Source: Rathayibacter sp. Leaf185
Lineage (GTDB): Bacteria > Actinomycetota > Actinomycetes > Actinomycetales > Microbacteriaceae
Reading direction: 5' to 3'
Length of the DNA: 64,000 bases
NCBI RefSeq assembly: GCF_001423885.1
Contig: NZ_LMPP01000003.1
Location: forward strand, 186,001-250,000
Shown: positions 1 to 64,000 of the stretch, in pieces
Position numbering within the stretch: position 1 is the first letter of the stretch
Layout of the letters: every line of letters begins with the position of its first letter
The notes under the pieces: model-generated
The model's input: the letters and a program-made list of their open reading frames with translations, nothing else
What the model was told of the DNA's origin: nothing
Databases searched by the model: none
Program-made: the position numbers and the translations under genes

Positions 1-27
1 CTCGGGGCCGAGCACGTCGTCGCTCAC
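1..27 (-). CDS. ruvB: RuvB, Holliday junction helicase, first nine codons only
   Basis: Only the start of the gene lies in the window. Reading leftward from a GTG at 27 the codons give MSDDVLGPE, which fits the usual beginning of actinobacterial RuvB. The GTG overlaps the ruvA stop codon in a GTGA arrangement (24-27), so the two are probably translationally coupled. RuvB is the AAA+ motor that drives branch migration with RuvA. The call rests on nine residues plus the conserved ruvC-ruvA-ruvB order. Confidence 0.75.
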
Positions 28-629
28 GAGCGCGCCGCCGGGCCGAGGCGCGCGAGGGCGAGGCGGAGGAGGGCCTGCACGGACGCCGCGTCGGACGCCT
101 GCGCATCGAGCAGGATCTCGTCGACGACCTCGGCCGCGATCCGCTCGGGCCAGCCGAGGCCGACGAGGGCCGAGAGCACGCTCTGCGCGGCGGTGGCCCC
201 GGGTCCGGAGCCGCGGGCGGCACGGGGGCGGGCGGCGAGCTTGCCCGCGAGACTCAGGACGATGAGCTTCGCGGTCTTGGGGCCGATGCCGGTCACCTTG
301 CGGAACACGGCGTCGTCCTCGTCGGCGACGGCCTGCGCGATGCGATCGGGCTCGATGGCGCCGAGGACGCCGAGAGCCGACTTGGGGCCGACGCCCGTGA
401 CTCCGATCAGCAGCTCGAAGATCTCGAGCTGCTCGGCGTCGGGGAAGCCGTAGAGGGTGAGCGAGTCCTCGCGGACGACGAGCGTCGTGGTGACGGTCGT
501 CTCGTCTCCGACGCGCATCTCGAGCGCGTGCTGCGGGGTCACGTTGACCGCGTAGCCGACGCCGTGGACGTCGACGACGGCGAGACTCCCGCGGGCGGAG
601 AGGACGGTGCCGCGGAGGGAGGAGATCAC
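24..629 (-). CDS. ruvA: Holliday junction branch migration protein RuvA
   Basis: RuvA is the tetrameric DNA-binding subunit that holds the four-way junction while RuvB pumps DNA through it. The 201-residue product has the family layout: an N-terminal OB-fold beginning MISSLRGTV, two helix-hairpin-helix stretches around residues 72-130 ([11 protein letters not shown] and [11 protein letters not shown]), an Ala/Gly/Arg-rich flexible linker near residues 130-148, and a C-terminal RuvB-binding domain. The GTG start at 629 overlaps the ruvC stop, and the stop overlaps the ruvB start. Length is normal for the family. Confidence 0.97.
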
Positions 630-1204
630 CGCGTCAGTCTAGGTGCTCGAACAGGCGTTCGAGTGGAGGCCTCCGCGGCGCGCCACGCACGCTGAGCCGG
701 AGTCTCGTCACCGGTGCCGTCCGGGGAGGCGAGGGGCGCGCGCCAGGCGTGGCACACGGCCAGGGCCAGGGCGTCGGCCGCATCCGCCGGCGTGGGCGGC
801 GCGTCGAGGCGGAGCACGCGCTGGATCATCGCGGTGACCTGCCGCTTGTCGGCCGCCCCGTAGCCGGTGACCGCGGCCTTCACCTCGCTCGGGGTGTGCA
901 TGCCGACCGGGAGGGACCGGCGGGCGGCGGCGACGAGCGCGACTCCGCTGATCTGGGCGATGCCCATCACGGTGCGCACGTTGTTCTGCGCGAAGACGCG
1001 CTCGATGGCGACGGCGTCGGGCCTGTGCTCGTCGAGCAGAGCCTCGATGCCGTCGCCGAGAGCGAGGAGGCGGCGCTCCAGCGGGTCGTCGGTGGGAGTC
1101 CGCAGCACGCTGACGTGCACGAGCGTCGCCCGACGGTCGCGGCCGACGTCGACGATGCCGACTCCGCAGCGGGTGAGCCCCGGATCGATCCCGAGGACGC
1201 GCAT
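626..1204 (-). CDS. ruvC: Crossover junction endodeoxyribonuclease RuvC
   Basis: RuvC is the Holliday-junction resolvase that nicks two strands of the junction held by RuvAB. The 192-residue product starts [16 protein letters not shown], in which the Asp of GIDPG is the first catalytic acidic residue. The middle contains [10 protein letters not shown], with the second acidic residue (Glu), and the C-terminal part contains [12 protein letters not shown], with the remaining acidic residues. The last 25 or so residues are a polar extension past the usual RuvC core. It overlaps ruvA by four bases and lies 36 bp downstream of yebC, in one operon. Confidence 0.97.
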
Positions 1205-1240
1205 CAGAGCGCTCGCCGGGAACGGACCAGGACCACCGGG

Positions 1241-2005
1241 CTACTCCTCGTCGTTCTCGAGCTCGGCACGCACCTCGGCGGTGATGTCGAGGTTCGTGTA
1301 GACGTTCTGCACGTCGTCCGAGTCCTCCAGCGCGTCGATGAGGCGGAAGACCTTGCGGGCGGTCTCGGCGTCGGCCTCGACCTGCAGCGAGGCGACGAAC
1401 TCGACGTCGGCCGCGTCGTAGTCGATACCGGCCTCCTGCAGCGCGGAGCGAGCGGGGACGAGCTCGCTCGGCTCGGTGCGGACCTCGAAGCTCTCGCCGT
1501 GGTCGATGACGTCGTCGACTCCGAAGTCGAGGACCGCGCCGAGCACGTCGTCCTCGGTGACGTCGTCGCCGTGCGGAACGGTGATGACGCCCTTCCGGGC
1601 GAAGTTGTAGGCGACGCTGCCCGGGTCGGCCATCGTGCCGCCGTTGCGGGTCATCGCCGTGCGGACGTCCGCCGCGGCGCGGTTCTTGTTGTCGGTCAGG
1701 CACTCGACGAGCAGGGCGATGCCGTTCGGGCCGTAGGCCTCGTACATGATCGTCGTGTAGTCGATGACCTCGCCGGTGAGGCCGGCTCCGCGCTTGATCG
1801 CGCGGTCGATGTTGTCGTTCGGGACCGAGGTCTTCTTGGCCTTCTGCACGGCATCGACGAGCGTCGGGTTGCCGGAGAGGTCGGCGCCGCCGATCTTGGC
1901 GGCCACCTCGATGTTCTTGATCAGCTTGGCGAACGACTTCGCGCGGCGCGAGTCCTTGATCGCCTTCTGGTGCTTGGTCGTGGCCCACTTGGAATGCCCG
2001 GACAC
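1241..2005 (-). CDS. yebC: YebC/PmpR family transcriptional or translational regulator
   Basis: The 254-residue product begins with the family signature [18 protein letters not shown] and contains the [12 protein letters not shown] segment of the middle domain. YebC-family proteins have been described as DNA-binding regulators and, more recently, as factors that help ribosomes through proline stretches; which applies here is not visible. The reading frame is open far upstream, but the GTG at 2005 is chosen because it gives the conserved N-terminus and has a GAGGGAG ribosome site just upstream. The start faces the repeat array at 2078. It is the first gene of yebC-ruvC-ruvA-ruvB, the conserved actinobacterial order. 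Confidence 0.95.
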
Positions 2006-2077
2006 GGTGCTCCCTCGGATGTTCGATTTCGTGCGACCCCCGAGGGCGCCGCTGCTTGGCCGTATCAGTGTAAACGG

Positions 2078-2784
2078 GGAGCCGGTCCCTGCCCGGCTCC
2101 TCGCTGTCGGCTCCTCGAGGTGGTTGCGCAGGTGGAGCGTCTTGCGACCGACTACGACGATTCGCTGAAACGCGAATCGCCTGTTCGCCTGCACCTTCAG
2201 CCGGGCCGGTCCTTGCCCGGCCCGGCGCGGTCGGCTCTCCGAGGTGGTTGCGCAGGTGGAGCGTCTTGCGACCGACTACGACGATTCGCTGAAACGCGAA
2301 TCGCCTGTTCGCCGACACCTTCAGCCGGGCCGGTCCGGTCGGCTCTCCGAGGTGGCTGCGCAGGTGGAGCGTCCTGCGATCGTCTACGACGATTCGCTGA
2401 AACGCGAACCGCCTGTTCGCCTGCACCTTCAGCCGGGCCGGTCCTTGCCCGGCCCGGCGCGGTCGGCTCTCCGGGGTGGTTGCGCAGGTGGAGCGTCTTG
2501 CGACCGTCTACGACGATTCGCTGAAACGCGAATCGCCTGTTCGCCGACACCTTCAGCCGGGCCGGCGCGGTCGGCTCTCCGAGGTGACTGCGCAGGTGGA
2601 GCGTCCTGTGACCGTCTACGACGATTCGCTGGGGCGCGAATCGCCGGTTCGCGGTGCCCTCGACGGAGCCGGTCCCTGCCCGGCTCCACGCAGTCAGCCC
2701 ACAGAGGTGGTCGCACAGGTGGAGCGGGTCGCGACCGTCTCAGACGATTCGCTGGCACGCGAATCGCCTGTTCGCCTCGCAGAT
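2078..2784 (+). repeat. Tandem array of six two-stem hairpin elements (R1-R6)
   Basis: Six head-to-tail copies of one element fill this gap. The 3' hairpins (CGATTCGC, 6 nt loop, GCGAATCG) start at 2158, 2282, 2390, 2514, 2622 and 2745, so the spacings are 124, 108, 124, 108 and 123. The 5' hairpins lie at 2078-2100 (GGAGCCGG/CCGGCTCC), 2201-2225 and 2433-2457 (CCGGGCCGG/CCGGCCCGG) and 2665-2687. Copies R3 and R5 have lost the distal half of that hairpin, which explains the 108 bp spacing. The 232 bp super-period shows that a dimer was duplicated. Linkers between the two hairpins are 56-57 nt. The stretch 2006-2077 next to yebC holds no gene and presumably the yebC promoter, for which I see no convincing -35/-10 pair. 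Confidence 0.95.
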
Positions 2785-2947
2785 GGTGGTCGCCGCGTCC
2801 GACGACCCGATGCTGGTTCGATCCGTCGGAGAAGCCCCATCGGAGTCACTCACACGGGCCGTCTACGGCGGGTCGGCCCCGCGAAGACGTCTCCGCAGGC
2901 ATCACGTCCCAGAAGAACAGCCTGCAGATCGGCGACCCGCTACGAGG

Positions 2948-3057
2948 CGGACAGGCGATTCGCGTGTCAGCGAATCGGCGTAGCCGTTCGCAACACGCTC
3001 CACCTGCGCGACTACCCCTGGGAGCCGACTGCGCGGCGCCGGGCAGGGACCGGCGCC
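2948..3057 (-). repeat. Inverted single copy of the hairpin element (R7)
   Basis: This copy runs opposite to R1-R6. Read on the minus strand, its 5' hairpin is GGCGCCGG, loop TCCCTGC, CCGGCGCC (3035-3057) and its 3' hairpin is CGATTCGC, loop TGACAC, with a closing arm whose last pair is intact (2956-2977). The linker is 57 nt. The 5' hairpin ends 16 bp past the fpg stop codon. With R6 it forms an inverted pair around a unique spacer (about 2785-2947) that shows no gene. The first stem differs from that of R6 (GGAGCCGG) by a paired change. Confidence 0.93.
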
Positions 3058-3060
3058 GAC

Positions 3061-3089
3061 GCGGTTGTTGCGCTCAGCGCAGCAACCGC
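3061..3089 (-). terminator. Hairpin enclosing the fpg stop codon
   Basis: An inverted repeat, GCGGTTG at 3061-3067 with CAACCGC at 3083-3089, continues inward through TGCGC/GCGCA to give a stem of about 13 bp including one G-T pair. The three-base loop (3074-3076) is the fpg stop codon itself. No T-run follows. It may act as an end-of-transcript structure together with the R7 hairpin just beyond it. Confidence 0.5.
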
Positions 3090-3934
3090 GAGAGGACACG
3101 GTCGGCGAGGGGCTTCCCGCCCGTCTGGCAGGTGGGGCAGTACTGGAGGGTGGAGTCGGCGAAGATCACCTGACGGACGGTGTCGCCGCAGACAGGGCAG
3201 GCCTCGCCGGTGCGGCCATGGACGCGCATGCCGAGCTTCTTCTCGCGCTTCAGGTCGGCGGCGTGCAGGCCCTCGGCGCGGGTCAGCGCCTCTTCGAGGG
3301 TGTAGCGGAGGGCGGTGTAGAGGCGGTCGAGCTCCTCCGGCGTCACGGAGGCGGGCTTGAACGGCGACATCCGGGCGACGTGCAGGATCTCGTCGGAGTA
3401 CGCGTTGCCGATGCCCGCGATGCGCGACTGGTCGCGGAGGACGCCCTTCAGCTGGGCGCGACCGGCCGTCGCGAGGATCGCTCCGAGGATGTCCTTCGTG
3501 AAGGCGGGGTCGAGCGGGTCGGGGCCGAGGCGGGCGACGCCGGGGACGTCACGCGGATCCGCCACGATCGACAGCGCGAGGCTCTTCTTCGTACCCGCCT
3601 CGGTGATGTCGAAGCCGGACCCGTCGTCGAGGACGAGGCGCGCCGCGAGCGGCCCGCGCCCGGGCTTCACAGGAGCAGTGGGCCGCTCGGGCCGCCAGCG
3701 CACCCAGCCGGCGCGCGCGAGGTGCAGGAGGACGTGCGCATCCCCGATCGCGAGGTCGAGGAACTTTCCGTGCCGGCTCACTCCGTGAACCGTCTGCCCC
3801 GCGAGGGACGACGGCGGGATCGCGACGGTCTTGAGTGCCGAGATCGCGTACACGCCGACGCTCTCGAGGACGCGGCCGCCGAGCCGCTCGTCGAGGTCGC
3901 GGGCGAGCGCGTGCACTTCGGGGAGTTCGGGCAT
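3074..3934 (-). CDS. Fpg/Nei family DNA glycosylase
   Basis: The 286-residue product belongs to the formamidopyrimidine-DNA glycosylase/endonuclease VIII family, which excises oxidised bases and cleaves the strand. After removal of Met the N-terminus is PELPEV, giving the catalytic Pro and Glu. SRHGKFLDL near residue 55 carries the conserved Lys. RIAGIGNAYSDEIL is the helix-two-turn-helix region, and the C-terminus has a zinc finger with CPVCG and CPTCQ. The start is the ATG at 3934, not the upstream in-frame ATG, because PELPE must follow Met directly. The PELPEVHAL variant (not PELPEVET) suggests an actinobacterial paralogue rather than canonical MutM, so substrate range is uncertain. Confidence 0.9.
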   Translation of the reverse strand: MPELPEVHALARDLDERLGGRVLESVGVYAISALKTVAIPPSSLAGQTVHGVSRHGKFLDLAIGDAHVLLHLARAGWVRWRPERPTAPVKPGRGPLAARLVLDDGSGFDITEAGTKKSLALSIVADPRDVPGVARLGPDPLDPAFTKDILGAILATAGRAQLKGVLRDQSRIAGIGNAYSDEILHVARMSPFKPASVTPEELDRLYTALRYTLEEALTRAEGLHAADLKREKKLGMRVHGRTGEACPVCGDTVRQVIFADSTLQYCPTCQTGGKPLADRVLSRLLR

Positions 3935-3989
3935 GCGACCACTGTGGACCGCACCTCCGACACCGTCCACCCCTGGTGGGGCGCGCGGC

Positions 3990-4635
3990 TCAACCCCCGA
4001 AGCGGGTCGCCGCGACCTTCCGCAGGAACAGCTCGTGGAAGCGGTAGTCGCCGGTGATCTCGGGGTGGAACGAGGTGCCGAGCAGGCTCCCCTGTTCGAC
4101 GGCGACGACGCGGCCGTCGGCGACGGAGGCGAGAGCGGTCGCCCGCTCCCCCACCTCCTCGACGATCGGCGCGCGGATGAAGACCGCGTGCATCGGCGGG
4201 TCGCCGATGGCGGGGATGTCGAGGTCGGTCTCGAAGGAGTCGAGCTGGTTCCCGAAGGCGTTGCGGCGCACGGTCACGTCGAGGCCGCCGAAGCTCGACT
4301 GTCCGTCGATGCGGTCGAGGACCCGGTCGGCGAGCATGATCAGCCCGGCGCAGGTGCCGTAGACGGGCAGACCTGCCGCGATCGCCTCCCTGACCGGTTC
4401 GGCGAGGCCGAACAGGCGCGAGAGCTTGTCCATCACTGTGGACTCGCCTCCCGGGATGACGAGACCGGCGACCGATGCGAGCTCGGAGGGGCGGCGCACC
4501 AGCACCACCTCGGCGCCGAGCTCGCGCAGCACGTGGGCGTGCTCGCGGAAGTCGCCCTGGAGGGCGAGGACGCCCACCGTCAGCCCCTCGAGGGACTCGC
4601 GCGTCTCGCCCTCGCCCGCGACGGGCGCGTCGGCG

Positions 4636-4646
<11 letters not shown>
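3990..4646 (-). CDS. pdxT: Pyridoxal 5'-phosphate synthase glutaminase subunit PdxT
   Basis: PdxT hydrolyses glutamine and channels ammonia to PdxS for vitamin B6 synthesis. The product is 218 residues. It shows [13 protein letters not shown] at the fold start, the oxyanion-hole PGGES motif, [10 protein letters not shown] with the nucleophile Cys, and a C-terminal FHPEITGD carrying the His-Glu of the triad. A 20-residue polar N-terminal extension precedes the usual start. The GTG at 4646 overlaps the end of pdxS by 11 bp, so the two subunits are likely made in step. A later start cannot be excluded. Confidence 0.95.
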
Positions 4647-5553
<907 letters not shown>

Positions 5554-5657
5554 GTTCGCTGTGTCCTGTTCTGTGCGGCGTCTTCCGCCGACGGCAGCAC
5601 TGAGTCTACGAGAGGGTGCCGGATGCCCGCGGCTCTGGACAGGCGGGGCACCACGGT

Positions 5658-6212
5658 CTAGCCGGCGGGCCAGGCGGCGGCGATGCTCGCTCGGACGTCG
5701 CCGAGGAGCTGCGGCAGCGCCTTGGTGCGGGCGATGATCGGGAAGAAGTTGGCGTCGGTCGCCCAGCGCGGCACCACGTGCTGGTGCAGGTGCGCGGCGA
5801 TCCCGGCCCCGGCGACCGCTCCCTGGTTCATCCCGAGGTTGAACCCGTCGTTGTTCGACACCTCGCGGATCACGCGCATCGCGGTCTGGGTGAGCGCACC
5901 GATCTCGGCCACTTCTTCCGGGGTGGCCTCGTCGTACAGCGGGATGTGGCGGTACGGGCAGACCAGCAGGTGGCCTGAGTTGTAGGGGAAGAGGTTGAGC
6001 AGGACGTAGGCGTGCTCACCGCGGGCGACGATGAGCGCCTCCTCGTCGCTCAGCGTGGGCGCCACGCAGAACGGGCAGTCGTGCGCACCGGGCTGCCCCT
6101 TCTGGATGTAGACCATCCGGTGCGGGGTCCACAGGCGCTGGAACTCGTCGGGCACGCCCGCGAGGTGAGCGGACCCCTCCGCGCCCTCGGGGACCGGATC
6201 GTGGTCGGCCAT
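5658..6212 (-). CDS. HIT-domain protein, Ap4A phosphorylase/hydrolase type
   Basis: The 184-residue product is a histidine-triad nucleotide-binding protein. [10 protein letters not shown] near residue 145 is the HxHxH catalytic motif. HDCPFC near residue 47 and [10 protein letters not shown] near residue 83 are typical of the actinobacterial branch related to Rv2613c of Mycobacterium tuberculosis, described as an Ap4A phosphorylase. Its position directly after thrS is the same as in mycobacteria, and threonyl-tRNA synthetase is a known source of Ap4A. The ATG at 6212 shares one base with the thrS stop (TGATG). Confidence 0.9.
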
Positions 6213-8215
6213 CAGACCTGCGCCTTCGTCGCGATCGCCTCGCGGATGCGGGCGACGGCGTCGGCGACGGGGATGCCGTTCTCCTGCGTCCCGTCGCGGA
6301 AGCGGAAGCTGACCGCTCCGGCGTCGCGGTCCTTCTCGCCGACGATCAGCTGGAAGGGGATCTTCTGCAGCGTCGCGGTGCGGATCTTCTTCTGCATGCG
6401 GTCGCTGGAGTAGTCGATCTCGGCGCGGACACCGGACGCCTTGAGGTCGCCGATGATGCCCTCGAGGTAGGGCAGGTACTCGTCCGCGATCGGGATGCCG
6501 ATGACCTGGACGGGCGAGAGCCAGACCGGGAAGGCGCCGGCGTAGTGCTCGGTGAGGATCGCGAAGAAGCGCTCGATGGATCCGAACAGGGCGCGGTGGA
6601 TCATCACCGGCTGCTTCTTGGTGCCGTCGGACGCGGTGTACTCGAGCTCGAAGCGCTCGGGCTGGTTGAAGTCGAGCTGGATGGTCGACATCTGCCAGGT
6701 GCGGCCGATGGCATCGCGTGCCTGGACGGAGATCTTGGGGCCGTAGAACGCGGCGCCGCCCGGATCGGGGACGAGCTCGAGGCCCGAGGCGACGGCGACG
6801 GCGCGAAGCGACTCGATCGCCGCCTCCCACTGCTCGGGGTCGCCGACGAACTTGGGGTTGCCCTCCTCGTTCGTCGAGAGCTCGAGGTAGAAGTCGTCGA
6901 GGCCGTAGTCGCGCAGCACCTGGAGCACGAACTCGAGGTTGCGGGTCAGCTCGGCGGCCACGTCCTCCTGAGCGACGTAGATGTGCGCGTCGTCCTGGGT
7001 CAGGCCGCGGACGCGGGTGAGGCCCTGCAGAGTGCCGCTCTTCTCGTAGCGGTAGACGGTGCCGAACTCGGCCAGGCGCAGCGGCAGCTCGCGGTAGCTG
7101 CGTCCGCGCGAGCGGAAGATCAGGTTGTGGAAGGGGCAGTTCATGGGCTTGAGGTAGTAGTCCTGGCCCTGCCGGGTGATGTTGCCGTCGTCGTCCTGCA
7201 GCTCGTCGAGATGCATCGGAGGGAACATCCCTTCGGCGTACCACTGCAGGTGGCCGCTCGTCATGAAGAGGTCGCCCTTGGTGATGTGCGGCGAGTAGAC
7301 GAGCTCGTAGTCGTGGGCGAGCAGCTGCTCGCGCATGTACTGCTCGATCTCGTAGCGGATGATGCCGCCCTTGGGGTGGAAGACCGCGAGGCCGGAGCCG
7401 ATCTCGTCGGGGAAGGAGAAGAGGTCGAGCTCGTGGCCGATCTTGCGGTGGTCGCGGCGCGCCGCCTCCTCGAGCCGGGCCTGGTGCGCACGCAGCTCGT
7501 CCTTGGTGGGCCAGGCGGTGCCGTAGACGCGCTGCAGCTGGGGGTTCTTCTCGGAGCCGCGCCAGTAGGCGGCGGCATTGCGGGTGAGCGCGTAGCCGTT
7601 GCCGATCATCCGGGTGTTCGGGAGGTGCGGACCGCGGCAGAGGTCCTTCCAGACGGTGTCGCCGGTGCGCGGGTCGACGTTGTCGTAGATCGTGAGCTCT
7701 TCGCCGCCGACCTCGACCGATTCGTCGTCGGCTCCCCCGCCCTTCAGGCCGATCAGCTCGAGCTTGTAGGGCTCGCCCGCGAGCTCGGCGCGGGCGTCCT
7801 CCTCGGTCACGACGCGACGGACGAAGCGCTGGCCCTGCCGGATGATGCGGTCCATCGCCTTCTCGAGCGCTTTCATCGCCTCGGGCGTGAAGGGCTCCTC
7901 GACGTCGAAGTCGTAGTAGAAGCCGTCGGTCACGGGCGGGCCGATCCCGAGCTTCGCCTCCGGGTTGATCTGCTGCACGGCCTGCGCGAGGACGTGGGCG
8001 GCGGAGTGGCGGAGGATGTTCAGTCCGTCGGGCGAGGAGATCAGAACGGGCTCGATGCGGTCGCCGGGGACGACCTCAGTGGCCAGATCGCGCAGTTCTC
8101 CGTTGACGTGGAGGGCCACGACGGCCCGATCCGTGAAGTGCGTGAAGCCCGTTCCGGCCTCGGTCACCTCGATCGACGACTCGTTCTCGGGTGATTTCGA
8201 CGATTCGTTCGACAC
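6212..8215 (-). CDS. thrS: Threonine--tRNA ligase ThrS
   Basis: ThrRS charges tRNA-Thr and edits mischarged serine. The 667-residue product has an N-terminal TGS-like region, the editing-domain motif [12 protein letters not shown], class II core motifs around [20 protein letters not shown] and [11 protein letters not shown], and an anticodon-binding domain at the C-terminus. The frame stays open for another 172 codons upstream. The GTG at 8215 is chosen for its TGAGGAG ribosome site about nine bases upstream and because residues beyond it look non-coding. It is the first gene of thrS-HIT. Confidence 0.96.
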
Positions 8216-9189
8216 GCGCGGACACTCCTCAGGCTTCGCAGACCCCTCGACTTTAGCCGTCTGCGGGGGTTCGGCCGACCGCCACGGCCGTTCCGGGTCG
8301 GGAGTGGCGGAGGGGCCGGATCTCGCCTGAGAAAGGGGCTTATAGAGGGAATCCGCACCCGTGATGATCGATATCCGTCGATAGGAGCCGAGCGATATCC
8401 GGAACGACTTGTCGCGCTCTTCCCTCGAAGCCGCCTCGAGGCAGTATCGACACAGTGCGAGGGAGGCGGAGACTCGGAGGAAAGCCCGGTCGGCGTCCCG
8501 ATCTCCTCTGAGGACGAGAGCCTCGATGCGCGACGCGACGAGAATCGCCGCACGTGCTCGGATATCACGGGGAGAAGACGCCGGAGCGATATCGGGAGGC
8601 CGGGGAGCGCGGCCCGGAAGGTGACCTTCCGAGCCGCGCCGGGATCCCTCTTGCTCCCTCACGATTCCTGGCGTTCGGGGGCTTTCGGGAACCCTCGACG
8701 CCGACGCGCGACCCGATCGCGCAGTCGACACCGAGTCGATTCTAGAAGGGCGCCGGCTGGGCTGCGGCAGGAGGTCCGAGGACCCGTGTAACTGAATCGA
8801 TTACCCCCGTAATGGGGTCGCATGACGCGACAGATCTGCCACTAGGTTCAGCAGAGCACCACCGGATCCGGCGGGGCCCGCGAACCCTGACGCGGGACCG
8901 CCGACCGACACGAGGCTCCACCTCACGAACCCTGCCCATCCTGGGAGCAGGGCGAGCGGCGTGGCGTCGACGAGGCGATGACGCACGGCGGCCCCGAAAC
9001 CGCGGCGCGGTCAGCGCCCACCTGAGAAACCCCTTCCCTGTAAACCCGAAATGCAGGTTGATCCCACATGTACGCACCCTCGGTGCGCCTCTTCGGCGTG
9101 CCTTCCCACCGGCTCTGTCCACCCTCGACTTGCCGTCGCCACCCTCCGGCGACCCGAGATACGAGCGGCGGTGAGAGCAGGAGCCGGCG
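8216..9189. other. 970 bp gap without a convincing gene
   Basis: This divergent gap between thrS (minus) and the exopolysaccharide operon (plus) must hold both promoters. By eye it is less GC-rich than its neighbours. Open frames cross it on both strands, but their products are Arg/Ser-rich or lack any domain, so I call none. It contains a strong palindrome at 8607-8639, four GATATC sites (8370, 8394, 8561, 8588), two of which share GAGCGATATC, and a short hairpin ACCCC/GGGGT near 8800-8816. A possible thrS -10 box TATAAG lies on the minus strand about 125 bp before the start. I see no tRNA or known riboswitch. Confidence 0.6.
8607..8639. other. Long near-perfect palindrome in the thrS-EPS gap
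   Basis: GCGCGGC at 8607-8613 pairs with GCCGCGC at 8633-8639, and CGGAAGGT at 8615-8622 pairs with ACCTTCCG at 8624-8631. Only the C/A opposition and the central G do not match. A T-run follows on neither side. It could be a terminator closing an unseen transcript, a cruciform, or a large operator between two divergent units. Confidence 0.6.
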
Positions 9190-10680
9190 GTGACCGCCGT
9201 CTCCGCCGCGGCCCGGCCTCCCCAGCGCGATGAACCCGGCGCCCTCGTCCTCGTGCCCGCCCCGAGGGCTGCGGCATCGGACTGGCGTCGGCGCTTCTCG
9301 CGGAGGGTCCTGGCCGCGGACACCCTCGTCATCCTCGGCGCCGTCGCTCTGGCGGCCGCCCTGCGATTCGCCGCCGAGCCCTCGATGCGCGACCTCGTCG
9401 TCGCGGTCGTTCTCGGCGCCCTCTGGATCGGAGCGGTCCAGCTCGCGCTGCGCCGCCTCCCCCAGCTCCTCGGAGTCGGTGCGGACGAGTTCCGCCGGCT
9501 CCTGTCTGCGACGATCCTGACCTTCGGGATCGCCTCCGTCGCCTCCGTGCTGACGCGAGTCGACCTGCCGCGCCTGCTCGTCGTGGTGGCGCTGCCGATC
9601 GGTCTCGCCGGCATGCTGGCGGCGCACGCCCTCACCAGAGGCCGACTGGCCAGAGAGCGCCGGGCCGGCCGGGCGCTCTCGCGGGTCATCGTGCTCGGCA
9701 GGTCGAGCGACGTCGCCCACGTCGTCGCGCAGATCGATCGGCGGCGCGGACGCGTCGAGTACGACGTCGTCGGTGTCGCGCTCGCCGACCCGACGGGTGA
9801 TCAGCGCTCGATCTGCGTCCGCGGGCGATCCCTGCCGATCGTCGGCACGGTCGACCGCGTGCCCCAGTCCGTCGTCGAGCGGCGAGCGGATGCGGTCATC
9901 GTGGCCGGTCCGGTCGACGGCGGCGATGCGTTCCTCCGCCGGCTGTGCTGGGCTCTCGAGCCGTTCGCCGTGGAGCTGGTGCTCGCCCCCGGGCTCAGCA
10001 GCGTCGCGGGTCCCCGGATCCACTGGCGACCGGTCGACGGCCTGCCGCTGATGCGGGTGGAGCCGCCGCGCTACTCCGGCCCTCGGCACGCCCTGAAGCG
10101 CGCGGTCGACGTGATCGTCGCCTCCGCCGCACTGCTGGTGCTGGCGCCGGCTCTGGCCCTGCTCGCCGTGCTGATCAAGCGCGACAGCGCCGGGCCCGCG
10201 CTCTTCCGCCAGCAGCGGGTGGGCCGCGCCGGGCGGACCTTCACGATGCTCAAGTTCCGGTCGATGACGGTCGACGCCGAGGCACGGCTCGTGGAGCTGC
10301 AGGCGGCGAACGAGGGGTCCGGCCTGCTCTTCAAGCTGCGGGAGGACCCGCGGGTCACGCCGCTGGGCCGCGTGCTGCGGCGCTACTCGCTCGACGAGCT
10401 GCCGCAGTTCTGGAACGTGCTGCGCGGCAGCATGAGCCTCGTCGGGCCGCGGCCGCCGCTCCCGAGCGAGGTCGCGCGCTACGACGAGACCGTGAACCGG
10501 CGCCTGTACATCAAGCCCGGTATCACGGGGCTGTGGCAGACCGGCGGGCGCTCGGAGCTCGACTGGGAGGACGGGATCCGTCTCGACCTCTACTACGTCG
10601 AGAACTGGTCGCTGGCCGGCGATCTGCTGATCCTCTGGCGGACGCTGCGCGTGATGCTGCGGCCGGTCGGCGCGTACTGA
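9190..10680 (+). CDS. Polyprenyl-phosphate sugar-1-phosphate transferase, initiating exopolysaccharide synthesis
   Basis: This 496-residue protein starts the polysaccharide repeat unit by moving a sugar phosphate to undecaprenyl phosphate. The N-terminal part has about four membrane segments (roughly residues 41-60, 68-86, 106-122 and 127-147), then a nucleotide-binding-like domain (VIVLGRSSDVAHVV). A further membrane segment precedes the catalytic domain with MLKFRSMTVDAEARL, YSLDELPQFWNVLRG, SMSLVGPRPPLPSE and KPGITGLWQTGGRSELDW. This is the WbaP/CpsE/WcaJ architecture; the sugar cannot be read. The GTG at 9190 follows an AGGAG ribosome site. It is the first gene of the EPS operon. Confidence 0.95.
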   Translation: MTAVSAAARPPQRDEPGALVLVPAPRAAASDWRRRFSRRVLAADTLVILGAVALAAALRFAAEPSMRDLVVAVVLGALWIGAVQLALRRLPQLLGVGADEFRRLLSATILTFGIASVASVLTRVDLPRLLVVVALPIGLAGMLAAHALTRGRLARERRAGRALSRVIVLGRSSDVAHVVAQIDRRRGRVEYDVVGVALADPTGDQRSICVRGRSLPIVGTVDRVPQSVVERRADAVIVAGPVDGGDAFLRRLCWALEPFAVELVLAPGLSSVAGPRIHWRPVDGLPLMRVEPPRYSGPRHALKRAVDVIVASAALLVLAPALALLAVLIKRDSAGPALFRQQRVGRAGRTFTMLKFRSMTVDAEARLVELQAANEGSGLLFKLREDPRVTPLGRVLRRYSLDELPQFWNVLRGSMSLVGPRPPLPSEVARYDETVNRRLYIKPGITGLWQTGGRSELDWEDGIRLDLYYVENWSLAGDLLILWRTLRVMLRPVGAY

Positions 10681-10955
10681 CGCACCTCCGCTCACCTCCC
10701 AGGCACCACACCCGGTGACGCCCCTGCGTTGGCCCGTCCGCTCGCTGATGCCCGGACCCCGCATCGGCGCCTCCCCGTCCTGACGCGCTCGCGTCAACTC
10801 CTCCGGCGCGCTCTGCGCCCGCGGCGCCCATCGCGCCGTCCCCTCCGGCGCGCTCCGCGCCTCCCACCACGTCCGCGCTCCCCCTCTCCCTGGTCGGAGA
10901 GCGCGGTCCCCTCGGCGTGCCCGCACGCCGCCCTCCTCACCCGAAGGAACCCGCC

Positions 10956-12044
10956 ATGACAACCACCATCCCCTCCCGGAGGCTCCGCGTCGCGCTCGTC
11001 GGCGCCGGCTACTGGGGCCCGAACCTCGCCCGGAACTTCGCCGCCAGCCCCGACTGGGAGCTGGCCGCGGTCTGCGACCTCGACCCGGTGCGGGCGCAGA
11101 CCGTCGCCCGCGCGAACGGCTCCGTCCCCGTCCTCCGCTCGCTGTCGGACGTGCTCGACCTGCCCGGGCTCGACGCGATCGCGATCGCGACGCCCGCCAG
11201 GACCCACCACGCCATCGCGATGGCCGCGATCGCCGCAGGACTGCACGTGCTCGTCGAGAAGCCGCTCGCCGACTCCAGCGTCCTCGGGATCGACATGGTC
11301 GACGCCGCCGAGCGCGCGGGTGTCGTACTGATGGCCGACCACACCTACTGCTACACGCCTGCCGTGCTGAAGATGAAGGAGCTGATCGCCAGCGGCTCGC
11401 TCGGCGACGTGCTCTTCGTCGACGCGGTCCGGATCAACCTCGGGCTGATCCAGCCCGACGTCGACGTGTTCTGGGACCTCGCCCCGCACGACCTGTCGAT
11501 CCTCGACTTCATCATCCCCGGCGGCCTGCGCGGAGGCGCCGTCGCCGCCCAGGGCTCCGACCCGCTCGGCTCCGGCCGCGCCTGCGTGGGCTACCTCACC
11601 GTGCCGCTGGGCGACGGGGCGATCGCGAACGTGCACGTCAATTGGCTGAGCCCCACCAAGATCCGCCGCATGGTGATCGGCGGCTCGAAGCGCACGCTGG
11701 TCTGGGACGACGTGAACCCGCAGCAGCGGCTCAGCGTGTTCGACCGGGGAGTCGACCTGACCTCGTCGCTGCGCACGGGCGCCTCGCGCCGCGACGCCGC
11801 GATCTCGTACCGCCTCGGCGACACCTGGTCGCCGGCCCTGCCCGAGCGCGAGCCGCTCGCCGACATGGTCCGCGAGTTCGCGACCTCGATCTCGGAGCGC
11901 CGTGCGCCCCGCACCGACGGGCGCGCCGCCCTCCGCGTGCTGAGCGTGCTGGAGCAGGTCAGCGACCGGCTCCTCGACGCCGGCCAGGTCAGCCGCACCA
12001 GCGCTCCGGCGCTCCGTCTCGAGGAGGCCTCGTGGCTGCGCTGA
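10956..12044 (+). CDS. Gfo/Idh/MocA family NAD(P)-dependent sugar oxidoreductase
   Basis: The 362-residue product has a Rossmann fold starting VALVGAGYWGPNLARNF, with the GxGxxG nucleotide site, and the family signature VEKPLA near residue 103, where the Lys is catalytic. The GYWGPN form is common in sugar-nucleotide 3-dehydrogenases such as WlbA/WbpB, which oxidise UDP-GlcNAc uronate before amination. The neighbouring aminotransferases and acetyltransferases support that role, by inference. The ATG at 10956 has a GAAGGA ribosome site. The preceding 275 bp hold no gene, only two 19 bp near-copies of a small GGCGC/GCGCC hairpin (10801-10819 and 10843-10861). Confidence 0.88.
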   Translation: MTTTIPSRRLRVALVGAGYWGPNLARNFAASPDWELAAVCDLDPVRAQTVARANGSVPVLRSLSDVLDLPGLDAIAIATPARTHHAIAMAAIAAGLHVLVEKPLADSSVLGIDMVDAAERAGVVLMADHTYCYTPAVLKMKELIASGSLGDVLFVDAVRINLGLIQPDVDVFWDLAPHDLSILDFIIPGGLRGGAVAAQGSDPLGSGRACVGYLTVPLGDGAIANVHVNWLSPTKIRRMVIGGSKRTLVWDDVNPQQRLSVFDRGVDLTSSLRTGASRRDAAISYRLGDTWSPALPEREPLADMVREFATSISERRAPRTDGRAALRVLSVLEQVSDRLLDAGQVSRTSAPALRLEEASWLR

Positions 12045-13042
12045 CCCCCGCTCCCACCTCGCTCGCCGGGGCGGACGTGCTCGTCACCGGTGGTGCGGGC
12101 ACCATCGGATCGACGATCGTCGACCGCCTCCTCGCCACCGGCGTGAACCGCGTCGATGTGCTCGACAACCTGGTGCGCGGACGCCGCGAGAACCTCGAGA
12201 GCGCACTGGCCGACGGTCGCGTGCGCCTGATCGAGGGCGACATCCGCGACCGCGACCTCGTCGACTCGGTCACGCGCGGCAAGGACGTCGTCTTCCACCA
12301 GGCGGCGATCCGCATCACGCAGTGCGCCGAGGATCCCCGCCTCGCGTTCGACGTGCTCGCCCAGGGCTCGTTCACGGTGTTCGAGGCCGCGGCCGCGCAC
12401 CGCGTCGGCCGGGTCGTCGCCGCCTCGAGCGCGTCGATCTACGGCCTCGCGACGCGCTTCCCGACCCACGAGCAGCACCACCCCTACGCCAACGACACCT
12501 TCTACGGTGCCGCGAAGGCGTTCACCGAGGGGATGCTCACCAGCTTCGGCGCCATGTCGGACCTGCACTCGACCGCGCTGCGCTACTTCAACGTCTACGG
12601 ACCGCGGATGGACGTGCACGGCCTCTACACCGAGGTGCTCGTGCGCTGGATGGAGCGGATCGAGTCGGGCGTGCCTCCGCTGATCCTCGGCGACGGCAGC
12701 CAGACGATGGACTTCGTGCACGTCGACGACGTCGCCCGCGCGAATGTGCTCGCGGCGACGGCCGGCCACGACGGTGCGTTCAACATCGGCTCCGGAGTCG
12801 AGACGAGCCTGCTCGGTCTCGCCCGCACGCTCCTGGAGGTCATGGAGTCGGACCTCGACGTCGAGTTCGCGCCCGCTCGCCAGGTCAACGGCGTCACGCG
12901 CCGCCTGGCCGACACCCGGTCGGCGCGCGACGAGCTCGGCTTCGTCGCCGACGTCGATCTCGCGAGCGGCCTGCGCTCGCTCGTGCAGTGGTGGCGCGGC
13001 GAGCGCATCGATGCTCCTCTGCTGAGCGGGGCGAACCGATGA
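12032..13042 (+). CDS. NAD-dependent epimerase/dehydratase (extended SDR)
   Basis: The 336-residue product is an extended short-chain dehydrogenase acting on a nucleotide sugar. VLVTGGAGTIGS gives the NAD-binding glycines, SSASIYG the catalytic Ser region and YGAAK the Tyr-Lys pair. RYFNVYGPR and DFVHVDDVARA are the usual substrate-domain motifs of UDP-glucose 4-epimerase relatives. The GTG at 12032 overlaps the preceding gene by 13 bp and has a GAGGAGG ribosome site. Whether it epimerises or dehydrates is not decided by sequence. Confidence 0.9.
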   Translation: MAALTPAPTSLAGADVLVTGGAGTIGSTIVDRLLATGVNRVDVLDNLVRGRRENLESALADGRVRLIEGDIRDRDLVDSVTRGKDVVFHQAAIRITQCAEDPRLAFDVLAQGSFTVFEAAAAHRVGRVVAASSASIYGLATRFPTHEQHHPYANDTFYGAAKAFTEGMLTSFGAMSDLHSTALRYFNVYGPRMDVHGLYTEVLVRWMERIESGVPPLILGDGSQTMDFVHVDDVARANVLAATAGHDGAFNIGSGVETSLLGLARTLLEVMESDLDVEFAPARQVNGVTRRLADTRSARDELGFVADVDLASGLRSLVQWWRGERIDAPLLSGANR

Positions 13043-14211
13043 GCGCCGAGGTGCTGCCGCGCATCGACGTCATGCGTCCGTGGCTCGGTCAGGAGGAGGT
13101 GGACGCCCTCGCCGAGGTCGTCGCCTCGGGCTGGATCGCGCAGGGCCCGAGGGTCGCGCGCTTCGAGGAGGCGTTCGCCGCGGCGATGGGCGTCGAGCAC
13201 GCGGTCGCACTCTCGAGCTGCACCACCGCCCTGCACCTCGGCCTGGTCGTCGCCGGCGTGAGCAGTGGTGACGATGTGGTGGTCCCCTCCTTCTCGTTCA
13301 TCGCGACGGCGAACGCCGTCGTGCACGCCGGCGCCCGCCCCGTCTTCGCCGACGTCGACCCGACCACGGGGAACGTCACCGCCGAGACGATCCGGGTGGC
13401 GCTCACCCCCGCCACCCGCGCCGTCATCGCGGTCGATCAAGGCGGAGTCCCGGTAGACCTGGACCCGATCCGCGCGCTCTGCGATCCGCTCGGGATCGTC
13501 GTGCTCGAGGACGCGGCCTGCGGAGCCGGAGCGCAGTACCGCGGCCGGCCAGTGGGAGCGTCCGCCGAGCTCACGGCGTGGTCGTTCCACCCGCGCAAGC
13601 TCCTCACCACGGGTGAGGGCGGGATGCTGACGACGAACGACGCCGGTCTGGCGGCGCGTGCGCGACGCCTCCGCGAGCACTCGATGTCGGTGTCGGCGGC
13701 GGACCGCCACGGCAGTCTGCTCTCGCCTCCCGAGCAGTACGACGAGGTCGGCTTCAACTACCGGATGACCGATCTGCAGGCCGCACTCGGTCTCGTGCAG
13801 CTCGGCCGGCTCGAGGCGCTCGTGTCGCGCCGGCGGGCACTCGCAGCGCGGTACTCGGAGGCGTTCGCGGACGTCCCGGGGCTCCGCACGGTCGAGGACC
13901 CCGCGCACGGCACCGGCAATGTGCAGTCCTTCTGGGTCGAGGTCGGCGACGAGTACCCGCTCGATCGCGACGGGCTGATGGCCGAGCTCGCCTCGCGCGG
14001 GATCTCGGCGCGGCGCGGCATCATGGCGGCCCACCGCCAGCCTCCGTACCGCGAGCACCCGGGCGCGGATCGCCTGCCGGCGACCGAGCGCCTCACGGAT
14101 CGCACGCTGATCCTGCCGCTCTTCCACGCCCTCACCGCCGTGGAGCAGGACCGCGTCATCGACGCCGTCCTCGCCCCCTCGCGCCTCACGGAGGTGCCCG
14201 CGGATGCCTGA
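13039..14211 (+). CDS. DegT/DnrJ/EryC1/StrS sugar aminotransferase
   Basis: A PLP-dependent nucleotide-sugar aminotransferase of 390 residues that turns a keto-sugar into an amino sugar. SGWIAQGPRVARFEEAFA is the conserved N-terminal region. VVVPSFSFIATANAVVHAGA and VLEDAACGAGAQYRG (with the PLP-contacting Asp) follow. The PLP lysine is in WSFHPRKLLTTGEGG. The HPRK form is more like perosamine/PseC-type enzymes than the second paralogue at 16358. The ATG at 13039 overlaps the previous stop as ATGA. Confidence 0.92.
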   Translation: MSAEVLPRIDVMRPWLGQEEVDALAEVVASGWIAQGPRVARFEEAFAAAMGVEHAVALSSCTTALHLGLVVAGVSSGDDVVVPSFSFIATANAVVHAGARPVFADVDPTTGNVTAETIRVALTPATRAVIAVDQGGVPVDLDPIRALCDPLGIVVLEDAACGAGAQYRGRPVGASAELTAWSFHPRKLLTTGEGGMLTTNDAGLAARARRLREHSMSVSAADRHGSLLSPPEQYDEVGFNYRMTDLQAALGLVQLGRLEALVSRRRALAARYSEAFADVPGLRTVEDPAHGTGNVQSFWVEVGDEYPLDRDGLMAELASRGISARRGIMAAHRQPPYREHPGADRLPATERLTDRTLILPLFHALTAVEQDRVIDAVLAPSRLTEVPADA

Positions 14212-14884
14212 GCTGATCATCGTCGGCGCGAGCGGCCTGGCGCGGGAGACTCTCGCGCTGGTCGCCGCGTCCGGCCGCCACAGACCGGTGGCCGTCGTCG
14301 ACGACGGTGCGGCACGCTGGGGTTCCGAACTGGGTGGAGTCCCCGTCATCGGCGGACTCGACGCGGTCCGCGAGCACCCGCGCGCCGAGATCGTCGTCTG
14401 CGTCGGCCACGGCAGCGCCCGAGCCCGCCTCGTCGACCGGCTGCGCGCGGTCGGAGTCGTCGACTCCCGCTACGCGCGGCTGGTCCATCCCGATGTGCAT
14501 GTGCCCGACGACTGCCGGATCGGGGCGGGGAGCATCGTGCTCGCCGGCGTCGTCCTCACGGCAGACGTCTCGCTGGGGCGCCACGTCGTCACGATGCCCA
14601 ACGTCACCCTCACCCACGGCAACCGCATCGGCTCGTACGCGACGCTCTGCGCCGGGGTCACCCTCGGCGGTGGCGTGCGCGTGGGCGAGGAGGCGTACGT
14701 CGGCATGGGAGCGTCCGTCCGAGAGCGCTCGCGGATCGGACGCCGGGCGACGCTCGGGATGGGCGCCGTTCTCCTGCGCGACCAGCCGGCCGGGGAGACC
14801 TGGGTCGGGGTGCCGGCCGCCGCCCGGCTGGAACCGGCGTCGATCCGTCGCGCCGGAACCAGCCGCGAAGAGGCCCGCGCATGA
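14204..14884 (+). CDS. NeuD-type sugar O/N-acetyltransferase (left-handed beta helix)
   Basis: The 226-residue product starts with a small Rossmann-like domain (LIIVGASGLARETLAL), followed from about residue 95 by hexapeptide repeats such as VHVPDDCRIGAGSIVLAG and ATLGMGAVLLRD, ending in WVGVPAAARLEP. This is the NeuD/PglD arrangement, whose members acetylate an amino sugar made by a DegT enzyme. It overlaps the DegT gene by 8 bp and a GGAGG ribosome site lies inside that gene, so the pair is probably coupled. The acceptor is inferred. Confidence 0.9.
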   Translation: MPELIIVGASGLARETLALVAASGRHRPVAVVDDGAARWGSELGGVPVIGGLDAVREHPRAEIVVCVGHGSARARLVDRLRAVGVVDSRYARLVHPDVHVPDDCRIGAGSIVLAGVVLTADVSLGRHVVTMPNVTLTHGNRIGSYATLCAGVTLGGGVRVGEEAYVGMGASVRERSRIGRRATLGMGAVLLRDQPAGETWVGVPAAARLEPASIRRAGTSREEARA

Positions 14885-14904
14885 GCGCCGTGGTGCTCTC
14901 GTGA
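14881..14904 (+). CDS. Seven-codon coupling ORF between acetyltransferase and flippase
   Basis: ATG at 14881 (ATGA overlap with the upstream stop, GAAGAGG ribosome site just before it) opens a frame reading MSAVVLS and ends in a TGA that overlaps the flippase GTG at 14901. The flippase itself has no good ribosome site. Passage of ribosomes through this mini-ORF may deliver them to the flippase start. It could equally be a chance frame. Confidence 0.35.
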   Translation: MSAVVLS

Positions 14905-16361
14905 CCGCGACGCTGGCCGGCGTCGGCCGCGGGAAGGTCGTCCGCGCGCTGGGCTGGAGCGCGCTCAGCACGATCGCGCTCCGGCTCAGCAGCCTCGGCC
15001 TCGGCATCGTACTGGCGCGGATCCTCGCGCCGGAGGCGTTCGGCGTCTACGCGCTCGCGCTCACCGTGCAGTCGGTGCTGATGGCGCTCTCCGACTTCGG
15101 GCTGAGCACCGATCTCATCCGCTCGACCGACCCCGAGCGCCGCGCCCCCACGGTGTCGGTGCTCGGGCTCGTGATCGGCGGGACGCTGGGGGCCGCGATG
15201 GCGGCCGCCTCCCCGACGATCGCGACCCTGACCGGATCGCCGGAGTCGGCGGGTGTGATGGCGGTGCTCGCCGTCACGCTGCCGCTCGCGGGCGCCGGAG
15301 TCGCGCCCTACGCCGCCCTGCAGCGCCGGTTCGCGCAGCGCCCGCTGTTCGTGATCGCCGCCGTCGACTTCGCCGTCTCGACGACGATCACGCTCTCGCT
15401 GCTCGCGGCGGGCAGCGGAGTGATCTCGCTGGCGATCGCGCGGGTCGCGGCGCAGTGCTGCACGCTCGTGCTCCTCTTCGTCGCCGCTCGCGAGCGGCCG
15501 CGGTTCGGCTGGGACCGCTCCGTCGCCCCCTCCGCGCTGCGCTTCGGCCTGCCGGTGGCGATCGCGAACCTCATCTCGTGGGGCGTGCTCGGCACCGACA
15601 AGGTGGTGATCGCGGGTCTGATCGACCCGGTGGCGCTCGGCTACTACGTGCTCGCGTTCAACATCTCGACCTGGCCGATGACCGCGGTCGGCCAGGTGGT
15701 GCGGTCGGTCGCGCTGCCCGCGTTCTCCCGAGCGCACGAGGAAGGACGTCCCGCGCCGCTGCCGGCCGCGGCCGGTCTCACCTGGGCGCTCGCGGCTCCG
15801 CTCGGCGCGATGCTCGCGGTTCTCGCGGGTCCTCTGGTCCACTTCGTCTACGGCTCCACCTGGGCGCCCGCGGCCGGTGCGCTGGCGCTCCTCGGATTCG
15901 TCGGCGCGCTGCGGGTGGTCTACGACCTCTTCAGCTCGGCCGCTCTCGCGCAGGGCGGCTCGGGACGGGTCGCGATCGTGCAGGGCGTGTGGTTCGCCGC
16001 GCTCACGCTCGCCCTGATCCCCGCCGTGCTGCTGGGCGGCTTCGTCGGAGCGGCCTGGGCGCAGATCGGAGTGGCGGCGCTGGTCGTCGGCCCGGCCTTC
16101 GTCTGGCTGCTGCGCACGATCGGGGCGGATCTGCCCGCCATCGGCCGCTCCCTCCTCCCTCCCGCACTCGCGGCGGCGCTCGCCGCAGGAGCGGCCGCTC
16201 TCGTCCCCCTCGCGCTCGGCGCGGTCGGCCTCGACGCCGACTGGCTCGCCCTGCTCTGCGGAGGCGCGCTGGGCGCCCTCGTCTACCTCCTCCTCCTGCG
16301 CACCTGGCTGCTCGCCCGTGTGCGCGACCTCTCCGCCTCCGACCGAAGGACCGCGTCATGA
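14901..16361 (+). CDS. Wzx-type lipopolysaccharide/EPS flippase (MOP superfamily)
   Basis: A polytopic membrane protein of 486 residues with about 12-14 hydrophobic segments. The N-terminal block (ALGWSALSTIALRLSSLGLG, ILAPEAFGVYALALTV) is typical of polysaccharide flippases, which move the lipid-linked repeat unit across the membrane. LISWGVLGTDKVVIAGLID lies at the start of the second half. The GTG at 14901 is the only start in frame close to the upstream gene. It is translationally linked to both neighbours (ATGA at 16358). Confidence 0.92.
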   Translation: MTATLAGVGRGKVVRALGWSALSTIALRLSSLGLGIVLARILAPEAFGVYALALTVQSVLMALSDFGLSTDLIRSTDPERRAPTVSVLGLVIGGTLGAAMAAASPTIATLTGSPESAGVMAVLAVTLPLAGAGVAPYAALQRRFAQRPLFVIAAVDFAVSTTITLSLLAAGSGVISLAIARVAAQCCTLVLLFVAARERPRFGWDRSVAPSALRFGLPVAIANLISWGVLGTDKVVIAGLIDPVALGYYVLAFNISTWPMTAVGQVVRSVALPAFSRAHEEGRPAPLPAAAGLTWALAAPLGAMLAVLAGPLVHFVYGSTWAPAAGALALLGFVGALRVVYDLFSSAALAQGGSGRVAIVQGVWFAALTLALIPAVLLGGFVGAAWAQIGVAALVVGPAFVWLLRTIGADLPAIGRSLLPPALAAALAAGAAALVPLALGAVGLDADWLALLCGGALGALVYLLLLRTWLLARVRDLSASDRRTAS

Positions 16362-17500
16362 CCGCTCTCGACTCCGAGCACATCGTCCCGCTCGCCGATC
16401 TGCACCTGCAGCACCTCGTCGTCGCCGACGTGATCCGGGAGGGCTTCGACCGCGTCCTCGCCGACTCGTCGTTCGTGCGCGGGCCCGACGTGACCCGCTT
16501 CGAGGAGGAGTTCGCTGCCTACTGCGGCGTCCGGAACACCGTCGGCGTCGGCAACGGGACCGACGCTCTCGAGCTGGCCCTGCTCGCCCTCGACCTCCGC
16601 CCGGGCGACGAGGTGCTCGTGCCGGCCAACACCTTCGTCGCGACGGCGGAGGCGGTGGTCCGCGCAGGGGCCCGGCCCGTGTTCGTGGACTGCGACGACG
16701 ACTACCTGATCGACGTCGCCTCCGCCGCGGCCGCGGTCACGCCGCGCACCCGCGCCGTGATGGCGGTGCACCTCTACGGTCAGTGCGCCCCGGTCGAGCA
16801 GCTCGCGGCCGCGGTCGGCCCGGCGGTGACGATCGTGGAGGACGCGGCGCAGGCCCAGGGCGCGCGGCGGTTCGGCGCACGGGCCGGCTCGCTCGGCGCG
16901 ATCGCCGGCACGAGCTTCTACCCGGGCAAGAACCTCGGCGCCTACGGCGACGCAGGCGGAGTCATGACCGACGACGACGAGCTCGCCGCGGCCGTCCGCC
17001 GCCTCGGCAACCACGGGGGGCTCACCGCCTACCGGCACGACGTGCTGGGAACGAACTCGCGCCTCGACTCGCTGCAGGCCGTGGTGCTGAGCGCCAAGCT
17101 CGCGCACCTCGACGAGTGGAACCGGCAGCGCCGCGACGCCGCCGCCCGCTACGGCGAGCTGCTCGACGGAGTCGGCGGCCTCACCCTCCCGCGCACCGCC
17201 CCGGGAAACGAGCACGTGCACCACCTCTACGTCGTGCGGACTCCCGAGCGCGAGCGCGTGCGGGAGGTGCTCGGCGCGGCGGGAGTCGCGACCGGTGTGC
17301 ACTACCCGCAGCCGGTGCACCTGATGGCGCCCTTCGCGGCCGAGCGCCCCGTCTCGCTGCCTCGCGCCGAGAGCTTCGCGGGCGAGCTGCTGACGCTCCC
17401 GCTGTTCCCGGGGATCACCTCGGCGCAGCAGGAGTACGTGGCCGAGTCGCTCGTCGGAGCCCTGCGCGCGGGTGCCCCGAACGTGGGAGCGCTCCGATGA
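16358..17500 (+). CDS. Second DegT/DnrJ/EryC1/StrS sugar aminotransferase
   Basis: The 380-residue product is a second PLP-dependent sugar aminotransferase, of the WlbC/WbpE/FdtB-like branch. VGVGNGTDALELAL, VPANTFVATAEAVVRAGA and VEDAAQAQGARRFG are conserved, and the PLP lysine is in SFYPGKNLGAYGDAGG. YPGKNLG is the form usual in 3-amino-sugar makers, which fits amination at C3 after the Gfo/Idh oxidation. The ATG at 16358 overlaps the flippase stop and has a GAAGGA ribosome site. Two different DegT enzymes imply at least two amino groups or two amino sugars in the polymer. Confidence 0.92.
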   Translation: MTALDSEHIVPLADLHLQHLVVADVIREGFDRVLADSSFVRGPDVTRFEEEFAAYCGVRNTVGVGNGTDALELALLALDLRPGDEVLVPANTFVATAEAVVRAGARPVFVDCDDDYLIDVASAAAAVTPRTRAVMAVHLYGQCAPVEQLAAAVGPAVTIVEDAAQAQGARRFGARAGSLGAIAGTSFYPGKNLGAYGDAGGVMTDDDELAAAVRRLGNHGGLTAYRHDVLGTNSRLDSLQAVVLSAKLAHLDEWNRQRRDAAARYGELLDGVGGLTLPRTAPGNEHVHHLYVVRTPERERVREVLGAAGVATGVHYPQPVHLMAPFAAERPVSLPRAESFAGELLTLPLFPGITSAQQEYVAESLVGALRAGAPNVGALR

Positions 17501-18606
17501 CCCCCGTCCCCGTGCAGGAGGCCGAGCCCCGATCGGGCCGGACGGTGCCGGTGACGGCGGCGGAGACCGCCTCCGCAACGGTCTCGGTGCTGATCCCCCT
17601 CTACAACTACGGCCGGTTCCTCCGCGAGGCGGCGGAGAGCGCCCTCGCCCAGGAGGGTGTCGACGTGCAGGTCGTGATCGTCGACGACCGCTCGACCGAC
17701 GACTCGCTCGCGATCGCCCGAGCCCTCGCGGCCGAGGACGAGCGGGTGACGGTGATCGCGAGTCCGCGCAACCGCGGTCCGGTCGGCAGCATCCTGGTGG
17801 CGTTGTCGGCCGCCACGGGAGAGTTCTCGTGGTACCTCGACGCCGACGACGTGATCGCTCCGGGTGCGCTGGCGCGCGCTGTCGCGGTCGCCCGCGTCCA
17901 CCCGTCGGTCGGTCTGGTGTACGGGCATCCCCTCCACTTCGCCGACGGCACCGAGCGTCCGGAGGCGCGCAGCACCGCCACCGCGTGGATCCTCTGGCGG
18001 GGACAGGACTGGCTGCACGAGCGCTGCCGCACCGGCGTCAACGTCATCACCTCTCCCGAAGTGCTGGTACGCCGCTCCGTCCTCGACCGGGTGGGCTGGC
18101 CGCGTCCGCTGCCGCACACGTACGACCTCGAGCTGTGGCTGCGCCTCTCGGCCGCGGCCGACGTCGCCTACATCCAGGGTGTCGACCAGGCCTGGCACCG
18201 GGAGCACTCGGGCAGCCGATCGGACGTGGTCACGCCGTTGCGCGACCTGCACGAGCGGCTGCTCGCCTTCGAGACCTTCTTCGCCGCACCGGGCGGCGCC
18301 CTCGCCGACGCGGTCGAGCTGGAGGACCTCGCCCGCGCCGCCCTCGCCCGCTCGGCACTCGAGCGGGGCGCCCAGCGCTTCGACAGCGGAGGTGCGACAC
18401 GCGCCGAGCTGGACGAGCACCGCGCGTTCGCCCGGGCGGTCTTCCGCGATGCGGCCTGGCTGCCCGAGTGGGAGCGCCTCCAGTCGCGCCTGCTCTCGCC
18501 GGAGCGCGGCGCGCGGTTCGCCCCGCGGTTCCTCGCGGAGCGCATGGCGCGCCGGGTCCGCACCGATCGGTCGTGGCGCCGCTGGCACCGCGAGGGGAGC
18601 TTCTGA
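17497..18606 (+). CDS. Family 2 glycosyltransferase
   Basis: A cytoplasmic GT-A enzyme of 369 residues. VSVLIPLYNYGRFLREA begins the nucleotide-binding half near residue 29, VVIVDDRSTDDSLAIA carries conserved Asp residues, and WYLDADDVIAPGAL holds the metal-binding DxD. The C-terminal third is Arg/Glu-rich and helical, without membrane segments. It should add one sugar to the lipid-linked repeat unit; donor and linkage are unknown. It overlaps the DegT stop as ATGA. Confidence 0.9.
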   Translation: MTPVPVQEAEPRSGRTVPVTAAETASATVSVLIPLYNYGRFLREAAESALAQEGVDVQVVIVDDRSTDDSLAIARALAAEDERVTVIASPRNRGPVGSILVALSAATGEFSWYLDADDVIAPGALARAVAVARVHPSVGLVYGHPLHFADGTERPEARSTATAWILWRGQDWLHERCRTGVNVITSPEVLVRRSVLDRVGWPRPLPHTYDLELWLRLSAAADVAYIQGVDQAWHREHSGSRSDVVTPLRDLHERLLAFETFFAAPGGALADAVELEDLARAALARSALERGAQRFDSGGATRAELDEHRAFARAVFRDAAWLPEWERLQSRLLSPERGARFAPRFLAERMARRVRTDRSWRRWHREGSF

Positions 18607-19838
18607 TGCGCGCCGCACGCGTTCCGCGCGAACTCGTCCGCCGGCTCCGCACGACCGGACGCCGTGATCTGCTCCAGCGCGCCGTCCGTGCGCTCGGCGA
18701 CCGCGTCGGTGTCGGCGAGCTCGACATGCCGCTGCTCCCCGGTGACATCGCCGACTCGGCGACCCTGCACCTCCCCGCAGCGCCGGGCCCCGTCACGGGC
18801 TCGGCGAGCATCGGCTGGATCTGCACCCCACCCGATCGCGGCTCGGGAGGGCACACCACCCTCTTCCGGATGGTGCAGGGTCTCGTCGAGCGCGGTCACC
18901 GCTGCACCCTCTTCCTCTACGACCGTCACGGCGCCGAGTTCGAGCAGCGCGCGGCGATCATCCGTGCGTCGTGGCCGTGGCTCGACGTCGACATCCGCAG
19001 TGCCGACGACGGCATCGTGGGCGTCGATGCGGCCGTCGCGACCTCGTGGGAGACGGCGCACGTCCTCGCCACCCGCGGGACCGCTCCGATGGCGCGCCTG
19101 TACTTCGTGCAGGACTTCGAGCCCTTCTTCCACCCGCGCGGCACCCTGGCCGCGCTCGCGGAGGACAGCTACCGCTTCGGCTTCAGGACCATCGCGCTCG
19201 GAGAGATGGTGCGCTCGCACCTCGATCGGCTCGGGATCTCGAGCGATCTCGCTCCGTTCGGCTGCGACACCCGGACCTACACGCTGCAGAACACCGACGG
19301 AGAGCGGTCGGGAGTCGTGTTCTATGCGAAGCCGTCCGCGGATCGACGCGGCTACCTCCTCGGGCGCCGAGCACTCTCGCTGTTCCACGACGCGCACCCG
19401 GCAGTGCCGATCCACGTGTACGGCACGGCGCCCGGGGCGTGGGACGTCCCCGTGATCGAGCACGGCACGCTGGCTCCGACCGAGCTCGCGGCACTGTACA
19501 ACCGCTGCTCCGCCGGCATCGCCCTCTCGTTCACGAACATCTCGCTGGTCGCGGAGGAGCTGCTCGCCTGCGGTGCCGTCGCCGTGGTCAACGATTCGGA
19601 CGACGCCCGGGCCGATCTGCCGCACGGCGGCGCCGTCTGGGCCCCACCCACCCCCGCAGGCATCGCGGCGGCCCTCGGACGGGCCGTCGAGCGCCCGCGC
19701 TCCGGTCGGGAGGCCGCCGCCGGCGTCCGCCACGGCTGGGGTCCTGCCCAGGAGGTGGTCGAGCGAGTCGTGATCGACGAGCTCCTGCGCACCGCCGCTG
19801 CACCCCTCGTTCCCGTCACCGCACACCTGGAGAGCTGA
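18606..19838 (+). CDS. WsaF-like glycosyltransferase (GT-B fold)
   Basis: The 410-residue product matches the rhamnosyltransferase WsaF type: GWICTPPDRGSGGHTTLFRM in the N-terminal lobe, YFVQDFEPFFHPRG in the linker region, and FYAKPSADRRGYLLGRRAL with ISLVAEELLACGAVAV in the nucleotide-binding C-terminal lobe. Rhamnose as donor is an inference from the family, and no rhamnose synthesis genes are in this window. ATG and upstream stop share one base (TGATG). Confidence 0.85.
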   Translation: MRAARVPRELVRRLRTTGRRDLLQRAVRALGDRVGVGELDMPLLPGDIADSATLHLPAAPGPVTGSASIGWICTPPDRGSGGHTTLFRMVQGLVERGHRCTLFLYDRHGAEFEQRAAIIRASWPWLDVDIRSADDGIVGVDAAVATSWETAHVLATRGTAPMARLYFVQDFEPFFHPRGTLAALAEDSYRFGFRTIALGEMVRSHLDRLGISSDLAPFGCDTRTYTLQNTDGERSGVVFYAKPSADRRGYLLGRRALSLFHDAHPAVPIHVYGTAPGAWDVPVIEHGTLAPTELAALYNRCSAGIALSFTNISLVAEELLACGAVAVVNDSDDARADLPHGGAVWAPPTPAGIAAALGRAVERPRSGREAAAGVRHGWGPAQEVVERVVIDELLRTAAAPLVPVTAHLES

Positions 19839-19841
19839 ACC

Positions 19842-22559
19842 ATGTCCCCCGATCAGAACCGGCGCGTCGTCCTCGGCGGCGCTCCCGTCGATCTCGCCCA
19901 GCACGACGAGGCCGTCCGCATCATCGCCACCCGCGCCGCAGCGATGGACGGCGCGCCGCTGGGCGTGCTCTCGGTCAACGTCGACCACATCAACCACTTC
20001 GGGCAGGGCGGCCGCTGGCAGCACGTCCTCGAGCACCGCGCCGAGCCCGAGATGTCCGCTCCCGCGACGCTCGTCCTCCAGCCCGGCGGCGAGGGCTCCG
20101 TGGAGTGGACCGAAGCGGAGTCCCGCCGGCGCGATCGGCCCGTGCAGTGGCTCTCCCTCATCGACGGCAGCCCGATCGCCACGCAGGCCCGCCGGCTGAC
20201 GGGTACCGCCTGGCCGCGGCTGGCAGGCAGCGACCTCATCGGCCCGCTGCTCGACCGCGCCGCGGTGGACGGAGTGCGTGTCGGCGTGCTCGGCGGGTCG
20301 GTCGACGCGCAGGAACGGCTGCGCGCCAGGCTGGCCGAGGAGCGCCCCGACCTGGTGCTCGCGGGTCTCTGGTCGCCGACCCGAGAGGAGCTCGCCGATC
20401 CCGAGGCCAACGCCGGAGTCGTCGAGGCGATCCGTCGTGCAGCCGTCGATCTGCTCATCGTCGGTCTGGGCAAGCCCCGGCAGGAGCTGTGGATCGACGA
20501 GCACGGTCCGAAGACGGGTGCGCACGTCCTGCTCGCGTTCGGTGCCGCGGTGGACTTCCTCGGCGGCTCCGTCCGCCGGGCACCGCAGTGGGTCGCCGAC
20601 CACGGAGTCGAGTGGCTGTGGCGCCTGGCGATGGAGCCGCGCCGGCTCGCGCGCCGCTACCTCGTCGAAGGTCCCCTCGCTTACGGCCGCCTGCGACTGC
20701 ACAGCACGACCACTCTCGATCGTGAGCCCACCCTGCACGGCACCAGGCTCTCCGCCCTCGCCGGTGGCGGGGAAGGACGCTTCGTCGGGCCGGGCGAGCC
20801 CGCCGATGTCGCCGCGCTGGTCGTGAGCTACCGCTCCGCCGAGAGCCTCGACCGCCTGATCGCGAGCCTGCGCGACGAGGCCCGCGGCGGCGTCCGGCTC
20901 CGCGTGATCGTCGTCGACAACGCCTCCGACGACGGCTCGCTCGCGGTCGCCGCGGCGCACTCCGATGTCGTCGCGATCGATGCGGGCGGCAACGTCGGCT
21001 ACGCCGCGGCCGTCAACATCGCCCGCCGGCACGCCGGCGACACCGGAGCGCTCCTCGTCCTCAATCCCGACCTCGTCGTCCTCCCTGGAACGGTCTCGCG
21101 CCTCCTCGCCCGCATGGACGCCTCGGAGGCCGGGATCGTCGTTCCGCTGCTGCGCGATGCGAGCGGCGCCACCGCCCGGTCGCTCCGCCGCGAGCCGACC
21201 CGTCTGCGAGCGCTCGGCGACGCCCTCCTGGGCGATCGCCTCCTCGACCGCCCCGCCTTCTCGAGCGAGACCGACAGCGATCCCGAGAGCTACCGGCACG
21301 CCCACGCGATCGAGTGGGCGACCGGCGCCGCCGTGCTGATCGACTCCCTGGTCGCCGCACGCCTCGGCGACTGGGACGAGCGGTTCTTCCTCTACTCCGA
21401 GGAGACGGACTACTTCCGCCGCGCCCGAGAGCTGGGAGCCGAGGCCTGGTTCGAGCCGACTGCCGAGGTCGTCCACGAGGGTGGAGGCTCCGGCCAGTCG
21501 AGCGCGCTCGCCGCGCTGCTCGCCGTCAACCGGGTCCGCTACGTCCAGAAGTTCCACGGCACGCTCTACTCGAGCACCTTCCGCCTCGTGGTCCTGGCTG
21601 CGGAGGCGGCGAGGAGCCTGCTCCCCGGAGAGCGCGGGCGGTCGCACCGCCGCGCCGCGGTCGCCCTCGCCCTCGGCTCCCGCCTCGCCGGGCTGCCGAG
21701 CGCCGCCCCCGCGGGAGCGATCGCGCTCCCCCACCCCACGGGATCCGTGATCGTGCCCGCCCACGACGAGGCGTCGGTGATCGAGCGCACCCTCGCCCCC
21801 CTCGCCTCCGCGGCCGCCGCGGGCGCCCTCGAGGTGGTCGTCGTCTGCAACGCCTGCACCGATCGAACCGCCGAGATCGCCCGCTCGTTCGCCGGAGTCA
21901 CCGTGGTCGAGATCCCGGAGGCCTCGAAGACCGCGGCCTTGAACGCCGGCGACGCCGTCGCGACCTCGTGGCCGCGCCTCTACCTCGATGCCGACGTCGA
22001 CGTCACCGCAGAGGCCGTCTGGAACGTCTTCGATGCCGTCACGCGCGGCGGACTGCTCGCCGCCCGGCCGACGGCGGTCTACGACGCGACGGGCGCCGAT
22101 CCGCTCGTCCGCGCGTACTACCGAGCCCGCTCGCGGGTGCCCTCCCTGCACAGCGCGCTCTGGGGGGCCGGTGGCTACGCCGTCAGCGGGTCGGGCCACG
22201 AGCGCATCGGCGCCTTCCCCGCGCTCATCGCCGACGACGAGTACGTCGACACCCGCTTCACGCCCGCCGAGCGCGCGGTCGTCGCGACGGCACCGGCTGT
22301 CGTCCGGGTACCGCTCACCACCGCGAGCCTCGTCGGCGTCCTGCGCCGCTCGCACCGCGGCACCGTGGAGCTCGCGGAGGCCTCCGGCGAGCGCCGCCGC
22401 GGCAGAACCGCCGTCGACCTCGTGTGGTCGGCTCAGGGGCCTCGTCAGCTCGCCGATGCGGCCGTCTACGCCGGTTTCGCTCTCGCGAGCCGGGTGCAGA
22501 GCGCGAGCGAGACCGGCTGGACCCGCGACGACACGCGCCGCGCCGCGCGGGGGGCGTGA
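19842..22559 (+). CDS. Three-domain glycosyltransferase: WecG/TagA + GT2 + GT2
   Basis: This 905-residue protein joins three transferase modules. Residues about 20-285 are a WecG/TagA/CpsF (GT26) domain with LSVNVDHINHF, SLIDGSP, LIVGLGKPRQELWI and APQWVADHGVEWLWRL. Residues about 323-590 are a GT2 domain of the rhamnosyltransferase type (VVDNASDDGS, GGNVGYAAAVN, LVLNPDLVV, FFLYSEETDYFRRA). Residues about 633-850 are a second GT2 domain (SVIVPAHDEASVIERTL, CNACTDRTAEIA, LYLDADVDV). The GT26 part has about 30 extra residues before SLIDG. No internal frameshift is visible. It could add up to three consecutive sugars. Confidence 0.9.
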   Translation: MSPDQNRRVVLGGAPVDLAQHDEAVRIIATRAAAMDGAPLGVLSVNVDHINHFGQGGRWQHVLEHRAEPEMSAPATLVLQPGGEGSVEWTEAESRRRDRPVQWLSLIDGSPIATQARRLTGTAWPRLAGSDLIGPLLDRAAVDGVRVGVLGGSVDAQERLRARLAEERPDLVLAGLWSPTREELADPEANAGVVEAIRRAAVDLLIVGLGKPRQELWIDEHGPKTGAHVLLAFGAAVDFLGGSVRRAPQWVADHGVEWLWRLAMEPRRLARRYLVEGPLAYGRLRLHSTTTLDREPTLHGTRLSALAGGGEGRFVGPGEPADVAALVVSYRSAESLDRLIASLRDEARGGVRLRVIVVDNASDDGSLAVAAAHSDVVAIDAGGNVGYAAAVNIARRHAGDTGALLVLNPDLVVLPGTVSRLLARMDASEAGIVVPLLRDASGATARSLRREPTRLRALGDALLGDRLLDRPAFSSETDSDPESYRHAHAIEWATGAAVLIDSLVAARLGDWDERFFLYSEETDYFRRARELGAEAWFEPTAEVVHEGGGSGQSSALAALLAVNRVRYVQKFHGTLYSSTFRLVVLAAEAARSLLPGERGRSHRRAAVALALGSRLAGLPSAAPAGAIALPHPTGSVIVPAHDEASVIERTLAPLASAAAAGALEVVVVCNACTDRTAEIARSFAGVTVVEIPEASKTAALNAGDAVATSWPRLYLDADVDVTAEAVWNVFDAVTRGGLLAARPTAVYDATGADPLVRAYYRARSRVPSLHSALWGAGGYAVSGSGHERIGAFPALIADDEYVDTRFTPAERAVVATAPAVVRVPLTTASLVGVLRRSHRGTVELAEASGERRRGRTAVDLVWSAQGPRQLADAAVYAGFALASRVQSASETGWTRDDTRRAARGA

Positions 22560-22562
22560 GCG

Positions 22563-23930
22563 ATGACGACCGTCCTCGAGAAGACCGGGCCGCCGACGCT
22601 CCTGCGCCTCACCGCCTACGCGCTCTTCCTGACACCCGCCGACGAGGTGCTCGCCCCCCTCGGCGCCTCGGGTTACCTCGCGATGGTGCTCGCGCTCGTC
22701 CTCGCGGTGGCCTGGCTCGCCTCGGCTCTTCTGGGGCTGCACGACCCCGTCCCGATGCGCCACCCCGGCCGTTTCGGGCTGACCTTCCTGCTCGGGGTGA
22801 GCATCCTCTCGTACGTCCGGTACACCAGCGGAGACACCATCACCCGGACCGGCGAGGGGCAGCTCAGCGCCGACCGCTGGCTGCTGCTGCTGTTCGCCTC
22901 GGCGGGTATCGCCCTGGTGACGACGCAGAGCGTGCGCACCCTCGAGCACGCACGCATCCTGATCGGCTCGCTCGTGAACGCCGCGACGTTGTGCGCGGTG
23001 GTCGCGCTGATCCAGTTCACGACGCACACCGATCCCGTCGAGCTGATCCGCGGCGCACTGGTCGGCTTCGTCGACAACGGAGGCAGCACCCCGTTCCAGG
23101 ACAGGGACGGTCTCACGCGGGTTGCCGGCACCACCTTCCACCCCATCGAGCTCGCCGTCGTCTCGTCGATGCTGCTGCCGCTCGCCGTCTGGCGCCTGAT
23201 CTACGATCAGCGCACCGCGCGCTGGCTGCGGGTCGCGTCGTGCATCCTCCTCCTCTCGGCGGTCGCCCTGACCGTCTCCCGCTCGGGGGTGCTCTCGCTC
23301 GTCGTCGGGATGGGTGTCGCGCTGGTCTTCCTCCCTCGTGCGGCACGGAGGTGGGGGTACGTCCTCGCGCCGGTCGCCGTGGCCGCGTTCTTCGTCACCA
23401 CTCCGGGACTGCTCGGCACTCTGACCGGATCGATCGGCGCCGGCACGAGCGACACCTCGATCGTGAACCGGCTCGACAACTACCCTCGCGTCGCCGCGCT
23501 CGTCGCTCACCACCCGCTCCTCGGAACAGGCCCCGGCACGTACCTGCCCGACAGCGCCAAGCTCATCCTCGACAACCAGTACCTCGGCTCCGCCATCACC
23601 CTCGGGCTGCTGGGCGCCGCCGCCGCCGTCGCGTACTTCGGCGTACCGGCCGTCTTCGGCCTGATCGCCGCGCAGTTCGCCCGCGACCCCCGCCTCCGGG
23701 CACTGACCGGGAGCGTCGCAGCCTCGGCCACCGTCGCCGCGGTCGCCTCCGCCACGTTCGACTCACTGGGCTTCCCGGTGTTCGCCCTGCTGTTCCCGTT
23801 CGTGCTCGGCCTCTCGGGGAGCTGCTGGCTCCTCGTCCGCTCCGAGCTCGGACTCCCCTCCGCCCTGACGACGGACGCCCGCGCCCGCGTCGACGGCGAG
23901 ATCGACCACTCCCCAGAAAGGCTGTCCTGA
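22563..23930 (+). CDS. Wzy-like polysaccharide polymerase / O-antigen ligase family membrane protein
   Basis: A 455-residue protein with about ten to twelve hydrophobic segments. The pattern, including VSRSGVLSLVVGMGVALVF in the middle and a periplasm-side loop with NRLDNYPRVAALVAHHPLLG followed by GPGTY, matches the O-antigen ligase/polymerase family, in which such a loop carries catalytic residues. In this operon the role is most likely Wzy, polymerising flipped repeat units. It lies between the last transferase and the Wzz gene. Confidence 0.85.
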   Translation: MTTVLEKTGPPTLLRLTAYALFLTPADEVLAPLGASGYLAMVLALVLAVAWLASALLGLHDPVPMRHPGRFGLTFLLGVSILSYVRYTSGDTITRTGEGQLSADRWLLLLFASAGIALVTTQSVRTLEHARILIGSLVNAATLCAVVALIQFTTHTDPVELIRGALVGFVDNGGSTPFQDRDGLTRVAGTTFHPIELAVVSSMLLPLAVWRLIYDQRTARWLRVASCILLLSAVALTVSRSGVLSLVVGMGVALVFLPRAARRWGYVLAPVAVAAFFVTTPGLLGTLTGSIGAGTSDTSIVNRLDNYPRVAALVAHHPLLGTGPGTYLPDSAKLILDNQYLGSAITLGLLGAAAAVAYFGVPAVFGLIAAQFARDPRLRALTGSVAASATVAAVASATFDSLGFPVFALLFPFVLGLSGSCWLLVRSELGLPSALTTDARARVDGEIDHSPERLS

Positions 23931-24703
23931 TGGACCCCGTCTCCGTACTCCGCACACTCTGGCGCCACCGGCTCCTCGCGGCCGTCGTGCTCACCCTGAC
24001 CGTCGTCGGGATGGCCTACGTGCTCGTGCTGTCGCCGCGCACCTACGCCTCGACGGCGACCTACGCGCTCGTCAATCCGCAGCTGCCGACGACGGCCGAG
24101 CTCGAGGCCGACCCGGCGCTCGCCGCCCTCAACAGCGACAACCCCTACCTGCGCTCCTCCGACAACTCCCTGGCGGCCCAGGTGCTCGTGACCGTGCTGA
24201 ACAGCGACGGCACCGCGGAGGCGCTCGCCGCGCAGGGCCTCAGCACGCAGTTCGCCGTGGAGCGCTCGGCGTGGTCGGGTCAGGGACTCCTGCTGAGCGT
24301 GACGGCCGACGCACCGACCGCCGACCAGTCGCTCGCCACGACCTCGGCGCTGGGGGGGATGCTCGTCGACACGCTGCGGAGCATCCAGACGGTGAACGGC
24401 GCCGACGACCGCTACCTCTTCACCGCGCTCGAGGTGCAGACGCCGCTGAAGGCCATCGAGCAGGTGTCGGACCGGCTCCGCGCCGTGATCATGGTCGGAG
24501 TCGGCGGCTTCGTCCTCCTGTTCGCCGCCGTGTCGCTCGCCCGCGCGATCGAGGGCCGCAGGAAGACCCCGGCTCCGGCTCCGATGCCTCCGGCACCCGC
24601 TGCGCCGCCCGCCCCGACCCCGCGCTCCGCACCGCCCGAGCTCGCCCGTCGGCGTTCTCAGCCGGCCGGTCGCCAGCGGGTCACCGGCTTCATCCGGCGC
24701 TGA
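23930..24703 (+). CDS. Wzz-like chain-length determinant (polysaccharide co-polymerase)
   Basis: The 257-residue product has an N-terminal membrane segment (residues about 17-36, VVLTLTVVGMAYVLVLSP), a large extracytoplasmic region, a second membrane segment near residues 187-205 and a Pro/Ala-rich cytoplasmic tail. This is the Wzz topology. There is no Walker A motif or tyrosine cluster, so it is not a fused BY-kinase and no separate kinase is encoded nearby. The ATG shares one base with the polymerase stop. It ends the EPS operon. Confidence 0.85.
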   Translation: MDPVSVLRTLWRHRLLAAVVLTLTVVGMAYVLVLSPRTYASTATYALVNPQLPTTAELEADPALAALNSDNPYLRSSDNSLAAQVLVTVLNSDGTAEALAAQGLSTQFAVERSAWSGQGLLLSVTADAPTADQSLATTSALGGMLVDTLRSIQTVNGADDRYLFTALEVQTPLKAIEQVSDRLRAVIMVGVGGFVLLFAAVSLARAIEGRRKTPAPAPMPPAPAAPPAPTPRSAPPELARRRSQPAGRQRVTGFIRR

Positions 24704-24932
24704 CGGCGGAAGGGGCGCAGACCGACGAGTCGGCTCCCGAGAGGGAGACGCGGGAGTCGGGCAGGTGGTCGAGGGGTTGCTGCGGTTGCTCATGACGGCA
24801 TCGCACCGCACACCTCCGACAGCGGCGCTCCGCACCCGGTACCGCGCGCCGAACGGTGGAGAGCAGGCGCGCGCCGTCCCTGTGGAGGAGCCCGCCGGAC
24901 CCGTGCCGCAGGCGGGCGGGAGCGGGAACCCG

Positions 24933-25535
24933 TCAGACCGGCGCGAGCGCCCCGTCCCGCTCGACGTACTCGTCCCCTGTCTCCGGGCAGCGCCAGCCGC
25001 CCGCACCCTCCGTCGCCACGAGGCGTGCCCCAGCCCGCCCGACCCAGCCGATCCGACGCGCGGGCACGCCCACCACGAGCGCGTAGGCCGGCACATCGGA
25101 GGCGACCACCGCGCCGGCCGCGACCATCGCCCACGCACCGATCCGCACCGGCGCCACGCAGACCGCCCGCGCGCCGATCGACGCACCGTCCTCGACGACG
25201 ACCGCGACCGCGTCCCAGTCGTCCGCCGACTTGAGCGCGCCGTCGGGAGTCACCGCCCGGGGCCGCAGATCATTGGTGAACACGACGGCCGGCCCGACGA
25301 AGACTCCGTCGCCCAGCACGGCCGGCTCGTAGACCAGCGCGTGGTTCTGGATCTTGCAGCGATCGCCGACCACGACCCCCGGCCCGAGGTAGGCACCTCG
25401 CCCGATCACGCACTCGCGGCCGATCCGCGCGTCCTCGCGCACCTGGGCGAGGTGCCAGACCAGCGTCCCCGCCCCCACCTCCGCTCGCGGATCGACGTCG
25501 GCGGACGGGTGGATGCGGGCGGTGTCCTCGGCCAT
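24933..25535 (-). CDS. WbpD/WlbB-like sugar N-acetyltransferase
   Basis: The 200-residue product is a hexapeptide-repeat acyltransferase. Repeats run through VIGRGAYLGPGVVVGD, CKIQNHALVYE and FVGPAVVFTNDLRPRA, and YALVVGVPARRIGWVG leads to a C-terminal segment with WRCPETGDEY. That tail is typical of the UDP-3-amino-GlcNAc-uronate N-acetyltransferase group. This is the step after the Gfo/Idh and DegT reactions encoded in the EPS operon, yet the gene faces that operon from the opposite strand. The ATG at 25535 is preferred to one five codons upstream, without a strong ribosome site for either. The 229 bp before wzz hold no gene. Confidence 0.85.
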   Translation of the reverse strand: MAEDTARIHPSADVDPRAEVGAGTLVWHLAQVREDARIGRECVIGRGAYLGPGVVVGDRCKIQNHALVYEPAVLGDGVFVGPAVVFTNDLRPRAVTPDGALKSADDWDAVAVVVEDGASIGARAVCVAPVRIGAWAMVAAGAVVASDVPAYALVVGVPARRIGWVGRAGARLVATEGAGGWRCPETGDEYVERDGALAPV

Positions 25536-25554
25536 ACCGCAGTGTCCCATGCGC

Positions 25555-26025
25555 CTACAGCGCGAGCGCGAAGCAGACCGAGTGCTCCGACCCGACGTAC
25601 CCTCCGAAGAGCGGGATCGGCGTGTAGCCCTCGCGCGTGTAGAAGCGGATCGCGTCGGGCTGCAGCGTGCCCGTCTCGAGCACGAGCCGCACCGCGCCCC
25701 TCCCGCGGGCCCGCTCCTCGAGTGCCCTGAGCACGGCCGTCGACACGCCCGATCCGCGGGCGCCGCGCGCCACGAACATCCGCTTCACCTCGATCACTCC
25801 GGGGCCGAGAACGGAGTCGTCGAGCGGCCGCAGGCCACCGCACGCCACCGCCTCCCCCTGCTCGTCGCGCGCGACGACGAAGACCGGCACGTCGTCGGCC
25901 GACGGCGCCTCGCCCGGCTCGTGGTCGTCGCTGCCGTAGCGCTCGTCGAGCTCGCGGCGCTGGGCCGCTCGCAGCGCCTCGGCCGACGGATGCGTCCACG
26001 CCACGTCCTCGATGTCCCAGCTCAT
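25555..26025 (-). CDS. GNAT family N-acetyltransferase
   Basis: A 156-residue single-domain acetyltransferase. EVKRMFVARGARGSGVSTAV is the beta4-alpha3 acetyl-CoA site with the Q/RxxGxG/A pattern, and RFYTREGYTPIPLFGGYV is the usual C-terminal segment. The substrate is unknown. It sits 19 bp upstream of the WbpD-like gene on the same strand and could be co-transcribed, but nothing links it to sugar chemistry. Confidence 0.85.
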   Translation of the reverse strand: MSWDIEDVAWTHPSAEALRAAQRRELDERYGSDDHEPGEAPSADDVPVFVVARDEQGEAVACGGLRPLDDSVLGPGVIEVKRMFVARGARGSGVSTAVLRALEERARGRGAVRLVLETGTLQPDAIRFYTREGYTPIPLFGGYVGSEHSVCFALAL

Positions 26026-26148
26026 CCGATCCCGCCTCTCCGGGCCCCGCCCGTCGCGGCGCCCGATTCATTCTCGCGTTCAACCCCTTGTCGATCCGAC
26101 GGCGCCGTCGTCTGCTGGAACGACCTGACCGACGACGAAAGGCCTCCT

Positions 26149-26526
26149 GTGCTGTCCGACCACCCCCTCTGCCCCGTCCTGCTCACCACCGACCTCCCCG
26201 CCTCCCGCGCGTTCTACGCCGATGCCCTCGGATTCACGGTCCTCGAGGAGAGCGCCTCGGCGATCGCCTACGCCTGCGGAGGCACCCGCTTCACCGTGAC
26301 CACGAGCACCATCGGGTCGAAGGACGAGCAGACGAAGGCGGCCTGGCGCGTGCAGGATCTGCGGGCCGAGCTCGACGACCTGGCCGCGCGCGGCGTGCGG
26401 CCCCAGGACTACGACTCCGACGAGCTCCGGACCGAGAACGGCATCGCCGATCACGGCGACGTCTGGGCGGCGTGGATCCTCGACCCCGATGGCAACGCGC
26501 TGGGCATCGAGCAGCTCAAGGACTGA
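26149..26526 (+). CDS. VOC family (glyoxalase/bleomycin-resistance fold) protein
   Basis: The 125-residue product has one VOC module: CPVLLTTDLPASRAFYADALGF at the first beta-alpha unit and AAWILDPDGNALGIEQL at the end. The frame is open far upstream, but the GTG at 26149 gives a normal start and follows an AAAGG ribosome site. The function of such small VOC proteins cannot be assigned from sequence. Confidence 0.85.
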   Translation: MLSDHPLCPVLLTTDLPASRAFYADALGFTVLEESASAIAYACGGTRFTVTTSTIGSKDEQTKAAWRVQDLRAELDDLAARGVRPQDYDSDELRTENGIADHGDVWAAWILDPDGNALGIEQLKD

Positions 26527-26574
26527 CGCGCCGCCCCGCGGACGGCCGGCACCGGCCCGCCCTAGAATCGGCGC

Positions 26575-27057
26575 ATGCCCGACGACTCCGCTCCTGTTCC
26601 CGCGCCCGGCTGGTACCCCCACCCCGCCGACATCGGATCGGAGCTCTACTGGGACGGCGCGTCGTGGACGGACCGCTCCCGTCCCGCCGTCCCCCCTGCA
26701 TCCGTCCCGCTGTACGGCACGCCGAGCGCCCCGAGCACGCAGGCCCCGCAGCCCGGCGCCCCGGCTCCGCAGCCCGAGCTCTTCGCCTACCCGTCCGCGC
26801 CGTCCTCCGCCGCCAGCCGCAACCCGCTGGCGATCGCGAGCCTCGTCCTGGGCATCATCAGCATCCTGATCAACCCGCTCCTCGTCCCCTCGATCCTCGC
26901 CATCGTCTTCGGCGTCCGCGGCCGCGCGTCCGCCGAGAGCCTGGGCGGCGGCAGGGGCCTCGCCACGGCAGGGCTCGTCACCGGCATCGTCGGCATCGTC
27001 ACCGGCGTCCTCTCCTTCCTCTCGAACCTGTCCGACCTCGCCGGACTCGCGGGGTGA
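26575..27057 (+). CDS. DUF2510/DUF4190 small membrane protein
   Basis: The 160-residue product starts with a DUF2510 motif (PGWYPHPADIGSELYWDG, with the conserved Trp residues), followed by a Pro/Ala-rich linker (residues about 45-82) and two hydrophobic helices (about 87-112 and 125-150) of the DUF4190 kind. Proteins of this build are frequent in actinobacteria and have no established role. Its stop overlaps the GTG of the following transporter. Confidence 0.88.
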   Translation: MPDDSAPVPAPGWYPHPADIGSELYWDGASWTDRSRPAVPPASVPLYGTPSAPSTQAPQPGAPAPQPELFAYPSAPSSAASRNPLAIASLVLGIISILINPLLVPSILAIVFGVRGRASAESLGGGRGLATAGLVTGIVGIVTGVLSFLSNLSDLAGLAG

Positions 27058-28268
27058 GCCGGGGTGCATCCACGCCGGTGAGGGCTCGTCGGAGCGCCCC
27101 CTGGCTCTTCGTCGTCGCCGTCGCCCTGGTCGCGTTCGTCCTGCGCGGGCCGATCGTCGCGCTGGCACCGGTGATCGACGCGATCCGCGACGACCTCTCG
27201 CTCTCGTCGGGTCAGGCCGGGGTCCTCACCAGCATCCCCGTGCTGTGCTTCGCGCTCGCGACTCCACTCGCGCTCGTGGTGATCCGCCGCGCGGGACCCG
27301 ATGCCGCCGTCGTCGTCACGGTCCTGGGAGTCGCGCTCGGCACCATCCTCCGCTCGGCCGGGGACGTCGTCGCCGTGGTCGCCGGCACCATCGTGATCGG
27401 CGTCTTCATCACCATCGGCAACGTCGTGGTGCCCGTCGTCATCCGCCGCGACGTGTCGCCCGAGCGCGTGGACCTCACCACGGGCGTCTACACGGCCGCC
27501 CTCAACATCGGCTCGACGATCACCTCCCTCGGCACGGCGCCCCTCGCGCTCGCGCTCGGCTGGCGCGGCGCGCTGCTCGTCTGGCTCGCCCTGAACGCCC
27601 TCGCACTGCTCGGCTGGCTGCTCGCCGTCGGTCCGGCGCGGGCGCTGAAGCCCGCGCCGCGCGTCACCGCCGACCGCGGCCCCGCGGCGCCCGCCCCGCG
27701 CATCTGGCGCAGCGCCACCGTCCTGGCCCTCGCCGTCTGCTTCTCGAGCCAGGCCTTCTCGTACTACGGAGTCACGGCCTGGCTGCCCACGCTCCTCGTC
27801 GACCGCAACGGCTTCACGATCGCAACGGCCGGCGCGAGCTCCTCGGTCTTCCAGCTCGCGGCGGTCGTGGGCGCGATCGGGGTCCCTCTACTGGTCAGGC
27901 GGCTGCGTCCGCTGGGCAGTATCGCGCTGGTCGGCGTCCTCTGGTGCACCGTCCCCGCCGGTCTCCTCGTCGCCCCTCAGCTCTGGGCGCTGTGGTGCAT
28001 CCTCGGTGGCATCGCGCAGGGCGGCGGATTCACCGTGGTCTTCGTCCTCGTGGTCCGGCTCTCGCAGTCGGATGCGCACGCCTCCCGCCTGTCGGCGACC
28101 GTGCAGGGAATCGGCTACGCCGTCGCTGCGACCGCTCCCACCGTGCTGGGCGTCGCCCACGACGCGAGCGGCGGCTGGGACGCCCCGCTCACCGTCGTGC
28201 TCGGCGCCACCGTCTCGTTCCTCCTCTTCGGCGTCTTCGCCGCGGCGCGCCACTCCCGCACCGCCTGA
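27054..28268 (+). CDS. MFS transporter, CynX/NimT type
   Basis: A 404-residue major facilitator with about 12 membrane segments. FVLRGPIVALAPVIDAIRDD and GVLTSIPVLCFALATPLAL in the first two helices are typical of the CynX/NimT family (cyanate or nitroimidazole-type transporters). Substrate is unknown. The GTG at 27054 overlaps the preceding stop (GTGA); a GTG eight codons later is an alternative start. Confidence 0.87.
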   Translation: MSRGASTPVRARRSAPWLFVVAVALVAFVLRGPIVALAPVIDAIRDDLSLSSGQAGVLTSIPVLCFALATPLALVVIRRAGPDAAVVVTVLGVALGTILRSAGDVVAVVAGTIVIGVFITIGNVVVPVVIRRDVSPERVDLTTGVYTAALNIGSTITSLGTAPLALALGWRGALLVWLALNALALLGWLLAVGPARALKPAPRVTADRGPAAPAPRIWRSATVLALAVCFSSQAFSYYGVTAWLPTLLVDRNGFTIATAGASSSVFQLAAVVGAIGVPLLVRRLRPLGSIALVGVLWCTVPAGLLVAPQLWALWCILGGIAQGGGFTVVFVLVVRLSQSDAHASRLSATVQGIGYAVAATAPTVLGVAHDASGGWDAPLTVVLGATVSFLLFGVFAAARHSRTA

Positions 28269-28318
28269 CCCTCGTCAAGGCCCTCACCTGAGCGGCGCCG
28301 GGGCAATAGCGTGTCGGC

Positions 28319-29410
28319 ATGGCCGAGAAGAGCACGACCCGTGAGAAGACCGCGCCCGAGCCCGACGACTCGCGCAAGCCCGACGAGGTCAGCGAGATCA
28401 CCAAGCGCTCCTGGCTGTACGTCCTGAAGAAGACCGCCCGCGAGTTCGGCGCCGACCAGTGCACCGATCTCGCCGCCGCGCTCACCTACTACGCCGTGCT
28501 GGCCCTCTTCCCCGCGCTGCTCGCCATCGTCTCGGTCCTCGGCGTCTTCGGCCAGGCGCAGGCCACCACCGACACCGTCCTCGAGCTCGTCCGCAACCTC
28601 GGGTCGGCTCAGGTCGTCGATCTGCTGCGCGAACCGATCCAGTCGCTCATCACCTCCCCCGCCGCCGGCATCGCCCTCGTCACTGGAATCGTGGGCGCGA
28701 TCTGGTCGGCCTCCGGATACGTCGGGGCGTTCGGCCGCGCGATGAACCGCATCTACGAGATCGACGAGGGGCGTCCCTTCTGGAAGCTGCGCCCGACGAT
28801 GCTGGGCGTCACGGTCGTCACCGTGATCCTCATCGTCATCGCGGCGCTCCTGCTCGTGCTGAGCGGCCCGGTCGCCTCGGCCGTCGGCGACGTCGTGGGC
28901 CTCGGCCCGGCGGCGCTCACCGTGTGGAACATCGTCAAGTGGCCGGTGCTCCTGGTCATCGCCGTCGTGATCATCGCGGTCCTGTACTACTTCGCGCCGA
29001 ACATCCGGCAGCCGAAGTTCCGCTGGATCAGCACCGGGGCGATCCTCGCCCTCGCCATCTGGCTGGTCGCCTCCGTCGGGTTCGCGTTCTACGTCGCCAA
29101 CTTCTCGAACTACAACAAGACCTACGGCTCGCTCGGTGCCGTGATCGTGTTCCTGCTGTGGATCTGGATCACCAACATCGCCCTGCTGTTCGGCGCCGAG
29201 TTCGACGCCGAGCTCGAGCGCGGCCGACAGCTCCAGGCCGGCATCGAGGCCGAAGAGACTCTGCAGCTCCCGCCCCGCGACACCGCGGCGAGCGAGAAGA
29301 AGCAGGCGGTGCACGCGCAGGACGTCCGCGACGGGAAGTGGCTGCGCCTCTCCTCCGAGAACCGCTCGTCCGACGCTCCCGATCAGGACGACGAGGCCGC
29401 GAAGAACTGA
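28319..29410 (+). CDS. YihY/virulence factor BrkB family membrane protein
   Basis: The 363-residue product contains the family block DLAAALTYYAVLALFPALLA near residue 49, six predicted membrane helices, GSLGAVIVFLLWIWITNIAL near the end of the domain, and a charged C-terminal tail of about 60 residues. The old name RNase BN for this family is not supported by its fold. The function is uncertain. Confidence 0.93.
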   Translation: MAEKSTTREKTAPEPDDSRKPDEVSEITKRSWLYVLKKTAREFGADQCTDLAAALTYYAVLALFPALLAIVSVLGVFGQAQATTDTVLELVRNLGSAQVVDLLREPIQSLITSPAAGIALVTGIVGAIWSASGYVGAFGRAMNRIYEIDEGRPFWKLRPTMLGVTVVTVILIVIAALLLVLSGPVASAVGDVVGLGPAALTVWNIVKWPVLLVIAVVIIAVLYYFAPNIRQPKFRWISTGAILALAIWLVASVGFAFYVANFSNYNKTYGSLGAVIVFLLWIWITNIALLFGAEFDAELERGRQLQAGIEAEETLQLPPRDTAASEKKQAVHAQDVRDGKWLRLSSENRSSDAPDQDDEAAKN

Positions 29411-29414
29411 TCCC

Positions 29415-30137
29415 TCACGACTCGGCATCCCAGAGGGCGCGGTAGTACGCGGCTCGCGTCTCGTCCGTCGCGATGCCGTACTGCTCGAGCAGCAGCGGTT
29501 CGAGTCCCGGCCCGTAGTTCCAGCGGAGGCTCATCGCCGCGATCGCGAGATCCGCCCAGCGGTCGCCGACGCCCAGGTCGCCGACGTCGACGGTCCCGCA
29601 CCAGTCCCCGTCGTCGTCCAGCAGCGTGTTCGGGGCGCAGGCGTCGCCGTGCACCACCACGGGGTCGACGAGCAGCGGAGGCGCTCCCAGCCCCTCGACA
29701 CGGCGATCGAACCACGAGTCCCCGCGCAGCGCCTCCGGCACCTCCGCCACGGGCAGGGCGTGCAGCGCCCGCAGCCCCGCCGCGATCGCCCGCACCGCCG
29801 TCCCGGGCTCCGCGATCCACCGCGGTGACACCGCGCTCTCCCCCGGCAGCGCCCGCGTCAGCAGCCACTGCCCGCCGTCGTCGCGCCCGTGCTCGACCAG
29901 CGCCGGCGCCGCGATCCTGCCCTCGAGCCAGCGCAGCCGCGCCGCCTCCCGGCCGAGATCGATGCCGGCCGAGTCGGGGCTCCACTTCAGGTACCCGCCG
30001 GGCACCCGGAACGTGAGCCCGTCGAGCTGGTTCCGCCAGACGAGCTCCGGAGCGACGCCACCGTTCCTCGCGAGGGCGACAGCCGGTACGACGGCGCCGT
30101 CGAGCGACCACTGCCGAGAGAGATCCGGTCCGGTCAT
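29415..30137 (-). CDS. Aminoglycoside phosphotransferase (APH) family kinase-like protein
   Basis: The 240-residue product has the small-molecule kinase fold. VVHGDACAPNTLLDDDGDW gives the Brenner-type HGDxxxxN catalytic loop and CGTVDVGDLGVGDRWADLA the metal-binding Asp. The length and spacing resemble APH(3') enzymes, but many such proteins phosphorylate other small molecules, so drug resistance should not be assumed. It is convergent with the YihY gene (4 bp apart) and divergent from the FadR-type regulator. Confidence 0.85.
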   Translation of the reverse strand: MTGPDLSRQWSLDGAVVPAVALARNGGVAPELVWRNQLDGLTFRVPGGYLKWSPDSAGIDLGREAARLRWLEGRIAAPALVEHGRDDGGQWLLTRALPGESAVSPRWIAEPGTAVRAIAAGLRALHALPVAEVPEALRGDSWFDRRVEGLGAPPLLVDPVVVHGDACAPNTLLDDDGDWCGTVDVGDLGVGDRWADLAIAAMSLRWNYGPGLEPLLLEQYGIATDETRAAYYRALWDAES

Positions 30138-30165
30138 CGCGCCAGGCTACCGTGCGGCGTTGTGC

Positions 30166-30178
30166 GTGGTCTGACCAC
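30166..30178. promoter_or_regulatory. FadR/GntR-type operator, upstream copy
   Basis: A perfect 13 bp palindrome, GTGGTCTGACCAC, contains the TGGTCnGACCA core recognised by FadR-subfamily GntR regulators. It lies 37 bp before the regulator start and its centre is 23 bp from that of the second site, about two helical turns. Confidence 0.8.
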
Positions 30179-30187
30179 AGGGTACGG

Positions 30188-30202
30188 TGTGGTCAGACCA
30201 CA
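30188..30202. promoter_or_regulatory. FadR/GntR-type operator, downstream copy
   Basis: A perfect 15 bp palindrome, TGTGGTCAGACCACA, with the same TGGTCnGACCA core, ends 12 bp before the ATG of the regulator and so overlaps its leader or promoter. Binding here should repress the regulator and lldD together. Confidence 0.85.
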
Positions 30203-30214
30203 GAGAGGCGGACG

Positions 30215-30925
30215 ATGAGCGACGGGGATCGTGCCTGGGAGAGCGTGCTGGCCCACGTCGAGGGCCTGCTGCTCACCGGTGCACTCTCGCCCGGCGACCG
30301 CCTCCCCGGCGAGCGGGTGCTCGCCCTCGAGCTCGGAGTCGGCCGCTCCTCCGTCCGCGAGGCCGTGCGCGTCCTCGAGGTGATGGGCCTCATCCGCACG
30401 AGGACGGGATCCGGTCCCACCTCCGGCGCCGTCATCGTCGCCCGCCCCACCGGTGGGATGAGCGCACTGCTGCGCCTCCAGGTCGCGGCCAGCGGCTTCG
30501 CCGTGGAGGACGTCGTGCGCACACGTCTCGTCCTCGAGACCGCGGTCGTCGACGATCTGGCCCGCACGACCCCTGTCGCGCTCGACGACAGCCGCGAGCT
30601 GCTCGACGCCATGGACGCCGAGACGCTCGAGCACGACGCGTTCCTCGCCCTCGACCAGCAGTTCCACCTCTCGCTCGCGGAGGCGTCCGGCAACGCCGTG
30701 ATCGCCGCCATGACCGCGGGCCTCCGCGACGCCGTCGAGGGCTACGTGCTCGCTGCCGCCCGCTCGCTGCCCGACTGGCCGAGCACCCGCGACCGCCTCC
30801 GCCGCGAGCACCGCGCCCTCGTCGCCGCCGTCGACGCGGCCGATCCCGAGCTCGCCCGACACCTCGTCCAGACCCACATCTCGGGCTACTACGCCGAGAC
30901 CCACCTCACCGCGAAGAAGGACTGA
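30215..30925 (+). CDS. FadR-subfamily GntR regulator, probably of lactate use
   Basis: The 236-residue product has an N-terminal winged helix ([34 protein letters not shown]) and a C-terminal FCD ligand domain (residues about 85-225) with the metal-binding histidine pattern around [14 protein letters not shown] and [10 protein letters not shown]. The ATG at 30215 follows GAGAGG and begins right after the two operators. lldD starts 2 bp past the stop, so this is probably an LldR-like lactate sensor that controls its own operon. The ligand is inferred from context. Confidence 0.92.
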
Positions 30926-30927
30926 CC

Positions 30928-32190
30928 ATGGTCGACCGCCGAATCCCGAAGGTGCGCGATCTCGCGCCCTTGATGCAGTTCAAGACGCCTGAGCTCGACC
31001 TCAAGAAGGCCCGGCTCGACAAGGCGCTGACCGTGTACGACCTGCAGCGCATCGCCCGGCGCCGCACTCCGAAGGCGGCCTTCGACTACACCGAGGGCGC
31101 AGCGGAGGCCGAGATCTCGCTCGGCCGCGCCCGCCAGGCGTTCGAGGACATCCAGTTCAACCCGGCGGTGCTCCGCGACGTGTCCGAGGTGCGCACCGGC
31201 TGGGACGTCCTCGGCGCCCCCGTCTCGCTCCCCTTCGGCATCGCTCCGACCGGCTTCACCCGGATGATGCAGACCGAGGGCGAGATCGCCGGAGCCCGCA
31301 ACGCGGCCAAGTGGGGCATCCCCTTCTCGCTCTCCACGATGGGCACGACCGCCATCGAGGACGTGAAGGCCGCGAACCCGCACGGCCGCAACTGGTTCCA
31401 GCTCTACATGTGGAAGGACCGCGACCGCTCGATGGCGCTCGTCGACCGGGCCGCCGCCTCCGGCTTCGACACCCTGCTGGTCACGGTCGACGTCCCCGTC
31501 GCCGGCGCACGCCTGCGCGACAAGCGCAACGGCTTCTCGATCCCCCCGCAGCTGACCCTGGGCACCGTGGTCAACGCGCTGCCCCGCCCGTGGTGGTGGA
31601 TCGACTTCCTCACCACCGAGCCGCTCTCCTTCGCCTCCCTCGACCGCTGGTCGGGCACTGTGGGCGAACTGCTCGACACGATGTTCGACCCGACCGTCAC
31701 CTTCGACGACCTGGCCTGGATCCGCGACCAGTGGCCCGGCAAGGTCGTCGTCAAGGGCATCCAGACGGTCGACGACGCCCGCCGTGTCGCCGAGCTCGGG
31801 ATCGACGGCATCGTCCTCTCCAACCACGGCGGCCGCCAGCTCGACCGCGCGCCGATCCCGTTCCACCTGCTCCCCGAGGTCGTGCGCGAGGTCGCCTCGT
31901 CGGGCATGGAGGTGCACCTCGACACCGGCATCATGTCCGGAGCCGACATCGTCGCCGCCGTCGCGCACGGCGCGAGGTTCACCCTCGTCGGCCGCGCCTA
32001 CCTCTACGGTCTGATGGCGGGCGGCGAGGCGGGCGTCAACCGGATGATCGAGATCCTCTCCGAGCAGATCACCCGCACGATGCGCCTCCTCGGCGTGACG
32101 TCGCTCGAGGAGCTGACCCCCGAGCACGTCACCCAGCTGCAGCGCCTCGCCCCGCGGGCGCTCTCGCCGCAGCTCACCCCCGCGCTCTGA
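30928..32190 (+). CDS. lldD: FMN-dependent L-lactate dehydrogenase / alpha-hydroxy-acid oxidase
   Basis: A 420-residue FMN TIM-barrel enzyme that oxidises L-lactate to pyruvate and passes electrons to quinone in the membrane. [47 protein letters not shown] and the active-site block [16 protein letters not shown] (catalytic His) are all present, and [21 protein letters not shown] is the phosphate site. Lactate is the most likely substrate given the FadR-type regulator; related 2-hydroxy acids are possible. Confidence 0.9.
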
Positions 32191-32193
32191 TCC

Positions 32194-32233
32194 CTGCGCG
32201 CCCGCCGGTCCCGAGGGGTCAGCGGGCGCGCAG
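32194..32233. terminator. Bidirectional hairpin between lldD and the RibD-like gene
   Basis: CTGCGCGCCCGC at 32194-32205 pairs perfectly with GCGGGCGCGCAG at 32222-32233 around a 16 nt loop. It starts 3 bp past the lldD stop and includes the last codons of the convergent gene. No T-run is present. Confidence 0.65.
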
Positions 32234-32965
32234 GTAGCGCAGCAGGAGCGTGTCGCCAGAGGCGAGCACATGCGCCAGCCGCTGCTCCCGCGCAGCCGGC
32301 AGAGCTCCGCGCGCGATCCGGCCTGCATCGCCCGCCTCGAGCGTCGGGCTCAGGGTCAGGTCCAGCTCATCCACCACGTCGTCCGCCAGCAGCGCGCCGA
32401 GCAGCGACGGCCCGCCCTCGCAGTGGATCCGCGCGAGTCCGCGCTCGGCCAGGGCATCCCGCATCCGCGGAGCATCGAGCGAGTCTTCACCGCAGACGAG
32501 CACGTCCGCGACCTCCGCGAGCTCGGCGCGTCGGCGGGACGAGGACCGTCCGGTCGTCACCACGACGGGTCGCACCGGCGCCTCGGTGAACAGCCGCGAT
32601 CCTGCGTCGAGGTCGAGCGATCCCGAGACGATCGCGAAGACCGGGTGCGGAGGCAGTCCCGCCGCCGTCCGCGCGCTCGCGGCCTCCTCGCTCAGGACCA
32701 TCGGGCCGTAGCCCTCCGTGCGCACCGTGCCCGCCGCGACCAGCACCACGTCGGCCAGCCGGCGCAGCAGGTCGAACACCCTCAGGTCGGCGTCGCCGCC
32801 GAGCGCCCCCGACACTCCGTCGTGCGTCACGGCGCCGTCGACGCTCGAGACGAAGTTGACCCGCAGCCACCGCTCGGCTGCTCCCTCGGAGTACAGCGCG
32901 AGCAGCGCGTCGTCGTCGAGGTCCACGGCCGCGGACGGGAGCAGCCGGTCGATCACCGCGTTCAT
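32219..32965 (-). CDS. RibD C-terminal (dihydrofolate reductase-fold) pyrimidine reductase-like protein
   Basis: The 248-residue product has only the reductase half of RibD, with no deaminase domain. WLRVNFVSSVDGAVTHDG near residue 33 and DVVLVAAGTVRTEGYGP are typical of the NADPH-binding fold, and CEGGPSLLGALLADDVVDEL is the C-terminal signature. Its ATG overlaps the stop of the FolP-like gene (ATGA), so the two form an operon. Free-standing proteins of this type are common in actinobacteria; a role in riboflavin or pterin reduction is possible but not shown. Confidence 0.87.
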   Translation of the reverse strand: MNAVIDRLLPSAAVDLDDDALLALYSEGAAERWLRVNFVSSVDGAVTHDGVSGALGGDADLRVFDLLRRLADVVLVAAGTVRTEGYGPMVLSEEAASARTAAGLPPHPVFAIVSGSLDLDAGSRLFTEAPVRPVVVTTGRSSSRRRAELAEVADVLVCGEDSLDAPRMRDALAERGLARIHCEGGPSLLGALLADDVVDELDLTLSPTLEAGDAGRIARGALPAAREQRLAHVLASGDTLLLRYLRAR

Positions 32966-33834
32966 GCGCTCGCCGCCTCGATGTTGTGCCGCAGGTAGAC
33001 CGGCGCGCGCCAGCCGAGGACCGCCTCCGTCAGCCGCACCGCGTCGACCGCCTGCCGCACGTCGTGCATCCGGACGATCCGCGCTCCGTTCAGGATGCAG
33101 ATCACCGCCGCCGCGAGCGAGCCCTCGAGCCGCTCCCCCTGCGGCCGATCCAGCGTCTCTCCGATGAAGTCCTTGTTCGACACCGCCGCCAGCACGGGAT
33201 ACCCCAGTGCCGCCACCTCGTCGAGCCGCCGGGTCAGCTCGAGCGTGTGCAGGGTGTTCTTGTTCAGGTCGTGTCCCGGGTCGACGACGATCCGCTCCGG
33301 AGGCACTCCTGCGGCCAGCGCGCGCGCCACGCGGTCGCGGAGGTGCTCCACGACCGTCGCCACCACGTCGTCGTACTCGGGCCGGGTCGGCTCGCTCCGC
33401 GGCGCCCCCACGCTGTGGGTGAGCACGAGCTGGGCGGACGACGCGGCCACGACCTCGAGCATCCGGGGATCGTGCAGCCCGCTGGTGTCGTTGACGACGG
33501 AGGCGCCCTCGGCGATGCTCGCGCGGGCCACCTCCGAGCGGGTCGTGTCGACCGAGATCACCACGTCGCTCCGCTCGCTGATCCCCGCGACCACGGGCAC
33601 GACACGATCGATCTCCTCCTGCAGCGAGACCGCGGGTCCGCGTCCGAACGGCACACCGCCGATGTCGACCCAGTCGGCCCCCTGCTCGGCGGCCCGCACG
33701 GAGGCATCGACCGCCCGGTCGAGCGCGAACGTGGACCCCCGGTCGTAGAACGAGTCGGGAGTGCGGTTCACGACCGCCATCACGGCGACCTGCCGCTCGA
33801 AGTCGAACTCGCGTCCGCCGATGATGCGCGTCAT
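32962..33834 (-). CDS. FolP2-like dihydropteroate synthase paralogue
   Basis: The 290-residue product has the dihydropteroate synthase barrel: MAVVNRTPDSFYDRGSTF, ISVDTTRSEVARA, VVNDTSGLHDP, VDPGHDLNKNT and LAAVSNKDFIGETL. It lacks the usual DIGGESTRPG loop and has DIGGVPFGRGPAV instead. This matches my recollection of mycobacterial FolP2 (Rv1207), a paralogue reported not to make dihydropteroate. It is therefore probably not the folate enzyme. The ATG at 33834 (MTRIIGG) is the likely start. Confidence 0.85.
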   Translation of the reverse strand: MTRIIGGREFDFERQVAVMAVVNRTPDSFYDRGSTFALDRAVDASVRAAEQGADWVDIGGVPFGRGPAVSLQEEIDRVVPVVAGISERSDVVISVDTTRSEVARASIAEGASVVNDTSGLHDPRMLEVVAASSAQLVLTHSVGAPRSEPTRPEYDDVVATVVEHLRDRVARALAAGVPPERIVVDPGHDLNKNTLHTLELTRRLDEVAALGYPVLAAVSNKDFIGETLDRPQGERLEGSLAAAVICILNGARIVRMHDVRQAVDAVRLTEAVLGWRAPVYLRHNIEAASA

Positions 33835-33889
33835 CGTCCAGTCGTCCTCTCGGGATGCCCGCGCCGATCGGTCGTCGGCGCGGCCCACC

Positions 33890-34504
33890 CTAGACGAGCC
33901 GACCCTGGACGGGCCTGATCCCGGGAGCAGAGTCCATCGCCTCCGGAGGGTCGAGCCGCTGCTCGCCCTCGAGGAGCGCCTGGAACAGCACGTGGTCCTG
34001 CCACTCGCCCGCGATCCGGAGGTAGCGGCGGGCGATCCCGATCCGCTCGAAGCCGTTGCGCTCGAGCACCGTCTGCGATCCGCGGTTGTGCAGGAGAGTC
34101 CCCGCCTGGACCCGGTGCAGCCTCAGCTCGTCCCGCGCGATCCGGAGCGTCTCGCCCACCGCCCGCGTCATCAGCCCGCGGCCCTGGAGCGAGGCGTCGA
34201 GCCAGTAGCCGAGATCGGCGCTGTCGAAGGCGCCGTGCACGACGTTCGAGAGCGTCAGGCGCCCGACGATCTCGCCGCCGCGCTCGAGCACCAGCGGCAG
34301 GACGCCGCCCGCCCGGTACGCGAAGAGCACATCGGAGACGGCGTCGGTCTGCCCGCCCGATTCGAAGAAGCGTGTCGAGCGCACGGGCTCCCACGGCGCC
34401 AGGTGGCGGCGGTTGCGCCGGTACGCGCTCGCGAGCGCAGGGCCGTCCTCCCTGGCGATCAGGCGGAGCCAGGTGGAGTCGTCGAGTGCGATCGGGGCGG
34501 GCAT
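33890..34504 (-). CDS. RimJ/RimL-type GNAT N-acetyltransferase
   Basis: The 204-residue product has the RimJ/L pattern: STWLRLIAREDGPALASAYR at the start, DLGYWLDASLQGRGLMTRAV with the acetyl-CoA loop, HRVQAGTLLHNRGSQTVLER with the conserved Asn, and NGFERIGIARRYLRIAGEWQD. Such enzymes modify ribosomal proteins, small molecules or peptides; the substrate is not evident. Confidence 0.88.
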   Translation of the reverse strand: MPAPIALDDSTWLRLIAREDGPALASAYRRNRRHLAPWEPVRSTRFFESGGQTDAVSDVLFAYRAGGVLPLVLERGGEIVGRLTLSNVVHGAFDSADLGYWLDASLQGRGLMTRAVGETLRIARDELRLHRVQAGTLLHNRGSQTVLERNGFERIGIARRYLRIAGEWQDHVLFQALLEGEQRLDPPEAMDSAPGIRPVQGRLV

Positions 34505-34596
34505 CGCGACGAGAGTAGCCGGAACGCGGGCCGTGCGGGCGGAACCGGACGAGGAGTGCGGCGCGGGCCTCGACGGCGGGACTCGCCGGGAACGAC

Positions 34597-34626
34597 AGAA
34601 CCCCCGGCCGCCGGGCCGGGGGTTCT
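34597..34626 (-). terminator. Terminator after the tRNA-Val(GAC) gene
   Basis: AGAACCCCCGGCC and its complement GGCCGGGGGTTCT flank a four-base loop, a 13 bp perfect stem that ends two bases past the tRNA. On the minus strand the trailing bases are TGTCGTT, a weak T-rich tail. Confidence 0.8.
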
Positions 34627-34628
34627 CG

Positions 34629-34703
34629 TGGTGGGCGATACTGGGATCGAACCAGTGACCTCTTCCGTGTCAGGGAAGCGCGCTACCGCTGCGCCAATCG
34701 CCC
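34629..34703 (-). tRNA. tRNA-Val(GAC), CCA encoded
   Basis: On the minus strand the 7 bp acceptor stem GGGCGAT/ATCGCCC, the D-loop with AGCGGTAGC, the anticodon stem CTTCC/GGAAG around CTGACAC (anticodon GAC) and the TTCGATC T-loop are all present. The discriminator base is A and a genomic CCA follows. Confidence 0.96.
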
Positions 34704-34741
34704 GTTGCTCTGCGAAGAGCTCCTCGTTCGGTGAACGATCG

Positions 34742-34812
34742 AGGTGGATACGGGATTCGAACCCGTGTATACGGCTTTGCAGGCCGCTGCCTCGCCTCTC
34801 GGCCAATCCACC
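34742..34812 (-). tRNA. tRNA-Cys(GCA)
   Basis: On the minus strand the acceptor GGTGGAT/ATCCACC, the anticodon loop CTGCAAA (anticodon GCA) and the T-loop GGTTCGAATCC fold normally. Position 73 is T, as usual for tRNA-Cys. CCA is not encoded. Confidence 0.96.
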
Positions 34813-34933
34813 GTGTACGGGATTCGGTGTCGGCGGCCCGGAGGCCTGCCAGGCGGGACCGCACCCGAGGGTGTCTCCCGACCATTGTCTTTCTTCGGTC
34901 TTTCAGAAATACCGGCCCGGGGGCTGGTATTCG

Positions 34934-35005
34934 AGCGGATGACGAGATTCGAACTCGCGACCCTCACCTTGGCAAGGTGATGCGCTACCGCTGCGCCACA
35001 TCCGC
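34934..35005 (-). tRNA. tRNA-Gly(GCC)
   Basis: On the minus strand the acceptor GCGGATG pairs with CATCCGC, the anticodon loop is TTGCCAA (anticodon GCC) and the T-loop is AGTTCGAATCT. Position 73 is T and CCA is not encoded. It is the first of the Gly-Cys-Val tRNA unit. Confidence 0.96.
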
Positions 35006-35124
35006 ATGGAGGTCTTGCCTGTCTTGTGTCGTGCACTTCGCCGGTCTTGCCCGTACTGGTCTTGCCTCACTTGCCTTGTTCTCGTCTCGCCTCGGCGCTT
35101 TCGCTCCCCGGCTCGACCTAGAAG

Positions 35125-35154
35125 ACTGTATCCGACGGCCGCACGAGAAACCAA
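35125..35154 (-). promoter_or_regulatory. Candidate promoter of the Gly-Cys-Val tRNA unit
   Basis: On the minus strand TTGGTT (35149-35154) and TACAGT (35125-35130) are 18 bp apart and lie about 120 bp before tRNA-Gly. The match to the sigma-70 consensus is moderate, and the 300 bp between the two tRNA units holds no gene. Confidence 0.4.
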
Positions 35155-35319
35155 ATCGAGCGGGAGCCGATCTCGGCCACGTCGGCGCCTCCCCCGTCTT
35201 TCCGCGCGAAACCCGCCCGACACACTCCGTTCACCCGGGCGTGGCGACCCGGAGTGGTGCATCCCGCCCCGCCGGATCCGCTACGATCCTTACTCGGGTC
35301 GTCCACAAGACGGCCCTCT

Positions 35320-35392
35320 GGGCGATTGGCGCAGTTGGTAGCGCGCTTCCTTCACACGGAAGAGGTCATCGGTTCGAGTCCGGTATCGCCCA
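35320..35392 (+). tRNA. tRNA-Val(CAC)
   Basis: The acceptor GGGCGAT/ATCGCCC, the D-loop with AGTTGGTAGC, the anticodon stem CTTCC/GGAAG around TTCACAC (anticodon CAC) and the T-loop GGTTCGAGTCC are present. CCA is not encoded. A possible -10 box TACGAT lies at 35282. Confidence 0.96.
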
Positions 35393-35398
35393 CCCTCA

Positions 35399-35424
35399 CC
35401 CCCGGTCCTCCGCCGGGGGTTTTC
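35399..35424 (+). terminator. Rho-independent terminator after tRNA-Val(CAC)
   Basis: CCCCCGG, a 7 nt loop and CCGGGGG are followed by TTTTCTC. It starts 6 bp past the tRNA. Confidence 0.88.
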
Positions 35425-35449
35425 TCATGCCCGGGAGGTGAACCTCGCG

Positions 35450-36205
35450 ATGATGGGCCGCTCCCACGCCGTGTCCGGCGCTCTCGCCTGGGCGATCGCC
35501 ATCTCCGTACCCGCGATCGCCGAGCCGCTGCAGCTCGCGGCCCTGCCGCTCGATCTGCGCCTCGTCGGCCTCGGCGTCGCCGCCGGCTGGGCCCTCGCAC
35601 CCGACGCCGACCATGCCCGCGCCACGATCTCCCGCTCGGCGCCGGGAGCCTCACTGCTCACCGCCACCGCCGGCCGCATCAGCGGCGGGCACCGGCACGG
35701 GATGCACTCGCTCCTGGCGATCGCCGTCGTCTGGTACCTGGTGCCGCTGCTCACCGAGCTCCGCTTCCCCGTCCCGCTGGTCGGGCCGGTCTCGCTCGCG
35801 GCTCTGCTGACCCTGCCGGCACTCGCCTTCGCGGTCAAGGCGATCCGCGCCGCCCCGTCCTGGCCGATCGCGTGGGCGGGCGCGGTCGTCGTCACGGTCC
35901 TCCTGATCGGGCTCGCCGACGGCACCTGGGCGTGGCTCCGGACCGCCGCGACCCTCGGCTACCTCGTCCACATCGCGGGTGACGCCCTCACCACCGAGGG
36001 GATCAACTGGCTGTGGCCGCTGCGCATCCGCTCGCCGCGCTGGGTCCGGCGCACGCCGCTGCGCCACCTCTGGACGTCCGGCGGCTACGCGGCGATCCCG
36101 GTGCTCGGCTCGGCCGGCTCCTGGCGCGAGACGATCCTCTACTGGCTGATGTCGGCCGCGACGATCCTGCTGACAGCGGCGACGATCACGGGCGAGCTCC
36201 TCTGA
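35450..36205 (+). CDS. Metal-dependent inner-membrane hydrolase family (DUF457/YdjM-like)
   Basis: The 251-residue product has MMGRSHAVSGALAWAIAI at the N-terminus, PDADHARATISR and SGGHRHGMHSLLAIAVVW with clustered His and Asp residues, four or five hydrophobic segments and GYLVHIAGDALTTEGINWLWP. These are the conserved metal-site patterns of the YdjM/LexA-regulated hydrolase family, whose substrates are unknown. The ATG at 35450 is chosen because GGGAGGTGA lies eight bases upstream; the GTG at 35438 falls inside that site. It is convergent with the GlcD gene, 3 bp apart. Confidence 0.87.
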   Translation: MMGRSHAVSGALAWAIAISVPAIAEPLQLAALPLDLRLVGLGVAAGWALAPDADHARATISRSAPGASLLTATAGRISGGHRHGMHSLLAIAVVWYLVPLLTELRFPVPLVGPVSLAALLTLPALAFAVKAIRAAPSWPIAWAGAVVVTVLLIGLADGTWAWLRTAATLGYLVHIAGDALTTEGINWLWPLRIRSPRWVRRTPLRHLWTSGGYAAIPVLGSAGSWRETILYWLMSAATILLTAATITGELL

Positions 36206-36208
36206 GCG

Positions 36209-37588
36209 TCAGAACACCTTCCCCGGGTTCATGATCCCGAGCGGGTCGAAGACCGCCTTGATGCCCCGCTGCAGGGCCATCGAGTCCTCGCCCAGCTCCT
36301 CCGCCAGCCAGCGCCGCTTGAGCAGCCCCACGCCGTGCTCCCCCGTCAGCGTCCCGCCGAGGGCGACGGCGGTGCGGAACAGCTCGGCGGCCGCCGCCCA
36401 CACGTCCTCGCCGACGACGGTGGAACCCGCCGGCAGCACGAAGTTCGGGTGCAGGTTGCCGTCGCCGGCGTGCGCGACGGTGGGGATGCTGAGCCCGGTC
36501 CGCTCCTCGATGCCGCGGATGGCGGCGAACATCGCGGGCAGGGCCGAGCGCGGCACGCAGACGTCCTCGATCAGCACCTCGCCCACGGCCTCGAGAGCGG
36601 GGTGGAACCCGCGCCGCACGGCCAGCAGAGCCTCGCCCGCCTCCGGATCATCGGTCGACTCCGCGGCACCGCCGGCCGCGGCCACGATCTCGAGGATGCG
36701 CCGAGCCTCCTCGGCCGCTCCCCCACCGTCGGTCTGCACCAGCAGGTACGAGCGCCCGCGGTCCATCGGGATGCCGGTGTGGCGCGAGATCGCCGCGAGA
36801 GCCGCCTCGTCCATCAGCTCCATCACCGCGGGCCGGAGGCGCGCCGCCGTGATCGCGGCGCTCGCAGAGGCCGCATCCACCACGCTCGCGAAGTACGCGC
36901 CGATCGTGACCACGGTGCCCGTCGGGATCGGCCGGAGCTTCACCGTCGCCTCCACGATCACGCCGAGCGTCCCCTCGGACCCGGTGAGCAGCGCGGTGAG
37001 GTCGTAGCCCGTGACGCCCTTGACGCTGCGCCGACCCGTGCGGACGAGCCTGCCGTCGGGCAGCACCACGGCGAGCCCGAGCACCGCTTCCCTCGTGACC
37101 CCGTACTTCGCGCACAGGAGACCGCCCGCATTGGTCGCGATGTTGCCCCCGATGCTCGAGATCGCCTTGCTGGCGGGGTCGGGCGAGAACACGAGCCCGT
37201 CGGCGGCGACGGCGTCGGAGAGCGCCTGGTTGAGCACGCCGGGCTCGACGACGGCCAGCTCGTCCTCGAGTGAGATCTCGAGGATCCGGTCCATCCGCGC
37301 CGTCGAGAGCACGATCGCTCCGGAGGTGGCCACCGCTCCCGCGGCGAGTCCCGTTCCCGCACCGCGCGGCACGACCGGCACGCGGTGCCGCGTCGCGAAC
37401 CGGAGGACCGCCTGCACGTCCTCGACCGACCTCGCGGCGACCAGAGCGAGCGCTCGCCCGTCGCTCGTCCATCCGGACTTGTCGGTGTGCACCGCCTCGA
37501 AGTCGGGCCCGTCGACGACGACGGCCGAGCCCAGCTCGTCGCGCAGCAGCGCCAGGAGGTCGGTGCTCGCCAGGATCTGCGTGCTCAT
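36209..37588 (-). CDS. FAD-linked oxidase, GlcD type (glycolate/D-lactate dehydrogenase)
   Basis: A 459-residue flavoenzyme of the PCMH/vanillyl-alcohol-oxidase fold. VPVVPRGAGTGLAAGA binds the FAD pyrophosphate, SSIGGNIATNAGGL and GYDLTALLTGSEGTLG are the conserved FAD-domain blocks, and HAGDGNLHPNF with GEHGVGLLKRRWL forms the C-terminal catalytic cap. It should oxidise a 2-hydroxy acid. The partner subunits GlcE/GlcF are absent here. The ATG at 37588 is divergent from the Nudix gene 66 bp away. Confidence 0.9.
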   Translation of the reverse strand: MSTQILASTDLLALLRDELGSAVVVDGPDFEAVHTDKSGWTSDGRALALVAARSVEDVQAVLRFATRHRVPVVPRGAGTGLAAGAVATSGAIVLSTARMDRILEISLEDELAVVEPGVLNQALSDAVAADGLVFSPDPASKAISSIGGNIATNAGGLLCAKYGVTREAVLGLAVVLPDGRLVRTGRRSVKGVTGYDLTALLTGSEGTLGVIVEATVKLRPIPTGTVVTIGAYFASVVDAASASAAITAARLRPAVMELMDEAALAAISRHTGIPMDRGRSYLLVQTDGGGAAEEARRILEIVAAAGGAAESTDDPEAGEALLAVRRGFHPALEAVGEVLIEDVCVPRSALPAMFAAIRGIEERTGLSIPTVAHAGDGNLHPNFVLPAGSTVVGEDVWAAAAELFRTAVALGGTLTGEHGVGLLKRRWLAEELGEDSMALQRGIKAVFDPLGIMNPGKVF

Positions 37589-37654
37589 GGTCCACTCCGG
37601 GGTGCTCGCGGTCGGTCCCCCGATCCTTCCACGGCGGCGGTGCAGGATGGAGGG

Positions 37655-38122
37655 ATGACGGCACTCACGAGCGCGGGCCTCCTGCTGCACAGACAGGCGC
37701 AGGGCGGCCTCGAGGTGTTCCTCGGCAGGATGGGCGGCCCGTTCTGGGTGCGCCGCCCACGCGCCTGGTCGATCCCGAAGGGCCTGCACACCGGCGAGGA
37801 GGCGCCGCTGGACGCCGCCCGACGCGAGTTCGAGGAGGAGATCGGGTCCCCGCCTCCCGAGGTCGACTTCACCCTGCTGGGCACGTTCCGTCAGAGCAGC
37901 GGCAAGCTCGTGACCGTGTTCGCGGGCGCGGGCGACCACCGCGTCTCGTTCGTCGCGAGCAACACCTTCGAGCTCGAATGGCCGCGCGGCTCCGGAGTCG
38001 TCCAGGAGTTCCCCGAGATCGAGTCCGCCCGCTGGATCCCCCTCGCCGAGGCCCGCACCCTCCTGGTCACCGGACAGCTCCCCGCCCTCGACGCCCTCGA
38101 GTCGTCCCTCGCTGCCGAGTGA
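37655..38122 (+). CDS. Nudix hydrolase
   Basis: The 155-residue product has the Nudix box GLHTGEEAPLDAARREFEEEIG near residue 48, with the metal-binding REFEEE core. SAGLLLHRQAQGGLEVFLGRM precedes it. The substrate is a nucleoside diphosphate derivative by family; RPRAWSIPKGLHTGEE resembles the small actinobacterial diadenosine/NTP-type Nudix proteins. The ATG at 37655 has a GGAGGG ribosome site. Confidence 0.92.
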   Translation: MTALTSAGLLLHRQAQGGLEVFLGRMGGPFWVRRPRAWSIPKGLHTGEEAPLDAARREFEEEIGSPPPEVDFTLLGTFRQSSGKLVTVFAGAGDHRVSFVASNTFELEWPRGSGVVQEFPEIESARWIPLAEARTLLVTGQLPALDALESSLAAE

Positions 38123-38148
38123 CCATCCCCGGAGAGTTCCGCGTCACT

Positions 38149-38282
38149 GCTGGTCGAGTGGCCCTCGAAGGGACGGATCGAGATCCACCAGCCCGGTGGC
38201 AGCCGCCGACCGGGAACCCTTCTGAAACCGGCGGCCACCCACCACGACCCCGGTGGTAGCCGCCGACCGGGAACCCCTCTGA
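38149..38282. repeat. Palindromic extragenic repeat plus a 35 bp direct repeat
   Basis: GCTGGT...ACCAGC (38149-38192) encloses CTCGAAGG and GATCGAGATC; on the minus strand it reads as a variant of the TCTCGAT...CTCGACCA motif also found at 58643. Directly after it, a 35 bp sequence occurs twice, 38192-38226 and 38248-38282, with 33 identical positions and a 56 bp period. Each direct-repeat unit contains CGGTGG...CCGACCG, able to form a small hairpin. No gene lies between the Nudix stop and the next gene. Confidence 0.8.
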
Positions 38283-38303
38283 AGGTGCCGGCCCTTGACG
38301 GCC

Positions 38304-38642
38304 TCAGTACAGGTCGAGATCCGCCGGGGACAGCGGAACCGAGACGTCCTCGTCCGAGTACACCGGTGACGGTCCGCTGAGGCGGCTCGTGCGCGCGCGC
38401 ACCTCGGCGACGAGCGCCTCGTCCACGATCTCGTCGGAGAGGGTGTTCTCCTCGGATACCAGCATCTGGCTCGCGGGCCCCAGCAGCAGCCGCACAGGAC
38501 CCACGACGCCGTCGTGCAGCGCCGGGACATCCACTGTGTCGGCCGTCGACGTCATCGCGAGGACGCGCGCGTACTCGATCACCGCCAGGGCGATGTCGTC
38601 ACCCGTGACGATGCTCTCCTCCGCGTAGTGGATGCGTCTCAC
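38304..38642 (-). CDS. Conserved-looking hypothetical protein, 112 aa
   Basis: I do not recognise this protein. It starts MRRIHYAEESIVTGDDIALA and is acidic, with no membrane segment, Cys pair or catalytic motif. The central part, VGPVRLLLGPASQMLVSEEN, looks like a beta-rich fold. The GTG at 38642 has a strong GAAGGGA ribosome site and the codon use is like that of its neighbours, so I take it as a real gene. Confidence 0.7.
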   Translation of the reverse strand: MRRIHYAEESIVTGDDIALAVIEYARVLAMTSTADTVDVPALHDGVVGPVRLLLGPASQMLVSEENTLSDEIVDEALVAEVRARTSRLSGPSPVYSDEDVSVPLSPADLDLY

Positions 38643-38775
38643 GGGCTGTCCCTTCCGCAGCGGAGTCCGAGTCCCGCGTGCTGATCCAGAGTCGCATGCG
38701 ACGTGCCGGCCGACCGTGGCGGGGTGGACATCGGGAGGGGGCTTTACAGCGGGCGGTCGGGCGTGCGGGGCCGAG

Positions 38776-40356
38776 TCAGTCGGCCGCCGAGTACACCCGG
38801 AGGCCGAGCGGCACGATGCGGACGCTCGTGCGCTCGAAACCATCGCGCTCGCCGTCGTACACCTCGGTCTCTCCGTCGTGCGCCCAGCCCGGATCCTCGC
38901 CGCCCGGCCGGCGGGCGAGAACGGTGAGCCGATCGGTCGAGAACGACTCGACCACGGGAGTCCGCCAGCCCGGCACCCGTCCCACGACGGGCGTCGCCGT
39001 GCGTCCGAGCACGAGCGAGAGCGCCCCGCGCGTGCGCGGTGTGCGCCCGGCGTGCAGGATGCGCACATCGAGCTGCCCGTCGTCCAGGCGACGCCGGGCG
39101 AGCGGCGCCGCGGTCCGAGGGTGCTCCTGGTTCACGCCGACGAAGTACGACCAGACCCGCTCGATGCGCTCGTCGCGCTTCAGGTCGAAGGGATCCGCCG
39201 CGCGCACCACCCGGAACGCCGCCAGGACCGCGGCCAGCGGCTTGCCGATCGCCCGCTCGTGCTTCTCGCGGGCCGCGACGAACTCCGGGTAGATCCCGAT
39301 CGACACGGTGTTCAGCACTGTGACGGGCTCTCCGTCCCCGGCGCGGACCTCGGCGACGTCGACGTCCCGCCGCTCACCGAAGGCCGCCGCGTCGAGCGCG
39401 TCCTCCACCGTCACGAGCCCCAGCGCCTTGGCGAAGTGGTTCATGGTCCCGCCGGGCAGCACGAGGAGCGTCATCCCCTCCTCACGGGCGAGGGCGGCGC
39501 CGACCGCCATCGTGCCGTCGCCGCCGTAGACGCCGAGCACCTGCGGAGGCGCCTCACCGGCCCGCGCCGCCCGCACCACGTCCTCCAGCTCCTCGCCCCG
39601 GTCCAGCCGGTGCACCCTCGCGGCGGGGAAGCGCCCGCGGATCAGGGGCTCGGGATCCGGCCGGTGCGAGTCGCGACCCGCGCTCGGATTCAGGACGACC
39701 AGCAGTTCCGCCCCATCGCCGAGGGGCCGCCGGTCGACGGGTGGCCGGCCCGCCCGCTGCGACACCGGGACGTGCCGGGGCGACGCCGGCGCGAGGAGCT
39801 TTCCGGCCCCCGCCACCGCCGCGCCGAGAGCCGCTCCGCCGACGACGTCCGAGAGCCAGTGCACCCCGACGTGCAGCCGCGAGAACGCGACCGTGGCCGC
39901 GAGAGGCGCGACGACCGCCCCGGCACGCGGCGACTCGAGCGCGACTCCCACCGCGAACGCCGCGGCGCTCGCCGCGTGACCGGAGGGGAACGACGGCGAG
40001 GAGGGCACACGTGCGAGCCGTCGCCCGACCGGCACTCGCGCGGTCACCGGCCGCTCACCGCCGAAGACGTTCTTGCCGATGAGGTTCGCCACGGCGCTCG
40101 CGATCGCCAGCGATCCCGCACCGCGCAGCGCCTCCCGCGGTCGCCCCGCGAGCACCAGCAGCGCGCCGAGTCCGAACCACAGCACGCCGTGGTCCGCGAC
40201 CCGCGACGCGGCGACGAGCCCTCCGTCCACGAGCGCGGAGGGCCTGCGCGCGTTCAGTCGTCGCGCGGCGCGTGCGTCGATCCGCCGCACCCACCGCGGG
40301 AGGGCGCCGACCCTCCGGAGCAGGACGAGCGGGGGCCGGGTGCCGCGGAGAACCAT
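38776..40356 (-). CDS. PAP2 phosphatase-diacylglycerol kinase fusion protein
   Basis: The 526-residue product joins two lipid domains. Residues about 50-205 are a PAP2 phosphatase with membrane helices: KNVFGGERP, SFPSGHAASAAAFAVG and RLHVGVHWLSDVVGG give the KxxxxxxRP, PSGH and SRxxxxxHxxxD motifs. Residues about 225-520 are a diacylglycerol/sphingosine kinase catalytic domain with LVVLNPSAG, GVYGGDGTMAVGAA and VLPGGTMNHFAKAL. The pair could turn over phosphatidate and diacylglycerol or a related lipid. It lies 47 bp downstream of dhaM but has a weak ribosome site. Confidence 0.9.
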   Translation of the reverse strand: MVLRGTRPPLVLLRRVGALPRWVRRIDARAARRLNARRPSALVDGGLVAASRVADHGVLWFGLGALLVLAGRPREALRGAGSLAIASAVANLIGKNVFGGERPVTARVPVGRRLARVPSSPSFPSGHAASAAAFAVGVALESPRAGAVVAPLAATVAFSRLHVGVHWLSDVVGGAALGAAVAGAGKLLAPASPRHVPVSQRAGRPPVDRRPLGDGAELLVVLNPSAGRDSHRPDPEPLIRGRFPAARVHRLDRGEELEDVVRAARAGEAPPQVLGVYGGDGTMAVGAALAREEGMTLLVLPGGTMNHFAKALGLVTVEDALDAAAFGERRDVDVAEVRAGDGEPVTVLNTVSIGIYPEFVAAREKHERAIGKPLAAVLAAFRVVRAADPFDLKRDERIERVWSYFVGVNQEHPRTAAPLARRRLDDGQLDVRILHAGRTPRTRGALSLVLGRTATPVVGRVPGWRTPVVESFSTDRLTVLARRPGGEDPGWAHDGETEVYDGERDGFERTSVRIVPLGLRVYSAAD

Positions 40357-40403
40357 GGCCCCAGGATAGGAGCCAGCTCCGGGAGGTCGCCGTGCCCGCC
40401 CGG

Positions 40404-41087
40404 TCAGACCTCGCCGAACCCCGACTCGACCAGGTCCGCGAGCCGCGAGACCGCTTCCTGCGCCTGCGCACCGGTCGCCGAGATCACCACGTCGTCCCCG
40501 CGATCGAGACCCAGCGACATCACCCCGAGGAGACTCGTGGCGTCCTTGCCGTTCGCATCGATCCGCGCGTCGAAGGTCGTGGCGAGCGTCACGAACTCCG
40601 CGGCGGGGCGGGCGTGCAGGCCGTTCGGATTCACCAGCCGCACGCTGCGCCGGACACCCGCCGGCTGCTCGTCCGGCGAGACGGACGGCGCGGACTCCGC
40701 GAGGAGCGACCCGCGCGCCGACTCCGCCGCCCGGACGACGTCGGCGAGCGAGGCCCCCGTCGAGGCCGCGACCGCCGCGGCCACCGCCCCCTCGACGAGC
40801 GGCGCGTCCACGATCCTGAACCGTTCGCGCACCTCGTCGTCGAGGAACTCGACGGCCGTCTCCGCAGTCATGATCGCCGATCCGAGGTCGCACAGCACGA
40901 CCGCGCCCTCGCCCGAGTCGGCCTCCTCGAGCGCCGCCGTGATCTTCTCGAAGCTCGTCCCGATCCCGTCGTCATCGGTCCCGCCCGCGGCCACGAGGGC
41001 GACGGAGGGGGCCATCTGCGCCGCGAGCTCGACCAGGCCGCGAGCGATCAGCGCGCTGTGCGAGACGAGGACCAGCCCGACGCTCAT
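40404..41087 (-). CDS. dhaM: PTS-dependent dihydroxyacetone kinase phosphotransferase subunit DhaM
   Basis: DhaM carries phosphate from the PTS to DhaL. The 227-residue protein has an EIIA-Man-like domain (residues about 1-130; GLVLVSHSALIARGL with the phosphorylated His, and AVVLCDLGSAIMTAE) and an HPr-like domain (about 145-227; VNPNGLHARPAAEFV with the active His). Unlike the Escherichia coli protein it has no enzyme I-like third domain. Its ATG overlaps the dhaL stop. Confidence 0.93.
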   Translation of the reverse strand: MSVGLVLVSHSALIARGLVELAAQMAPSVALVAAGGTDDDGIGTSFEKITAALEEADSGEGAVVLCDLGSAIMTAETAVEFLDDEVRERFRIVDAPLVEGAVAAAVAASTGASLADVVRAAESARGSLLAESAPSVSPDEQPAGVRRSVRLVNPNGLHARPAAEFVTLATTFDARIDANGKDATSLLGVMSLGLDRGDDVVISATGAQAQEAVSRLADLVESGFGEV

Positions 41088-41734
41088 GCGGCGGCCTCGG
41101 CGGCGGCGCTCAGCAGGAGGACGGTCGAGACGCTGCCCGGGTCGCGGTGCCCGATCGCACGCTCCCCCAGGTAGCTCGCGCGGCCCTTGCGCGCGACCAG
41201 AGGATCGGTCGACTCGGCCCCCCGCTGCGCACCCTCGGCTGCGGCCGTCAGCACGGCCGAGGGGGACGCCCCGCCCGCGAGGGCGGCCTCGGCCGCCTCG
41301 ACGGCCGGCGACCACGCGTCGATCATCGTCTTGTCGCCGACCTCGGCCTTGCCCCGCAGCACGATGCCGTCCCTGGCCGCCGCGAGCAGCGCGATCACGT
41401 CCGCGCCCTCGAGCGCCTCCTTGCCCGCGACGGCGCCGGACGCCTTGAGGAACGCGGTGCCGAACAGCGGCCCCGACGCGCCTCCCACCGTCGAGATCAG
41501 CGTGGTCGCCACGAGCTTGAGCACCTCGCCCGGAGTCGACGGGGAGGACCCGTCCAGCTTCCCGAGCACCGCCTGGAACCCGCGGTCCATGTTCTCGCCG
41601 TGATCCCCGTCGCCGATCGCCCGATCGAGGGTGATCAGCTCCACGCGGTGCTCCGCGATCGAGCCGGCGGCTCTCCGCATCCAGGCCGTCGCCCACGCCG
41701 CATCCAGAGCCTGGGCTCCCTGTCCGTCCTGCAT
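41084..41734 (-). CDS. dhaL: Dihydroxyacetone kinase ADP-binding subunit DhaL
   Basis: DhaL holds ADP as a fixed cofactor, is recharged by DhaM and phosphorylates the dihydroxyacetone on DhaK. ITLDRAIGDGDHGENMDRGF contains the metal-binding Asp cluster, and TVGGASGPLFGTAFL and KAEVGDKTMIDAW are conserved. I place the start at the ATG at 41734 (GAAGGAG ribosome site), giving 216 residues. An in-frame ATG at 41803 overlaps the dhaK stop (ATGA) and would add 23 polar residues; it is the main alternative. Confidence 0.92.
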   Translation of the reverse strand: MQDGQGAQALDAAWATAWMRRAAGSIAEHRVELITLDRAIGDGDHGENMDRGFQAVLGKLDGSSPSTPGEVLKLVATTLISTVGGASGPLFGTAFLKASGAVAGKEALEGADVIALLAAARDGIVLRGKAEVGDKTMIDAWSPAVEAAEAALAGGASPSAVLTAAAEGAQRGAESTDPLVARKGRASYLGERAIGHRDPGSVSTVLLLSAAAEAAA

Positions 41735-41799
41735 CCTCGCTCCTTCGCTGTGCGGTGCATCCGCACCGGTGTCGTCCGTGGTGGGCGCGTCCTGGCCGG

Positions 41800-42801
41800 T
41801 CATCGTCCCCAGCGCAGCGCAGCGGTCTGCACCGGCGCGTCCCAGAGCTCGGTGAGCGCGGCGTCGAGCTTCAGCACGGTCAGGGAGAAGCCCTGCATCT
41901 CGAGCGACGTCACGAAGTTGCCGACGAGGCTCCGCACGACGCGGATGCCCTTCTCCTCGAGCACCTCCGCCGCGCGGCGGTAGGCGATGTACAGCTCGAT
42001 CTGCGGAGTCCCGCCCATGCCGTTCACGAAGAGCAGCACCTCGTCGCCGGAGGAGAAGGGCAGGTCCTCGAGGATCGGCCCGAGGATGCGGTCGACGATC
42101 CGGTCGGCGGGCTCGAGTGCGATCTTCTCGCGCCCCGGCTCGCCGTGGATGCCGATCCCGATCTCGATCTCGTTCTCGCCCAGCTCGAAGCTCGGCTCGC
42201 CCGCATGCGGCACGATGCACGGAGTCAGCGCCACGCCCATCGAGCGGACCTGCGCGTTGACGGTCTCGGCGATCGATGCCACCTGGTCGAGGGAGTCGCC
42301 GCGCTCGGCGGCCGCGCCCGCGATCTTCTCGACCAGCACGGTCCCGGCCACTCCGCGGCGGCCGGCGGTGTAGAGGGAGTCCTTCACCGCCACGTCGTCG
42401 TCGATGATCACCGAGCGGACCTCGATGCCCTCGGCACCGGCCAGGTCGGCCGCCGTCTCGAAGTTGAGGACGTCGCCGGTGTAGTTCTTCACGATGTGCA
42501 GGACGCCCGCTCCGCCGTCGACCGCCTGCGTCGCCGCGACGATCGGGTCGGGGGTGGGGGAGGTGAAGACCGGGCCGGGCACGGCGGCGTCGAGCATCCC
42601 GTGGCCGACGAAGCCGGCGTGCAGAGGCTCGTGCCCGCTGCCTCCTCCGCTGACGATCCCGACCTTGCCCGCGCGGGGAGCGTCGCTGCGCACCACGAAC
42701 AGCGGATCGGTCTCGACCCTCACGAGGTCGGCGTGCGCGAGGCCGAATCCGGCCACCGACTCCGCGACGACGTTCTTCGGGTCGTTGATGAGCTTCTTCA
42801 T
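41800..42801 (-). CDS. dhaK: Dihydroxyacetone kinase substrate-binding subunit DhaK
   Basis: DhaK binds dihydroxyacetone covalently through a histidine. The 333-residue product starts [19 protein letters not shown] and has [37 protein letters not shown] and [13 protein letters not shown], the last carrying the hemiaminal His. The ATG at 42801 has a strong GGAGGAGA ribosome site. dhaK-dhaL-dhaM form one minus-strand operon. The 148 bp between dhaK and trpD hold no gene. Confidence 0.96.
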
Positions 42802-42949
42802 CGAGGTCTCCTCCAGGGTCGGCCACCGCCGTCGGGCCGGCCCTGTCCTCGGGCGATCCGGCGCGTGGTGGAGCGCGGTCCGCACCATCGCGGACAGCGC
42901 TCCCACGTTACGCCCTGGAACCCCGCAGGATCAGGAGTCACGGGGACCG

Positions 42950-44008
42950 TCAGTCGACGCGTCGCGTCTCCTGCACCCACTCGTCGAGCTTCGCGATCGC
43001 AGCTCCGGAGTCGATCGCCTCGGCCGCCCGCGCCATCGCCGAGCGGAAGCGGTCGAGGATCGGCGTGCGGATGAGCGACGGATCGCGGGCGAGGTCGAAG
43101 GAGATGAGCCCGGCAGCCGCATTCAGCAGCACGATGTCGCGGACCGCTCCCTCCTCTCCTCCCAGAACCGCTCGGACGACGCTCGCGTTGTAGGCGGCGT
43201 CGCGACCGCGGAGCTCGTCGATGCCCGCCCGGCGGATCCCGAGGTCGCGGGGGTCGAGGTCGTGCTCGACGACGGAGCCGCGCGAGACCTCCCAGATGTG
43301 GCTGTGGCCGGTGGTGGTCAGCTCGTCGAGACCGTCGTCTCCGCGGAACACGAGCGCCGTCGCGCCGCGCGTCTGGAACACGCCCACGAAGAGGGGAACC
43401 CGGTCGAGGTGCGCGACGCCGACGGCCGACGCCTCCGGCCGCGCCGGGTTGCAGAGCGGCCCGAGCAGGTTGAAGACCGTGGGCACGCCGAGCTCGGCGC
43501 GCACCGCGCCTGCGTGACGGAAGCCCGGGTGGAACATCGCGGCGAAGACGAAGGCGATCCCGGTGCGGCGGAACGCCTCCGCGACACGCTCGGACGTCAA
43601 CGTCAGGTCGACGCCGAGGGCGGCGAGCACGTCGGAGGAGCCGGAGGACGACGACGCGGCCCGGTTGCCGTGCTTGATGACCGGAGTGCCGGCGGCGGCG
43701 GCGATGATCGACGCGGTCGAGGAGATGTTGACGGTGCCGAAGCGGTCGCCGCCGGTGCCCACGATGTCCAGCGCCATCGGATCCACGTCCAGCGGAACAG
43801 CGTGGTCGAGGATCGCATCGCGGAAGCCGACGATCTCGTCGACCGTCTCGCCCTTGGCCCGCAGGGCCACCAGGAGCCCGGCCACCTGCGCGGGGGTGGC
43901 AGTACCCTCCATCACCTGCTCCATGGCCCAGGTGGCCTCCGAGACGCTCAGATCGGCGGACTCGAGGAGGGAACCGAGAATGTGCGGCCAGGACAGGGTT
44001 TCCGACAT
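42950..44008 (-). CDS. trpD: Anthranilate phosphoribosyltransferase TrpD
   Basis: TrpD attaches phosphoribose to anthranilate in tryptophan synthesis. The 352-residue product contains [18 protein letters not shown] (PRPP and metal loop), [19 protein letters not shown], and [17 protein letters not shown] with [11 protein letters not shown]. Other trp genes are absent nearby; trpD alone divergent from ctaE is the same arrangement as in mycobacteria. Confidence 0.95.
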
Positions 44009-44050
44009 GGCTCCCAGATTATGCGACTACGAAGGCCCCACGGGAAGTGC

Positions 44051-44079
44051 GAGTCAGCCCTCTTGCCATCGGCCATAAT
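44051..44079 (+). promoter_or_regulatory. Candidate leaderless promoter of ctaE-qcrCAB
   Basis: CATAAT (44074-44079) is a good -10 box, with GAGTCA 17 bp upstream as a poor -35. Transcription would then start at about 44086-44087, on or next to the GTG that gives the expected CtaE N-terminus, so the mRNA would be leaderless. An ATG at 44078 overlaps the -10 and is a less likely start. Confidence 0.4.
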
Positions 44080-44086
44080 GGTCTGT

Positions 44087-44716
44087 GTGACGAGCACCTC
44101 TCTCTCCCCCAGGGCCACGGCCCCCGTAGTGAACCGACCCAACCCGGTCGCCGTCGGAACGATCGTCTGGCTGGGCAGCGAGGTCATGTTCTTCGCGGGC
44201 CTCTTCGCGATCTACTTCACCCTCCGCAGCACCTCTCCCGAGCTCTGGTCGGCCGAGACGGGCATCCTCAACGTGCCCTACGCCACGGTGAACACGATCA
44301 TCCTGGTCGCCTCCTCGTTCACGTGCCAGGCGGGAGTGTTCGCCGCCGAGCGCCTCCAGCCGCGCGCGACGGGGATGAGCCCGCTCAAGTGGGGCATGGT
44401 CGAGTGGTTCTTCCTCACCTACGCCCTCGGCGCCGTCTTCGTCTCCGGCCAGGTCTTCGAGTACGCGACCCTCGTCTCCGAGGGCGTCAGCCTCTCGAGC
44501 AACGCCTACGGCTCGGCCTTCTACATCACCACCGGCTTCCACGCTCTGCACGTCACCGGCGGCCTGGTCGCCTTCCTCCTCGTCATCGGCCGCGGCTTCG
44601 CGGTCAAGAACTTCGGCCACAAGGAGGCGACCAGCGCGATCGTCGTCTCCTACTACTGGCACTTCGTCGACGTCGTCTGGGTCGCCCTGTTCGTCGTCAT
44701 CTACTTCCTCAAGTGA
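44087..44716 (+). CDS. ctaE: Cytochrome c oxidase subunit III CtaE
   Basis: Subunit III of the aa3 oxidase. The 209-residue product has five membrane segments, with [20 protein letters not shown] in the first, [20 protein letters not shown] in the middle and [20 protein letters not shown] at the end. The start is the GTG at 44087, giving [11 protein letters not shown]; the in-frame ATG three codons earlier is possible. It opens the ctaE-qcrC-qcrA-qcrB operon. The other oxidase subunits are encoded at 49604-52646. Confidence 0.94.
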
Positions 44717-44769
44717 CCCGAGTGGCACCGATGGACTCCACCCCCGATCCCCGCAGGAAGGTTGCCTCG

Positions 44770-45576
44770 ATGGCCTCCCCGAAGACGAAGAGCCGCGCCA
44801 AGAAGGGTCGCCGCCACCCTCTCGCCACGCTGGCCCTGATCGCCATCGGCCTCGGCCTGACGGGCGGCACGTACGCGGCCGTCGGCGTCGCCACCTCGGC
44901 CTCCGCCGAGACCTCGGCGAACAGCCAGCAGACCATCGACGAGGGCTCGAAGCTCTTCGCCGCCAACTGCGCGACCTGCCATGGCCTCGATGCCGCAGGG
45001 ACCGACAACGCCCCGTCGCTGATCGGCGTCGGAGCGGCCTCCGTCGACTTCCAGGTGGGCACCGGCCGCATGCCGATGCAGATGCAGGGGCCGCAGGCGC
45101 TCGAGAAGCCCGTGCAGTTCACCGATGAGCAGGTCGCCGAGCTGGCCGCCTACGTCGCGTCGCTCGCCCCCGGCCCCGCGATCCCCGAGGGCGAGGTCCT
45201 CGACGGCCAGGGCGACACCGCCAACGGCGCCGAGCTCTTCCGCATCAACTGCGCGATGTGCCACAACGTGGCCGGTGCCGGTGGTGCGCTCACCGAGGGC
45301 AAGTTCGCTCCCCCGCTGGGCGGCGTGACCGAGGCGCACATCTACGAGGCAATGGTCACCGGACCGCAGAACATGCCGGTCTTCAACGACCTCAACATCT
45401 CGCCCGAGGACAAGCGCGACATCATCTCGTACCTCAAGTACATCGAGGCCAACCCGTCCCCCGGCGGATTCGCGCTCGGCTCCCTCGGGCCGGTCGCGGA
45501 GGGCCTCTTCCTCTGGATCTTCGGTCTGGGCGCCATCGTCGCGCTCACGGTGTGGATCACCGCCCGATCGAACTAG
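44770..45576 (+). CDS. qcrC: Dihaem cytochrome c QcrC of the cytochrome bcc complex
   Basis: QcrC replaces both cytochrome c1 and the soluble cytochrome c of other bacteria, and hands electrons to the aa3 oxidase within a supercomplex. The 268-residue product has an N-terminal signal/anchor (LATLALIAIGLGLTGGTYAA), two haem-binding motifs CATCH near residue 68 and CAMCH near residue 166, and a C-terminal membrane helix near residues 240-262. The ATG at 44770 has an AGGAAGG ribosome site; an upstream in-frame ATG at 44731 lacks one. Confidence 0.95.
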   Translation: MASPKTKSRAKKGRRHPLATLALIAIGLGLTGGTYAAVGVATSASAETSANSQQTIDEGSKLFAANCATCHGLDAAGTDNAPSLIGVGAASVDFQVGTGRMPMQMQGPQALEKPVQFTDEQVAELAAYVASLAPGPAIPEGEVLDGQGDTANGAELFRINCAMCHNVAGAGGALTEGKFAPPLGGVTEAHIYEAMVTGPQNMPVFNDLNISPEDKRDIISYLKYIEANPSPGGFALGSLGPVAEGLFLWIFGLGAIVALTVWITARSN

Positions 45577-45585
45577 CGGACACCG

Positions 45586-45636
45586 GCGCCCCTCACGGGC
45601 GCTCCAGAACGGCACGAACTCAGAACGGCACGAACC
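45586..45636 (+). repeat. Hairpin and 16 bp tandem duplication between qcrC and qcrA
   Basis: GCGCCC at 45586-45591 and GGGCGC at 45597-45602 form a small hairpin 10 bp past the qcrC stop. It is followed by two adjacent copies of CAGAACGGCACGAAC(T/C) at 45605-45620 and 45621-45636. The rest of the 120 bp gap holds the qcrA ribosome site. The hairpin may be a processing or attenuation point. Confidence 0.6.
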
Positions 45637-45696
45637 ATCCACCGGCACCGATCGTGCCGACAAGGCGTCCGAGACAACGGCGTGAGAAGGAGAACC

Positions 45697-46755
45697 ATGG
45701 CAGAGCACGATGAGGGTGGCACGGACCTCGCCACCTCGTCGGCCACCGGGCACGGGACGGCTCCGGCCGGCACCGCGGTCGTGACGCGGGGACGCGTCCA
45801 GGACCCGGGTCTCCCGCCGCACCGCCCCCGGATGACCGACCTCGACCCCAAGGTCGAGAAGCGTGCCGAGCGCACGGTGTACACGCTCTTCTACCTCTCC
45901 TTCGCGGGCTCCATCTTCGCGGTCGCCGCGTACATGGCGTTCCCGATCACGGAGGACGTGGCCTCGGTGCGCCTCAACACCCTGTTCATCGGGCTCGGCA
46001 TGTCGCTCGCCCTCCTGGGCATCGGCATCGCCGCCGTCCACTGGGGCAAGCAGCTGATGTCCGACCACGAGGGCATCGACATCCGCCACCCCGTCCGCAG
46101 CGCCGAGGACACCCGTGCCCGTGCGCTCGAGATCTTCGACCAGTCCGACAAGGAGTCCGGCTTCGGCCGCCGCTCCCTCGTCCGGAACAGCCTCATCGGC
46201 GCCCTGGTCGTCTTCCCCCTGCCCGCCGTGATCCTGTTCCGCGGCCTCGGCCCGCAGGACCAGAACCCCGTCGCCCTCCTCAAGACCACGATGTGGCGCG
46301 AGGGCACGAGGCTCACCCTGGACCCCTCCGGCGCTCCGATCCTCGCATCGGACGTCACCCTGGGTTCCGCCTTCCACGTCATCCCCGAGGGACTCGACGA
46401 GGTCGAGGGCAAGCTGGAGGAGAAGGCCAAGGCCGCCGTCCTCCTGATGCGCCTGAAGCCGGAAGACCTGATCGTCAGCGAGGGTCGCGAGACCTGGAAC
46501 TACGACGGGATCGTCGCCTATTCCAAGATCTGCACGCACGTCGGCTGCCCCGTGGCACTGTACGAGCAGCAGACCCACCACCTGCTGTGCCCGTGCCACC
46601 AGTCGCAGTTCGACATCACGCGTGAAGCCGCTGTGATCTTCGGACCCGCGAAGCGCCCGCTTCCGCAGCTACCCATCACCATCGACGACGAGGGCTATCT
46701 GGTCGCGCAGAGCGACTTCACGGAGCCCGTCGGACCGTCCTTCTGGGAGCGATGA
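45697..46755 (+). CDS. qcrA: Rieske iron-sulfur subunit QcrA of the cytochrome bcc complex
   Basis: The 352-residue product has three membrane helices in the first 180 residues, as in actinobacterial QcrA, and a C-terminal Rieske domain with CTHVGCPVALYE and LLCPCHQSQFD, which supply the two Cys and two His ligands of the 2Fe-2S cluster. The ATG at 45697 has a strong AGAAGGAG ribosome site and is preferred to an upstream start. It overlaps qcrB by ATGA. Confidence 0.96.
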   Translation: MAEHDEGGTDLATSSATGHGTAPAGTAVVTRGRVQDPGLPPHRPRMTDLDPKVEKRAERTVYTLFYLSFAGSIFAVAAYMAFPITEDVASVRLNTLFIGLGMSLALLGIGIAAVHWGKQLMSDHEGIDIRHPVRSAEDTRARALEIFDQSDKESGFGRRSLVRNSLIGALVVFPLPAVILFRGLGPQDQNPVALLKTTMWREGTRLTLDPSGAPILASDVTLGSAFHVIPEGLDEVEGKLEEKAKAAVLLMRLKPEDLIVSEGRETWNYDGIVAYSKICTHVGCPVALYEQQTHHLLCPCHQSQFDITREAAVIFGPAKRPLPQLPITIDDEGYLVAQSDFTEPVGPSFWER

Positions 46756-48416
46756 CCACCATGTCCACCACCACCCCCTCACGCCCCGCCGGCTCCCCCG
46801 CCGAGCAGGGCGACGGCGTCATCCTCGGCAGCGGCAAGCTGCAGAAGGGCTACGTCGGAGCCGCCTCGAACTACATCGACGAGCGCACCAGCATCTCCGC
46901 GGTCGTCAAGGAGTTCGGTCGCAAGATCTTCCCCGACCACTGGTCCTTCCTGCTGGGTGAGGTGGCGCTGTACAGCTTCGTCATCATCCTGCTGTCGGGT
47001 ACCTTCCTCACCTTCTTCTTCCAGGCCTCGATGGTCGAGACGCACTACGAGGGCAGCTATCTGCCGCTCAAGGGCATCGAGATGTCCGCGGCGATGTCCT
47101 CCTCGCTCGACATCTCGTTCGACATCCGCGGCGGCCTGCTGATGCGCCAGATCCACCACTGGGCGGCCCTGCTGTTCGTGGCCTCGATCGGCCTGCACAT
47201 GCTCCGCATCTTCTTCACCGGCGCGTTCCGCAAGCCGCGCGAGCTCAACTGGGTCATCGGCTTCGTCCTCTTCATCCTCGCGATGGCCGAGGGCTTCACG
47301 GGCTACTCGCTCCCCGACGACCTGCTCTCGGGCAACGGCCTGCGCATCATCGACGGCATGGTCAAGGGCATCCCGATCGTCGGCACCTGGATCTCGTTCC
47401 TCCTCTTCGGCGGTGAGTTCCCGGGCACCGACATCGTCGGCCGCCTCTACACCCTGCACATCCTCCTGCTCCCGGCCCTGGTGCTCGCGTTCATCGCGCT
47501 TCACCTCGTGTTCGTGGTCGTGCACAAGCACACCCAGTTCCCCGGAGCCGGCAAGACCGAGCAGAACGTCGTCGGCTACCCGGTGCTGCCGGTCTACGCC
47601 GCCAAGGCCGGTGGATTCTTCTTCATCGTCTTCGGTGTCGTCGTCCTCATCGCCTCGTTCTTCACGATCAACCCGATCTGGAACTACGGACCGTACGACC
47701 CCTCCCCCGTGTCCGCCGGCACCCAGCCCGACTGGTACATCGGCTTCGCCGACGGTGCTCTGCGTCTGATCCCGCCGGGACTCGAGTGGGCCATCCCGGG
47801 CATCGGCACGCTGTCGTTCAACATCCTGATCCCGCTCGGCGGTCTGGGGCTCTTCATCGTCCTGGTGATGCTGTACCCGTTCATCGAGGCCTGGATCACG
47901 GGTGACAAGCGCGAGCACCACCTGCTCGACCGCCCGCGCAACGCCGCGACCCGCACCGCCATCGGCGCGGCCGGTGTCACGTTCTACGCCGGCCTCTGGG
48001 CCGCGGCGTCGTCCGACATCATCGCGACGCACTTCCACCTCACGATGGAGGGCGTCATCCACGCCCTGCAGTTCGCGGTCATCGTCGGTCCTTTCATCGC
48101 GTACTTCATCACGAAGCGCATCTGCCTCGCGCTGCAGAAGAAGGATCGCGAGATCGCCCTCCACGGCTTTGAGTCCGGCCGCATCGTCCGCCTCCCCGGA
48201 GGCGAGTTCATCGAGGTGCACCAGCAGCTCGACGAGTACGAGCGCTGGAAGCTGGTCAGTCAGGACGAGTACCAGCCGCTGATGATCCGTCCCGACTCGC
48301 GCGGCCGCATCACCGCCCCGCAGCGCGTCCGTGCCGGCCTCTCGAAGTGGTTCTTCGAGGACCGCATCACGCCCGTCACCCAGAAGGAGCTCGAGTCCTC
48401 GCACAGCGAGCACTGA
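46752..48416 (+). CDS. qcrB: Cytochrome b subunit QcrB of the cytochrome bcc complex
   Basis: The quinol-oxidising membrane subunit, 554 residues, with eight or more membrane helices. RQIHHWAALLFVASIGLHML and LHILLLPALVLAFIALHLVF carry the paired His haem ligands, and GFTGYSLPDDLLSGNGLR and NYGPYDPSPVSAGTQPDWY belong to the quinol site region (PDWY). The C-terminal cytoplasmic extension is typical of actinobacteria. The start at 46752 overlaps the qcrA stop; an ATG at 46761 is also in frame. Confidence 0.96.
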   Translation: MTTMSTTTPSRPAGSPAEQGDGVILGSGKLQKGYVGAASNYIDERTSISAVVKEFGRKIFPDHWSFLLGEVALYSFVIILLSGTFLTFFFQASMVETHYEGSYLPLKGIEMSAAMSSSLDISFDIRGGLLMRQIHHWAALLFVASIGLHMLRIFFTGAFRKPRELNWVIGFVLFILAMAEGFTGYSLPDDLLSGNGLRIIDGMVKGIPIVGTWISFLLFGGEFPGTDIVGRLYTLHILLLPALVLAFIALHLVFVVVHKHTQFPGAGKTEQNVVGYPVLPVYAAKAGGFFFIVFGVVVLIASFFTINPIWNYGPYDPSPVSAGTQPDWYIGFADGALRLIPPGLEWAIPGIGTLSFNILIPLGGLGLFIVLVMLYPFIEAWITGDKREHHLLDRPRNAATRTAIGAAGVTFYAGLWAAASSDIIATHFHLTMEGVIHALQFAVIVGPFIAYFITKRICLALQKKDREIALHGFESGRIVRLPGGEFIEVHQQLDEYERWKLVSQDEYQPLMIRPDSRGRITAPQRVRAGLSKWFFEDRITPVTQKELESSHSEH

Positions 48417-48424
48417 TACTCCTC

Positions 48425-48470
48425 AACGCCGAAGGGCCCGGACGATCCGTCGTCCGGGCCCTTCGGCGTT
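48425..48470 (+). terminator. Terminator of the ctaE-qcrCAB operon
   Basis: A perfect 21 bp stem (48425-48445 with 48450-48470) around the loop TCCG starts 8 bp after the qcrB stop. The stem begins AACGCCGAAGGGCCC. No T-run follows. The next 238 bp up to the convergent VOC gene hold nothing I recognise. Confidence 0.85.
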
Positions 48471-48708
48471 CCTGCGCTGCGAGGGCCGCACTGCGCCGGT
48501 GGAGCGGGCACAGCCGCCGACATCCGCGACCGGCGTTCCCTGAGGGAAGCCGGAGCGGCCCGTCTCGACGACGCCGGCGTCCAGAACCGCAGCGACCGGT
48601 GGACCGACACCGCGGACAGCGGGGCCGGGGAGCCATGCCTCCGCCCCTCATACGGCCTCAGCGACCTCCGGAGGGGCGGGTGCGCCGTCCCCTCCCCTCC
48701 GCCGCTGA

Positions 48709-49494
48709 TCACCCCGAGTAGCCGAGCAGCCAGCGCACGCCGAACCGGTCGGTCACCTGCCCGTCGTGATCGCCCCACGGACGCTGCTGCAGCGGATCGA
48801 CGTCGACGGCTCCCTCCGACAGGCGGGAGAACCACTGCGCCGTCCTCTCCGGGTCCGCGGCTCCGAGCAGGGAGAGCAGCATCCCCTCCGTCCGAATCGA
48901 GCCGGAGGCGTCCTCGTCCGCGGCGAAGAGCGGCACCGGACCTCGGAGGCTCCCGTGGGCGATGGCCTCGGGCGATCCGTCCTGGCGGCCGAACTCGGCG
49001 CGCGTGTGCAGCTCCAGCTCACCGCCGAAGACGGAGCCGTAGAAGCTCAGCGCCTCTCGTGCAGAGCCGGGCAGGAACAGGTAGGGAACGGCGCCCGGGG
49101 AGCGCTCCTGCGGCGATAGCGGGGTCGACGGAAGGGCGTTCTCGATCAGCTGCAACTGCGTCCCGTCAGGGTCGACCAAGAAGCCGACGCGCTGCCCCCC
49201 TGGCTCCCTGCGGACGGGGTGCAGGCACGGCCGGCCTCCGGTCCCCTCCTCGACACCGGCGTCGAGGATCCGCTGGTACAGCTCGTCGACGTCGTCGACT
49301 CGAATGCTGCAGCGGAACGAGCTCTTCTCCGGCTCGAGGTCGGGGAAGGGGAAGAACTCGAGCTCGACTCCGTCTCTGCGCAGGATCAGCCATCGGTCAT
49401 CGCGGTACTCGGGGGCGAACCCGATCGTCGCGTAGAACCGCACCGTGGTGTCGAGGTCGCGGGACGGCAGGTTGGGCACGGCACGATCGGTCAT
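48709..49494 (-). CDS. Two-module VOC family protein (bleomycin-resistance-like + PhnB-like)
   Basis: The 261-residue product joins two different VOC modules. Residues about 1-120 resemble bleomycin-binding proteins (VPNLPSRDLDTTVRFYATIG, DDRWLILRRDGVELEFFPFP, GFLVDPDGTQLQLIE). Residues about 132-261 resemble PhnB-like proteins (VPYLFLPGSAREALSFYGSV, FGGELELHTRAEFG, PWGDHDGQVTDRFGVRWLL). The reading frame is continuous. It could sequester or modify a small molecule; no substrate is evident. Confidence 0.85.
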   Translation of the reverse strand: MTDRAVPNLPSRDLDTTVRFYATIGFAPEYRDDRWLILRRDGVELEFFPFPDLEPEKSSFRCSIRVDDVDELYQRILDAGVEEGTGGRPCLHPVRREPGGQRVGFLVDPDGTQLQLIENALPSTPLSPQERSPGAVPYLFLPGSAREALSFYGSVFGGELELHTRAEFGRQDGSPEAIAHGSLRGPVPLFAADEDASGSIRTEGMLLSLLGAADPERTAQWFSRLSEGAVDVDPLQQRPWGDHDGQVTDRFGVRWLLGYSG

Positions 49495-49543
49495 GCGACG
49501 AGGCTACCCAGGCCCGCTGTCGCCGTCACCCGAGAAGTCAGGA

Positions 49544-49585
49544 AGGGCCGGGTGCCAGAGGAGAAGACCCTCAGCACCCGGCCCT
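49544..49585 (-). terminator. Terminator of the ctaC-ctaD-ctaF operon
   Basis: AGGGCCGGGTGC (49544-49555) pairs perfectly with GCACCCGGCCCT (49574-49585) around an 18 nt loop, 18 bp past the ctaF stop. On the minus strand TCCTGACTTCTC follows. Confidence 0.75.
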
Positions 49586-49603
49586 GTCACCGGAGTCGTC
49601 GCC

Positions 49604-50020
49604 TCAGCGGGCGAAGTACCCGCGGTAGTACTCGTAGACCCAGCCGGCGATCGCGACGAGGAAGAGTCCGACTGCGATGTAGACGATCCAGAAGCCGACG
49701 GCGAGGCCGAGGAAGGCCAGCGCAGCCGAGGCACCGAGGATCAGCGGCCACCAGCTCCACGGGCTGAAGAAGCCCAGCTCGGGGTCGCCGTCGTCGATGT
49801 CCGCGTCCAGACGGTCCTCGGGCAGTTCGGCGCCCTGCGCCTTGTGCACGCGGCCGACGTAGAACGCGATGAACGCGCCCAGCACCGACGAGAGGGCGAT
49901 GCCCACGGTGCCGACCCACTCGACCTGACCGGTATCGATCAGCGACCAGGTGATGTAGATGGCATCGGCCAGGAGGAAGAAGCCGGCGAGGAGCCAGAAC
50001 AGATTGACGTTCGCGCGCAT
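49604..50020 (-). CDS. ctaF: Cytochrome c oxidase subunit IV CtaF
   Basis: The small actinobacterial subunit of the aa3 oxidase, 138 residues, with four hydrophobic helices. NVNLFWLLAGFFLLADAIYI is the first, GFFSPWSWWPLILGASAAL follows a polar loop, and the protein ends YEYYRGYFAR, as usual for CtaF. It starts 4 bp after ctaD. Confidence 0.95.
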   Translation of the reverse strand: MRANVNLFWLLAGFFLLADAIYITWSLIDTGQVEWVGTVGIALSSVLGAFIAFYVGRVHKAQGAELPEDRLDADIDDGDPELGFFSPWSWWPLILGASAALAFLGLAVGFWIVYIAVGLFLVAIAGWVYEYYRGYFAR

Positions 50021-50024
50021 GGCC

Positions 50025-51752
50025 CTACTTCACCGTGCCTTCGGACTTGTCGTACGTGGGGGCGTCGGGAGCGTCCTTCGCCGGCCCGATGCCGACGGGG
50101 ATGCCCGCCTCGGGGTGGTTGAGGTCGAAGGCCGGAGCCTCGCTGCGGATGCGCGGGATCGACGTGAAGTTGTGGCGGGGCGGCGGGCACGAGGTCGCCC
50201 ACTCGAGCGAGCGCGAGAAGCCCCACGGGTCGTTCACGGTGACCTTGGGCGCCTTCCTGGCCGTGATGTACACGTTGAGGAAGAACGGGATCAGGGACAC
50301 CGCGAGGATCATCGCGCCGACCGTCGAGAGCTGGTTCATCCACGTGAACCCGTCCTCGGGCAAGTAGCTGGCGTAGCGACGGGGCATACCCACGACGCCG
50401 AGCCAGTGCTGGATGAGGAACGTGGTGTGGAAGCCGATGAACAGGAGCCAGAAGTGCCACTTGCCCAGCGTCTCGTTCAGCATCTTGCCGGTCCACTTCG
50501 GCCACCAGAAGTAGAAGCCCGAGAACATCGCGAAGACGACGGTCCCGAAGACGACGTAGTGGAAGTGCGCCACGACGAAGTACGAGTCGGACACGTGGAA
50601 GTCGAGCGGCGGCGAGGCGAGGATCACGCCGGTGAGACCACCGAAGGTGAAGGTGATCAAGAAGCCGATCGCCCAGATCATCGGGGTCTCGAACGTCACC
50701 GAGCCGCGCCACATGGTGCCGATCCAGTTGAAGATCTTCACGCCGGTCGGAACCGCGATCAGCATGGTCATCAGCGAGAAGAACGGCAGGAGGACCGACC
50801 CGGTCACGTACATGTGGTGGGCCCACACGGTGACGGAGAGGGCGGCGATCGCGATCGTCGCGTAGATCAGGGTCTTGTAGCCGAAGATCGGCTTGCGGCT
50901 GAACACCGGGAAGACCTCGGACACGATGCCGAAGAACGGCAGCGCGATGATGTAGACCTCCGGGTGCCCGAAGAACCAGAACAGGTGCTGCCAGAGCAGC
51001 ACGCCGCCGTTGGCCGCGTCGTAGATGTGCGCGTCGAAGACGCGGTCGGCTCCGAGGGCGAACATCGCGGCCGCGAGGACCGGGAACGCGAGGAGCACGA
51101 GGATCGACGTCACGAGGATGTTCCACGTGAAGATCGGCATGCGGAACATCGTCATGCCCGGCGCGCGCATCGTGATGATGGTCGTGATGAAGTTCACGGC
51201 GCCGAGGATCGTGCCGAAACCGGAGAGGGCGAGTCCGAAGACCCAGAGATTGCCGCCCAACCCTGGCGAGAACGTCGTGCTCGAGAGTGGCGCATAGGCG
51301 AACCAGCCGAAGGAGGCGGCCCCCTGCGGCGTCACGAAGCCGGCGACCGCGATCAGCGAGCCGAAGCTGTAGAACCAGTAGGCCAGCGCGTTGAGTCGCG
51401 GGAAGGCGACATCGGGGGCGCCGATCTGCAGCGGCATGAGCACGTTGGCGAACCCGGCGAACAGCGGCGTCGCGAACATCAGCAGCATGATCGTGCCGTG
51501 CATCGTGAAGAGCTGGTTGTACTGCTCGCGGGTCTCGACCACGGCGAGGCCGGGCTCGAAGAGCTGGGCACGAATGACCAGCGCCATCACTCCCGCGATG
51601 CAGAAGTAGATGAAGGACGTGATCAGGTACATGTACCCGATGACCTTGTGGTCGGTGGACGTCATCCAGCGAACGAGGACGTTCGCCTTGCGCTCGACCG
51701 GCGGTGTGCCGAATGCGCGGGACGACGGGGCGGGTGCTGTCGCGGTGCTCAT
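50025..51752 (-). CDS. ctaD: Cytochrome c oxidase subunit I CtaD
   Basis: The catalytic haem-copper subunit, 575 residues and twelve membrane helices. [15 protein letters not shown] is the N-terminal block. [15 protein letters not shown] contains a haem a His. [19 protein letters not shown] carries the CuB-ligand His and its cross-linked Tyr, and [16 protein letters not shown] carries the two haem His. It lies 6 bp downstream of ctaC. Confidence 0.98.
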
Positions 51753-51758
51753 GCTCCC

Positions 51759-52646
51759 TTACTCCTCGTTCTCGGTGCGGACCGGCGCGTCGGTGCCGGG
51801 AAGGTTGCTGTTGCGGTCGTACTCCGCGCCGAGCTGGCCGGTCTGGCCCGCGTCGCGAAGGGACTGGATGTAGTCCTCGTACTCGCCCTCGGAGACGACC
51901 TTCACGTTGAAGAGCATCGCGGAGTGGTACTCGCCGCAGAGCTCGGCGCACTTACCGGAGTAGGTGCCCTCCTTCAGCGGAGTGACGTACATGAAGTTCG
52001 TCTTGCCGGGGATCATGTCCTTCTTGTAGAGGAAGTCCACGACCCAGAAGGAGTGGATCACGTCGCGAGCATCGAGCTGGATCGTGATCTTCTTGCCGAC
52101 GGGCAGGTAGAGGGTGGGCACCTCGGACTCGACGAGCGAACCGGCGGCGTCGCCGGTGCCTCCCTCGTACTGGCCCTGGATGCCGGCGGAGTAGACGTCC
52201 TCGTCGACGTAGTTGAAGTCCCACGCCCACTGCTTGCCGTAGACCTGGATGGTCTCGTCGGGGTCGTCGTAGGGCTGCTCGATGGCGGCCTGGTCGCGCG
52301 CGGTGAAGGCGAAGAAGCCGATCACGAGGATCAGCGGCACGATCGTGTAGAAGATCTCGATCGGCATGTTGTACCGCAGCTGCACGGGCAGGCCGGTCTG
52401 GCCCTTCCGGCGGCGGTAGACGACGACCGCCCAGATCGTGAGACCCCACGTGATCACACCGACTGCCAGCAGGACGATCCAGGAGGTGACCCAGAGTCCG
52501 ATGACGCGGTCGACGTGGTTCGTCGTCCCGGGTTCGGTGGGGAGCCAGCCCTGGAGCTGCTCCTGCGTGCAGCCCGCGAGAACGAGGGCGAGGGCTCCTG
52601 CAACGGGGGCAGCGACCCACCTGCGGAGACGGCGATTGAAGCGCAC
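51759..52646 (-). CDS. ctaC: Cytochrome c oxidase subunit II CtaC (lipoprotein)
   Basis: The CuA-bearing subunit that receives electrons from QcrC. The 295-residue product has a lipoprotein signal ending LALVLAGC, two membrane helices near residues 48-70 and 92-115, and the CuA site CAELCGEYHSAMLF with HSFWVVDF upstream supplying the remaining His. A longer acidic C-terminal tail is typical of actinobacteria. The GTG at 52646 has a GAAAGG ribosome site. Confidence 0.97.
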   Translation of the reverse strand: MRFNRRLRRWVAAPVAGALALVLAGCTQEQLQGWLPTEPGTTNHVDRVIGLWVTSWIVLLAVGVITWGLTIWAVVVYRRRKGQTGLPVQLRYNMPIEIFYTIVPLILVIGFFAFTARDQAAIEQPYDDPDETIQVYGKQWAWDFNYVDEDVYSAGIQGQYEGGTGDAAGSLVESEVPTLYLPVGKKITIQLDARDVIHSFWVVDFLYKKDMIPGKTNFMYVTPLKEGTYSGKCAELCGEYHSAMLFNVKVVSEGEYEDYIQSLRDAGQTGQLGAEYDRNSNLPGTDAPVRTENEE

Positions 52647-52785
52647 CGGTGACCTTTCGGAAGACTGGGGACCAGTTCACACGAAACTGTATTAGACCGT
52701 CGCTAGCTTACTCTGCCGGTCCGCGACCCCGACGCAGCGACCCCGCTCTTGACGTCCGGAGCTCGCGGTGGCAGGGACGACGAAC

Positions 52786-52822
52786 GGCGCCCGACGGCCC
52801 CTGGCGGGGGCTGTCGGGCGCC
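52786..52822 (-). terminator. Terminator after erpA
   Basis: GGCGCCCGAC (52786-52795) pairs with GTCGGGCGCC (52813-52822), and GGCCCC with GGGGGC inside, interrupted by one base. It lies 32 bp beyond the erpA stop in the 208 bp gap before ctaC. The rest of the gap presumably holds the ctaC promoter; TAATAC near 52690 on the minus strand is a possible -10. Confidence 0.65.
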
Positions 52823-52854
52823 GGACGGGTGCGGCGTGTCGCCGCGGACGACCC

Positions 52855-53226
52855 TCAGTGGAAGCTGTCGCCGCAGGCGCAGCTGCCCTGCGCGTTGGGG
52901 TTGTCGATCGTGAAGCCCTGCTTCTGGATGGTGTCCTCGAAGTCGATCGAGGCGCCGTCGAGGTAGGGGACGCTCATCTTGTCGACCACGAGGCCGACGC
53001 CCTCGAACTCGACCACGGCGTCGTTGTCGAGCGTGCGCTCGTCGAAGTAGAGCTGGTAGATCAGGCCTGAGCAGCCACCGGGCTGGACGGCGACGCGCAG
53101 ACGCAGGTCGTCGCGACCCTCCTGCTGGAGGAGGCTCTTCACCTTGGCCGCGGCCGTCTCGGTCATCGAGACGCCGTGCGCGGTGGTCGCGGGCGTCGTC
53201 TCGGCTGTCAGTGTCGTGTCGGACAT
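52855..53226 (-). CDS. erpA: Iron-sulfur cluster insertion protein ErpA
   Basis: A-type carrier of 123 residues that passes iron-sulfur clusters to target proteins. VQPGGCSGLIYQLYFD near residue 50 holds the first conserved Cys and GSCACGDSFH at the end the other two. An N-terminal extension of about 18 Thr/Ala-rich residues precedes the domain. Its location upstream of ctaC is conserved in actinobacteria. Confidence 0.95.
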   Translation of the reverse strand: MSDTTLTAETTPATTAHGVSMTETAAAKVKSLLQQEGRDDLRLRVAVQPGGCSGLIYQLYFDERTLDNDAVVEFEGVGLVVDKMSVPYLDGASIDFEDTIQKQGFTIDNPNAQGSCACGDSFH

Positions 53227-53322
53227 GTCACTCCTCGGGGAACGGGCCGGATCGGACGGCGTGAGCCTCCGATTCTACGGTGGCAACCGGGAGACGGACC
53301 CGGGTATTCCGGATCCGCGGCC

Positions 53323-54744
53323 TCACTCGCTGCGGTGGGCCGCCGCGCGCAGGAGGAAGAGCGCCTCCGTCTGCGCCGCGCGCTTGAAGACGCCGAGGTG
53401 CAGCGACTCGTTCGGGCTGTGCGCGCGGGAGTCGGGGTCCTCGACCCCCGTCACCAGGATCTGCGCGGCGGGGAACTCGCGGACGAGATCGGCGATGAAG
53501 GGGATGCTGCCGCCGACGCTGGTCTCGAGGGCGTCGCGACCCCAGGCGTCCGCCATCGCGTCCTTCACCAGGCCGACGGCCCAGCCCGACGTGTCGACGA
53601 GGAAGGGCTCGCCCGTGTCGACGTCGTCGATCTCGAGCTGCGCACCGAACGGGGCATGCGCGTGCAGGTGGCGCTCGAGGGCGGCGAAGCCGTCGGGGGC
53701 GGCCTGGCCGGGAGCGATCCGGGCGCTGATCTTGACCGTGATCGCCGGGCTGAGGGTGTTGGACGCGTCGATGACGCTCGGCGCGTCGATCCCGGTGACG
53801 GTGATCGACGGCTTCGACCACACCCTCGAGAGGATCGGGCCCTCTCCGATCAGCGAGACGCCGTCGAGGACGCCCGCGTCCCGCCGGAACTCCGCCTCCG
53901 CGACCTCGGGGACGACTCCGTCGTGCGAGGTGAGGCCCTCGACAGCGACTGCGCCCGTCTCGGTCCAGAGAGTCGAGAGCAGCCGGAGAGTCGCGAGCAT
54001 CGCGTCCGGGACCGCACCGCCGAGCATGCCCGAGTGCGAGGCGTGGTCGAGGGTGCGGACCGTGAGCGTGAAGGTGACGTTGCCGCGGAGTCCGACGGTC
54101 AGGGACGGCGTGTCGATGTCCCAGTTGTCGCTGTCGGCCACGACGATCACATCGGCGCGCAGGGCGTCGTGGTGCTCGCGGAGGAACGTCGGGAACGAGC
54201 GCGAGCCGAACTCCTCCTCGCCCTCGATGAAGAGGACGAGCCCCAGGTCGTGGTCGTCGCCGGCCACCTCGCGCAGCGCGCGGACGGCGGCGAGGTGCGA
54301 GACCACTCCGGCCTTGTCGTCGGCGGCCCCGCGCCCGTAGAGGCGGTCACCCCGCACGGTCGGCTCGAACGGAGGCGTGTCCCACGACGACTCGGCGCCC
54401 TGGGGCTGCACGTCGTGGTGGGCGTAGAGGAGGACCGTCGGTGCGCCGTTGCGGGCGGCTCGCGTGGCGAGGACGGCAGGCTGGCCGAGGACACCCGAGT
54501 CGCCGATGGTCGAGCGGCGGATCGAGACCTCCTCGAACACCCCCGTCTCGCGGGCCAGCTCGGCGACGGCGTCGGCACTCGCGGCCACGCGAGTGGCGTC
54601 GAAGCCGTCCCACGAGACGGAGGGGATCCGCACGAGCCGGCCGAGCTCGCCGAGCGATCGCGGCAGGTCGTCGCGGACGGCGGCGAGCACCGCCTCCTCG
54701 TCGGCGGAGAGTGTGGACGGCGGAGTCGGAGCGTCGTGGGCCAT
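53323..54744 (-). CDS. M20 family metallopeptidase (dipeptidase)
   Basis: The 473-residue product is a two-zinc peptidase. VLLYAHHDVQPQG has the first zinc His-Asp pair, YGRGAADDKAGVVSHLAA the bridging Asp, FIEGEEEFGS the catalytic Glu pair, and the C-terminal VWSKPSITVTGID and SPNESLHLG (last zinc His nearby) are present. An insert near residues 200-310 is the dimerisation domain. The ATG at 54744 has no ribosome site; TAAGAT seven bases before it could be the -10 box of a leaderless transcript. Confidence 0.92.
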   Translation of the reverse strand: MAHDAPTPPSTLSADEEAVLAAVRDDLPRSLGELGRLVRIPSVSWDGFDATRVAASADAVAELARETGVFEEVSIRRSTIGDSGVLGQPAVLATRAARNGAPTVLLYAHHDVQPQGAESSWDTPPFEPTVRGDRLYGRGAADDKAGVVSHLAAVRALREVAGDDHDLGLVLFIEGEEEFGSRSFPTFLREHHDALRADVIVVADSDNWDIDTPSLTVGLRGNVTFTLTVRTLDHASHSGMLGGAVPDAMLATLRLLSTLWTETGAVAVEGLTSHDGVVPEVAEAEFRRDAGVLDGVSLIGEGPILSRVWSKPSITVTGIDAPSVIDASNTLSPAITVKISARIAPGQAAPDGFAALERHLHAHAPFGAQLEIDDVDTGEPFLVDTSGWAVGLVKDAMADAWGRDALETSVGGSIPFIADLVREFPAAQILVTGVEDPDSRAHSPNESLHLGVFKRAAQTEALFLLRAAAHRSE

Positions 54745-54788
54745 GGAGGTAATCTTAGGAAACTCCCTCGATACCAAGGACGTTCCCC

Positions 54789-55358
54789 GTGGCCAAGCCC
54801 CCGATCGCAACCGACAGCCCCGACGACGCCACCCCCGCGGCGTCCGGGAAGGGCCGGCCGACGCCGACGCGTCGCGAGCAGGAGCTGGCCCGCAAGCGGC
54901 CCCTCGTCACCACCGACCGCAAGCAGGCCGCTCGCGACGCCCGCGAGAAGGCCGCCGTGCAGCGTGAGCAGGCCCGGATCGGCATGGCCGCCGGCGACCA
55001 GCGCTACCTTCCGTTGCGCGACAAGGGCCCGCAGCGCAAGTTCGTTCGGGACTGGGTCGACGCGCGCTTCAGCCTCGGCGAGTTCCTCATCCCGGTGATG
55101 GTCGTCGTCCTGCTGCTCAGCTTCTTCCCGCAGCCGGAGCTGCAGTACGCCACGCTCGTCATCCTCTGGCTGTTCTTCCTCCTCGCGGTCATCGACTGCA
55201 TCCTGCTCGGCATCCGCCTGCGCAGGAAGCTCGCCGAGCGCTACGGAGCCGACAAAGTCGAGAAGGGCATCCGCTGGTACGCCGCGATGCGCGCCCTCCA
55301 GCTCCGCGTCATGCGCCTCCCCAAGCCCCAGGTCAAGCGCCGGCAGTATCCGAGCTGA
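54789..55358 (+). CDS. DUF3043 membrane protein
   Basis: The 189-residue product has a charged N-terminal half (TPTRREQELARKRPLVTTDR, many Arg/Lys/Glu) containing RYLPLRDKGPQRKFVRDWVD, then two membrane helices (about residues 100-117 and 121-142). This matches actinobacterial DUF3043, of unknown function. The GTG at 54789 has an AAGGA ribosome site. It is divergent from the M20 peptidase. Confidence 0.92.
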   Translation: MAKPPIATDSPDDATPAASGKGRPTPTRREQELARKRPLVTTDRKQAARDAREKAAVQREQARIGMAAGDQRYLPLRDKGPQRKFVRDWVDARFSLGEFLIPVMVVVLLLSFFPQPELQYATLVILWLFFLLAVIDCILLGIRLRRKLAERYGADKVEKGIRWYAAMRALQLRVMRLPKPQVKRRQYPS

Positions 55359-55379
55359 GCGCCGCTGCGCGGCGCTCAG
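55355..55379 (+). terminator. Hairpin overlapping the DUF3043 stop codon
   Basis: CTGAGCGCCGC (55355-55365) pairs perfectly with GCGGCGCTCAG (55369-55379) around a three-base loop. The TGA stop lies in the first arm. It directly abuts the first hairpin of repeat copy R8. Confidence 0.75.
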
Positions 55380-55380
55380 T

Positions 55381-55710
55381 CTGAGCCCGTCCCCGCCGGG
55401 CTCAGCGCAGTCGGCCCGTGCAGGTGGTCGCGTTTCGCAGAGCGTCCTGCGTACGCCTAAGAAGATCCGCTGAAACGCGGATCTCCTGTTCGGCTCGCGG
55501 AGCGTCGCTGACACAGACCCTCCTGACCGAGCGGTCTTCGATGTCGCGGCGTGCAGGCGAATGCTTGGCTGGCGAGCCCGTATGTCGAGAGGTGCAGCCG
55601 AACGGCGGAATCGCGTGCCAGCGATTCCGTCCAGGCGGACGCAGGACGCTCTGCGGAACGCGACCACTGATATTGGCCGACTGCGCTGAGCCCGGCGAGG
55701 ACGGGCTCAG
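55381..55710. repeat. Inverted pair of hairpin elements (R8 and R9), REPIN-like
   Basis: R8 (plus orientation) has a 5' hairpin CTGAGCCCG/CGGGCTCAG with loop TCCCCGC (55381-55405) and a 3' hairpin AGATCCGC/GCGGATCT with loop TGAAAC (55463-55484). R9 (minus) has CTGAGCCCG/CGGGCTCAG with loop TCCTCGC (55686-55710) and GGAATCGC/GCGATTCC with loop TGGCAC (55607-55628). Linkers are 57 nt in both. The stems differ from R1-R7 by paired changes. About 120 bp of unique sequence separates the copies. R8 begins 22 bp past the DUF3043 stop and R9 ends 17 bp before the pyrD stop. No gene lies in 55359-55727. Confidence 0.92.
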
Positions 55711-55727
55711 TAGACGGCTCCGGGGGC

Positions 55728-56762
55728 TCAGAGGGGGCGGAGCGAGCGGAGCTCGCGCAGCCCCCTGTTGACACTGCGGGCCCAGAGGGGGCCGCGGTAG
55801 ATGAAGGCGGTGTAGCCCTGGACGAGGGTGGCGCCGGCATCGAGGCGGGTCTGGACATCGGCGGCGGTCTCGACTCCGCCGACCGAGACGACGCAGAACG
55901 AGGCCGGCACGACGGTGCGGATGAGACGCAGGACCTCGAGTGAGCGTGCGGCGAGCGGCGCTCCCGAGAGTCCGCCCGCTCCAGCACGCTCGACGACGGC
56001 GGGATCGGTCTGCAGGCCTTCGCGGGAGAGGGTCGTGTTGGTGGCGATGATGCCGTCGAGGCCGAGGCGGACGGCGAGCTCCGCGACCCGCACGACCTCG
56101 TCGTCCGAGAGGTCGGGCGCAATCTTCACGAGCAGCGGAGTGGTGTCGGCCGCGTCCTCGACCGCGGCGAGCAGGGGCTCGAGCCTGTCGATCTCCTGCA
56201 GGCCCCGGAGGCCGGGTGTGTTCGGGGAGCTCACGTTCACGACCAGATAGTCGGCGAGCGGCGCGAGCATCCTGGCGCTGATCAGGTAGTCCTCGACGGC
56301 GTCGTCGACGGCGACCACGCGGCTTTTGCCGATGTTGACGCCGATGACCGGTCGACGACGCGCGTTGCGCAGGCGCGCGAGGCGCCCCGCTGCGGCGCGG
56401 GCACCGCGGTTGTTGAAGCCCATCCGGTTGATGACGGCGCGATCGGCGATCAGGCGGAACAGTCGCGGCCGGTCGTTGCCGGGCTGCGGCTGCGCGGTGA
56501 GGGTGCCGATCTCGACGTGGCCGAATCCGAGCGCACCGAGCCCGAGGACGGCGGTGGCGTCCTTGTCGAAGCCGGCGGCGACTCCGAACGGGGTCTCGAA
56601 GCGCAGGCCGAGCGTCTCGACCGACAGGTCGGCGCGCGGCATCGTGACACGGCGCACGAGCGGGGCGACGAGCCCGAGCGCACGGATGACCGGGAACGCG
56701 AGGTGATGGGCTCGCTCGGGATCGAGACGGCGCAGGACGGTCGAGAACAGCAGCGGGTACAC
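55728..56762 (-). CDS. pyrD: Quinone-dependent dihydroorotate dehydrogenase PyrD (class 2)
   Basis: The 344-residue product oxidises dihydroorotate to orotate and reduces quinone at the membrane. YPLLFSTVLRRLDPERAHHL is the N-terminal membrane-associating helix of class 2 enzymes. GVAAGFDKDATAV, NRMGFNNRGA, VVNVSSPNTPGLRGLQ (catalytic Ser), IATNTTLSREGL and VSVGGVETAADVQTRLDAGA are conserved. The GTG at 56762 is 5 bp after the nrdR stop. Confidence 0.96.
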   Translation of the reverse strand: MYPLLFSTVLRRLDPERAHHLAFPVIRALGLVAPLVRRVTMPRADLSVETLGLRFETPFGVAAGFDKDATAVLGLGALGFGHVEIGTLTAQPQPGNDRPRLFRLIADRAVINRMGFNNRGARAAAGRLARLRNARRRPVIGVNIGKSRVVAVDDAVEDYLISARMLAPLADYLVVNVSSPNTPGLRGLQEIDRLEPLLAAVEDAADTTPLLVKIAPDLSDDEVVRVAELAVRLGLDGIIATNTTLSREGLQTDPAVVERAGAGGLSGAPLAARSLEVLRLIRTVVPASFCVVSVGGVETAADVQTRLDAGATLVQGYTAFIYRGPLWARSVNRGLRELRSLRPL

Positions 56763-56767
56763 GGCGC

Positions 56768-57244
56768 TCAGACCTCGTCGGCGCCGGAGACGGCGCCGGC
56801 TCTCTCGGCCCGCAGCAGCAGGATCGCCGACTCGAAGTCGTCGAGCGAGTCGAAGGCCTGGTAGACGCTTGCGAACCGCAGGTACGCGACCTCGTCGAGC
56901 TCGCGCAGCGGCGCCAGGATGGCGAGGCCGATGTCGTTCGCGTCGATCTGCGAGGCGCCGGTCGAGCGGATGTGCTCCTCCACCCGCTGGGCGAGCACGG
57001 CGAGGTCGGAGTCGGTGACGGGCCTGCCCTGGCACGCCTTGCGGACGCCGCTGACGATCTTCTCGCGGCTGAAGGGCTCGACGACTCCGCTGCGCTTGAT
57101 CACGACGAGGCTCGCGGTCTCGGTGGTCGAGAAGCGACGGCCGCAGGCGGGGCACTGGCGGCGTCGGCGGATCGAGAGGCCGTCGTCGCTGGTGCGCGAG
57201 TCGATGACCCGCGAGTCGGGATGCCGGCAGAAGGGGCAGAACAT
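56768..57244 (-). CDS. nrdR: Transcriptional repressor NrdR
   Basis: NrdR senses ATP/dATP and represses ribonucleotide reductase genes. The 158-residue product has the zinc ribbon ([17 protein letters not shown] and [13 protein letters not shown], four Cys) followed by an ATP-cone domain ([17 protein letters not shown]). It lies between hisD (18 bp) and pyrD (5 bp) on the same strand. No NrdR box was noticed in the window, and no ribonucleotide reductase gene is present. Confidence 0.96.
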
Positions 57245-57262
57245 CGGAGTGGCCTCTCGGGA

Positions 57263-58567
57263 TCAGGCGAAGCGCGCGTCGACCGCATCGCCGTGCGCGG
57301 GCAGCGCCTCGGCGTCGCTGAGGGCGCGGATGTACGGGGCGACGCGCTCGAGGGCCGCGCGGTCGTACGAGATCAGCTGCTGCGGGCGGAGGAAGGTGTA
57401 CGCGCCGAGCCCGGAGGAGAAGCGGGCCTGCCCGAGGGTCGGCAGCACGTGGTTCGAGCCGGCGAGGTAGTCGCCGAGGCTCACGGGAGAGGTGGGGCCG
57501 AGGAAGATCGCGCCGGCGTCGTGGATCCGCTCGGCGGTCGCAGCAGGGTCGACCGTGTGCAGCTCGAGGTGCTCGGGGCCGTAGGCGTCGCTGAAGGCGC
57601 AGGCGGTGTCGAGGTCGTCGACGATCACGAGTGCCGACTGCGGGCCGCCGAGAGCGATGGCGACGCGCTCGGAGTGGTGCGTGCGAGCCGCCTGCTGCTC
57701 GACCTCACGCTCGACGGCGCGCGCCAGCTCGATGTCGTCGGTGACGAGGACGACCGAGGCGGACTCGTCGTGCTCGGCCTGGCTGATCAGGTCGGCGGCG
57801 ACCAGTCGCGGGTCGGCGCTGGAGTCGGCGATCACGAGGATCTCGGTCGGTCCGGCCTCGGAGTCGATGCCGACCTGGCCGAGGACCTGCCGCTTGGCGG
57901 TGGTCACCCAGACGTTTCCGGGGCCGGTGACGATGTTGACGGGCTCGAGCCCGATCGAGTCGACGCCGTAGGCGAGGGCGGCGACGGCGCCCGCTCCCCC
58001 GGCCGCGTAGACCTCGTCGATGCCGAGGAGCCCCGCGGCCGCGAGGATCGTGGGGTGCACAGCTCCGCCGAACGCCTTCTGCGGAGGCGAGGTGATCGCG
58101 ACAGAGGCGACGCCCGCCGCCTGCGCGGGAACGGCGTTCATGACGACGCTCGAGGGGTAGACGGCCTTGCCGCCGGGGACGTAGAGGCCGGCGCGGGCGA
58201 CCGGCTGCCAGCGCTGCGTGACCGTCGCTCCATCGTCGAGGCGCGTGGTGCGGGCCGGCGGGATCTGCGCGGCGCTCGCCTGGCGGACCCGGTCGATCGC
58301 CTCCTCGAGGGCACGCCGGATGCCGGGATCGAGGTCGCGGACGGCCGCGGCGATGTGCTCGGCGGGCACCCGCAGGTGCGGCGGGCGGACGCCGTCGAGC
58401 CGCTCGGACTGCTCGAGGAGTGCCTCCGCCCCGCGAGCGCGGACGTCGGCGATCAGCTCGGCGACCACCGGCCCGACGTTCGCGCTGGTGCCCGGATTGC
58501 GGGGCACGAGAGCGAGCAGTTCGGTCGCGGACGGACGACGGCCCCGGAGGTCGAGAGTCTGGATCAT
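57263..58567 (-). CDS. hisD: Histidinol dehydrogenase HisD
   Basis: HisD makes the last two oxidations of histidine synthesis. The 434-residue zinc enzyme contains YVPGGKAVYPSSVVMNAVPA, PEVYAAGGAGAVAALAYG-like sequence (DEVYAAGGAGAVAALAYG), VTGPGNVWVTTAKRQV, and ADLISQAEHDESASVVLVT with the zinc-binding His. The last region contains GSNHVLPTLGQARFSSGL. It is the first gene of hisD-nrdR-pyrD. Confidence 0.97.
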   Translation of the reverse strand: MIQTLDLRGRRPSATELLALVPRNPGTSANVGPVVAELIADVRARGAEALLEQSERLDGVRPPHLRVPAEHIAAAVRDLDPGIRRALEEAIDRVRQASAAQIPPARTTRLDDGATVTQRWQPVARAGLYVPGGKAVYPSSVVMNAVPAQAAGVASVAITSPPQKAFGGAVHPTILAAAGLLGIDEVYAAGGAGAVAALAYGVDSIGLEPVNIVTGPGNVWVTTAKRQVLGQVGIDSEAGPTEILVIADSSADPRLVAADLISQAEHDESASVVLVTDDIELARAVEREVEQQAARTHHSERVAIALGGPQSALVIVDDLDTACAFSDAYGPEHLELHTVDPAATAERIHDAGAIFLGPTSPVSLGDYLAGSNHVLPTLGQARFSSGLGAYTFLRPQQLISYDRAALERVAPYIRALSDAEALPAHGDAVDARFA

Positions 58568-58642
58568 GGCGCCCCCAGTCTACCGGCCCGCCCCCACCCC
58601 CTCCGGCGACGCAGGCGTACGGGCCACCCCCCGACGACGGTC

Positions 58643-58678
58643 GGTCTCGATACGCCCCTGCGGTGCGACTCGACCACC
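58643..58678 (+). repeat. GGTCTCGATACG extragenic repeat
   Basis: GGTCTCGATACGCC and CTCGACCACC flank a short GC-rich middle, forming an imperfect palindrome 75 bp upstream of hisD. A variant is at 38149-38192. From memory such TCTCGATACG...CTCGACCA sequences are scattered through Microbacteriaceae genomes. Confidence 0.6.
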
Positions 58679-58738
58679 GGGCCGGCCTGTCTCGGCGCAG
58701 CCGGACCCCGCCGACAGCCGGCGCGACCACCTCCGAGG

Positions 58739-58972
58739 CGAACGGTCGATTCGCGTCTCAGCGAATCGATCTAGCCGTGCGCACCACGCTCCACCTGCGC
58801 AACCACCTCGGAGAGCCGACTGCGCAGAGCCCGGCAGGGACGGGCTCTGCGACGAACACAGCAAACGGTCGATTCGCGTCTCAGCGAATCGATCTAGCCG
58901 TGCGCAGGACGCTCCACCTGCGCAACCACCTCTGGAAGCCGACCGCGCGAAGCCGGGCAGGGACCGGCTTCG
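58739..58972 (-). repeat. Two direct copies of the hairpin element (R10, R11) next to dnaE
   Basis: Both copies read on the minus strand. Their 5' hairpins are GCAGAGCCCG/CGGGCTCTGC (58824-58850) and CGAAGCCGG/CCGGCTTCG (58948-58972), each with loop TCCCTGC. Their 3' hairpins (CGATTCGC, TGAGAC, GCGAATCG) are at 58747-58768 and 58870-58891, 123 bp apart. Linkers are 55 and 56 nt and contain GCGCA...TGCGC pairing. The outer 5' hairpin ends 8 bp past the dnaE stop. No gene lies in 58568-58980. Confidence 0.93.
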
Positions 58973-58980
58973 ACATCACC

Positions 58981-61900
58981 TCAGTACAGGCAGTTGGGCC
59001 CCAGGAGGGACTTGAGCTCTCCGAACAGGTCGGGGGTGATCCGCACCGGGAAGGGCACCTCGAAGATGCGGGCGGTCTCGCCCTTGATCAGCTTCAGGCG
59101 CACCTCGGTGCGGCCGGAGTGCCGGATGAGGACGTCGCTGAGCTGCGAGACCGTGTCGGTCGTCGCGCGCGACTCCGGCATTGAGACGGTCAGCGGGCCC
59201 GAGTCGCCGTCCTGGTTGAGCTCGGGAGCGAAGAGGCTGAACGCGTGCAGGTTCATCCCGTCGTCCCGCATGCTCACACGGCCACGGACGACGACGATCG
59301 AGTCGTTGGTGAGGGCCGGTGCGAACTCCTGGTACGCCTTGCCCATGAACATGCAGGTGATCTCGCCGCCGAAGTCCTCGACCTGGATCATGCCGTACTG
59401 GTTGCCCGAGGTCTTCGCCATCCGGTGCTGGACGCTGGTGACCAGCCCTGCGACGACCACGGTCTCGCCGTCGGCGATCGAGTCGGATCCGAGCAGGTCG
59501 ACGATGGTCGTGCTGTAGTGCTTGGCGAGCTCGGTCTCGAGCCCGGCGAGCGGGTGGTCCGAGACGTAGAGGCCGAGCATGTCGCGCTCGAAGGCGAGCT
59601 TGTCGCGCTTGGCCCACTCGGGTCGCTCCGGCACCTGGATCGCCGCCTGCGGCTCGTCCCAGAGGCTGTCGAAGTCGAAGCCGACCTGTCCGTTCGCCTC
59701 GTTGCGCTTCTCGCCCACGGCCGCCTCGACGGAGGCCTCGTGGACCTCGACGAGCGCGCGCCGGGTCGATCCGAGCGAGTCGAAGGCGCCGGCCTTGATC
59801 AGCGACTCGATGGTGCGCTTGTTGGCCACCGGCAGCGGCGCCTTGCGGAGGAAGTCGTGGAAGCTCTCGAAGCGCCCCTTCTCCTCGCGCGCCGTGCGGA
59901 TGCCCTCGACGACGTTGGTGCCGACGTTGCGCACGGCGCCGAGGCCGAAGCGGATGTCGGTGCCGACCGCGGCGAAGAACCCGATCGACTCGTTGACGTC
60001 AGGCGGGAGGACCTTGATCCCCATCCGCCGGCACTCGTTGAGGTAGGCCGCCATCTTGTCCTTGGAGTCGCCGACGCTCGTCAGGAGCGCGGCCATGTAC
60101 TCCGCGGGGTAGTGCGCCTTGAGGTAGGCGGTCCAGTACGAGATGACTCCGTAGGCCGCCGAGTGCGCCTTGTTGAAGGCGTAGTCCGAGAAGGGGAGCA
60201 GGATGTCCCAGAGCGTCTTCACCGCGGCCATCGAGTAGCCGTTGTCGGCCATGCCGCCCGAGAAGCCCTCGAACTGCTTGTCGAGCTCGGACTTCTTCTT
60301 CTTGCCCATCGCGCGCCGGAGCAGATCGGCCTGCGCGAGCGTGAAGCCGGCGAGCTTCTGCGCGATCGACATCACCTGCTCCTGGTAGACGATCAGTCCG
60401 TATGTGCCGCCGAGCACCTCCGCGAGCGGCTCCTCGAGCTCGGGGTGGATCGGGGTGATCTGCTGGATGCCGTTCTTGCGCAGCGCGTAGTTGGTGTGGG
60501 AGTCGGCTCCCATCGGCCCGGGCCGGTAGAGCGCGAGGACGGCCGAGATGTCCTCGAAGTTGTCGGGCTTCATCAGTCGCAGGAGACCGCGCATCGGCCC
60601 GCCGTCGAGCTGGAAGACGCCGAGCGTGTCGCCGCGGGCGAGCAGCTCGTAGGCGGCGGGGTCGTCGAGCTCGAGGTCCTCGAGCACGAGGTCCTCACCG
60701 CGGTTCGCCCGGATGTTGTCGAGGGCGTCGTCGATGATCGTGAGGTTCCGCAGCCCCAGGAAGTCCATCTTGATGAGGCCGAGCGACTCGCACGCGGGGT
60801 AGTCGAACTGCGTGACGATCTGGCCGTCCTGCTCCCGCTTCATGATCGGGATGATGTCCTTGAGCGGATCGCTCGACATGATGACGCCCGCGGCGTGGAC
60901 GCCCCACTGGCGCTTGAGGTTCTCGAGCCCGAGTGCCGTGTCGAAGACGAGCTTCGCCTGCGGATCCTCGGCGATCACGTTCCTGACGTCGAGCGCCTCC
61001 TTGTAGCGGGGGTGCTCGGGGTCGTTGATCCCGGTGAGCGGGATGTCCTTGCCCATGATCGCCGGGGGCATCGCCTTGGTGAGCTTCTCGCCCATACCGA
61101 ACGGGAATCCCAGCACGCGGGAGGCGTCCTTCAGCGCCTGCTTGGCCTTGATGGTGCCGTAGGTGACGATCTGCGCGACGCGCTCGTCGCCGTACTTGTC
61201 GGTGACGTAGCGGATGACCTCGCCGCGGCGACGGTCGTCGAAGTCGACGTCGAAGTCGGGCATCGAGACGCGGTCGGGGTTGAGGAACCGCTCGAAGATC
61301 AGTCCGTGACGCAGCGGGTCGAGGTCGGTGATCTTCATCGCGTAGGCGGCCATCGAGCCGGCGCCCGATCCGCGGCCGGGGCCCACGCGGATGCCGTTGC
61401 GCTTGGACCAGTTGATGAAGTCGGCGACGACGAGGAAGTAGCCGGGGAAGCCCATCTGGAGGATGACGCGGGTCTCGTAGTCGGCGCGGTCGCGCACCTC
61501 CTGCGAGATGCCGTCGGGGTAGCGCTCGTTCAGGCCCGCCTCGACCTCCTTGACGAACCAGGTGTCCTCGGTCTCCCCCTCGGGAACCGGGAAGCGCGGC
61601 ATGTAGTTCGCAGAGGTGTCGAACTGCACGTCGCAGCGCTCGGCGATCAGCAGCGTGTTGTCGCACGCCTCCGGGTGGTCGCGGAAGACCTGACGCATCT
61701 CGCGGGGCGACTTGAGGTAGAACTCGTCGGCGTCGAACTTGAACCGCTTCGGATCGTCCAGCGTCGTACCGGACTGCACGCACAGCAGCGCCGCGTGCGA
61801 GGTCGCGTCGTGGGCGTGCGTGTAGTGCAGGTCGTTCGTCGCGACGAGCGGGAGGTCGAGGTCCTTCGCGAGGCGGATCACGTCGCCGATCACGCGGCGC

Positions 61901-62493
61901 TCGATGTCGAGCCCGTGGTCCATGATCTCGGCGAAGAAGTTCTCCTTGCCGAAGATGTCGCGGTAGTCGGCGGCGGCCTGGCGAGCCTCCTTGTACTGGC
62001 CGAGCCGGAGGCGGGTCTGCACCTCGCCGCTCGGGCACCCGGTCGTGCCGATCAGCCCCTCGGAGTGCTCCGCGAGGATCTCGCGGTCCATCCGGGGCTT
62101 GAAGTAGTAGCCCTCGATCGACGCCCGCGACGAGAGGCGGAACAGGTTGTGCATTCCCGTCGTCGTCGAGCTCAGCAGGGTCATGTGCGTGTAGGCGCCC
62201 GAACCCGAGACGTCGTCCTGCCCGCCGTCGCCCCAGCGGATCCTCGTCTTGTCGGAGCGGTGGGTGCCGGGGGTGAGGTAGGCCTCGGTGCCGATGATCG
62301 GCTTGATCCCCGCGGCCGTCGCCGTGCGCCAGAAGTCGAAGGCGCCGAAGACGTTGCCGTGGTCGGTGACGGCGATCGCCGGCATGCCCTCCTCCACCGC
62401 CGCGTCGATCAGCGGCTTCACGCGCGCAGCACCGTCGAGCATCGAGTACTCGCTGTGCACGTGCAGGTGAACGAAGGAATCGTTACTCGGCAA
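58981..62493 (-). CDS. dnaE: DNA polymerase III alpha subunit DnaE
   Basis: The replicative polymerase, 1170 residues. FVHLHVHSEYSMLDGAARVK opens the PHP domain, DFDVDFDDRRRGEVIRYV holds the catalytic Asp residues of the polymerase core, KALPPAIMG-like KAMPPAIMGKDIPLTG follows, and the C-terminus has an OB fold (ETVVVAGLVTSVQHRMAKTS). The frame is open upstream, but the TTG at 62493 is taken as start because GGAGG lies nine bases before it and SNDSFVHLHVHSEYS follows. The stop is 8 bp from repeat R11. Confidence 0.97.
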   Translation of the reverse strand: MPSNDSFVHLHVHSEYSMLDGAARVKPLIDAAVEEGMPAIAVTDHGNVFGAFDFWRTATAAGIKPIIGTEAYLTPGTHRSDKTRIRWGDGGQDDVSGSGAYTHMTLLSSTTTGMHNLFRLSSRASIEGYYFKPRMDREILAEHSEGLIGTTGCPSGEVQTRLRLGQYKEARQAAADYRDIFGKENFFAEIMDHGLDIERRVIGDVIRLAKDLDLPLVATNDLHYTHAHDATSHAALLCVQSGTTLDDPKRFKFDADEFYLKSPREMRQVFRDHPEACDNTLLIAERCDVQFDTSANYMPRFPVPEGETEDTWFVKEVEAGLNERYPDGISQEVRDRADYETRVILQMGFPGYFLVVADFINWSKRNGIRVGPGRGSGAGSMAAYAMKITDLDPLRHGLIFERFLNPDRVSMPDFDVDFDDRRRGEVIRYVTDKYGDERVAQIVTYGTIKAKQALKDASRVLGFPFGMGEKLTKAMPPAIMGKDIPLTGINDPEHPRYKEALDVRNVIAEDPQAKLVFDTALGLENLKRQWGVHAAGVIMSSDPLKDIIPIMKREQDGQIVTQFDYPACESLGLIKMDFLGLRNLTIIDDALDNIRANRGEDLVLEDLELDDPAAYELLARGDTLGVFQLDGGPMRGLLRLMKPDNFEDISAVLALYRPGPMGADSHTNYALRKNGIQQITPIHPELEEPLAEVLGGTYGLIVYQEQVMSIAQKLAGFTLAQADLLRRAMGKKKKSELDKQFEGFSGGMADNGYSMAAVKTLWDILLPFSDYAFNKAHSAAYGVISYWTAYLKAHYPAEYMAALLTSVGDSKDKMAAYLNECRRMGIKVLPPDVNESIGFFAAVGTDIRFGLGAVRNVGTNVVEGIRTAREEKGRFESFHDFLRKAPLPVANKRTIESLIKAGAFDSLGSTRRALVEVHEASVEAAVGEKRNEANGQVGFDFDSLWDEPQAAIQVPERPEWAKRDKLAFERDMLGLYVSDHPLAGLETELAKHYSTTIVDLLGSDSIADGETVVVAGLVTSVQHRMAKTSGNQYGMIQVEDFGGEITCMFMGKAYQEFAPALTNDSIVVVRGRVSMRDDGMNLHAFSLFAPELNQDGDSGPLTVSMPESRATTDTVSQLSDVLIRHSGRTEVRLKLIKGETARIFEVPFPVRITPDLFGELKSLLGPNCLY

Positions 62494-62637
62494 GGATGCG
62501 CCTCCGACGGACTGCGGGCGGGGGGACCGGGGACCTGGAGGAGGTCGCGACCGGGGCGGCAGAAAGTCTAACCGCGCCGGGGGAGGCATCGGCCGGGAGC
62601 GCGGGATCCGCTCTCGACGGCGCACCGGGCAGGGGCA

Positions 62638-63561
62638 TCACTCGCCGCGGAGGACCTCGAGGGCGTGGGCCAGATCGTCGGGATAGGACGCCTCGAACGA
62701 CACCCACTCCCCCGATCCCGGATGGGTGAAACCGAGCCGGACCGCGTCGAGCCACTGCCGGGTGAGACCGAGTCGTCTGGACAGCGTCGGATCGGCCCCG
62801 TACATGGCGTCGCCCACGCACGGGTGGCGTTGAGCGGCCATGTGCACGCGGATCTGGTGGGTGCGCCCGGTCTCGAGGTGGATCTCGAGCAGGGAGGCGA
62901 ACGGGAACGCCTCGATCGTCTCGTAGTGCGTCACCGACGGCTTCCCATCGGCTCGGACCGCGAACTTCCAGTCGGAGGAGGGGTGCCGGCCGAGCGGCGC
63001 GTCGATCGTGCCCGCGAGCGGATCGGGGTGCCCCTGCACGACCGCGTGGTACACCTTCTCGACGGTGCGGTCGTGGAAGGCGCGCTTGAGATGGGTGTAG
63101 GCCCTCTCCGACTTGGCGACGACCATCAGCCCGCTGGTCCCGGCGTCGAGGCGGTGCACGATGCCCGCTCGCTCCGCCGCTCCGGACGTGGCGATCGTGA
63201 ACCCCGCCGCGGCGAGGGCGCCGAGGACGGTCGGGCCCTCCCAGCCGACGGCGGGATGAGCCGCGACTCCGACGGGCTTGTCGATCACGACGATGTCGTC
63301 GTCGTCGTGCACGATCCCGAGATCGGGGACCGCGATCGGGATGATCCGCGGCTCCTCCCTCGGCGACCACTCGACGCTCAGCCAGGATCCGGCCGAGACC
63401 CGGTCGCTCTTGTCGAGGACGCGTCCGTCCGCCGTCACTCCCCCGGCCTCGGCCACTTCGGCAGCGAAGGTGCGCGAGAAGCCGAGCAGCTTGGCCACAG
63501 CGGCGTCGGCGCGCAACCCCTCGAGCCCGTCGGGGACGGGGAGGGAGCGCGACTGGACCAT
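62638..63561 (-). CDS. RluD-type 23S rRNA pseudouridine synthase
   Basis: The 307-residue product has an N-terminal S4 domain ([20 protein letters not shown]) and a pseudouridine synthase domain with [19 protein letters not shown], in which the Asp is catalytic, and [15 protein letters not shown]. RluA/RluD-family members modify 23S rRNA (positions 1911/1915/1917 for RluD); the exact site is not readable. Its ATG shares one base with the lspA stop (TGATG), as is common for lspA-rluD pairs. Confidence 0.93.
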
Positions 63562-64000
63562 CAGGCGCCGCCGCGGACGTCGGGGTCGTGCGCGGGCTCC
63601 TCGGCGGCCGGGGCCTCGGGCTCCTCGGCGGTGCGGGAGTCGCGTGTGCCGTCCAGCCCGACCCCGCGCAGACTCAGGATCACGAAGATCGCCATCGCGG
63701 TGCAGATGGAGATGTCGGCGATGTTGTAGATCGCAGGCAGCAGCCACGGAGTGAAGACGAAGTCGACGACATGGCCGAGGCCGAACGACGGCTCGCGGAA
63801 GAGACGGTCGAAGAGGTTGCCCAGAGTGCCGCCGAGCAGCAGTCCGAAGAAGATCGCCCACGCCGTCGAGCGGATGCGTCGCGCGAACCAGAGGACGGCG
63901 ACGACCACGCACGCGGCGATGATCGAGAAGATCCAGGTGGAGCCGCTCGCGAGCGAGAACGCGGCTCCGGGGTTCTTCACGTAGTGGAAGATCAGGACGT
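63561..64000 (-). CDS. lspA: Lipoprotein signal peptidase LspA, N-terminus cut by the window edge
   Basis: The visible 146 residues (open at 64000) contain [13 protein letters not shown], the second conserved LspA block normally near residue 50, [11 protein letters not shown] with the first catalytic Asp, and [20 protein letters not shown] with the second. Three membrane helices are visible. An acidic tail (residues [18 protein letters not shown]) follows. LspA removes signal peptides from lipoproteins such as CtaC. Confidence 0.93.

Follow-up and report, generated by a model that had tools for sequence, protein, structure and literature searches.

The hairpins repeated across a 64-kb stretch of the Rathayibacter sp. 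Leaf185 genome (the whole stretch of DNA analysed, hereafter the window) raise the question of what kind of element recurs there and what its positions say about it. The initial annotation had counted eleven copies built to one plan, and a covariance search (model R1, constructed from 20 aligned copies) combined with reading of the stems bore out that number: eleven copies of ~115 nt each, with six on the plus strand at 2076–2777, one on the minus strand at 2945–3059 and four more at 55–59 kb. The Rathayibacter unit consists of hairpin 1, a linker with conserved blocks and a long hairpin 3.

The plus-strand array at 2076–2777 is formed by six tandem copies placed 124 or 108 nt apart; the shorter spacing arises because two of its copies have lost hairpin 1. 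Four are full copies: copy 1 (2076–2190; hairpin 1 at 2078–2100, hairpin 3 at 2158–2179; 132.2 bits in the R1 cmsearch, as for all scores below), copy 2 (2200–2314; hairpin 1 at 2200–2226, hairpin 3 at 2282–2303; 132.0 bits), copy 4 (2432–2546; hairpin 1 at 2432–2458, hairpin 3 at 2514–2535; 128.4 bits) and copy 6 (2663–2777; hairpin 1 at 2665–2687, hairpin 3 at 2745–2766; 123.3 bits). The two without hairpin 1 are copy 3 (2324–2422; 84.7 bits), which also has one broken pair in hairpin 3, and copy 5 (2556–2652; hairpin 3 at 2622–2643; 78.4 bits). Copy 1 is antisense to a YebC/TACO1-family gene (yebC; 1241–2005, minus strand; Pfam PF01709 and PF20772) with hairpin 1 at the end nearer the yebC start (2005). 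The remaining copies follow genes in the sense orientation. Copy 7 (2945–3059, minus strand; hairpin 1 at 3034–3058, hairpin 3 at 2956–2977; 131.9 bits) lies 14 nt after the stop of an Fpg/Nei-type DNA glycosylase gene (nei; 3074–3916, minus strand; PF06831 and PF01149), which faces it. Copy 8 (55380–55495, plus strand; hairpin 1 at 55381–55405, hairpin 3 at 55463–55484; 120.7 bits) follows the stop of a DUF3043 gene by 21 nt and converges with copy 9 (55596–55711, minus strand; hairpin 1 at 55686–55710, hairpin 3 at 55606–55629; 111.6 bits), which follows the stop of a dihydroorotate dehydrogenase gene by 16 nt; this plus/minus pair at 55380 and 55711 exists because the two convergent genes end there. 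Copy 11 (58859–58973, minus strand; hairpin 1 at 58948–58972, hairpin 3 at 58869–58892; 125.8 bits) begins 7 nt after the dnaE stop, and copy 10 (58736–58850, minus strand; hairpin 1 at 58823–58851, hairpin 3 at 58746–58769; 129.7 bits) is the second of the pair downstream of dnaE. The repeats were also considered as the two ends of a composite transposon enclosing cargo; this was rejected, as only ordinary genes or nothing lie between plus and minus copies.

Both hairpins had been described as present in every copy. A perfect hairpin 1 stem of 8–11 bp with the loop TCCYYGC is indeed found in nine of the eleven, the hairpin being lost from 2324–2422 and 2556–2652, and a perfect hairpin 3 of 8–9 bp with the loop TGRNRC is found in ten, the stem at 2324–2422 being the one with a broken pair. 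The linker is nearly fixed in length, as proposed, although the range of 55–57 nt widens to 53–57 nt in the nine full copies once the stems are drawn at full length. The idea of constant loops did not survive a wider sample; hairpin 1 sequence and loop often differ from TCCYYGC in other Rathayibacter copies.

That both arms of each stem change together, by contrast, is amply upheld by a structure alignment of 150 copies (the best 150 of 157 matches), in which covariation lies far above shuffles. Standard pairs occupy 96.5% of 2,735 stem cells against 71.4% when shuffled, compensated double changes occur in 603 stem cells against 177, and such changes are found in 17 of the 19 stem pairs (0 of 500 shuffles being as high); sliding the partner column by 1–3 positions drops pairing to 33–47%. 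Among 90 copies below 85% identity, the 16 highest-scoring column pairs all belong to stems. Against a shuffle null that ignores relatedness, about 31 pairs score above the maximum, 20 of them nested stem pairs and the remainder neighbours or off-by-one pairs. Beyond an internal loop, hairpin 3 is prolonged by an outer GGC/GCC stem that covaries as well. The linker hairpin GCGCAGG/CCTGCGC, put forward earlier as a further fold, has no covariation in the larger copy set and was discarded as a third stem; strong conservation instead marks the linker blocks CGCRGTCGGCT, GGTSGCG and AGAGCG..GCG, with CGCRGTCGGCT, AGAGCG and GCG 90–100% conserved in most columns and devoid of covariation. At 34 orthologous locus pairs of two close species, too, hairpin 1 has more compensated than one-sided changes (28 against 13). 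A process that keeps both arms matched, be it selection or another, is thus well supported; of the earlier argument for selection on RNA or single-stranded DNA structure, the matched arms stand and the constant loops fall away.

The initial annotation could not name a described family with this plan and had proposed a covariance model and a search of related genomes. R1, built for this purpose, matches all 15 Rathayibacter genomes, with between at least 11 and at least 74 matches per genome (at least 63 in Rathayibacter sp. Leaf185), in line with a first blastn search that placed the element in 15 of 15. An exact pattern spanning hairpin 1 and the linker start gave 37 stretches among ~85,000 species, confined to Rathayibacter, Humibacter, Agromyces sp. 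Marseille-P2726, Gryllotalpicola and one metagenome-assembled actinomycete. Humibacter, Agromyces and Gryllotalpicola carry a shorter sister form whose second hairpin differs from that of Rathayibacter: it shares hairpin 1 and the block CGCNGTCGGC, lacks hairpin 3 and has a GC-rich hairpin of ~7 bp inside the linker, ahead of the AGAGCG..GCG block. Since a model (R2) built from 17 sister-form sequences, none from Rathayibacter, nonetheless recovers copies from Rathayibacter with E values near 1e-6 (in eight of the ten Rathayibacter genomes among the matches listed), the two forms are related. Under stricter filters, by which weak matches are lost, R2 matched 17 of 398 family genomes (5 of 85 genera) and, in a sample of the phylum, one of 296 genomes, namely Rathayibacter sp. 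Leaf185. Among the loci collected, L052 sits in apparent coding sequence and was taken as a false match.

No Rfam 15 family reaches its gathering score on the element. Across the whole window only four tRNAs reach gathering score, and six matches to the region 2000–3100 at E up to 5 all fall below cut-off; a known RNA family was ruled out on that ground. The openly licensed literature yielded no description, and the family is real, widespread and apparently undescribed. MIRU and BOX, compared by description only, are likewise modular or tandem intergenic units of variable number but differ in structural plan. A REP mobilized by a RAYT protein was ruled out, as the Y1/RAYT transposase (PF01797) occurs in 0 of 15 Rathayibacter genomes, the same search finding its control in 5 of 14 named genomes. 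In the 16-nt foot of the first copy, the GTAG tag is present in 1 of 100 arrays (background 2%) and CGTC in 24 of 100 (background 11%). The element is like REP/BIME/REPIN sequences, so far as the available portions of two accounts describe them, in having many intergenic palindromic copies near stops, in co-directional or convergent gaps and often with neighbours in opposite orientation (PMC3733652, PMC12306157). It is unlike REPs, as there portrayed, in its 115-nt length, with two dissimilar hairpins around a conserved linker rather than a single 20–40 bp palindrome, in the want of a GTAG tag, a general CGTC tag or a Y1/RAYT gene, and in its strong orientation rule. With ERIC, NEMIS and RUP it shares a structured, intergenic unit of ~100–130 bp, and orientation to the gene matters for ERIC in the excerpt available (PMC2229807); unlike them as described there, it has no terminal inverted repeats or TA ends that we could see, and forms tandem arrays with a regular 108–134 nt period.

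That the copies mark gene ends is new to this analysis. Genes were predicted with a purpose-built ORF scorer (Pfam, run on eight proteins, confirmed all eight), copies were joined into arrays across gaps of up to 250 nt, and gene context was read in two of the 15 genomes, Rathayibacter sp. Leaf185 and G007. The arrays lie sense, hairpin 1 facing the stop codon, in 41 of 48 cases in Leaf185 and 46 of 52 in G007, with a median stop-to-element distance of 20 and 18 nt, respectively; 37 and 40 of these sense arrays fall within 60 nt of the stop, and the commonest distance is 7 nt (13 arrays). In G007, distances of 474 and 1811 nt probably reflect faulty gene calls. Divergent gaps hold no arrays in either genome, while 22 of 53 (Leaf185) and 28 of 57 (G007) element-free gaps of at least 100 nt at the same loci are divergent; the loci were picked for holding an element, and their convergent share is biased accordingly. 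Co-directional gaps contain sense over antisense arrays at 14 to 7 and 15 to 6 in the two genomes. Of the 17 distinct arrays in the sister genera (each place counted once, one weak match with E 0.03 omitted and three loci added), 14 are sense behind a gene, 13 of these within 28 nt. At several loci, the stop and the element have another perfect hairpin between them. We also observed the element between tRNA-Ile and tRNA-Ala, ~11 nt after tRNA-Ile (L145, 2501–2609; L176, 10311–10424).

A minority of arrays (7 of 48 in Leaf185, 6 of 52 in G007) are antisense to the gene that they face, at its start. The plus-strand array of the window is one such exception, upstream of yebC, and copies occupy the same place in six of the 15 genomes (G000, G007, G004, G001, G013 and G014), mostly with hairpin 1 adjoining a putative −10-like TTAGACT or TTTACACT. 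At two further loci upstream of yebC (L183 and L217), extra partial units consisting of hairpin 1 only are repeated beside the promoter region.

The structure, the copy number, the homology of the two forms and the gene-side position of hairpin 1 behind stops are established here. The reading that we favour, at about even confidence, is a REP-like family of 3′-UTR elements that probably act as folded RNA at mRNA 3′ends; that the ~115-nt repeats in Rathayibacter are tied to transcription-unit 3′ ends we hold with the same evenly balanced assurance. The element would form the final stretch of the mRNA. Its hairpin 1 would fold immediately beyond the region that the terminating ribosome covers and could block 3′–5′ decay or read-through, the conserved core would be bound by a putative factor, and copies would spread and vary in tandem number. 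Sense placement behind stop codons speaks for RNA as the folded strand. The presence of the element behind dnaE in most genomes with a legible flank also favours the mRNA 3′-end reading. REPs and ERIC offer a precedent by analogy for a gene-end role: in the portions of the sources at hand, REPs share the placement between co-directional or convergent genes near stops (PMC3733652) and, where they lie close to a stop codon, are reported to stall ribosomes and affect translation and stability (PMC12306157), and ERIC acts by orientation (PMC2229807). Against the mRNA 3′-end reading stand the absence of a U-tract after hairpin 1, the antisense arrays and the retention of the yebC-upstream array in several species; moreover, the extra hairpin between stop and element, taken with the missing U-tract, means that much transcription may end before the element is reached. 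High-GC actinobacteria often lack clear U-tract terminators, which raises the question of how they end their transcripts. The element gives that question a concrete object, since it marks dozens of gene ends in each genome under a strict orientation rule, with compensated stems and a cross-genus core; the differing tandem numbers found at one and the same gene in sister species supply a natural series. A more ambitious version, which we regard as doubtful, would see in the element an RNA module, restricted to this lineage, by which several Microbacteriaceae genera define their mRNA 3′ ends; a dedicated factor would read its core (CGCRGTCGGCT ... AGAGCG..GCG), its hairpins would have been exchanged between lineages, and it would have spread gene by gene, sense behind stops.

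The departures from perfect pairing bear on which nucleic acid is folded, on the premise that selection on the sense RNA should leave more G–T than A–C departures. The core stems show 23 G–T against 22 A–C departures, compared with 18 against 0 in 11 tRNAs (p = 9e-5); hairpin 1 leans to G–T (29 against 12 A–C) and hairpin 3 to A–C (31 against 7 G–T). This result weakens a plain RNA reading without being decisive, and the equality of G–T and A–C in the core stems consequently keeps a DNA-level role or self-spreading in contention. A gene-end element working in double-stranded DNA is, in our judgement, unlikely: its palindromes and core would bind a protein (a topoisomerase or nucleoid protein) at places where positive supercoiling accumulates, in a BIME-like role, with the perfect arms kept, as we think comparably unlikely, because both strands matter or through template-switching repair. 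Strand-symmetric departures fit such an element, as do the siting behind genes and in convergent gaps with none in divergent gaps, the occurrence and retention of antisense copies, and an excess of double over single changes in hairpin 1 between close species (28 compensated against 13 one-sided changes at 34 orthologous loci of a close species pair; hairpin 3 has 7 against 17 at the same loci). It fails, however, to predict either the sense bias in co-directional gaps or the common 7-nt stop distance, and the symmetry is not specific to the element, because ordinary hairpins behind element-free genes are symmetric too (4 G–T to 5 A–C in 11 hairpins, two poor ones having been dropped).

Comparison of orthologous sites informs on a further alternative, a self-spreading miniature element without cell function, tolerated only behind genes and oriented by insertion beside hairpins, which we consider rather improbable. 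The copies are dispersed and many, the family is missing from most of the Microbacteriaceae genomes searched, and sites filled in some species are empty in others: a sense copy lies behind nei in six of 15 genomes (G000, G007, G005, G004, G001 and G013), and the element follows dnaE in 10 of the 13 genomes whose flank could be read (two of the 15 are cut there by a contig end), being absent in G009, G011 and G012. Tandem number also varies at orthologous loci; the close pair G000/G007 has most loci in common and differs in copies per array, with six against one upstream of yebC. Against this alternative, no terminal inverted repeats are visible in the alignments, in which the true ends of the element are not fixed, and the Y1 transposase is absent from the genomes searched. 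Viral contigs gave 0 matches to one exact pattern, and plasmids no blastn match at E 1e-5, negatives on which a phage or plasmid element was ruled out. That elements with compensated stems have long been kept at orthologous sites likewise argues against mere self-spreading. Between orthologues, unpaired positions diverge by 18.5%, close to the 22.4% at fourfold sites of 39 neighbouring genes, hence constraint outside the core blocks is weak, a point that counts against the favoured mRNA 3′-end reading. That the copies are ordinary intrinsic terminators, alike by chance, is very unlikely: a GC-rich hairpin does follow stops closely and sits in convergent gaps, but hairpin 1 is followed by the consensus CGCRGTCGGCT rather than a U run, the conserved core and second hairpin are common to dispersed copies and across genera, and an extra terminator-like hairpin precedes several copies.

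Returning to the favoured mRNA 3′-end family, the surroundings of the copies hold further motifs. A tail motif, TCTGCARG, occurs in 16 of 101 tails, 15–18 nt past the element end (for example at ~2918–2928 of the window, minus strand), an indication that the complete unit extends beyond our model. A second repeat, CTGGTCGAGTAG...CGTATCGAGACC, lies at 58626–58680 of the window and downstream of the element at many loci; in 18 of 101 tails its core, GTCGAGTAG/ATCGAGTAG, follows the element at no more than 110 nt. Gene ends at L161 and at L241, the latter behind dnaE in G012, have a third palindromic repeat, of the form CGAGATGCCTCTTG...CAAGAGGCATCTCG or near it.
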